Of a stretch of 64,000 bases of DNA, positions 1 to 64,000 are shown piece by piece. A program made the position numbers and the translations under genes. The notes under the pieces were generated by a model. The model saw only the letters and a list, made by a program, of their open reading frames with translations, was not told the origin of the DNA and made no database searches. How positions within the stretch are numbered: the first letter of the stretch is position 1; the number at the start of each line of letters is the position of its first letter. Origin of the DNA: Antennarius striatus (lineage: Eukaryota; Chordata; Actinopteri; Lophiiformes; Antennariidae); NCBI RefSeq assembly GCF_040054535.1, contig NC_090780.1, forward strand, positions 2,872,001-2,936,000, read 5' to 3'.

Positions 1-10548
<10,548 letters not shown>

Positions 10549-11591
10549 GGCTCGTCCATAACACTGACACACACTTCTGGCTACAGTGAAAAGACCTGCA
10601 ACGACTGTAAGCGATGATAGAGAGACACGGTAACCAACAACATATAAGACAGCATATAAGAGGTGATGAAGGTATCGGGTTGCTACAAGCAGTGGACAAC
10701 AGAACATTGGAAATGAGCTCCATGTACGACACTTTCAATAGTGTGGAGATATGTAAAAGTGGCATTGATGCCAGGTTTACCTGAATAGTTTCCTCTTTAA
10801 AATATTTCACATGAGTTTACTTTACTGTATTACTCTATATTTACTTTACATGTGACCTGATTTTAGCATGAATCAAACTGTAGTCTTCATTGTATTTCAT
10901 TTCACCCTGACATGATCGTTTTGACACCTGTATACATCAAGAGACCTACTTTAATGTGAAACAGATAACATTGTGAAATTGATCTATTTTACAGCTAAAA
11001 TATAGTAAATATTCAGGAATACACGACACCCAAGACATAATCTTACATACTTCAAGAAAACATTGTGCACCTTCCATTAAGGTTAAAAAAAAACAAAAAA
11101 CAAAACATCGTTAAACCTTTTTTACGTACAACAGACATTCACTCATATCTGAAGTACGTGATTCTTCATTTGATCATAATTCAATATTTGTTTTAACAGA
11201 AGAGATGATGCGTGAATTGGTCGAAATCGTAGATACAACGGGCTTCAAGCTAATTACAACATTATAGCATAAGATTATGTAGAAGCTAATATAATTATCT
11301 GTCAGGTTAGCAACGGGCTAGCCAAGAGATTTACTGTCAGCACAACAGCCAGGGCTAGACTGAAGGGTTCGATCGTGTTTTTATTGAGGCGTGTTGTTTA
11401 CCGGATTTTGCATACTTTTGAAGTGAACTATTAATAGAAACTGGAAGTTCTACCTCCAGGAGCAACTTTGTTAGCCGCCGACCTGAACGCCAAGGATTAG
11501 CTTAGCTAACAACACCCGGCTCCCTGTCCAGCTTCGATCGATCAGTCGCATAAATTCACACGTTATTCAGTAAAAGGCCGGTTGTTCCTAC

Positions 11592-11700
11592 CTATAAGAA
11601 GCAGACGGTGAAGGGGACGACAGGTTGAAGCTTCTCTTGAACTTGCTAGATTGTTGACAGATCGCTGTCTGCCATCAGCTCAGACCTCCGCTAGCCAGAA
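11592..11700 (-). other. itch: itch 5' untranslated first exon (putative)
   Basis: On the minus strand a GTAGGAAC donor follows ...CTTCTTATAG at 11592. The sequence just upstream (to about 11700) is GC-richer than its surroundings and has no ATG-led coding frame joining the MKAQLQVT exon, so it reads as a non-coding first exon. The transcription start is not determined. Intron 1 (about 10570-11590) contains nothing recognisable. Confidence 0.5.
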
Positions 11701-12541
11701 CCAGGTCAGCTACTTCCGGTTAGAGTTTTTCAAAGTAATGTAATAGGTGTCAACAGCGACAAAACAAAACTTCGGATCAACAAAACAGCTATTCATGGAG
11801 TTTTATGAAAATTACAATTTCTTCATCTGCTCACAAAGATTACATGAACAAATCAGGAATTGGATATAGGGCTGAAAAATTGGCCACTGTGTATTTACTT
11901 ACCCATTTACTTACTTACTTATTAACTACTGTTTGAATCACTAAAATGCTCTGGAAATTATTTACTCCCGTTTGAATGGCAAAAAAAAAGTTCAATAAAG
12001 TATCTGTAATAGTGTTAAAGAATGATACCTAATGTCTGTCAGAAAAGAAAATGTCTTCCCTTATAACAACTCTTGATTCTTATTGTTTTCATCCTTCCCC
12101 TTATAATTTCTTCAACTTCTAGTAATAGTAGTACTATACTATCAGTAGCGATAGCGCAAAATATGTCGTTTTTCATTATTTATACCTTTATTTTGAAAAC
12201 TGACAGGTATGACGTCAAAAATGATATTGACGTCACTGTGTACATTTTCCAAACCAAGTAACACAAAATAAAGAATTCCATACAACTTGTGAGCTGATCC
12301 GACGGCTGCATTAAACGTTCGATCAAATAATATTTTAATGATTACACTTTTTTGGGGGATAATAAATAAAGTGTAATACGTGACGCGCCATTTCTAGACA
12401 CGCCTACTTCCTGAGTTTGGTCACATGATAGCTTCACGAAGTCAGCTGCTAGCATCTTTAACATCTTGGTAGCTATACATGATGTAAATCGGCTAGTTTA
12501 AGAAACAATCATCTGATAAACAATCCTAACGCTTTAAAAAG
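11701..12541. promoter_or_regulatory. divergent intergenic region between itch and bloc1s1
   Basis: About 0.8 kb separates the putative itch first exon (minus) from the bloc1s1 start codon (plus). The segment next to itch (11,460-11,710) and that next to bloc1s1 (12,380-12,540) are less AT-rich than the centre. No TATA box was seen for either gene. The shared spacer could act as a bidirectional promoter; that is inference only. Confidence 0.4.
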
Positions 12542-14582
12542 ATGTTGTCCCGTCTGCTGAAGGAGCACCAGGCAAAGCAAAATGAGCGAAAGGAGTTGCA
12601 GGGTGAGAAGATAGACGTTTTATCTGTGATGCTAATGAAAGCTAAAAACAAACCGGACTGGGCTCACCTGAGCATGATGACCTGTTTGTACTCATGTTTT
12701 ACTTTACAGAGAGACGCAGGCGTGACGCCATCGCTGCAGCAACGTGTCTGACAGAAGCCCTTGTGGATCATCTCAACGTGGGGTAGGAAAAATCTACTCA
12801 TTGTTTTCCCGAGAAGCTGCAGATGTCCTCTTCTATATTCATGTCAGGTCATTGCGAACTAGTCTGAACAAAACCTTTACAGTTTGAGAAATTTTCAACA
12901 TCAACATTTCCATAATATAACTTTTTCCAGTCAAAGCGTAATCAATAAAACATAAGTAAAGATTGATTAATTCTGTGACCAATATGATGTCTAAATTTAA
13001 ATCCCAGCCAGTTGCTCCATATTTAGTAATAGAGCAAACTGAAAAAGATGTAAAACCAATTTTTTTGTTAAATTGTAACACTAAATGTTGAATTTCTCCT
13101 TAACAAGGGATTGTGATTGATTAAATATTTTAGACCATCATTGTAAATTATCATAATAGATAATAAATGTTGTTAGGGAATATGGTTGCAGCTCTCCCAA
13201 GCATTCTGGTTCTTTAACATATTTTAATTAAGCTGACCCAAACTCTTTTCCCACCACCAGTGCCTCTTTTTTTCACCAAAAAAGTAAATGTATCCAAACT
13301 TCACAGATTAGAATCGGCCTTATGTGTGTGTGACACAACCACAAATAGTACATTAAGATTGTTAATTTTGTAATAGTTATGTTGAAGCCAAGACAATAAT
13401 CTTAAAGAACAGGGGTAAGATGTAAAGACTATTGAACTGTTCTTTTTATAGAAAGGATTATGTCCAAAATCCTCAATGACGTGGTGAGGTTTAGCCTCGA
13501 TCGAACACTGCCGTTTGTTTTCAGGATAAATGGAGATATTTTTGACCCATGTCATGAATCAAACGTAAATTATTTCTTATATACCAGATGATATATATAA
13601 TCCATTATGCAATTATGTTGTACTTTATTTGTCTTTGTTTTGTTTTCGTTTTGTTCCACCTCAGTGTGGCCCAAGCATATGTGAACCAGCGTAAACTCGA
13701 CCACGAGGTGAAGACTCTCCATGTTCAGGCGAGCCAGTTCTCCAAACAGACGGCTCAGTGGATCAGTATGGTGGAAGGGTTCAATCAGGCTCTTAAGGTA
13801 CGGTGAACTACCTCAGCCAAAAACAACATAAAACAAGGTTCTTCTGCTTTATAATCTTCTTGTATACATAATCAATTTTACTCAATATTTTACATCGTAT
13901 CAGCCCACAACTGCCAAGTGAAGTTTAGTAATTGTCTTTATGTTATTTTGTTGTTATGCCAGGTCTATTATACATTATGTTCTCAGGAATTATCTTGAGA
14001 GTAGTACATTAAGAGAGTTGTGTCGAGTTAAGTTGAATTTGCTCCATATTTACAGTGGTTTCATCATCATATCATCATCATCTGTTGTATTAAACTAGTC
14101 AGTTTGATACAACAGTGTTACTGTTAAAAATATGTTAAATAATAGCACAAAAGTTGTCTTGTCAGCAGTAGTCAGGGCACTGACTATTGCTGACCAGACA
14201 AGTTTAGTTTAGTGTGTACTAAAAGCATTTTATTTGGAGGGAAACTTCACACTGACTTTCTATCTGAACAGATTTGAACTGTAAAACTGAATGTTATAGC
14301 ATTTCATAACTTTCAACTCTGCAAACATTAACCTTTTGTTGTCACCACACGGTTGGTAGGATGATAGAAATCTTTCAAATGTAGCCCGTTGCTGGTCCTG
14401 ATGTTTGTCTGTTAGCGGTAGTTGTACGCTGTAGTGATGCTGATTCTGTCTCTATTCTCTGTTTGGAACAGGAAATCGGGGATGTGGAGAACTGGGCTCG
14501 CAGTATTGAGCTGGACATGAGAACCATTGCCACGGCTCTGGAGTACGTTCACAAGGGTCCAGTTCAATCAGCTTCATCTTGA
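12542..14582 (+). CDS. bloc1s1: BLOC-1 complex subunit 1
   Basis: Four exons, 12542-12602, 12710-12782, 13665-13797 and 14472-14582, join with GT/AG borders to 125 residues, the length of human BLOC1S1. It starts MLSRLLKEHQAKQNERKELQ, continues with CLTEALVDHLNVGVAQAY and LDHEVKTLHVQASQFSKQ, and ends in IATALEYVHKGPVQSASS. Long heptad-like stretches fit its known helical coiled-coil role in BLOC-1 and BORC, which act in biogenesis and positioning of lysosome-related organelles; it is also called GCN5L1. An AATAAA signal lies at 15094-15099, giving a 3' untranslated region of about 0.5 kb. The next gene in the same direction is rdh5, the same order as in human. Introns 2 (12783-13664) and 3 (13798-14471) contain nothing recognisable. 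Confidence 0.96.
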
Positions 14583-15093
14583 ACTTCGTGGTTTACACTG
14601 GAATGAAACAGGAAGTCACTGATACCCGACTGCAAGTGATGCTAGCACCGCTGCCCGTCTGCGTCCCCCTCATGGCAGGAAAGAAGTCATGGACGTCTCT
14701 ATCATTTCATAATTACACCCTGGTGTAAATGATTTGGACCTAACAGAAGTAATCATGCAGGAACGCAGTGATGATGGAGTTTTAAAAAGACATACTTACA
14801 TTTGTTTAGACATGACTTCAGTGAGTAAATAACACTTTGGCATTTGGTAATTTAACAAAAGAAAAAATTAACTTGAAGGTATTACATTTGAAAATATTCA
14901 CCTGTTTGTAATAGATTTAAGGATAACAGATAAAATTCCAACCAATCATTGTCCATATCTTGGTAGAAAAATTTCTTTTCAGTGGGTGACGCCTGTGTTA
15001 TATAGTACATGTCTACTTTTTTTTTTTATGTTGAGTGATGACTGCATTGTACAGCTTGACTTTAAATGTTGTTTATTGATGTGGCAATTTTTT

Positions 15094-15099
15094 AATAAA
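15094..15099 (+). terminator. bloc1s1 polyadenylation signal
   Basis: AATAAA about 510 bp after the stop codon, followed by a T/G-rich stretch (TTGTTGTTGTTTTTTT) as expected downstream of a cleavage site. Confidence 0.65.
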
Positions 15100-17723
<2,624 letters not shown>

Positions 17724-19708
17724 ATGGATACACATTTAATCTGCAATCTATTCAGGTAAGAATTGCCAATGCTGCGTTACATAATCTAATCGATTGGTAA
17801 TACTGAAGATGTAAATACAATTTTTATCCTCCAAGCTTAAGCATCTAGATTTTATTTTGTCAAATCTGAATCCCTTCCGTCATCATTTTCTTCTGCTTTC
17901 CCTTCTCTTTCAGAGAAAACGCTTGGTTGTGCGTCAGTGTAACGTTTGTGGTCTTGTGGGTCGTTGTGTGGCTGTATAGAGACAGTCTGCAGATTGAGGA
18001 CATTACTGATAAGTACGTGTTTGTGACCGGCTGCGACTCGGGTTTTGGAAACCTGCTATGCAAGAAGCTGGATCGTAGAGGCTTCCATGTCCTGGCTGGC
18101 TGTCTCACAGAAAAGGGGGCTGATGACCTGAAAAGGGTGGCGGGGCCTCATTTGAAGACGGTCCTGCTGGATGTTACCAATCAGGACAGCATACAGAAAG
18201 CCATGGAGTGGACTAAGAAGGAGGTTGGTGACAACGGTGAGAGAAGATAATCATTATTTGAATGTAACTCGACCCAATAAAACATCACAACTTCTGTTAC
18301 AAACGCTGTATTTTGCTTGTTTTTTTTTATTACCCATCATTCCTTTCGTAGGACTTTGGGGCATTGTGAACAATGCTGGACGCTCATTACCCATGGGTCC
18401 TTCTGAGTGGATGAAAGTGGAAGATTTCCACAGCACACTTAAAGTCAACATGACTGGGGTGATCGCCATGACGATAACCTTCCTGCCCCTCATCAAAAAG
18501 GCTAGGGGCCGTATAGTAAACGTGGCATCGGTGCTGGGAAGGGTCGCTGCGAACGGTGGGGGCTACTGCATCTCCAAGTTTGCAGTAGAGTCATTCTCTG
18601 ACTGCCTCAGGTCAGAATTCCACAGCCTCATCAGTTTTTTTTTTTTATTATTTATTTTAGGGCATAATCAATAATTTATTCCATTTATACCTCCTCCTTT
18701 CCTCCAAAAAACATCTTCAATTCTTATTCTGAAGACAAATCATTCCAGGCAGAAGCTTCACAGCTTCCTTTCTAAAAGGGAGATGTGATTATTTATGTTA
18801 CAAAAAAAGAAGAACTATAAAGTAACATGACATTTATAAAAAAATTCTGTTTTCAGGAGAGATATAAACTACTTTGGAATCAACGTGTGCATCATTGAGC
18901 CAGGATTTTTCAAGACAGCAGTGACGAGTCTGGATCCCATCGAGAGGGAGCTGCACCGTCTGTGGAACCAGCTCAGCCCTGAAGTACAAGCCAGCTATGG
19001 AGACAAGTATCTCGATAGGTGTAAGTAGTCCAATGATGTTTACTGGGACCACCTGGAGTCTGGTAAATCTATTCTCTACTGAATGTTTTGGTGAATGAAT
19101 TAAAAATGGAACATTTGCTTAATAAAACAAACCAAAAAAAAAAATCCCTCAACTTACAAATGCTGCAAACATTTGAAGATATTTCTTGTTTTTCTACATT
19201 AACAAAATCCCTTTATTTTCACAAAAAAGAAGTTACTATGCTGTACCTGAAGGCAGCAAATTCGATCAAAAAACCTCTTTCACACACTTCAACAATCAGA
19301 AAATAAATAATACCCTTAAAATTCCTTTGTGTTAAGAATGAGGGAAACTGTCAAAATGCAAATTTTTTCTGTGAGTTTAAAATGATTCCCACTTGTTATA
19401 CTATACACACATTTGCATATGAAGTTAAAAACACTCACTGATATTGAATTTGCTAAATAATATCTTTCAATTAATTCCAATTTCCAGACATCAAGGTCCA
19501 GCGTCTGATCATGAATGCTGTGTGTGACTCTGACCTTACCAAGGTGACAAACTGCATGGAGCACGCTCTGACCGCCGCCCACCCCCGCGCCCGATACAGC
19601 GCCGGCTGGGACGCCAAGCTCCTCTGGATCCCCCTCTCTTATATGCCCTCCTGTGTAGTTGACCTCGGGCTGAAGCTTGTGCTCCCTCGTCCTTCAAAGA
19701 GTGTTTAA
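17724..19708 (+). CDS. rdh5: retinol dehydrogenase, RDH5-type SDR
   Basis: Five exons, 17724-17755, 17914-18236, 18352-18610, 18857-19020 and 19488-19708, join to 332 residues (human RDH5 has 318). The first short exon supplies the ATG ([10 protein letters not shown]). A hydrophobic segment at about residues 15-32 would anchor it in the ER membrane. SDR motifs are present: cofactor loop TGCDSGFG (49-56), NNAG (125-128), catalytic Ser178, and YCISK (190-194, YxxxK). The end of the protein ([20 protein letters not shown], then [13 protein letters not shown]) is closest to RDH5, which oxidises 11-cis-retinol in the visual cycle. Other SDR9C members (RDH16, DHRS9, HSD17B6) are less likely, and adjacency to bloc1s1 supports rdh5. 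The frame is intact throughout. Confidence 0.9.
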
Positions 19709-20330
19709 CTCAAAGTGACTTTGAAAAGAATGAAAGCTGTCGGCCTTTCAGTGTCATTTGGATGCGGTTTGGTGGTTTTGCCTTTCAAAATGCCCACATT
19801 CCTCACCGTCACTGACGATGCAATGATTGAATCTTATGTCATACTCTTTTATGCTGGATTTATTATATTTACATAATACTGCTGCGTGGTTTAATGTGAC
19901 ATTTAGTATTATTTGGTTCAGACAAAATGAAATATGAATTGTCACTTTTGTTTTATTCAGTGCCAAGCTGTGCATTTTGACAGTGTTATTTATGGGCCAT
20001 TAAATAATACTGTTTAACATGATATTAAAATCCTGTCTGATCATCCTACAAAGTTTCTCAGACTGCAAATATCATTCAATATGGACACAAATAAAAGTAC
20101 TGCCGTATGAATCTTTGAAGGTGTGCCATGCAATGCTGTCACATGCTAATTTCATCCTTTACTACAGGCTGAGACTCAGTAAACTTCAAGCTTATGAAAA
20201 CTGTTCCAGGACTTAATCCAAAATCCAAAATGTGAGGTAACTAACAGCAAAATTAGGGAAACTTATGCATTGGCCTTAATTCTTGAACATTTAACAGGAT
20301 TGGCTTAAGATGCATGATTTTTAGATATTT
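19709..20330. other. rdh5 3' flank
   Basis: No coding signal. The rdh5 3' untranslated region presumably lies here; an AATAAA hexamer occurs at about 20089. Confidence 0.4.
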
Positions 20331-20340
20331 GATTCTTGTT

Positions 20341-20514
20341 GTGATGGGGTGTCCACAGACGCCAGGACAAAGATGCAGAGAAGAACTGAACCCATATTTA
20401 TTAACAATAAAAAAAAATCACTGTTCAGGCTAAAATCACAAGTACACAAAGTAACAACAGAGAAGCCACCACAAAGTAACACACAAAAAGCACCTCTAAG
20501 GGGAAAAACTGGTC
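20341..20514. repeat. unclassified sequence joined to the RTE 3' break
   Basis: GATGGGGTGTCCACAGACGC followed by TTTATTAACAATAAA and an A-rich stretch. The style resembles the edge of another interspersed repeat, but no ends were identified. Confidence 0.3.
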
Positions 20515-23225
20515 TCACCACAGTTTTGTACACCTTTCCTTTCATTTTAGCTGAAACTCCTCTATCACACACCACACCTGACACTTTCCTCCACCCGTTC
20601 CATCCTGCCTGTACACGCTTCTTCACCTCTTTTCCACACTCTCCATTGCTCTGGACTGTTGAGCCTAAGTACTTAAAATCCTCCACCTTCTTGATCTCTT
20701 CTCCCTGTAACCTCACTCTTCCACTTGGGTCCCTCTCATTCACACACATGTACTCTGTCTTACTGCGGCTAACCTTCATTCCTCTCCTTTCCAGGACAAA
20801 CCTCCACCTCTCTAGCTTCTCCTCCACCTGTTCCCTGCTCTCACTGCAGATCACAATGTCATCTGCAAACATCATAGTCCATGGAGATTCCTGTCTAACC
20901 TCGTCTGTCAGCCTGTCCATCACCATAGCAACAAGAAGGGGCTCAGAGCTGATCCCTGATGCAGTCCCACCTCCACCTTGAACTCCTCTGTCACACCTAC
21001 AGCACACCTCACCACTGTCTTACAGTCCTCATACATGTCCTGCACCGCTCTAACATACTTCTCTGCCACTCCAGACTTCCTCATACAATACCACAGTTCC
21101 TCTCTGGGCACCCTGTCATAAGCTTTCTCCAGATCTACAAAAACACAATGCAGCTCCCTCTGGCCTTCTCTATACTTCTCTATCAACATCCTCAACGCAA
21201 ATACTGCATCTGTAGTACTCTTTTTTGGCATGAAACCATACTGCTGCTCACAAATGTTCACTTCTGCCCTTAGTCTAGCTTCCACTACTCTCTCCCATAA
21301 CTTCATTGTATGGCTCATCAGCTTTATTCCTCTGTAGTTGCCACAACTCTGCACATCTCCCTTGTTCTTAAAAATGGGCACCAGCACACTTCTCCTCCAT
21401 TCCTCAGGCATCTTCTCACTATCTAAGATCCTGTTGAACAACCCAGTCAGAAACTCTACTGCCACCTCTCCTAGACACTTCCAAACCTCTACAGGTATAT
21501 CATCAGGACCGACTGCCTTTCCACTCTTCATCCTCTTCAATGCCCTCCTCACTTCATCCTAACTAATCTTTGCTACATCCTGGTCCACAACAGTCACCTC
21601 TTCTAGTCTTTGTTCTCTCTCATTTTCCACGTTCAGCAATTCTTCAAAGTACTCTTTCCATCTTCCCATCACACTACTGGCACCTGTCAATAGACTTCCA
21701 TCCCTATCCTTAATCACCCTAACCTGCTGCACATCCTTCCCATCTTTGTCTCTGTCTTGCCAACTGGTATAGATCAGTCTCTCCCTCCTTACTGGCCAAC
21801 CTAGCATACAAGTCATCATAAGCTTCTTGTTTGGCCTTTGCTACCTCTACCTTCACCTTACGCTGCATCTCCCTGTACTCCTGTCTACTCTCCTCAGTCC
21901 TCTCAGTGTCCCACTTCTTCTTGGCTAACCTCTTTCTCTGTATACACTCCTGTACCTCCTCATTCCACCACCAAGTCTCCTTATCTACTTTCCTTCCAGA
22001 TGACACACCAAGTACTCTCCTACCTGTCTCCCTGATCACATTAGCTGTAGTTGTCCAGTCATCTGGAAGAACCTCCTGACCACCCAGAGCCTGTCTTAAC
22101 TCCTTCCTAAAAGTCATGCAACACTCTTCCTTTTTCAGCTTCCACCATTTCGTCTTCTGCTCTGCCTTTGCCCTCTTGATCTTCCTCACCACCAGAGTCA
22201 TCCTACACACCACCATCTTATGCTGTTTGGCTACACTCTCACCTACCACTACTTTGCAGTCACTGATCTCTTTCAGGTTACACCGTCTACACAAGATTTA
22301 GTCTACCTGTGTGCTCCTACCTCCACTCTTATAGGTCACCCTATGTTCCTGCCTCTTCTGGAAGAAAGAATTCACTACAGCCATTTCCATCCTTTTTGCA
22401 AAGTCAACTACCATATGTCCTTCTGTGTTCCTCTCCTGGATACCAAACCTGCCCATCACCTCCTCATCACCTCTGTTTCCTGCACCAACATGTCCATTGA
22501 AGTCTGCTCCAATGACAACTCTCTCACTTCTAGGTATGCTCTGCATCACTTCATCAAGGTCCGACCACAATTTTTCCTTCTCCTCCAGCTCACATCCTAC
22601 CTGTGGAGCATACCCACTAACAACATTGAACATCACACCTTCTATTTCTAGCTTCAGACTCATCACTCTATCCGACACTCTTTTTACCTCCAGGACATTC
22701 CTAACAAACTCCTCCTTCAAGATAACTCCTACTCCATTTCTCTTCCCATCTACACTATAATAGAACAACTTGAACCCTGCTCCTAAACTTCTAGCCTTGC
22801 TACCTTTCCACCTGGTCTCCTGGACACACAGTATGTCTACCTTCCTTCTCTGCATCATGTCAACCAACTCTCTACCTTTTCCTGTCATAGTTCCAACATT
22901 CAACGTCCCTACTCTCAGTCCTATACTCTTGGTGTTCCTCTTCTCTCTCTTCGTGCGAACGCACTTTCCTCCTCTCCTTCTTCGACCAACAGTAATCCAA
23001 TTTCCACCGGCGCCCTGTAGGTCAACAGCGCCGATGGCGGTCGTTGTTAACCCGGGCCTCGACCGATCCGGTATGGAAGTCATAGGTTTGATTTGCATCT
23101 TTGATTTGGCAAAAGTTTTACGCCGGATGCCCTTCCTGACGCAACCCTCTGTATTTATCCGGGCTTGGGACCGGCACAATAAGACACTGGCTTGTGTCCT
23201 CTTGTGGCTACATTATTCAACTTCC
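20515..23225 (-). mobile_element. RTE-type non-LTR retrotransposon, broken (copy 1)
   Basis: Minus-strand pieces in order: an AP-endonuclease domain (23179-22298; VGTLNVGTMTGKGRELVDMM, QETRW, GADFNGHVG), a linker (22294-21719), and a reverse transcriptase (21552-20515; [39 protein letters not shown], and the FADD catalytic motif). The frame is broken by an in-frame stop near 22,296, a frameshift near 21,800, a stop near 21,556 and a frameshift near 20,970, so it is dead. The 5' region (23,097-23,200) is shared with the SINE at 9,663-9,903. Homology ends near 20,515, after KVYKTVVRP, where unrelated sequence begins; the normal RTE 3' tail is absent. RTE clade is assigned from the endonuclease/RT layout and from the tail of copy 2. 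Confidence 0.85.
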
Positions 23226-24129
23226 CCCTAACAATCATTAAATATTTGATCATATAACATCATATAACTCAAACGTGTCCCTTTGATTGTTGCCTTCACA
23301 TTCAAGTAATTCTTACATCAATTACTTTTTAAACATAACACATTTCTCTCTATAGTCAAGTGATTTTTTTTTGTAACCACAAAAATTATTCTTTTATTCT
23401 GCAGAAAATCAATGGCATATTTAAGATAATGACTATCCTACCAATCCCATACAAAGTGCAATATGTTCTAATGAAGTGCCTGAAGCCTGTTGAAGGAAGG
23501 ATTGATGCGATTAGATCTTCATAGCAAAGCCAGGCAGAAATGTCACAAAGCAGCAACAGCTATTGAAATGTCTTCAAATTTGATGTGGGAAATATTTTAA
23601 TATTGAATTGTATTGAGTGAATGTGACATCTTCTATAGTTTATATTTTATGACAACTGTCTGTAATCATATTTGTTGTACTGATACTGATAAGGTCTACG
23701 TACATTCTGTGTTTTACAATCATTGGTTGTCTTTTCACACATCACGCCAACCGAGAAAAGGTGATTAAGAATTCACTCAGCGATACAGGCACGTAATGAT
23801 CTCTTGTCTGTAATAAGTAGTAGTAACAGTAGCACAGAAATGACATAGATGTGAATATGACTGTGAATATATTGGGGGTTTTTTCTGAGTGGTCAAAAGT
23901 TTGTGCGATTTATCAATCCTATGTGAGGAAATCCTCAAGTACATGCAATGTATAAAATATCTTAGTTTAGCACAAGCTGGGAAACAGTGTAGGGCAAATC
24001 TCCTGCCCTATTCCATTATTGATGATTCAGTATTGACTCATTCAGTCACTCTGTCTCGGGTTTCAGTCAGAAAAAGAAACAGACGACAGACTTTTTGACA
24101 TGATGAGAAGGTCTGAAATGTGATATTTT

Positions 24130-24400
24130 AAATGCCCAGTTGATATATGAAAACTGCCCAGCAATGACCTACAGTACTGCCATGGTGCCCTCAAGCAAGG
24201 CACCAAACCCCAAGAAACATCTTCCAGAGTGCCGCCACGTGGTCACCCTACACTCCACCATTTCTCCATCATTGCAAGTCTACAGGTCCTTTGTGTGCAT
24301 GTGTGTGTTTGTGCTCCAGTCTGTATTTGTGTGTAATATGTAGAGTGCAAAAAGAATTTACCCGCTGGGGATTCATAAAGTATCTTAAATAAAGTACCTT
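24130..24400 (+). mobile_element. SINE remnant (head lost)
   Basis: Contains GGTGCCCTCAAGCAAGGCAC and ends in TTTACCCGCTGGGGATTCAT before AAAGTATCTTA repeats. The same body and tail are seen in the fuller copy at 41,789-42,120. The tRNA-like head is missing or too diverged to see. Confidence 0.55.
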
Positions 24401-24892
24401 AAATAAAGTCTCAGGACCTGCTGCAAAAAGCATCCGATCCTCAAACATTGATGTTTACACAAAATTCTTCACAAATCGCTTTCCTACAAGATGAACATCC
24501 AGGATTAGAGTCACAAACTCAAATCTAAAATACAATCACAGTCTTCCTTTTGTTGCGTGCTTGTTTCTGAAAGATGTTATTCCAGAATATTATGATGAGA
24601 CGGTGAAGGTGAATCTTAATAAAATGCCATCACTTCATTTTATCCTACTCGGCATTCGTGGAAGCTCTTTCGCATAATTAACATTTCAATTCTCGAGTTA
24701 TGGCTTTACTATTTTTCGTCAAGCGACATTTGACCATAAATCTAATCACTTCTGTTCAAGTTGACATTTACCACAAATCTGAGGTAATTACTTTGAGGCA
24801 TTCCAGAGATACTGACAGACACACGAACGGATCAACACAGGAGCCTCTCAGGCTGCCTAAATGATCATCACATGATTTATTACTGTCTTTCT

Positions 24893-24944
24893 TCCATCCA
24901 TCCATCCATCCATCCATCCATCCATCCATCCATCCATCCATCCA
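24893..24944. repeat. (CATC)n microsatellite
   Basis: About 13 uninterrupted ATCC/CATC units. Confidence 0.95.
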
Positions 24945-27865
24945 ACTGAGCTGTAGCCTCAAAACACAGGGCACACAATTTACACTTGTGCTCCAATAAT
25001 GTCTTTTACAATGTCGTAGCCTTTTTGCTATGTGTCATAAAAAGGAAACGAGTGCATAAAAAAGGATTAATTATCCCTAATATGACATTGTACTTTAGTT
25101 TTTTAGAAAGAGCATAAATAGCTAATAAACACGCCGTAAATTCACAAATCATACAGATAAAAAATAAGTAATTCGTTTCGGAAAGGTTTTAAAATGATGT
25201 AATATATAATAAAGTTAAATCTTAACAAATGTATTTGCAATACAAGACCAAAAACTCAACTACCTCCAGTAACTTTACTGTAGATATATCTATTCATATT
25301 TATCTTTGTAATAAATTGCTAAGGAGTCAGGTAACATGTCTAAAAATAAAACTAACAATATAGACTGGCTATAAGAAAGTTGCAGATGTAAGCCTTGTTT
25401 TTTTTAAAAAGTACTGTTCACTCAGAAATCAGTGTTAACCTTCACACATCCTTAAACTTCTACAAATTATAGAAAGTGGTTTTCTATGTTTGTTGCTTCC
25501 ATATGTTGCTGTTTTCCTGGCCCCCATTATAATAATTTACTCGTTCTGTCAAAAACAATCTTCCTCGACTACTCACATCATTCCTATCTTCATTTGTCTT
25601 CTGGCAATAAGATTCCACAGTTTGTGTTTATCTGTGTCTGACTGGGAAAAATAATTACGCTTGTGATATTATTTGTTTCAACACTTACAGCAGTAATTAG
25701 TCCTGAGTCAGTCCTCACTTCATTTGTCCTGGTGATTAACTGCAGACAGAGAGCACCTTCGGCGAAGCCACATATTAATCACCCTGGCAGAGAACACCAT
25801 ATGGCCGATTAATTGTCCTCCATTGGTTGACATTTATTCCCTGCACAAATGGTTGGGATTTAAAGTGTCTTCAATGGCTGCATTGTTCAAGATCAGACTT
25901 TTAAGAAAGTCATATATTTGCAAAATGAAAGTGAAGATCCAGGTTCAATGAGGCCAATAGGACAACATCATCTGCAAAAAGCAGCTGCACGCATTCTGCT
26001 GAAGCCTATCATTGATAACTACAAGCAAGAGGCAGGGTACACTCCGGATGCAACGCCAGCACGTTGCACAGGTACCTAAAGTACAAACTATTGTGAATTA
26101 TGTATGTTATGTAATGTCTTCTTCAGCTGTAAATAAGAACAATGGAGTACTCAGAAATGAATGCGTTACTGTTGTGTCACACAGACAGACAGACGGACAG
26201 AATAGATAGATGTGTTTCATATCAGAGTTTTTGATCTCAACCGGTGAACCTTGCAGCATGAGTGGTAGAACCTGTTATATTCAGTATGTTTTCACAGTAG
26301 GAACCCACACTGGCTTTGGTCAGTGTTGCTTTACTTTTTGCCCAGAACTCCTGCCAAATTAGATGTTGTGGACAAACAAATGCATGCAAACGCATTAATG
26401 AATGCCAAACATTATTCTTGAAGTGGTCTTGCACACCATAATGTTCTCATAATAGAACTGTTCTTTTAGCTGTGGATAGAAACTAATTCATGCCTTTACT
26501 TCTTAGTGTCTGGACTATTCCAGTGCTTTGTTTACTGCGGATCACCACAGTTCTGTCTGGTTTACTTTAAAGTCCCATTACAAATCTTACTCGTGACATG
26601 AATTTTAATCACTATATACTGTAATCCAACATGACGTTTGATCGGTCCTTATCAGTGGAAAGACAATGTATTGTTTACTTGGATTGTTCTGTGGAAATAT
26701 TTTAGTATTTTTTTAAATATACGAATGATTGAAATTGTTGTTTCACTTCACAATCCTTTGTCAGCATCTCTGAGAAATTCTTAGGTGAGGGGACAGCAGC
26801 ACTTTTGGCACGTGGAGGTTAATGGAAGTTATGAAGTGAGGGAGGTGAAAGAGGAAAAGCAATGTATATTATAGGAAGGGATGGAGGAGAATAACAGGAA
26901 GAGGAGGAGGAGGTGAAGCACGTCAGCATCTTTAAAACTTCACTCCACCACCAGCAGGAGTCCTTCTCTTACAACAAATGAACTTTCTGTCCTCACAAAT
27001 TCAAACAATGAATGGAAAAACAATTTGAAGCTTACTGAGTCACATCACAAAGGTTTGAGGATAAGTATGATCAGAGGATTAATTGTGTTCTGGTAAGTAT
27101 ATTGTTACTAAATTTTTGCTCACAATTGCTTATATCTTAAAACTACAATGTATTTGTTTCTTTTTTTTTCATTTGATAATACATTGTAAATTTGTAAGTA
27201 CATTTCAGTATACCAATAATTTTTAACTGATGTGCCAAAATTAAAGTTTGCTACATGAGATTTCTTGCCATGTAAACATCTCAATTGTTTTAGTTGGATC
27301 ATATTTTAGAGTAAATGTTACACAAGTCTTTTCCTCTTCATTGTTAAGAGTTGTTTTGTCAACCAATTTCAAACAAACTTGAGAGCAAGTTGAGCTTCTG
27401 TTGACTTATTGCAAAAAAAAAAAAGTTCATGGGATGTCAATGGAAAGCGTTGAATAATTCTGATTTGTAACATAGTGCTTGTTTTTCTTGGTCTAGGGTA
27501 GAGGGGGTTACTTCGTATGATTGGACAGCCTCAGAGGCAAATTATAATTTTAAATTTAAGCTCTAGAAATAAAAATCTGATAGATTGATTGAGTTAAGGG
27601 TTCAAAAATATCTCAGAATTTTTCTGGTATGAGAAATCGTTCATCATTACGATAAAAGTCTGAACAGATCCATGATTCTTTGTTTGCAGAAACAAATTAA
27701 GCTTCACCTCTGGTGACTCGTAATGAATCACAACATGACCAGATACAAAATACAGAAAATGGTAAAACCACATGCACATAAAATATAATTTTATTCTGAC
27801 GGATACAGCAGACACTGAGATGATTTCACGGTGTTCACTCGTCTCCATGGGGACCATCTCTCTTC

Positions 27866-33332
<5,467 letters not shown>

Positions 33333-33380
33333 GTCTGTAACTCTCCTAAACCTTCTTGTGCTTTAAACATCCTCCTGCTC

Positions 33381-33387
33381 TTATATA
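33381..33387 (-). promoter_or_regulatory. TATA box of elastase copy A
   Basis: TATATAA on the minus strand, about 50 bp upstream of the ATG at 33332. A CACCTG E-box lies further upstream at 33518-33523. Confidence 0.7.
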
Positions 33388-33517
33388 CCCAAAACCTCCC
33401 TCTGTTGTGTGTGTGCCCAACTGTGTTGTTCTCACAGTTATCAATGCAGTGATAATCCATGGAATCGCTGACTCAGCCACAAATGTTGATAGAGTTTTTT
33501 TTAGAATAACTGGACGA

Positions 33518-33523
33518 CACCTG
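33518..33523. promoter_or_regulatory. CACCTG E-box upstream of elastase copy A (PTF1-type)
   Basis: GACACCTGTTACGCTTTTGG. By established knowledge, pancreatic exocrine promoters including ELA1 carry a PTF1 site built on CACCTG plus a pyrimidine-rich half. Only the E-box half is clear here. Confidence 0.45.
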
Positions 33524-34429
33524 TTACGCTTTTGGAAGCGCATCCACAAGTGGAAATGCTATACTCTATTTGCATTGCAAATTATTGAAAGAAAAGTGAC
33601 GCATTTGTTCAAATATTCATATAAATTTTTTTAAAAAGTTATTATTATTATTATTTTGTTATTATTTTTTATTTTATTTTTTTATTATTATTATCAAACT
33701 ACTAATAATACATAAAACTTGTATACGTTTGATGAAGTGTAGTGATGCTGTAGAAATGAAGCATTGTGGGAGAGGGAGGGGAAAGGAGACTGTACTTACA
33801 TAGTTATCTCTTGCTGTCCAACCAAAGGAGGGGTTGACCCCCTACCCCCAACAAATTGGACCCTGGATGAATGGATAGATGAAGATTTTATGGCAGTTTT
33901 GTGTGCGTTTACATTTTTGACACAAAAGTGTCCAGAGGATGGTAAATTTAAGGAGGCAACAAGGATTAATAAATTAAATAAGTAAAATATTAAAAACACT
34001 TCATCAAGGTGCAGTAACTATTATTATAGGGCTTGTTGCATTGAATATATGGAGTATACTTTTCATTATGAGCTACAGGTCATGACACAGATAGAATTAC
34101 TGTGAACAGGAACAGCTTTGAGTTCTTTCTAACATCTTAATAAAATGTGTTTCATCTTGTTTTCTTTATTGACTCCTCTCCATTGTTGCTGTTGGTAACA
34201 TTTGCTCCTTGTTCTCACAGTAAACATGGCGACGTTCTCATCAGCTCTGCTGGATTTGATGTTCTTCAACATTCACCTTTGTTTTTCACTTCCTATTAAA
34301 ATCTCTCCAAAAATAATGCAAACCTGTTTCATTCTTGGTGCGGCCTTTGTTCAGTAATGTTCTTTATGTGGGTCTGAGGAAGAGTCGTAGTCATCCTCAC
34401 TCAATGGAGTAAAACGAGACGTCAGAAAT

Positions 34430-34985
34430 TGAAGTGTTTATGTTTCATTATTTACAGCAGTGGAGCAGATGTCACTCATCTAGAGAGACAGAGAAGCAGT
34501 TCATTGGTTCAGACCGACGCAGGAGTCCAGGTCAGGAAGGATTATGGTGGGAGGGGTCAGGATCCAGAGGGACGGAGGTCTTTCCTCTTTATTAAAGCCC
34601 AGAAGCACTTGATGGCCTTGACTTTCTTTGTGGGAGCTCCTGAAAAGAGACAGCTTGTTTGATTTCCTCTCCAAAAGGCTGACTTGGGGTCATCCAGCTC
34701 ATACAACGCCTCCCTGTGGTTTTCAGCATACAAGTCGGCCTTGATGAGTTCGTTGCTCCAGGAGGTTATTGTGTTTCAGAATGATTTTCTCCTTCTTTTC
34801 CATCTGGGAGTGAAAGCTCTTTTGAAGAGCAACAATCTGCTCCTCTCTGGTTCTTCTCTCCGGCTTCACCTCTGCCTCCTTCATCTGCAGGTGACAGGAC
34901 TTTGTTGCACTTTGTTTTCTCCTTCAGGTTTTCAAAGTTCAGATGGAGGCAGGATACCAAAAGTCCACGGAGAAGGCCAAAGCCT
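34430..34985 (-). pseudogene. unidentified coiled-coil-like coding remnant
   Basis: Minus-strand frames give a Lys/Glu-rich stretch (EEQIVALQKSFHSQMEKKEK), then after a frame change NELIKADLYAENHREALYEL. The composition is protein-like and helical, but the pieces are in different frames and no family was recognised. It could be a decayed gene or chance. Confidence 0.3.
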
Positions 34986-35199
34986 GTGTGTCACAAACAG
35001 CTGTTGGCTTGACTGTTCTGTGTGACAACCGGGTACAATTTGGAAAATTGTGGGTTATTTTACGAGCAGCACCACTACAGGAGAGTTTTTTTATCTCACT
35101 GATTCCTGGTGACGCATTTCTTCTAGTTGCTGATGCAGCGGCGCTTGAATCAATCACTTTTTGTTGTTACGGGAGAGGAACTGCTGGTAAAGGTGAATG

Positions 35200-36135
35200 A
35201 ACAAACGGGCCGTCCAGACCTTAAAATGAATTCGAGAGGTGACACCCGCTGGAACAGCACTGACCATATGCTGCAATGCATTTATGACCTTAGGGAGCCT
35301 TTTTGAGATGCCTTGGATGACTCACGCACAGATATCCTGTCACTTTCATCGGAAAATTAGAAAATATATTGGCAGAATGTCTGAAGGCTTTGTTGTCAGT
35401 GGGGCTATCTGAGGAGAAAACGGTCTCAGGATCCAAACTATCCTCCTGGTGATAATGCTTCACCAAAAACTGGAGTGTCTGAGGAAACAAATTAAGAACA
35501 AGCTCTTCAAATACCAATGAAGGAGCATCCCATCACCTGCAACACTGCTGGACCCCAGATTAAAAAAAATAGGTTTTTATTGCTCTAACAAAGCTGGAGT
35601 GGCAGAGCAGGGGCTGATAGCAGAATGTGCTGCGGTCATGTGGAACACCATGTTGTCTCAATCATCATCCTCCTTCTCCACATCATTCTCATTAGAAGCT
35701 TCTCTGCCTGGGACTCAAGGTAATCAATGTGTTTTCATTGGTTTAGTGTATGTAGTTTTTTATTTTATGGTTTTTTTTTTTTATTGTATGCAGTCACTTA
35801 CAAACTGTGAAACAAATTGTGGCTTCGTTTGGACGCCACAATGCAGCAGACTAAACCTGAAAAAAACTGCAGATGCAACAGTGGAGGTAAAATCATACTT
35901 GAAAGAACCAAATTTGAAGATATTAGAAGACCAGCTTACAATACTGGGAAAAGTGTAAGAATATACAGTACAGCGTGTATAGGATTGCTGTCAGGATAGT
36001 GTATACCCCAGCTTCATCTGTGCCCTGTAAGAATCTTCAAAAGCAGTTGAAATATTCTCAAAAAAAAAAAAAAGAGAAGAAACCACCTGAAGCCAAGCAC
36101 TGTTGAAAACTTGCTACTCTTGAATAAAAATGAAA
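35200..36135 (+). pseudogene. decayed hAT (ZBED-type) transposase
   Basis: Plus-strand frames contain GDTRWNSTDHMLQCIYDLRE, then a stop-broken stretch, then ATVEVKSYLKEPNLKILEDQ and a tail aligning with the C-terminal dimerisation region of the element at 42,152-44,177 (shared wording: CCCAGCTTCATCTGT, then CACTGTTGAAAA near the end). Many stops and frameshifts make it dead. No terminal inverted repeats were found. Confidence 0.7.
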
Positions 36136-36379
36136 AGTCCCCCCAAACACAAGTAAGTCAAGGAATTAGTTAGTTTAGTTACCGTACTCATCAAATTATG
36201 TCAAATATTCACACATTTATTGGCCACTTGAGGGCGCAGTAGAGCAAAGGACGCACCATGAAGGCCCATGTGTTAACTACTTCGATTCTCGCTCCCCCAG
36301 CAGTGATCCCAGCTCAGAGGTGAGGCCATCGACCGATCAGTCTCCATTTCAGCTCCAGTGACACGTATGATCATATGGT

Positions 36380-36897
36380 TTCTTGTCCTTCTTTCAGGAA
36401 TTGGTCTTGGACCTGGTGGTGGTCTACATCAGTCCATCGATGAGGAGGGTCTTCCTGCCTGGTCTCCTGAACGGGTTGGAGACCTTGAACCAGAAGTCAC
36501 CCCAGATGTCCCCCACTCCTCTGTTCAACTTAGGAATATGATGAAGATGGTTCGTGTATTCTTTTGAAGGGTCGGGGAAATGTGCTGCTGCCTTTGTTCC
36601 CACAAAGAGGACTGATTTTGTCATCATGTTTTTTTCGATAAAGTTTTGATGTTTTATTGTAGTTTTTTCTGTTTGGTTCTAACAGTAAGAGCTCTGGTGG
36701 GGCTTTCTTGATCTGGTTCAGGGGCCTCTGACGGAGACTGACTCGGGGCCCGTGCTAATCCTTTCGTCTCATAGGAGAACACTTTAACACTCGAGAGCTT
36801 CTTATTTTCACTACCAACACACTTGTTGTTACTCAACTTTTTTCTTATTTCAAAACACCCAGTAGGTCGCTCAGATGGTACGGCTGACATTCAAAGG
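36380..36897 (-). other. two short minus-strand open frames, unknown
   Basis: Frames at 36890-36654 (78 aa, Ser/Lys/Pro-rich) and 36627-36424 (67 aa, with GVGDIWGDFWFKVSNPFRRP) lie 26 bp apart. No family was recognised and no splice sites link them convincingly. The opposite strand is also open here, so coding status is uncertain. Confidence 0.2.
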
Positions 36898-37074
36898 AAG
36901 GTCAGACAATAAAGGAACAAAGTGGTTTTGTGTTCCCGGTTACACAAAAAAAGAAAAATACAAATCACCCATAGAAATCAGATTAGGAAGACTGACTAGA
37001 ATATGTGTATAGAACCAATTTAGAACGAAATTAGAAGAAAAACAAAACTCATCAATTATTTGAATCAATAGAAT

Positions 37075-37140
37075 AGAACAGAATGCCCTTTATTGTCATT
37101 GTACTTGGCATGCAACAAGATTGGAGAGCTCCACCTACAA
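37075..37140 (+). repeat. fragment of a common fish interspersed repeat
   Basis: Contains CCCTTTATTGTCATTGTACT, a phrase I recognise from abundant fish repeats; boundaries are not clear. Confidence 0.35.
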
Positions 37141-37326
37141 GTGTTAGTCGCTATGATATACATCATTACAATTCAAAATATGCAAAATATTATGTTAAAC
37201 AGAACGTAGAACATTTACACAAAATAATGTAAGAGTTTAATGAGGTCAAAGAAAGCACACAGATGCGGAAAAATAATTTAAAATTGCATTGCACGCTAAA
37301 CTATCTATGAATGTGAGAGTTCAGGC

Positions 37327-37464
37327 TGGATGGATGGATGGATGGATGGATGGATGGATGGAAGGAAGGAAGGAAGGAAGGAAGGAAGGAAGGAAGGAAG
37401 GAAGGAAGGAAGGAAGGAAGGAAGGAAGGAAGGAAGGAAGGAAGGAAGGAAGGAAGGAATGAAG
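37327..37464. repeat. (GGAT)n(GGAA)n microsatellite
   Basis: About 8 GGAT units switch to about 25 GGAA units, a long pure purine tract on the plus strand. Confidence 0.97.
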
Positions 37465-38993
37465 GCACAAAAGCTCATTAACATTGAAAAATGAATTCAT
37501 GTATGACTGCTGTCACCTTGGGATGGATGAGATTTGTGTTTATTCCCCAGAAACAGCTGACTGCTGCTGTAAGCTGCTGAAATGTGTAATAAAATGTGCT
37601 AATGAGAGGATTGGGCTGTGGAGCGCATACTGCACATACAGGAATAAGCTTCTGCCTGATACTTCAGTGGAGCATTTTATCAGTTGGTGGCAGACTCAGG
37701 ATGTCTGTGGGGGGGGGGCAGGGATGAAAATAAAAAGTCCACTTTATCATATTTTTCGCCGATGGAAACCAAGAAGGACACTTCCTCCCCATTTCTTCCA
37801 AATTGTAGGTATATAGTAGTTCATTGCTTTATTTTTCTGCAGTTAGAACAGATCACGGTTTTACCTCACAACTTTTATCTGACAACTGTCAAGGTGTTGT
37901 AATGAGAATATGATGTATTTTACTAGTTGTTAAATAATATTATTTGGAGTCAGGTTTGGGTTCCCCTCACAGAGAAGTTAAAATGTAATTACCGTGACTG
38001 CAGGGAGCAAACAACAAAACCATCATCTGAATGACTGGCAGGTCACTCCAGCCTTACAGAGATGGGAGTCTACAGCCAATAATGAAACCCATACGATTGA
38101 GTTTCAGTGACTCTTATCCAATCCAATTCTATCCACTTAATTTATATGGCATAATTTAAATAAACACAAGGTTTCCTGCACAAGTGCTGCACAGTAACTA
38201 GATAAAAACAGAACAGACGCGCCACAGAACCGTGAACATAATGTAGTTTAATAAAATATCAAATAAAAATCCAATTAAACGATTTAAAATAAGTTAAAAG
38301 CAGAAATAAAATCAGATTAAAAAACAATTAAAATAATGAGAAATGATGTAACAACCTTGACCAAGTTGCACTATGTTGAAGATGTGGAAGTCCTCAGCGG
38401 CCGTTCAGAACTGAGGAGCCAACATTTATTCAGTCTTTTCCTATAACACCAGATGACTTAATTCAACAAAGAGTATTGTGCTTATTTAACAAGCTGCATA
38501 TCTACATTGATTTATGTGAAGAATTTTGATATAGTCACTGCTCCAGTTGCAGCAACAGCAACACATGTAGTACAATAGCACGGTGCATGATCAAGTCTCT
38601 GTTTGCTGCTTGATCTGCTGCATAATGGATAAGTTGTGCAAACCTTTACCTTAGCAGAGACTCTTTGACTGAACTGCTGGCTCTGTGTGAGATGTGTTCT
38701 AATGTGCTAGCCTTCAGGCTGGGTATCCAACACAGGCTCCATCGTCAAAAATGTCCAACCAAGGATCTCAGTCAAGGAGTGCTATCAGCCTGAAGACCCG
38801 CTTATCCAGATCTACGCAGTAATGACAGTTTGTTCTCTGTGCAACCATCTCTGATTAGGATTGGATTTTAAATAGGATGATAAGACAGACCTGGGTGAAG
38901 GAAGAGAACCTGCTCTCTCCTCAGAACAAACAAATTGAATAATTATCTCAGATCCATCAAACCCTGGACACAAAAACAACCAAAAAACAAGTA

Positions 38994-39117
<124 letters not shown>

Positions 39118-39155
39118 TATTATTATATAATTAATATTCTACATACATGCACATA

Positions 39156-40147
39156 CATGCATCTGGAAAGAAAGTACATAAGGAGTCTTGGTGGTAGAAT
39201 GAGGAGGTACAGGAGTGTATACAGAGAAAGAGGTTAGCTAAGAAGAAGTGGGACACTGAGAGGACTGAGGAGAGTAGACAGGAGTACAGGGAGATGCAGC
39301 GTAAGGTGAAGGTAGAGGTAGCAAAGGCCAAACAAGAAGCTTCTGATGACTGGAATGCTATGTTGGACAGTAAGGAGGGAGAGACTGATCTATACAGGTT
39401 GGCAAGACAGAGACAAAGATGGGAAGGATGTGCAGCAGGTCAGGGTGATTAAGGATAGGGATGGAAGTCTATTGACAGGTGCCAGTAGTGTGATGGGAAG
39501 ATGGAAAGAGTACTTTGAAGAGTTGATGAACATGGAAAATGAGAGACAACAAAGACTAGAAGAGGTTACTGTTGTGGACCAGGAAGTAGCAAAGATTAGT
39601 CAGGATGAAGTGAGGAGGGCATTGAAGAGGATGAAGAGTGTAAAGGCAGTCGGTCCTGATGATATACCTGTAGAGGTTTGGAAGTGTCTAGGAGAGGTGG
39701 CAGTAGAGTTTCTGACTGGGTTGTTCAACAGGATCTTAGATAGTGAGAAGATGCCTGAGGAATGGAGGAGAAGTGTGCTGGTGCCCATTTTTAAGAACAA
39801 GGGAGATGTGCAGAGTTGTGGCAACTACAGAGGAATAAAGCTGATGAGCCATACAATGAAGTTATGGGAAAGAGTAGTGGAAGCTAGTCTAAGGGCAGAA
39901 GTGAACATTTGTGAGCAGCAGTATGGTTTCATGCCAAAAAAGAGTACTACAGATGCAGTATTTTCTTTGAGTATGTTGATAGAGAAGTACAGAGAAGGCC
40001 AGAGGGAGCTGCATTGTGTTTTTGTAGATCTGGAGAAAGCTGATGAGTTGGTGTGAGTGAAGAGGATGCAGAGGACAGGGTTAGATGGAGGCAATTGATT
40101 CACTGTTGTGACCCCTGAAGGGAAAAGCCCAAAGGAAAAGAAGGAGG
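39156..40147 (+). mobile_element. RTE retrotransposon copy 2, 5'-truncated and internally deleted
   Basis: Flanked by a perfect 20-bp target duplication, ATTCTACATACATGCACATA, at 39136-39155 and 40148-40167. Homology to copy 1 starts in the linker near 39,162 and continues into the reverse transcriptase. A 236-codon frame (39346-40056) is open but ends just after DLEKA, where sequence jumps to the element's 3' end (GTGACCCCTGAAGGGAAAAG). The RT palm and FADD motif are therefore missing. The clean duplication shows this was one LINE-mediated insertion. Confidence 0.88.
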
Positions 40148-40391
40148 ATTCTACATACATGCACATAGACATATACAGTATGATCCCTATAAGCGGTTTT
40201 AGCATACACCTAACCCACCCCTCCTTTAATCCTTCAGTCGTTGCTGCAGACATTTGTCTAAAATGTTACAAAACATCCAGAGATGTAACAGAAAGGGCAA
40301 CACAATCCTTCTGTTCATAACGGACCTCTCAGACCAATTATATTTAACAAATTTCTGATGGTAGCAATAATATAAAAATACACATTAACAC

Positions 40392-40394
<3 letters not shown>

Positions 40395-40460
<66 letters not shown>

Positions 40461-40470
40461 ACACACACAC
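40395..40470. repeat. (CA)n microsatellite
   Basis: About 38 CA units with one interruption (CATACA). Confidence 0.97.
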
Positions 40471-40750
40471 GACAAAGAATTCTACAACAATGGTCACACA
40501 AAAGACCCAAATTTATGTCAGCATTTATTCATTACTGTTAATTTTCAGGATTACGAATAACAGCCCATTTGATTTATGTTATAAGAAAATTGAATAATCT
40601 ATCTTTGTGTCCCTACAATGACCCGGTGGTGAATTGTCTGCTGCGTTTTTGTGTTTTTGCTGAGTGCTGACAAAGTTCTCCTGTTATTCTGGAAATCTGT
40701 AGTTTCCAGAGGCTAATAAGAAAATGATGTCCCTTGGATGTGCTGTAAAG

Positions 40751-41060
40751 CAGTCATCCCAAACCTTTTTTTTCTTGCACCACAGACTGGTTTAATGTCA
40801 GACAATATTTTCACGGACTGACCTTTAAAGATGTGATGGATGAACACAACAAAATAAAATCATACAAAAAAAGAATGAAATCTGGTATTTACATCCCGAG
40901 AAGCGGTGATGCGTTGTGATTGTCAATGTTTGAGTGTCCGTCTAAAAAGTCAATCAATAATATCAAACAAAATTCAATGACAATTCAGAACTTTTCACAA
41001 TGACAAGGTATACTGGCTGTCGTTTCAGGCAACTAAATACAGCTGAAGTCATTGAGACAG
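40751..41060. mobile_element. possible decayed relative of the hAT element at 4,512
   Basis: The left edge CAGTCATCCCAAACC, then TTGCACCACAGACTGG and CAATATTTTCACGG, parallels the left part of the element in the itch intron. No right terminus or target duplication was found; the right limit is a guess. Confidence 0.45.
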
Positions 41061-41788
41061 TGTAGATTCCTTGTGTAGATTATGTAGACATCTTGCGTTG
41101 GAGACTGAAAGAATCACCATGGGTCTTTGCTTACCCAAAAATCTGTTCTGCTAGTGAGAGGAACACACACTAGATATTGTGTTTGTCTTTGAAACACATT
41201 TTTCATTGTGCATTCCATTTTTGAGGTCCTTGCACACAGTACATGGATGGCAATTTTCCTCAACAGGTCAACGAACCAGTGCTGTTCCACCTTCAACTAT
41301 TCCTTGAGCAACCAAACCCTCAAACTTATAAAATTAAAGTACTTTAAATCTACTGATTCCCTGTGCCTTGTAGTCATGCTGGTAAAGAAGATATGAGTTG
41401 ATCACCACAACAGACAAGAAATGCCAGAAAAGTATCATAAACCAGCTCTAGGAGCCAAAAAAGCTTTGGGTCTCCTTTGGATAACTGGTTCCCAGGTATA
41501 AAAAGGAACCAATTGTTGGGCGGGTCAGATTTCTGTTTTATTGCTATATTGTTTTGTTCGATGTTAACTAGCGGATGAGTCAAGTGGAAAATAAAATGGA
41601 ATATTCAACTGAAAGGTTGGTGTGTCAGACTTTTAATTAAGAAAGCACATCAACCCGTCAATCACTCAGGTGTGGTAGAAACCTCAGTGGCTTCAAGCGT
41701 GGCTTAGCCTCTACACCAGCAAAACCTCACCAGGGTCTTGATGGGAAAGTTACAGCGTGTCAACTCCTCCCATAGAAGCATTCTGGGG

Positions 41789-42120
41789 TGGCAGGAGCTC
41801 GGTCCAGTAGGCGTCGGACTGGGGTCTGGAAGTCGCCGGCTCAAGACCTGGGTCAGCTAAAATTTTTGTTGTGTGAGCTGGCAGTGGGAGGTGTCAGCTC
41901 ACCTCCTGAGCACTGCCGAGGCGCCCTTGAGCAAGCCCCACCAAGCTGCCCAATTGGGGCACACCTCGAAGTTGAAGTCGTGCCCGTCACTCTGTCTTCA
42001 CCTATACCTACGTGCTTGCTTTACAGGCCCCTGGTGTGTGTGTGTTTGTTTCAGGACGTGAACACATGTTTAACATGTATGGTTGGAGTGTAAGGATAAT
42101 TTCCCCACGGGGATTATTAA
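41789..42120 (+). mobile_element. tRNA-derived SINE with LINE-like tail
   Basis: The head has an A-box-like GGCAGGAGCTCGGTCCAGTA and a B-box-like GGCTCAAGACC. The body contains GGCGCCCTTGAGCAAGCCCC and the end ATTTCCCCACGGGGATTATT. The tail resembles fish L2-type 3' ends, the usual partner of this SINE type. Related copies are at 24,130 and, reversed, at 53,735. It ends 24 bp before the target duplication of the hAT element. Confidence 0.75.
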
Positions 42121-42151
42121 AATGAATTTTTCTTCTTCTTGTACTCCTTGA

Positions 42152-44177
42152 TAGTGATGGCAGTTCGACACTGAAGCTTCGGTACACGTTTCAAACCCTA
42201 GAACTACAATTCAATAGAACCACCGCTTCGGAGCTTGCTTTGGGGCGGAAGATAGTCACGTGACAATGACGTCCAAAGCAGCAACTGCTTCGTTTCCCGA
42301 GGGAACCACCTGACTGGTTCGCGGTCCAAGGATGTCATTCATTGACACGCCTTCTAACTTGTGACAGTTTTGAATGTTAGCACCAAAACTCCTTTGTATA
42401 CGCTCTGGAAAATGCACCGTTTGTGGGTTTTTGTCGGAGAGTTGTTATTGCTGTTATTATTGCGTTGCGTTGCTTTTTTGGATCGTTGGATCATTATGGA
42501 GCAGTCAGGGAGACAGGTTGTTCTGAAATGTGGGAACACTTCATTCTGATCTCTGCTGGTAAGGTAGGTGTAATGTCACATCTGTAATGAAGGAAGTTAC
42601 ATGTCTAACAGTAACTAGCTATAGCTATGGTCTACCATCCGTGTATATTGATTAATGATAATAACTTATGCTGTTTATGTGACAACTTTATAGATTCAAA
42701 CTGTATTATTATTTAAAAATAATTTTCTGTCCAGGTCTGGTTGGTGTGTTCTGCTGAACTGAAGTATCATGGGGATACTTCCTCCATGATTAGACACTTC
42801 ACTGCCAAACATGGAGCTGCTGGAAATCAGGGGACCCCAAATCAAGGTTGGTTATATTATTATATTATTAGACACACTAACACAATGTGGTCTGGCTGTG
42901 TTTCATGAGTTGTAGGCCAGCTTAACTTAAGTGTAGTTTCACATTAATCTTCTGGTATTATTTTAATCATTTACTTTTTATTTCTGTCTATTTGTCCTAG
43001 TTGACCGGAAGCGAGAGCTGGATGAAGCTCTGGTAAATCTGGTGGTGAAAGACTCGCAGCCTTTTTCTATCGTGGATGACTGTGGCTTCAAGGAGTTTGT
43101 GGGATTGCTTGATCCCTCATATGTTCTTCCATCCAGGCAAGCTCTCAAGAGCATGGTGCTTCAGAAATATGAGGTAGAGAAGACCAAGGCCAAGGCTGTA
43201 ATGGTGAGGGTGGAGGCTGTGAGTCTCACTGCTGATATGTGGACATCTTTGGGAAACATGGAGGCCTGTCTTGCAGTGACCTGCCACTACATGGAGGACC
43301 CGATGAAGCTGGCAACAGTGCTCCTGGGAGTGGTGCCGTTCCCTAAAGCACATACTGCAGCTAACACCAGTGCAGCCACAACATCTCTGATGGAGGAATG
43401 GAGACTTGAGGGAAAAGTGAACTCATTTGTGACTGATTTTTTTCCAAAAAGTTAAAATGCTGATGCTTGTTGTCGTGTTTGTCTTTGAGATAGGAACCTT
43501 TGGGAAACGCTGGACCGAGATACGTCGGATTCAAGGAGGGCAAGGAATGCTACTGCATACGCAACTGTGGAGGTGCAGCGGTACTTTACCGAACCACCAC
43601 TGGCCAAGTCAGAAGACCCAGTGGATTAATGGAAGAACCACAAGAATGTTTACCCAAATTTGTTTAAACTGGCAAAAAAAATGTATGCACCCCGGCTTCA
43701 TCTGTTCCATGTGAACGAGTCTTCTCCAAATGTGGAGAAATTGTCACTAAGAAACAGACTTAATCCAAATACTGTGGAAAAAATAATGCATCTCAATAAA
43801 AATCTTTGACCACCCTCATCCCAAATTATCAGCCCTTCCATAGTTGCACAAGCACACCAAACCAATACCAGATTTTCCCTGCATTCGCTCCTCAACAACA
43901 CTCCACACATTTGTCAATTATTATAAGTGCATAGAATATAATATTTAGTCTAGGGTATATCAAAATTTAAAATGAAAGATACTTTAAGTCCAAGCAAAAA
44001 GGAGATGATTGTGCATGTGTGTAGTTGAAAGCTTCTTGTCAAACTAACTTGCAGTTCAGGGTTTGAACTTCGCCAGGAGAGGTCACTATAACTGAAGCTT
44101 CGAGTAATGAACCCATTTTTGAACCAGTTGGCTCAAATGATTCAGGGCTTCACAAAAGCTTCATTTGCCCATCACTA
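42152..44177 (+). mobile_element. hAT transposon, 2,026 bp, with 8-bp target duplications; broken ZBED-type transposase
   Basis: Perfect target duplication CTCCTTGA at 42144-42151 and 44178-44185. Termini TAGTGATGGCAG... and the reverse complement ending ...TTTGCCCATCACTA, both followed by GAAGCTT-type motifs. Inside, on the plus strand: the start of a BED zinc finger (EMWEHF near 42,524; then a Cys and RHFTAKH spacing at 42,740-42,830), a transposase N-terminal and catalytic-core start (43,003-43,455, with LTADMWTS), then after a gap the C-terminal dimerisation domain (EVQRYFTEPPLAKSEDP to NTVEKIMHLNKNL, 43,560-43,808) with frame breaks. Most of the catalytic core is deleted, so it cannot be autonomous. 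Confidence 0.88.
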
Positions 44178-44689
44178 CTCCTTGATGATGTTCGTCTGAT
44201 CAGTGTTGCCGAGCTTTGTCCAAAGGCTTTGATACGCTGACATCAAAGACACTGCTTCCATATCTTGACATTTCTGTGTCTTACCTTTACTTAACAAGTG
44301 ACACAGCAGTGCGTGGCTTCCCTTTGATGTACTTTAATGTAATTTGCCTTATTAGTTTCAGTCCTTGTTCTAATTTTACAATTTTACAAACCCCTGCTTT
44401 GCTAAGAGGACAATTTTTATTTTGGTAGGTTTCCAGTTCAACAAAAAAACTGCATGGGGTCACCCATCCTGTCACCACTACCCTGGCTCATGTCAGTTCA
44501 ATATTCTTCCACTAGATGTCTCTATGCTGGGACAGGAAGTGGCACTCTAGGCTTTTGAATTTAAATTTGACATTTAAAAAAAAAAAAAAAGTACATTCAT
44601 GGGGTAGTAGCAATTCACATCGGCCAAATTTGACCCCGTGGGTTCTCTAGGGTTAACATCATCATCTGACTGAATTCTTAAAATGATGA

Positions 44690-44763
44690 ACACATTTCCA
44701 AGACAGCTGGGATAGGCTCCTGCTCCCCACGACCCGCCACAGTGGACAAGCAGTAGAAGATGA
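44690..44763 (+). repeat. L2-like LINE tail fragment
   Basis: CAGCTGGGATAGGCTCCTGC followed by a GGACAAGCAGTAGAAGATGA-type end, a very common fish LINE/SINE 3' sequence that here runs into the TGAA repeat. Confidence 0.6.
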
Positions 44764-44865
44764 TTGAATGAATGAATGAATGAATGAATGCATGCATGAA
44801 TGAATGAATGAATGAATGAATGAATGAATGAATGAATGAATGAATGAATGAATGAATGAATGAAT
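44764..44865. repeat. (TGAA)n microsatellite
   Basis: About 25 TGAA units with one TGCA-type interruption, 40 bp before the first visible dnajb13-like exon. Confidence 0.97.
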
Positions 44866-44904
44866 ATGTATGTGTCTTTGGCCAATCTGTGTTCTTTGTG
44901 ACAG

Positions 44905-46607
44905 CTCATGATGAACTTGGCGAGGAGGATCTCAAAGGCGGTGTCCCACCTGAGTATGGCAGAAGCGGGGCTTGGTCGTACCAGGGGAACCCATTCAAAC
45001 AGATTTTTTGGAGGGGAGGTGAAGACCCAAGGCACTCGCATAGAGAAAGACCTTCACCTGTCCTTAGATGATCTTTTCCATGGATGTACCAGAAGGATTA
45101 AAATATCTCGTAGGGTAAGAGCTCGTCTCCATGAGAGGCTTTGAGTGAATTTGTACACCCATTTTAGACAGAACTGTTCATCAACACTCAACCAACACAC
45201 GTAATGAATTACTGTCATCTGTTTTTGCCTTTTCAAAAAGGTTATGAATGAAGACGGACGTACATCGAGCATCAAAGACAAGATTCTAACTATAAATGTG
45301 AAACCTGGGTGGAAAGAAGGCACAAAAATCACCTTCCCCAAAGAGGGAGATCAGGTAGATGCCCCAGTTAACACATTATCAACTACGATGACACATTTAC
45401 ATCTAAGTACTGATGTGAGAAGATGTTAAATTGATCAGAGTATCTTTAAACGTATGGCATTTTTCAGTGTTAGTTAAAAACTATGGCCTTAACTTGGTAT
45501 AAACCTGAAAATTGTATTTCAGTGTTAATATCGAAGAGAGGATTTGACCTATTGCTGCCATATTTCCATAGAACAGTTGCTGCCAAAGAAAGGATGCTCA
45601 CATAATAACTGAAAACATGTGATTTGTAATTATTTGCTGGTTTGGCTCCGCTTAGCTAGCTCAATTTTTTTTATTGCCTGTCATTTTATATTACATTTAT
45701 AAACTCAATTTCTTCAAAGTATCTCCTATAATATTAATTATTAATATCCTAATATTTTTAATAATTTATTTTTAAAGGTAAGTCTTCCAATGGAACTACC
45801 ACTAATCACCAGTAGGTGGTGTCAGCAAGTTGTTTCTATAATCTGTTTTTGCTTTTGTAACTTACGTGCAATACTTGAATTATTAATTAATTATCCCCGA
45901 TAACGACTTATATCTTCAGGGACCAAACAACATCCCTGGAGATATCGTGTTTGTAGTACAGCAGAAGAGCCATCCTCTGTTCGTTAGGCAAGTCAATGAC
46001 CTGATCTATAAGACCCAGATCTCTCTGGACATGGTGAGTCATGTAAATAAGAGTCATAATAATTAGCTCTGACTCTTAAAAATGTAATCTGGGTAGAATT
46101 AACATTCTTTTCTTACAGGCTTTGACGGGGTTCTCTGTGGATGTGAAGACACTAGATGGCAAGAAGCTCAATGTTCCCATCAATGACATTGTGCAGTAAG
46201 TACTTACCTATAGTGGCCTCAATATGAAAATATAAATTTGTGAACACTGTAATTTATATTTCTCTTAATTTAACATAAAAATGTTATCCTCCAAAAGCTG
46301 AATGAACTATTTATCAGTGAGATTAAAGTTAGAATTTTATCAGCACTTAAACCAGCTTCAGTTAAAGAAACAATCTTACCACAGGGATGTGTTTCAGCTT
46401 TTATCTGCATCATTTATCATTTTCTTTGTTTTTTTGTCATAAAACATCAGTCCTGCGTACAAAAAGATAGTAACCGGAGAGGGAATGCCGCTGTCTCAAG
46501 ACTGTTCCCAGAGAGGAGATCTCATCATTACCTTTGACATCCAGTTCCCTGAGAATCTGTCTGCTGTAAGGAAGCAGCTGATGCAAGACGCTCATGCTTT
46601 TACGTAA
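44905..46607 (+). pseudogene. dnajb13: dnajb13-like gene lacking the J domain and frameshifted
   Basis: Visible exons: 44905-45114, 45241-45354, 45920-46033, 46119-46195 and 46451-46607 (stop at 46605). The last four are intact and in phase and encode the two HSP40 C-terminal client-binding domains: [63 protein letters not shown]. They match DNAJB13, a radial-spoke cochaperone of motile cilia and sperm. The first visible exon starts [18 protein letters not shown], the segment after the J domain, then changes frame near 44,997 and lacks about 30 residues before [16 protein letters not shown]. No exon coding for the J domain (HPD loop) was seen upstream; that space holds LINE tail, TGAA repeat and transposons. 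A pseudogene or decaying duplicate is most likely; an assembly error remains possible. Confidence 0.8.
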
Positions 46608-47344
46608 AGATTTTAATGCATCTGCTATAAAGAAGTTACATTTCTGTCACCCAACAACACCATGAAGACAATTTGTGAACTTTGGGTTGAAATATATACC
46701 AGTATTTTACTTGGTAATACGCATATGTACTCTGTCGATCTCTGCCAACTTCAAATATTAATAATAATAAACATTCCTGTAAGAAAAATAAAGTAAATGA
46801 TTTTGTGATTGATATTTTGACACAGCTTTGGTCCAGCAATAAATCACCATGACAGTAATAATTGATTTATAGACAATTGATTTAAATTCATAAATTAAAA
46901 TTCCTGGAGAAAGCCCTCCATAATTTGATAGGTTGTAGCATGACCCTTGACCCTCCCTCCAAAAAGTTTTATGGAATTCATTTGGAACTACAGTAATAGG
47001 TGAAATATGTCCACAAATCCTCTGTGGCAGCAATAACTATCACTGTCCTACAACTTAATAATAATTCTGATCACAATAAGAATTACTTAATCTGACGTAA
47101 TTTCTAATTTTAATATTTGATGAACTGTATTTATTATTATATCTTACTCTGACCTTTATAACTCATAGCACTTTAGCACTTCAATTTGTTTTTCTCAGAG
47201 GCAGAAATAATATAATTTATACATTTTTAAAAACCGTCAACAGTCCAAATGCAAAACATCAAACAGATAAACTGATTTCAAACACTTATTTATTATGAGT
47301 TTGATAGTGAATGGTTTGATCTGGGTATTAATGGCAGATTGAGT
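46608..47344. other. AT-rich spacer between dnajb13-like locus and elastase copy B
   Basis: AATAAA-type hexamers near 46,766 and 46,787 could serve the dnajb13-like transcript; TTTATT at 47,289-47,294 is a minus-strand polyadenylation signal for elastase copy B. Nothing else was seen. Confidence 0.45.
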
Positions 47345-50220
47345 TCAACTGCTCGTCACCTGAAAGAAGAAAATGTCATATATTTAGAATATCACACAAC
47401 TGCACATTCATTCAGTTATGATTATTTGGTTTAGTGAGTTACACATTTATTTTTTTTTTCAAATAAACTTTTTCATTCACTGACCGAGTTTATCCAGGTG
47501 ATGTAGGCAGAGACGCGGGTGAAGACAGTCGGCTTCTGGGGAGTGTTACATCCCATACCAGACACGAAGCTGGCTATCCCATGGACGTACCAACGGTTGT
47601 TAACTTTGCAGCTCAGAGGACCACCAAAGTCCCCCTACATGGAGAAATCACACACAGAGATAACGCTACAAAGGGCTTTGTTGTTGTGTGTGGGCTTTTT
47701 TAAATTAATAGCCTTTCATTACGGGTGATTTGCTTATCTTTTGTAGCCTCACCAAGAGTGATGGAGATGAATGTGTGCAGTAAAATGTAATAATTGCATA
47801 TTCTTCTTTCATCGGTTTTAACTTTGTAAAATTTTCAAACAGTTTCTTTCAGTGGGAATTCACCACTATAGATGTTTTTTTTTACTTAATGCCATGGAAA
47901 CAATGAAAATTAGAGCCATAAGCATTATTGTGAATAATATGAATATGTATCATGTTTTTGTTTGTTTGGGGGGGGTGGGGGGGGTTCCCCACATTTGTTT
48001 AAAAAACCACTTAAATTTTGGAGAAATTCCACAGATATTTTTCACTTTGTCACTCAGTTTTGTGGTCGTGCAGCGCACTCACATTGCACCCTGACTGAGA
48101 TCCACCTCCAGCACAGATCATGGTGGTCTTGATGGTGCTGCCCCACCATCCAGCACTGGTGCACGTCTTGTGGTCAACAATGGGGAGGTAGGCTTGAATC
48201 ATTCTGTTGGCAATGCTTCCACCAGCTGGAGGCACACAGAAGAGAGATTAACAAAGAGAAGACAGCATACCTTATAGTCAGAAATGTGAGTTTAAGGAGT
48301 CCTTTAACTCACTGGACGTCTGTCCATATCCAGTGATGTAACAAGGGTGGTTATGAGGAAGGATCTCGCCAAAAGGAGGAAGGGCGATCACATTCACGTA
48401 GGATGTCAATGAGACATCAGACGATAGCTTCAACAGGGCAATGTCATTACTAGTGGTAAAAGAATAGACCTGAAAATTATTATTCTTTCACTGAATGACC
48501 GCATAAACCTAAAGATATGGTTTAACTTAAAGGCTGTTTAACCAAAATGTTTGCAGTCATTAAACATTTGAACCATCTACTGATGACCCACCCAGAGGAG
48601 ATGCTGTTACTGTTCCATTCAGGATGGACATAAATATTGGCGATACTCCTGTATTGCTCTACTCCATGGCTGCTGTGTAGAATGAGATCACCGAGGACCA
48701 CACGGATAGACCTGGGACTGTTTCACAGCGGATGACTTTATTTGTTATAGTAATACATAATAATACATACGAATAAAAGGAGAAAAAAAAATTGAATACG
48801 AATTTGTGAGGATGATGTGTGATGAAACAAAACCCAAGACAAAGACACCATGATGTATAACTGAGGAGAACCAATAGGATAATATGATAACAGCAATCAC
48901 ATCTGATACCTGTCCAAACACTGAGCAGCAGTTAAGACCCATCTTCTCCAGATCAGTGTTCCCCCACAGAAATGGTGATAGTTGCCATTAGATAAGTACT
49001 GAAGAGAGACCTGAAGTAGGAATCAGAAAAATAACGTCACAGAAAAAGGATTTTTTTTAAAAAGTCTTAGAAACATATTACAGAGAGGAAAATGAAAGTT
49101 GTTAAATGAAGTATAAGACAAAGCTCCCTATAGGTGAGTGAATTTGCCAATCTAGAAAAAAAAGTTTACAAAATTTTACAAAGAACAGAATGATCAACAG
49201 GAAGTGAGGTCACATTGCATGGAAACTTAGTGATCATCCTTCTCACATGATTTATCACCTCACTAGAAAGTTTCATAATAATTTTATGGCCTCAGGTTTT
49301 TTCATGACTTCTTCATCATTACATCATGTTCATTTTCCAGTCTGATAAAGCAGGCACCAGCTGCAAACCTCACACCCTGTGAGCTGTCATTGGCTGGGGG
49401 CTTCACACCCACCGCTCAAAGGTTGATGCCCAGATATGTTCCTCAACATAAACATAAAAATAAAAATAATACAGACAGATGGAAGAACGTCTGCACCAAC
49501 AGACTCTGCACACTTCTATAGATTACATGTGCCTACTCATATTGTTTTAGAGAAATCCTAAACTTTATTCTTTAAAGTGATATTCCTTGAAAGATTCTTT
49601 GACTCTCTCTTTTGAGTTGTGTTGAAAAGATCGTCTCCACTCATCAGAATACTTAAAATGAGACCACAGCCAGCAATGGTTCTGGTATTTATTTTGCTGT
49701 GAATGAAGTGTGAAATCATTAATATAGCAATTTATTCACAACTTCCATTTGTGGGAATGTAGCTTCATAATTCATGAACGGACATCAGAGTGATATCCGT
49801 CTTCTTTTTTGTATCAGCAAGTAAACAAATAAGTTTAACTTCACCAAATGTCAAACTGTTAATTTCAGAATCATTGACTTACATTGTTTTTCTTGATACA
49901 AGAAAGACTTGTCAGAAAAAGTACAAAGATAAATTGCATGAAGAAGCGTGTTTGACGATGATAAATGTACCTGCCAAGGCCAAAAACTGGAATGAGACAC
50001 ATAATCACCTCCGACAACTCTTCCTGCAGCATTTCTCTGCACGTTACTGGATGTGAGCTCCAGCTCAGCCAGCGCTGAGGCACATAGGAGGGGGGTTAGA
50101 ACACGGTTCCTCCTGCTACATATTCTTGGTTGCTCGGTAAAAGCAAAACATTTTTTTTAGTAGCGATTATTTTATCTTACCTGTGACCGTGAGTGTGGTG
50201 AAAAGCAGAAACACGAGCAT
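47345..50220 (-). CDS. elastase 1-like, catalytically dead (copy B), candidate pseudoprotease
   Basis: Eight exons, 50220-50181, 50074-49971, 49010-48910, 48711-48592, 48449-48313, 48225-48083, 47634-47485 and 47359-47345, join to 269 residues without a stop or frameshift; every border is GT/AG and all phases equal those of copies A and C. A signal peptide ([12 protein letters not shown]), activation site AGR/VVGG and eight cysteines are kept. Of the triad, Asp124 (NDIALL) remains, but His becomes Gln78 (TAAQC, codon 48921-48923) and Ser becomes Phe218 (GDFGGP, codon 47626-47628). Other unusual changes are TGYG for TGWG and WRRW before the lost His. Without His and Ser it cannot hydrolyse peptides by the S1 mechanism. 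It has its own TATA box, CACCTG box and polyadenylation signal. It may be a secreted, folded non-enzyme (decoy, inhibitor, binding partner) or a gene early in decay. Confidence 0.9.
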
Positions 50221-50260
50221 GTCTGAAATTTCTTGTCATTTCTGAAAGCTCGTTTCATTC

Positions 50261-50267
50261 TTTTATA
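50261..50267 (-). promoter_or_regulatory. TATA box of elastase copy B
   Basis: TATAAAA on the minus strand, 41 bp upstream of the ATG at 50220, placed as in the other two copies. Confidence 0.7.
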
Positions 50268-50325
50268 CTCTTAGCTGACCTTCATTATAAGAACCCGCCG
50301 GCGAACTTGGCAGCAGTCAGAGAGG

Positions 50326-50331
50326 CACCTG
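50326..50331. promoter_or_regulatory. CACCTG E-box upstream of elastase copy B (PTF1-type)
   Basis: GGCACCTGTGGTTCTTCTCA: an E-box followed by a pyrimidine-rich stretch, close to the layout of the known ELA1 PTF1 element. It lies about 60 bp from the TATA box. Confidence 0.5.
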
Positions 50332-50707
50332 TGGTTCTTCTCAGACGCTATCACAGCTTATAATGTTTTACAACACTTTGTTCAACATCACCATGCATTT
50401 ACTGTATATAATATAATCGCATCACATTGTAGTATTAGTCTTGTTGAACATGGGTTTTATTTAATTTATACATTGGCACAGAATGTGTTATATCTTGTTG
50501 TTTATGAATATCTGATGCATGGTAGGAGGACTTGCAAAGGAAATGTGACCTTCAGATGGGAATGTATAAGTGGGAAATTAGTCATCACTCCAAGTTGAAT
50601 CAGATTTTTATTTATTTTTCAGTGAGAGCAGACAGGTTGGCTCGAATAGCTGATGAAAAAGTGGTTTCACACATTCTACGCTTGTGCGCTTCAACACAGT
50701 TTTCTGT

Positions 50708-53181
<2,474 letters not shown>

Positions 53182-53232
53182 GTTCTTCTGTTCTTTAGAA
53201 TGTTTCTGCAAAGGACAAATGTTTGCTTCCTT

Positions 53233-53240
53233 CTTTTATA
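53233..53240 (-). promoter_or_regulatory. TATA box of elastase copy C
   Basis: TATAAAAG on the minus strand about 52 bp upstream of the ATG at 53181. Confidence 0.7.
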
Positions 53241-53309
53241 GCTCAAGTCAGGCTTTACCAGTGTGGAAAAGAGTGGCTGGTGTTTCCCCTGAGACAACAA
53301 CCCGGCCTG

Positions 53310-53315
53310 CACCTG
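53310..53315. promoter_or_regulatory. CACCTG E-box upstream of elastase copy C (PTF1-type)
   Basis: TGCACCTGTGTTCTGTCTCA, an E-box plus pyrimidine stretch as at copy B, about 70 bp from the TATA box. Confidence 0.5.
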
Positions 53316-53734
53316 TGTTCTGTCTCACACGGCGTTATCAGTCAGTGACCACACACCTCCTGCTTCGACCAGCAAAAAAGAGTCCACAAAGGAGACTGAC
53401 ATGTACAATGACAACTGTATCACTGGATGACATGAGTCACGGGGATTCAAAGGGCTTCGAAGGATATTTCTGTATTTATTTTGTTTGCTTAAGTCCATCA
53501 CAGATATTTTAGCACAGAATTTCTGTTGGACTCAGAAAAGAAAATTCTGCTTCAGGGATTTGGAGTGAGGAAGAAAAGTTAAACAATGACTTAAGGGTGT
53601 ACGAACCTTCTGCTACAAAAACAAACAACACAATTCTATCTCTGAGCATATGGATTGTTGCTTTTATATGTTATCACAAAGAGATTTCAGTCTTTTTTAT
53701 GTACGTATGGAACCTGGAATAACTTGAATTGCCT

Positions 53735-53900
53735 GTAATGCACTGTGGTGCCTTGCTGAAGGGCACCTTGGCAGTGGTCAGGAGGTGAGCTGACGCCTCC
53801 CACGCTCACACTCCAGATGTTTTTTCCCACTCGGGTCTTGAACCGACGACCTTTCGTCCCCCAGTCCTAGACTTACGGGACTGAGCTGCTGCCGCCCCAA
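53735..53900 (-). mobile_element. tRNA-derived SINE, head and body, tail lost
   Basis: Minus strand: GGGGCGGCAGCAGCTCAGTC (A box), GGTTCAAGACCCGAGTGGG (B box), then GGAGGCGTCAGCTCACCTCC and AGGTGCCCTTCAGCAAGGCA, the same body as the SINE at 41,789. The LINE-like tail is absent. Confidence 0.7.
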
Positions 53901-56084
53901 AATGTGATGTTATTAACATTCAAATGTTGGTGAAATAAATAAAGTCTTGTTTTTTTTACTGACTGAATATCGATCAAATGACTCTTATTTCAAGGTTAAA
54001 TTTATCAAAAATACAAATTTTGCGCAGCCGTTCCTTAAACAGATACCCTTTTCAAGTTGTTTTATGTAACATGTCTCTTAATGTCTTTTCAGTATTTTTC
54101 ATTGGACTTGAATGAATATAAATCAGTCCTTTATTTGACATAGAAGTCAAATTCTGAGTATTTTTACCCTACAGGAGAAACACTAGATGGTGCTGAAGAA
54201 TAACGAATGCCTTAAATCTGTACTTGGTCACTTAGAGTCATCTGTAAAAGACACACAGACACTGTGTGGTTGTGGGATTTTCTGTTGAGGCGTCTGAATC
54301 TTGACACACATACATCTTAAATCCAGATACTTGATGCTCCAAGACATTTGAGGACAAAGTCAAACAGTTCCTTTCCCTGCTGGAAACTTTGATATCTGGT
54401 GTGAGAACTGAGTTGAAGAGGATTTCTCTCCTCATGTTTTGCTCTGACCTCTTTGACATTGAACAGTTGCCATGGATGGATTACTTCGATTATTTATGCG
54501 CAGCCAATCTCTAAGTCAAAGATATATGTACGAATACGGTTTTTAAAGCCGTTTACTTGTTCTAAACTGGATTCGGTGATATTTCCATGAATAGATTTTT
54601 GGACAAAAGGGAATGCCTCCGATGAGTCTGTCCTTAATAACACAGTCCTTAATGAGACAGAAAGTCATTTAAACTATGTGGATTTGGGATTATTGTCTAA
54701 TCAGGCTATTAGACAGATAGCTGCGCTGACTGGTAATTGAGCTCGGCCGTGACACAGAGGGAAAAGGTCCTAATACCGCATGACTACAGGATCAACAGAG
54801 GTTCCGGGTGCTTTTTTTTTTTTCCAAAGCATGTTCGTACCCCCCCCACCCCACCTACCCCCACCCCATCACCCCAACCCTTTCTTGCAGAGGCATAAAT
54901 CAGAGGACAAGATCAAAGACAGGAAGTGCTGGGATGTGCTAATTAAAGATGTTTGCACTTGATACAGCTTCCCCTCATTAATGAATAGTCGATTTGGTTC
55001 CCATAAAAATGTCTCTCACACACAGGAAAGGAAATTATGGTCCCCCCCCCCCCAAAAAAAAAAAAAAAATTAATGGAATGCACTGATTGGGTCTTATGAC
55101 AGAGAGTCGAGGAGGTTTATCACAGAGTAACCAATGATTACGTCAATGTGACTCTGCTTGAGAAGCTCAGACAGACGCCAAAGTACAGCTAAAAGATTTA
55201 AATGGCCTTCCAGATTAGAAACGATAATTGCTGTTAGTGTACAGACATTGCAGCAAAATTCTGTTTTTCAAGCTGTGTGGCGCTCCTACCATCAGTCGCG
55301 TGGCTTTAAAGATGTATTAATGGAATGTTCTAGATATTTATCTACATGTGTTCTACACCAGAGCCTCTCCTGATAGCACAGAGAGTTTTTTTCTGATTTT
55401 TGTTTTTCCCTTTTGGGGAGGTTGGAGGTCCAGTGGCTCAGCTTTCATAGCTTTGTCAGTTTAGGTTACTCACTTTTTTGGTGGAATAGAGAGGATGTTC
55501 TGCATCCTATCCCCCCCTTCATGCTTTTGTTTATTCTGAATAGGTCTCTTCTTCCTCCTGCTGCTGACTCTTGCAGTGTTGATGATCTCTTTAGTTGCTT
55601 TCTTTGACACCAACATGTTAGAAAACGAAACGCATCCTGCAGCTTAAATTTTAAATAAAGACCCTGTTTATTTAAAACACCCTCTTGGCCTTGATGAATA
55701 TTTTCACTGTTGACCAAACAAAACACCACAAGGCCAGAGTTGTACTCATTTCCCTGGAGTCTTATTTCAATTGTTGTGTAATGAAAGAAAATGTTTAAAA
55801 AAATGTAAAAAGAAAGTGGAAGATCCACCACTTTATCTGGACCCACACTCAAACTCAACAGGGTTGTGGCTCATCCACCCTTCCTCCAGCTTTAATGGAA
55901 ATTCCTAGAGTAGTTTTTTATTCGTTCTGCAAAAGAACTAGCCAAACAACATAAACACACACAAAAAAAACTGCACAGAGGTCAATATGCATCTGATTCC
56001 ACATCCACAAGCAGAAACCTCTCCATTTACCTACCTGCGTAAAACACTTATTCCACATGCATGTGTTGCTATGGCATTAAACTG

Positions 56085-56088
<4 letters not shown>

Positions 56089-56122
<34 letters not shown>
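56089..56122. repeat. (CA)n microsatellite
   Basis: About 17 CA units. Confidence 0.95.
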
Positions 56123-56124
<2 letters not shown>

Positions 56125-57689
56125 CACAAATCCACACATAGTCATGGAGAAGTAGTGTGTTATCGCATCCCCCTGCTGGGGAGGGAAACAGGGATGCATC
56201 AGAGGAGCTGTGCATCCTGCCGGCTGACAGCAGTGAAACCGATCCACCGACCTGTTTGCCATTTTTAATTGCAGTCATAACACAGTGAAAACAATCAATA
56301 CGTTCTCCTCCTCTCATCAATCCTGCTTCCGCCCCAACTGTTTTTCTCTCTCTCGTTTCCTTCTATACTCTTCTTTCAACCTGCTTCCATCTAAATATTT
56401 CTAAAAAAAAGGTGTCAAAGAAGGCTATGGAAGGATGAGGTTTGTTGGGGGAAAAGGGATTAGGTGGTGTAAACTAATGTGCTGCTGGAGAAAGATGATC
56501 TGCTGTGGCTACGAGTGGCTGATTGATCCTGTAGAGCGCCGTTCATCCATCTCTGTCCCGCTGCGCTGCATTAACCTCCAGCTGTTTGCCTCCTCTTTCA
56601 CCTCTGCTCTCTTTCCGGTGGCGTCGTGTCCTGACCCTCTCGTGCAGCAGTGAAAGGTTCTGCAGGAAGGAAAAAAGGAGGTCATGACTTCCTGCTCCCT
56701 TCAAGGAGCGACGGAGGAGAGCTAAGGTGCAACCCAGACACACCGTGTTACTTCACCTTATGCATGAAATTGATTTCAATTAAATTTCTTAATTAAAAAA
56801 ATAAATAAATCAAGTTTCTAACCATGCAATAAACAGCTAGAATAAGCTTAAATATGCAAAGTGTGTGAAGTATGCTAAAAGTGATACAGTTAGTGAAACG
56901 CAGCATGTACAGTCATATCACCGTTACACAGAAATCTAATTAACACAAACACATAACGCAGCAGCTTCTGCTGCTGTTTAGTCAAACATGTTTTTATTAC
57001 ACTTCACATTTATATCTGCCACTGGATGCCAACATAATTATTTCCCAAGGGACCAGGGAATAGAATGGCTACAATAGCTTTATGTCAATTAACACAGTTT
57101 AACAGAGAGCGGCTGTCCATTTGAATGAGCGTGTTCTGATAACAGCTACTTGTTAATTGAAAGACTAATGTGTTGCTGCATGAGTTGTTACTTTTTTTAA
57201 ATTTTTTTATTTTCCAGACAATTAACATGTTTTATTCCCACAGAATATAATAAGCCATCAAAGGTAACACAAGTCAGACGAGGTGCGGTGAGGTGAAATC
57301 GTGCTGTTTGATGTCTGGAGACATCTTCGCTTTGAACAACATCGGTCAAACCTTTGATTTCCAAAGCTATCGTGTATTCTGCCAATCATTTTTACCAGAG
57401 ACAATTGCAAAGCACAAAAGAGACAGAGAGTCCAATTTTCAGAGCTTCACTCGTCTGTGAAATATTGCTTTCATGCATGGTTACTATTAACATTATGAGG
57501 GGAAGTTAGAGGGGGAAAGATTAACTCGGACTTCAGTAGTTTTTGACCGAAGGGAAAACGTTCAGTGTTTGAATGGTCGCAGTGATTTCCTACAAATGAA
57601 TTTCGTGCAAATCGCAGATATACTTTTGTTCATCCACCCATTTATTCCACTCTAACGGTCTTGTCTACTTACACTTATAGCCAGCTGAA

Positions 57690-57870
57690 TATGAGTGAAA
57701 GGCAGGGTACACCCCGGAGGAGACGCCAGCTCATCACAGGGCCAAACAAAAGTCAAACAGACACGCTCACACTCACACCTATGGACAATTTGGTGTGGTC
57801 AGTTCACCTGAGATGAATGTTTTTAGTGGTGGGAGGAATCCAGAAAAACCCAGAACTTTCTTGCGCCTCA
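57690..57870 (+). repeat. common fish interspersed repeat
   Basis: GGCAGGGTACACCCCGGAGG, CAGCTCATCACAGGGCCA, CACTCACACCTATGGACAAT and GTGGGAGGAATCCAGAAAAA in this order match the abundant fish repeat with the same series of phrases. A short relative is near 26,020. Confidence 0.6.
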
Positions 57871-60800
57871 TGTATTCACATCAGGGCAACAATCCCGAGA
57901 ACATTTCCAAACATGGTTTTGTTTTTCACATACTAAACGTAATTTCCCAGATGAACTCTAATTCCCTGACTAGAACTCCGCCAGAGTTGCATTTGAGCGT
58001 CTACCAGCAGGCTTCATCATTTAGCATTTCTCACAATCTCAGAGCCAGACTTCTAAATTTGAAATAAAATCAGTGTGAACTCCAAATAAGTAATTCTTTA
58101 ACACCCTTTGTGATCGAAGTATATGCTTGCAATTTCTTTTAAATCATCTTTTACATGAAAATTGATTGCTTTCACTAGTAGGTGCCTGTTTTGCCAAGCC
58201 CTTATGTTATACAAGTAGCGGCGCATTACGGCTTACTTTCTCCTCCGGAGTTCAACAGAATGATCGGCAGAACACTAATGAAATAAGACACAAAGACGAG
58301 CGAGGGGACAGGGGTCACAATGAGGCCAGCATGTGAATATTTAATACGTTTTTAATGGAAAGAAGTCTTTAGGGTTAATTCTTCCTTAAAGTTAATTGCA
58401 ATGTCCTTATACTCATAGGAGTGTAATTCTGTGAACAGGGGACTGTGGTAGAGTTCCCATGCTGGCTCTTGATGGGGCATCAGCTGTGGAAAATTGTTGT
58501 CCACTCAAAACGGCAGCAACAAGCTAAAAGTTAAAGTTTTTCATCATGGAAAATAAAAAGCACACAACAAAAATGCAACTGTGTTGTTCGATACACCAGC
58601 AGTGAAAGGGATCTGCCTGAAAGTCAACTTTTGCAACAGAACATTAACTGAAACATTTCAGTGGTTTTTGGCTGGCAGCTCGATTTGTTAAAATGTCAAA
58701 ACAATAAATATAAAGTAAGAGGAAATTACTTGCATTACTTGGCTTTCAAAAATCTCTTGATGTTCATCTCAGGTTGAGCCCAAGGCTGTAAGTGCACAAA
58801 GTTTGTGGATGATGTTTGGAAAAGTTTTTTTTCCCACAGGCAGGTTTTTTTTTTTAACGTGTGTTGAACCAGAGATGCAGATAAATAACCAACCATAACC
58901 AAACCAAGTTTCTGATATCAAAAATATGTGATGGGTCTATCAGTAAAAAACATCTTCAGACACCACTGATAGTATCAGACACACGACATACTGAGGAATC
59001 AAAGCAATAATGGGTCATACTTTTACACCTATTATTTGGTGTGAAAATGCCTGCCGGTGAGCAAAACCCTACAGCTGGCTGGGTATGATTTGCACTAAAC
59101 AGGGATTTAATAACTGCTTAGAAGTCTAGGGATTTATTTTACAAAGTTAGTTTATAACAAGACTTGAAGGAGAAAGGAGAAAGCCCCTCAGCTCACTGCA
59201 CCACAGAGAGTCATGGTTCAGCTGTGGGTTTCGAGGCTTTGGGCTGATGGCTTCCCCTCCTGTCGATAAAGGTGTCCTTGACTGATAAAGATCATTGCCC
59301 ACTAGGGCAGAAGGCATTTGTTTGTACCGAAACCTGCAGATCCTTATTAGATCTAATGACCATCTGTCTATGAAGACCTCGTCCGTCACCTTCTAATGAC
59401 ATCATCCTGTGGATCGGCGCCAAAACAAACCGTAAAGCGGGTTCGACGTGAGCTGGAGACAGACTGATCAGAGTCAAGAGTTTTCTGTTCCTTCAGTGTC
59501 CAAGGGGTTGCTAAAGAGACGCATCAGTGGGACCCCAGAGTGTGTTCATGTTACCTGGCAACTTCCACTGAGTAGGTTGTCACCATGTGGCCTTGGTCAC
59601 AATAAAAAGCCAATCGGCATGAAATGAGAGGAGAGGAGAGGAACTTTTTTTTAAAAATACATCAGGCTTATATTTCCATCTGACGTCAATGATTTTTTTT
59701 TTCCTGAATGAAGCCGTGTCCCTAACTCTGTGGCATTTAATTTAATAGCAGACATTTAAAAAAAGGAATGGCACCAACTACGTTCCTGTTGTTGTTGTTT
59801 CTGAGGTTCGAAGGCGTAACTTGCCGTTACGTACCGTCAAAATCTGCTCCAACACAGTTATTATAAATAGCATCCTTGGGATGCTCCACCGGTCAATCCA
59901 ATGGAGAAACGGATTCTGAAAGCAGTTTATCGGTCGTTAGGTCTGACTCTACTTCACAGTCCACCATGAAAGAAGAAATCTCCTCTCTACTTTGTTAATT
60001 CTGTGCTAAGAAATCCCCACGCCTCTCACAACTGTGGCCTCTTTTGTTTGAAGAAAGGTTCTAGCAGAATTTGAGGGTGTACTTGTCTTTTAAATATGGC
60101 AGAGGAGGCTAAGCTGGCATAGTAACCCAAAACCCTCGCATCTTCTCTCTGACATAGTTGTGTTCCAGGTTTTAACAGAAATGTATTCAACTAGATGTTT
60201 GAATACATGCAGGAATTCCTGTTAAATGCGTTGAGATGCAGACAGGTTCATTAACGTGGCCTTTAAAGCACACACTGGTGCCAACACCACTGCTGGTCCA
60301 AATGTTTCACAAATTAAAACATAACACACAATGAATTGTGCATTACCTTTTACTTCATGATCTGATGTAATTAAGTTATGATGTTCATGCATTCATGGAA
60401 CTACCAGAGCTGCTGCCAGTACTGTACATTTGAGGCTTCTTTTCAATTTTTGTGCTTTAAAAAGTCCATTTGTAAAATAAAGACAGACTTCTACGCAGAC
60501 AAATATGGAAATGTATTCATAAAACAGCATACATGAATGTGCACTAAGAAATGAGAGCAAGGTCTCTGAGGTATCTCTGAGGAGCATTCCACCGCCATCA
60601 GAAAGCTATTCTGGAATTGTTCCGATAAGAGCAGAGAACCGTGACTGCAGATAAACTCGTGTTTATGTGTGTAAGCAATTCAATATCTACTGTAATACCA
60701 AACCCATGTGTGTCACTGCTGCATAATGTCTCCTCAGAAGTCACACTGCCTCACTGGAACATGACTCATCTTCCTGGTGCTGTTGATCAATATAAGATGC

Positions 60801-61179
60801 CTCATTGTCACAGTCAGTACTGTGGCAAATGGCAATTATGGACACATTATGAACACCTTCACGGATGAGCTCCTTTCTCCTGCAGGCAATATGGTTTCTA
60901 TGACAGATCTGGCACCGGTGGTCTTACAATACATCTGTGTTATTGCTCATGTTTGGCACGCTCACTCTGATATATTTCAATGTTCCGTTCAATCACCTAC
61001 AAGAGAATTAAAAGAGGATGCGAACGGATATTTCTGTCAGGGATAGTACAAGTCCAAGCTGATGGCATCTAATTCAGGAAGCAACGGTCAAAGTCACCAA
61101 CAGTCACTCATCCTCATGATCCATGATAACATAATCAATCATAGTACAATAGCAAATCCTTACAGTTTTCAGATCAATA

Positions 61180-61359
61180 AAATATTTGTATGACAATCCT
61201 TTTCAGCTGCAAACAAGTTATATTCATTGGAGTTGAGAAGTCTAAAGGTGTACTTTGAGTCTCCACTTGTGGTTTTTCCTGAAAAACCACATTGATCTTA
61301 ATGTCTTTGTCAGGAATATGAGCAGCTGTCACACCAGGGAACTTCTGCATTTGCACAAC
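61180..61359 (-). other. possible terminal exon of the HIPK-like locus
   Basis: A splice acceptor (TTTTATCTCCAG) precedes an open stretch reading VVQMQKFPGVTAAHIPDKDI and ending at a stop near 61,174. No family was recognised. It lies downstream, on the same strand, of the kinase-like exons, which is the only reason to link it to them. Confidence 0.35.
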
Positions 61360-61985
61360 CTGGAGATAAAACACAGCGTAGTTCCATTCACTGAACTGTC
61401 CTGTTCATACATCGTTCCGCATTGGTAACCATTTGTCATCATATGGAGGTGATGTTCAGTACATTTACAAGTCGTGATGTTCAGTACATTTACAAGTCAT
61501 GAAACGCAATAACTATTTTAACTATGAAAAGTGTGTGCCCTGAGCCGCTAGATGAAGCTCTTGTTTCCAGCAGCTATAATGAAGTGGGATAAGTGTGTGT
61601 GGTGCAAGACGGCGAGCAACAGCCTCCTCAGTCTTCAGAACGCTGACCTGACCCAACAAACAAATAGACTGATTACAACAGATATCTTATCGTGGCTTCA
61701 TCTGAGTCACCAGGATAAAGACCATTACAGAGCCCACACACCAGATAGCAATGGTCTCAGAAAGTGGAAGGTAAAAAAATTTTTAAAAAAAACTTCTGGA
61801 GCCCTAAATGCAGAAGAATATGTAAATTGCATATTGTAAATATTTAAGATGTACATGGAGCATATCTCAAATTAAATAACGAGCAAGTACAGGTCCCCCA
61901 TACCTGCTTCTTTATGATAAATCCAGGAACTACTTACTTAAATCAGTACTGTTTTATAATTTGTTGGTATTTTAATAGACTTTAC

Positions 61986-62400
61986 CTGAAATATTGGTGC
62001 TGTAGTTGAATTGTCGTACTGAGTTCCTGTTCAGACCAGTGCGTGGCCAAGCCAAAGTCTATCAGCTTGACATGGCGGGGGTCTCCAGTGATCTACAGCT
62101 ATTATATCATTTGGTTCTATGTCACTGTGGACCTGCAACGCCTCAGCCATCTGCAGAACACAGGCAGGGATGTATTTTCAGTTTCTTGCAGGGTTTTAAC
62201 CGACAGGGTTGTGTGCTTTATATCTGCCACTGAAGTTACTCTGATTTCACTCAGAATCATTGGCTGCATCATTTCATTGTAAGTCTTTATCCAGGAGTTC
62301 AAATGCTGGTGCCTTTCCAGCGATGAGGTCAAATAGAACAGACATTTGGCATCAATGTGCTGATCAAGGGAAAGGGTCAGGGAGAATCTGGTATTGAACT
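61986..62400 (-). pseudogene. broken HIPK-like kinase catalytic exons
   Basis: Exon 62150-61986 (acceptor CTGCAG/ATGGC, donor CAG/GTAAAG) encodes MAEALQVHSDIEPND and, after a frameshift, RHVKLIDFGLATHWSEQ. This is the HSDIKPxN catalytic loop and DFG segment of HIPK-type kinases with Lys to Glu and Asn to Asp changes. Upstream (62,400-62,245) are pieces like AGKAPAFELLDKDL and PMILSEIRVTS, again in changing frames. It is clearly kinase-derived and clearly broken. Confidence 0.65.
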
Positions 62401-62584
62401 GGATCTCAAAAGGTCAAAGTGTTCACTGCTTAATTCTAAATGCTAAAACACTGAATTTTAGCATGAGCGCCGAACCAGCTGTTAGAATTATTGCTAACAT
62501 GAGCTAACAAACTGACTGGAATATACAGACTAGATAAGAGCCTCTCCTTGCTGGAAGGTGTAACCATTGTTTGATCGTCTTTAC

Positions 62585-62864
62585 CTGAACTTAGAACAGA
62601 AGTTCCCCAGCTTAACTCTGAGAGGTCGTGTCCTTCGGTCCTCCGTAATGACGTTTTCCTGTGATACATTTCCATGGATCACCCCGATTGCCATCTGCAG
62701 AAAACAAGCGTTACACTGGTTGTATTTCCCAGTTTAATAGTGACAGTTATGGGCTGTCTATCTTTGTATTGTGGTCTTACTTTTTGGATGATGTCACTGA
62801 CGTCATTCAGGCTCACAGTGTTCATGTTTTTGGAGACGTATCCTTCCAAATCAATATGTAATGT
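62585..62864 (-). CDS. HIPK-like pseudokinase, two open exons (partial)
   Basis: Exons 62864-62781 and 62694-62585 join in frame across GTAAGA and CTGCAG borders to about 64 residues: EGYVSKNMNTVSLNDVSDII, then MAIGVIHGNVSQENVITED and LRVKLGNFCSKF. Position and wording match the catalytic loop and DFG region of HIPK-type kinases, which are strongly expanded in fish. The catalytic Asp of HRD is Asn (HGN) and the metal-binding Asp of DFG is Asn (GNF). Both exons are free of stops, unlike the neighbouring copy. Upstream ATP-binding exons should lie beyond 62,900 but were not recognised before the window end, so the gene is partial here. Confidence 0.5.
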
Positions 62865-62938
62865 CTGCAATGCCAGGGATTTAGTGTTTTTATTACTCTA
62901 ATTATTTTCTCATTTCAGTCATCTAATGATCTAAAACC

Positions 62939-62947
62939 GTGTGTGTG

Positions 62948-62992
<45 letters not shown>
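62939..62992. repeat. (GT)n microsatellite
   Basis: About 27 GT units with one GC interruption. Confidence 0.95.
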
Positions 62993-64000
62993 CAGTGGTA
63001 GCAAAGTTTTAACAAAGGGCAATGAACCTGAAGCAAAAGAAACATTTCATTGTTATCTTACAAACACTGCGTCTCTCTCCCACCTATTCAATATTTTTTA
63101 AAAGAGATTATTTTCCAGTGTTTCTGATTCTGTGTATAACACAAACGTAATGTATTACTTATATATGTTGTGGATTATTGTTGCCTTTTAAGTCCACTTT
63201 TGATGAGTAGAAAGTCATTGGTGTGGAGTATTTTCATTTTTAGGCTTTATTAAATTTAAATGTGACTCTTCTAATTTGAGGCTTCCACCTCAAGCTGACC
63301 AAGCACCACTCAGCTCCAGAGCGGCACTAATACCCTACTTTAAAAAAATAAAATAACAGCAACTATGTCGTTCTTTCCACTTTAATCCCCACATTTTGAG
63401 GAATCTTGTCAGTGTTTTGGAATCTACAGCCGAGTATTTTGATGAGCAAATTGCTGCTTTCTATGTTCAAACTCCAAAGCCATGTTTCAGACATCTAACT
63501 GCAAATCGATCGCTGTTTTATATCCATCCATCCATCAACAGTATGGCGCCGCTGTGTTGTGTGTCATCTGTTAACACAATCATCCTGTCAAACACTAGGG
63601 AATGTAAATCTGTCATTGCAATAAGAGCATTAAATTAAACAATCATATCGGTAAAAGACATGTTTTTCTTTATTCATGGTTCTTCACGGAGCAGTCGGCC
63701 ACAAAGGTAGTTCCACTATTCTCTGTAGCTTCTTAAAAGGAGTAAGTTTGTTGTGTTTTTGTGAGATAACAGTCTGATTTTATTATTATATATTGCAAAA
63801 CCTTGCAGGGATTTTGGGTTACTTTTCTATAAATGTTGCACTAAAAAGCCATCGTGTCCCAGTATGTAATACTTACACACAATGTTATTACTCAAAAGAA
63901 TGAGCAAATAGACCCACAAAGCAAACACTCAAAATATAAAACATTTCTAGATAACTACCAGAACTTAGAGAGCCACAAAAATAAATAACGCAATCTTCTG
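62993..64000. other. right end of window, no gene recognised
   Basis: AT-rich sequence without family-like open frames or clear repeats. Confidence 0.4.

Follow-up and report, generated by a model that had tools for sequence, protein, structure and literature searches.

It may be asked whether a pancreatic elastase gene that has kept its complete structure but lost two of its three catalytic residues encodes a retained protein, or whether it is a gene in the early stages of decay. This question is raised by copy B, a CELA1-type gene found in the window, i.e., the whole stretch of 64,000 nucleotides analyzed here (G000:C5:2872001-2936000, from a genome of 548 Mb in 42 contigs). Together with two other CELA1-type genes of the minus strand, E1 and E3, B forms a head-to-tail series, and each of the three presents eight exons, equal intron phases, and GT-AG introns. 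The exons, splice sites, and codons of B were rebuilt from the raw sequence, and the features considered are the following (window positions):

50220-47345, minus strand: copy B, CELA1-type gene, eight exons from ATG to TGA, 269 aa
50220-50181, 50074-49971, 49010-48910, 48711-48592, minus strand: exons 1-4 of B
48449-48313, 48225-48083, 47634-47485, 47359-47345, minus strand: exons 5-8 of B
48921-48923, minus strand: codon 57 of B, CAG (Gln) replacing the catalytic His; CAC in E1 and E3
48313-48449, minus strand: exon 5 of B, carrying the retained catalytic Asp102 (GAC)
47626-47628, minus strand: codon 195 of B, TTT (Phe) replacing the catalytic Ser; TCC in E1, TCT in E3
53181-50708, minus strand: E1, CELA1-type neighbor, 268 aa, full triad (His CAC, Asp GAC, Ser TCC)
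33332-27866, minus strand: E3, second CELA1-type neighbor, 270 aa, full triad (His CAC, Asp GAC, Ser TCT)

Gene structure and loss of the catalytic residues

A preliminary description of this DNA had reported an intact eight-exon gene with its splice sites, activation site, eight cysteines, and stop, and the rebuilt model confirmed it in full: the coding sequence comprised 810 bases including the stop, with no internal stops, all seven introns followed the GT..AG rule, and the protein presented a pro-segment, the activation site R/VVGG, and eight cysteines in the mature chain. The signal peptide, also reported, was judged present by eye. The replacements of His by Gln and of Ser by Phe were likewise read directly from the minus-strand codons. 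The statement that one base suffices for each change held for the Ser codon only when TCT, as in E3, was taken as the starting point, since from the TCC of E1 two bases are needed.

The unprocessed-pseudogene marks (stops, frameshifts, and lost splice sites) were absent from B. Its product matched the PF00089 Trypsin profile across the whole domain (205.2 bits, residues 34-263), as a chymotrypsin-like S1A homologue, and retained Asp102, the oxyanion glycine Gly193, Asp194, Ser189, Cys191, Ser214, the SFVS strand, and T226. At the three positions that define an active S1A peptidase (His57, Asp102, and Ser195), B carried Gln57, Asp102, and Phe195. This combination of lost catalytic residues and retained fold residues is the one expected of a putative serine pseudoprotease. 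When E1, E3, and B were compared with the window by tblastn at E values up to 1, the three genes alone were recovered, with no hidden alternative exon carrying the His or the Ser.

Both codons rest on a single assembly, and sequencing or assembly errors in an otherwise ordinary active elastase might be suspected. This is highly improbable, since two separate substitutions in two exons would have had to fall on catalytic codons, and B differs from its neighbors throughout without any frameshift.

Regarding the surroundings, the earlier statement that the tandem neighbors on either side keep the triad was correct as to the codons of E1 and E3, but E3 is separated from B by ~14 kb that include transposon pieces. 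No extra CELA1 copy was present near the cluster among the contig-5 matches listed. Non-LTR retrotransposon pieces were observed at window positions 20923-23212 (minus strand) and 39322-40053 (plus strand), both with RVT_1 and the former also with an endonuclease, and a hAT-type transposase-like piece was found between E3 and B at 42967-43452 (plus strand), in which the Hermes DNA-binding domain scored 20.2 bits, slightly below the Pfam cut-off of 20.5. The flanking genes comprised a ubiquitin ligase, of which pieces of the WW and HECT domains were recognized (1510-4142, minus strand), and a short-chain dehydrogenase (17870-18671, plus strand).

Relationship and age of copy B

The position of B among elastases was examined in an alignment of 13 rows, made up of the three window genes, eight further elastase-type genes from the same genome, and the proteins of salmon and pig. 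A single fork (support 96/98) united B with E1, E3, and the two CELA1 proteins from salmon and pig; the branching order inside this fork was not recovered. This grouping, together with an elastase-type pocket (S189, SFVS, T226), places it in the CELA1 subfamily. Over the mature domain, the identity of B was 60% with E1 and 63% with E3, while E1 and E3 shared 76% with each other and 75-76% each with salmon elastase. To judge from this, B is a tandem paralogue of pancreatic elastase 1 of considerable age and no fresh copy, because just 60-63% identity to E1 and E3 remains. Moreover, an open frame of 269 codons at 37-40% difference in mature residues from the neighbors is not the chance residue of a long drift. 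When B was compared with viral contigs, no relatives were found.

The closest solved relatives of B were 1elt (salmon elastase) and 8b04 (pig CELA1), 58% and 55% identical, respectively; the first of these suggests a bony fish as the source of the DNA. Compared with these, B kept the eight cysteines, the activation site, the S1 pocket, Asp102, and Asp194, but lost His57 and Ser195, carried Phe41 and Tyr141, and was shorter by two residues in the 60s loop, where exons 3 and 4 meet, and longer by one residue ahead of WPWQ. An origin from the branch of azurocidin (neutrophil elastase/proteinase 3) was considered and set aside, since B grouped with CELA1 in a tree that had no azurocidin row and had CELA1 proteins as its closest matches of known structure. 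Nor was an azurocidin-like basicity observed, as the net charge of B (+3, pI 8.4) lay below those of E1 (+6) and E3 (+7). According to the available text of PMC4646688, azurocidin is an inactive member of an elastase cluster, confined to placental mammals and expressed in neutrophils, in which it differs from B, a CELA1-type protein less basic than its neighbors.

Selection and neutral decay

The comparison of dN/dS between B and its neighbors, suggested in the preliminary description, was carried out with a purpose-written codon model on E1, B, and E3 (266 codons) and on the same genes plus C7 and C3 (247 codons). The omega of the B branch was 0.34 with three genes and 0.39 with five, against backgrounds of 0.20 and 0.16, and reached 0.35 and 0.41, respectively, when omega was free on every branch; B thus evolved at 0.34-0.41, about twice the background. 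An omega of 1 on the B branch was rejected over the whole branch in both sets (LRT 16.4 with three genes and 4.9 with five), while a single omega for all branches was rejected with five genes (LRT 6.3) and not with three (LRT 3.5, not significant). Purifying selection was demonstrated as an average across the B branch, under a constraint clearly weaker than that on E1 and E3. The value below 1 is averaged over the branch and may stem mostly from the time before catalysis was lost, and the dS of this branch (0.5-0.7, or 0.9 with one omega) is possibly saturated. Positive selection was not detected on B (branch-site LRT of 0.97, six genes, 238 codons).

The raised omega would also be expected if B were a redundant elastase, deprived of catalysis only recently and now on its way to a pseudogene, its frame intact for want of time, a course of events that we regard as less likely but as a serious alternative. 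The replacements in B agree with it to some extent, as they were more radical than those in the neighbors: the mean BLOSUM62 score of specific replacements was +0.24 in B (67 replacements, on the longest branch), +0.67 in E1 (24), and +0.94 in E3 (17), the neutral expectation being -0.45 to -0.63, and scores of at least 0 were found for 69%, 92%, and 94% of them, respectively. These means place B between its neighbors and neutral drift. On the other hand, B kept 56 of the 62 columns invariant in the other 12 elastases, while two catalytic ones were gone, its six departures being H57Q, S195F, W141Y, L to M, S to T, and G to N. C7 also departed at six of the 62 columns, none of them catalytic and with the triad retained, and the remaining rows at 0 to 3. 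Among the 26 changes of B at CELA1-invariant positions, only T41F, H72L, and S195F scored negatively in BLOSUM62 (scored by hand).

Codon usage was also altered. The GC3 of B was 0.556 versus 0.67-0.76 in seven other CELA1/CELA2-like genes, which would fit a recent loss as well; the C20 family was equally low (0.53-0.55), with a stop absent in two of its three genes. By a rough formula, ~0.27 neutral changes per site would be required for the drop in B, and a frame free of stops would not survive nearly as many without selection, which hints at a long-altered codon regime, perhaps with lower expression, in a gene whose protein would still be retained.

How long B may have evolved without constraint was estimated by modeling its branch as a segment under constraint followed by a neutral tail. 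The best tail was ~0.12 substitutions per site, and tails from 0 to ~0.22 lay within two log units of the optimum. In 2000 trials of neutral evolution of B, the frame remained stop-free in 54% at 0.02 substitutions per site, 24% at 0.05, 7% at 0.10, and 2% at 0.15, so that the best tail would leave it open in ~5% of trials (interpolated between 0.10 and 0.15); with indels added at an assumed 0.1 per substitution, the stop-free fractions became far smaller. This argues against a recent loss at the best estimate, but a short tail of 0.02-0.03, within ~1.2 log units of the optimum (a zero tail lay within 1.7), fits it, since 40-54% of the simulated frames were then stop-free. Taken together, the omega tests and the simulations of the stop-free frame make a long-dead gene unlikely. 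The retained Asp102 and S1 pocket can likewise be read as remnants of a recent loss, although Asp102 is also retained in known pseudoproteases, such as haptoglobin. The sister C20 family shows what fate a recent loss would lead to: in C20b (L014, G000:C20:6252500-6260000, bases 1541-1714), an elastase-like sequence, a stop follows directly after the catalytic Ser, beside GDS. Its sisters C20a and C20c are without that stop.

Promoter and 3′ signals

The regions upstream and downstream of B harbored the following signals:

50261-50267, minus strand: TATA-like box, 47 bases upstream of the ATG
50326-50331, minus strand: CAGGTG E-box, within a stretch common to E1 and, less exactly, E3
47289-47294, minus strand: AATAAA, 50 bases past the stop

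E1, B, and E3 were all preceded by a TATA-like box and, farther upstream, shared related sequence around CACAGGTG or CACAGTTG. The upstream local alignment scores were matched by shuffled sequences in 7 of 300 cases for E1-B, 15 of 300 for B-E3, and none of 300 for E1-E3. This likeness to E1 and E3 is modest evidence that B may have retained its promoter. In the upstream comparison of the three genes, an E-box and TC-box pair was present before E1 only, and not before B or E3.

A probable retained pseudoprotease and its possible roles

In light of these results, B is probably, though by no means certainly, a retained and secreted serine pseudoprotease under altered and partly relaxed constraint. 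The preliminary description had also regarded it as a cela1 duplicate that kept its fold and secretion and lost catalysis, which fits the sequence and the selection tests. The changed role proposed there fared less well, because the weaker constraint, with its doubled omega, more radical replacements, and lower GC3, could be seen in an early dying gene as well.

We infer that B is expressed, folds, is inactive, and may have a role. It would be made and secreted as E1 and E3 are, and trypsin would be able to cut R/VVGG; the fold should still mature after activation, because Asp194 and the new N-terminus are present. The S1 mechanism needs the nucleophile at 195 and the general base at 57 for cleavage, and with Gln57 and Phe195 no acyl-enzyme would be formed, so that B should not cleave peptides. 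Since B keeps the S1 pocket, Asp102, Ser214, and the oxyanion glycine, a residual catalytic or esterase-like function achieved by other means might be imagined, but it is hardly credible with both the nucleophile and the general base gone. The retained pseudoprotease would instead most likely act by binding, as a non-catalytic partner or ligand in the pancreatic secretion, through its surface and an altered cleft (Phe41, Gln57, and Phe195).

Haptoglobin, protein Z, and HGF/MSP, which are multidomain plasma or signaling proteins from other S1 branches than B, resemble it in having the S1 fold with the catalytic residues gone. They lost catalysis and act by binding, and serine pseudoproteases serve as ligands, cofactors, and scaffolds, as stated in the available part of PMC13194640.

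Two roles may be envisaged by analogy. First, B could be a partner of other zymogens, as is the elastase-like subunit of bovine procarboxypeptidase A-S6. In fact, 1pyt (proproteinase E) and 1fon (procarboxypeptidase A-S6) stood high among the solved relatives of B, and procarboxypeptidase A-S6 subunit III/proproteinase E are structural partners of another zymogen, the bovine elastase-like protein being that of procarboxypeptidase A. However, subunit III owes its inactivity to a shortened N-terminus and not to triad loss, whereas B has an intact N-terminus with R/VVGG and does not correspond to it in this respect. Second, B could act as a zymogen-like signal. The accessible text of PMC8249909 reports that zebrafish chymotrypsinogen B1 (ctrb1), rendered catalytically dead, uncleavable, or both, increased beta-cells to ~33-34 versus 30, and that wild-type cela1 mRNA likewise raised beta-cell number. 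It is conceivable, although improbable, that B is a long-lived fish pseudo-elastase working as a non-proteolytic messenger or zymogen partner of the exocrine pancreas, a natural fixed form of the dead-zymogen signal. The suggestion that B is an inhibitor decoy was weakened for serpins, since their trap requires a covalent link to Ser195 (PMC7914634, in the part available), which makes a serpin decoy less likely.

Pancreatic proteases are usually viewed as purely digestive, yet a beta-cell effect independent of catalysis has been reported in zebrafish (PMC8249909, same portion). For testing this idea, an elastase that has naturally lost its catalytic residues and lies next to two full-triad copies would be a clean tool. 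If B is retained, a pseudoprotease would have arisen inside a digestive gene cluster; if it is dying, an early step of gene loss would have been caught, in which the catalytic residues went before the frame broke. As for other fishes, the available text of PMC11539086 describes the triad of pangasius elastase 1 as conserved and its motifs as showing "slight variations", and that of PMC4232633 merely lists cela1 of the sole as a digestive gene. Titles and abstract openings yielded no report of an inactive fish CELA1, and the print record may still hold one.

Other S1 genes apparently lacking catalytic residues

A partial survey of the genome covered 61 loci, as stretches picked from the listed matches (seven of them shortened), and window positions 27001-54000; the profile was built from the 13-row alignment including B, and domain scores under 12 were dropped. 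His occupied column 57 in 70 of 81 rows, and the other 11 were judged as five real changes (B, L051, L054, L061, and L053) and six exon-end run-overs. Column 195 held Ser in 71 of 87 rows; the 16 exceptions comprised seven real changes (Phe in B, Ala in L051 and L017, Tyr in L054, Asp in L008, Thr in L053 and L022), one ambiguous case (L056), and eight run-overs. Asp was found at column 102 in 75 of 78 rows. Within this partial survey, both His57 and Ser195 were apparently lost in B, L051, L054, and L053, the last three without rebuilt gene models. Judged by their residues, pseudoprotease-like S1 genes are not rare in this genome, because three further apparent double-loss loci exist beside B. 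Among elastase-type genes, B alone lost both residues, as E1, E3, and the eight others (approximate models with N-termini not rebuilt) keep His57 and Ser195.

Some of these loci deserve a brief description. L051 (G000:C16:1106000-1110500) presented TAAQC (H57Q), GDAGGP (S195A), and a hydrophobic C-terminal tail, and its top solved relatives were enteropeptidases, with TMPRSS6 and prostasin close after. L054 (G000:C16:20897000-20902000) presented TAANC (H57N) and GDYGGP (S195Y), and shares with B the aromatic nature of residue 195. S195A was observed in L017, whose His exon was unscored in the survey, S195D in L008, S195T with H57Q in L053, and S195T in L022; L017, L008, and L053 are presumably reminiscent of haptoglobin, a factor VII/protein Z relative, and protein Z, respectively. 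Finally, in L061 (G000:C22:72500-75500), a domain carrying AAHC and GDSGGP was followed downstream by an S1 domain in which TAQQC (H57Q) was read.
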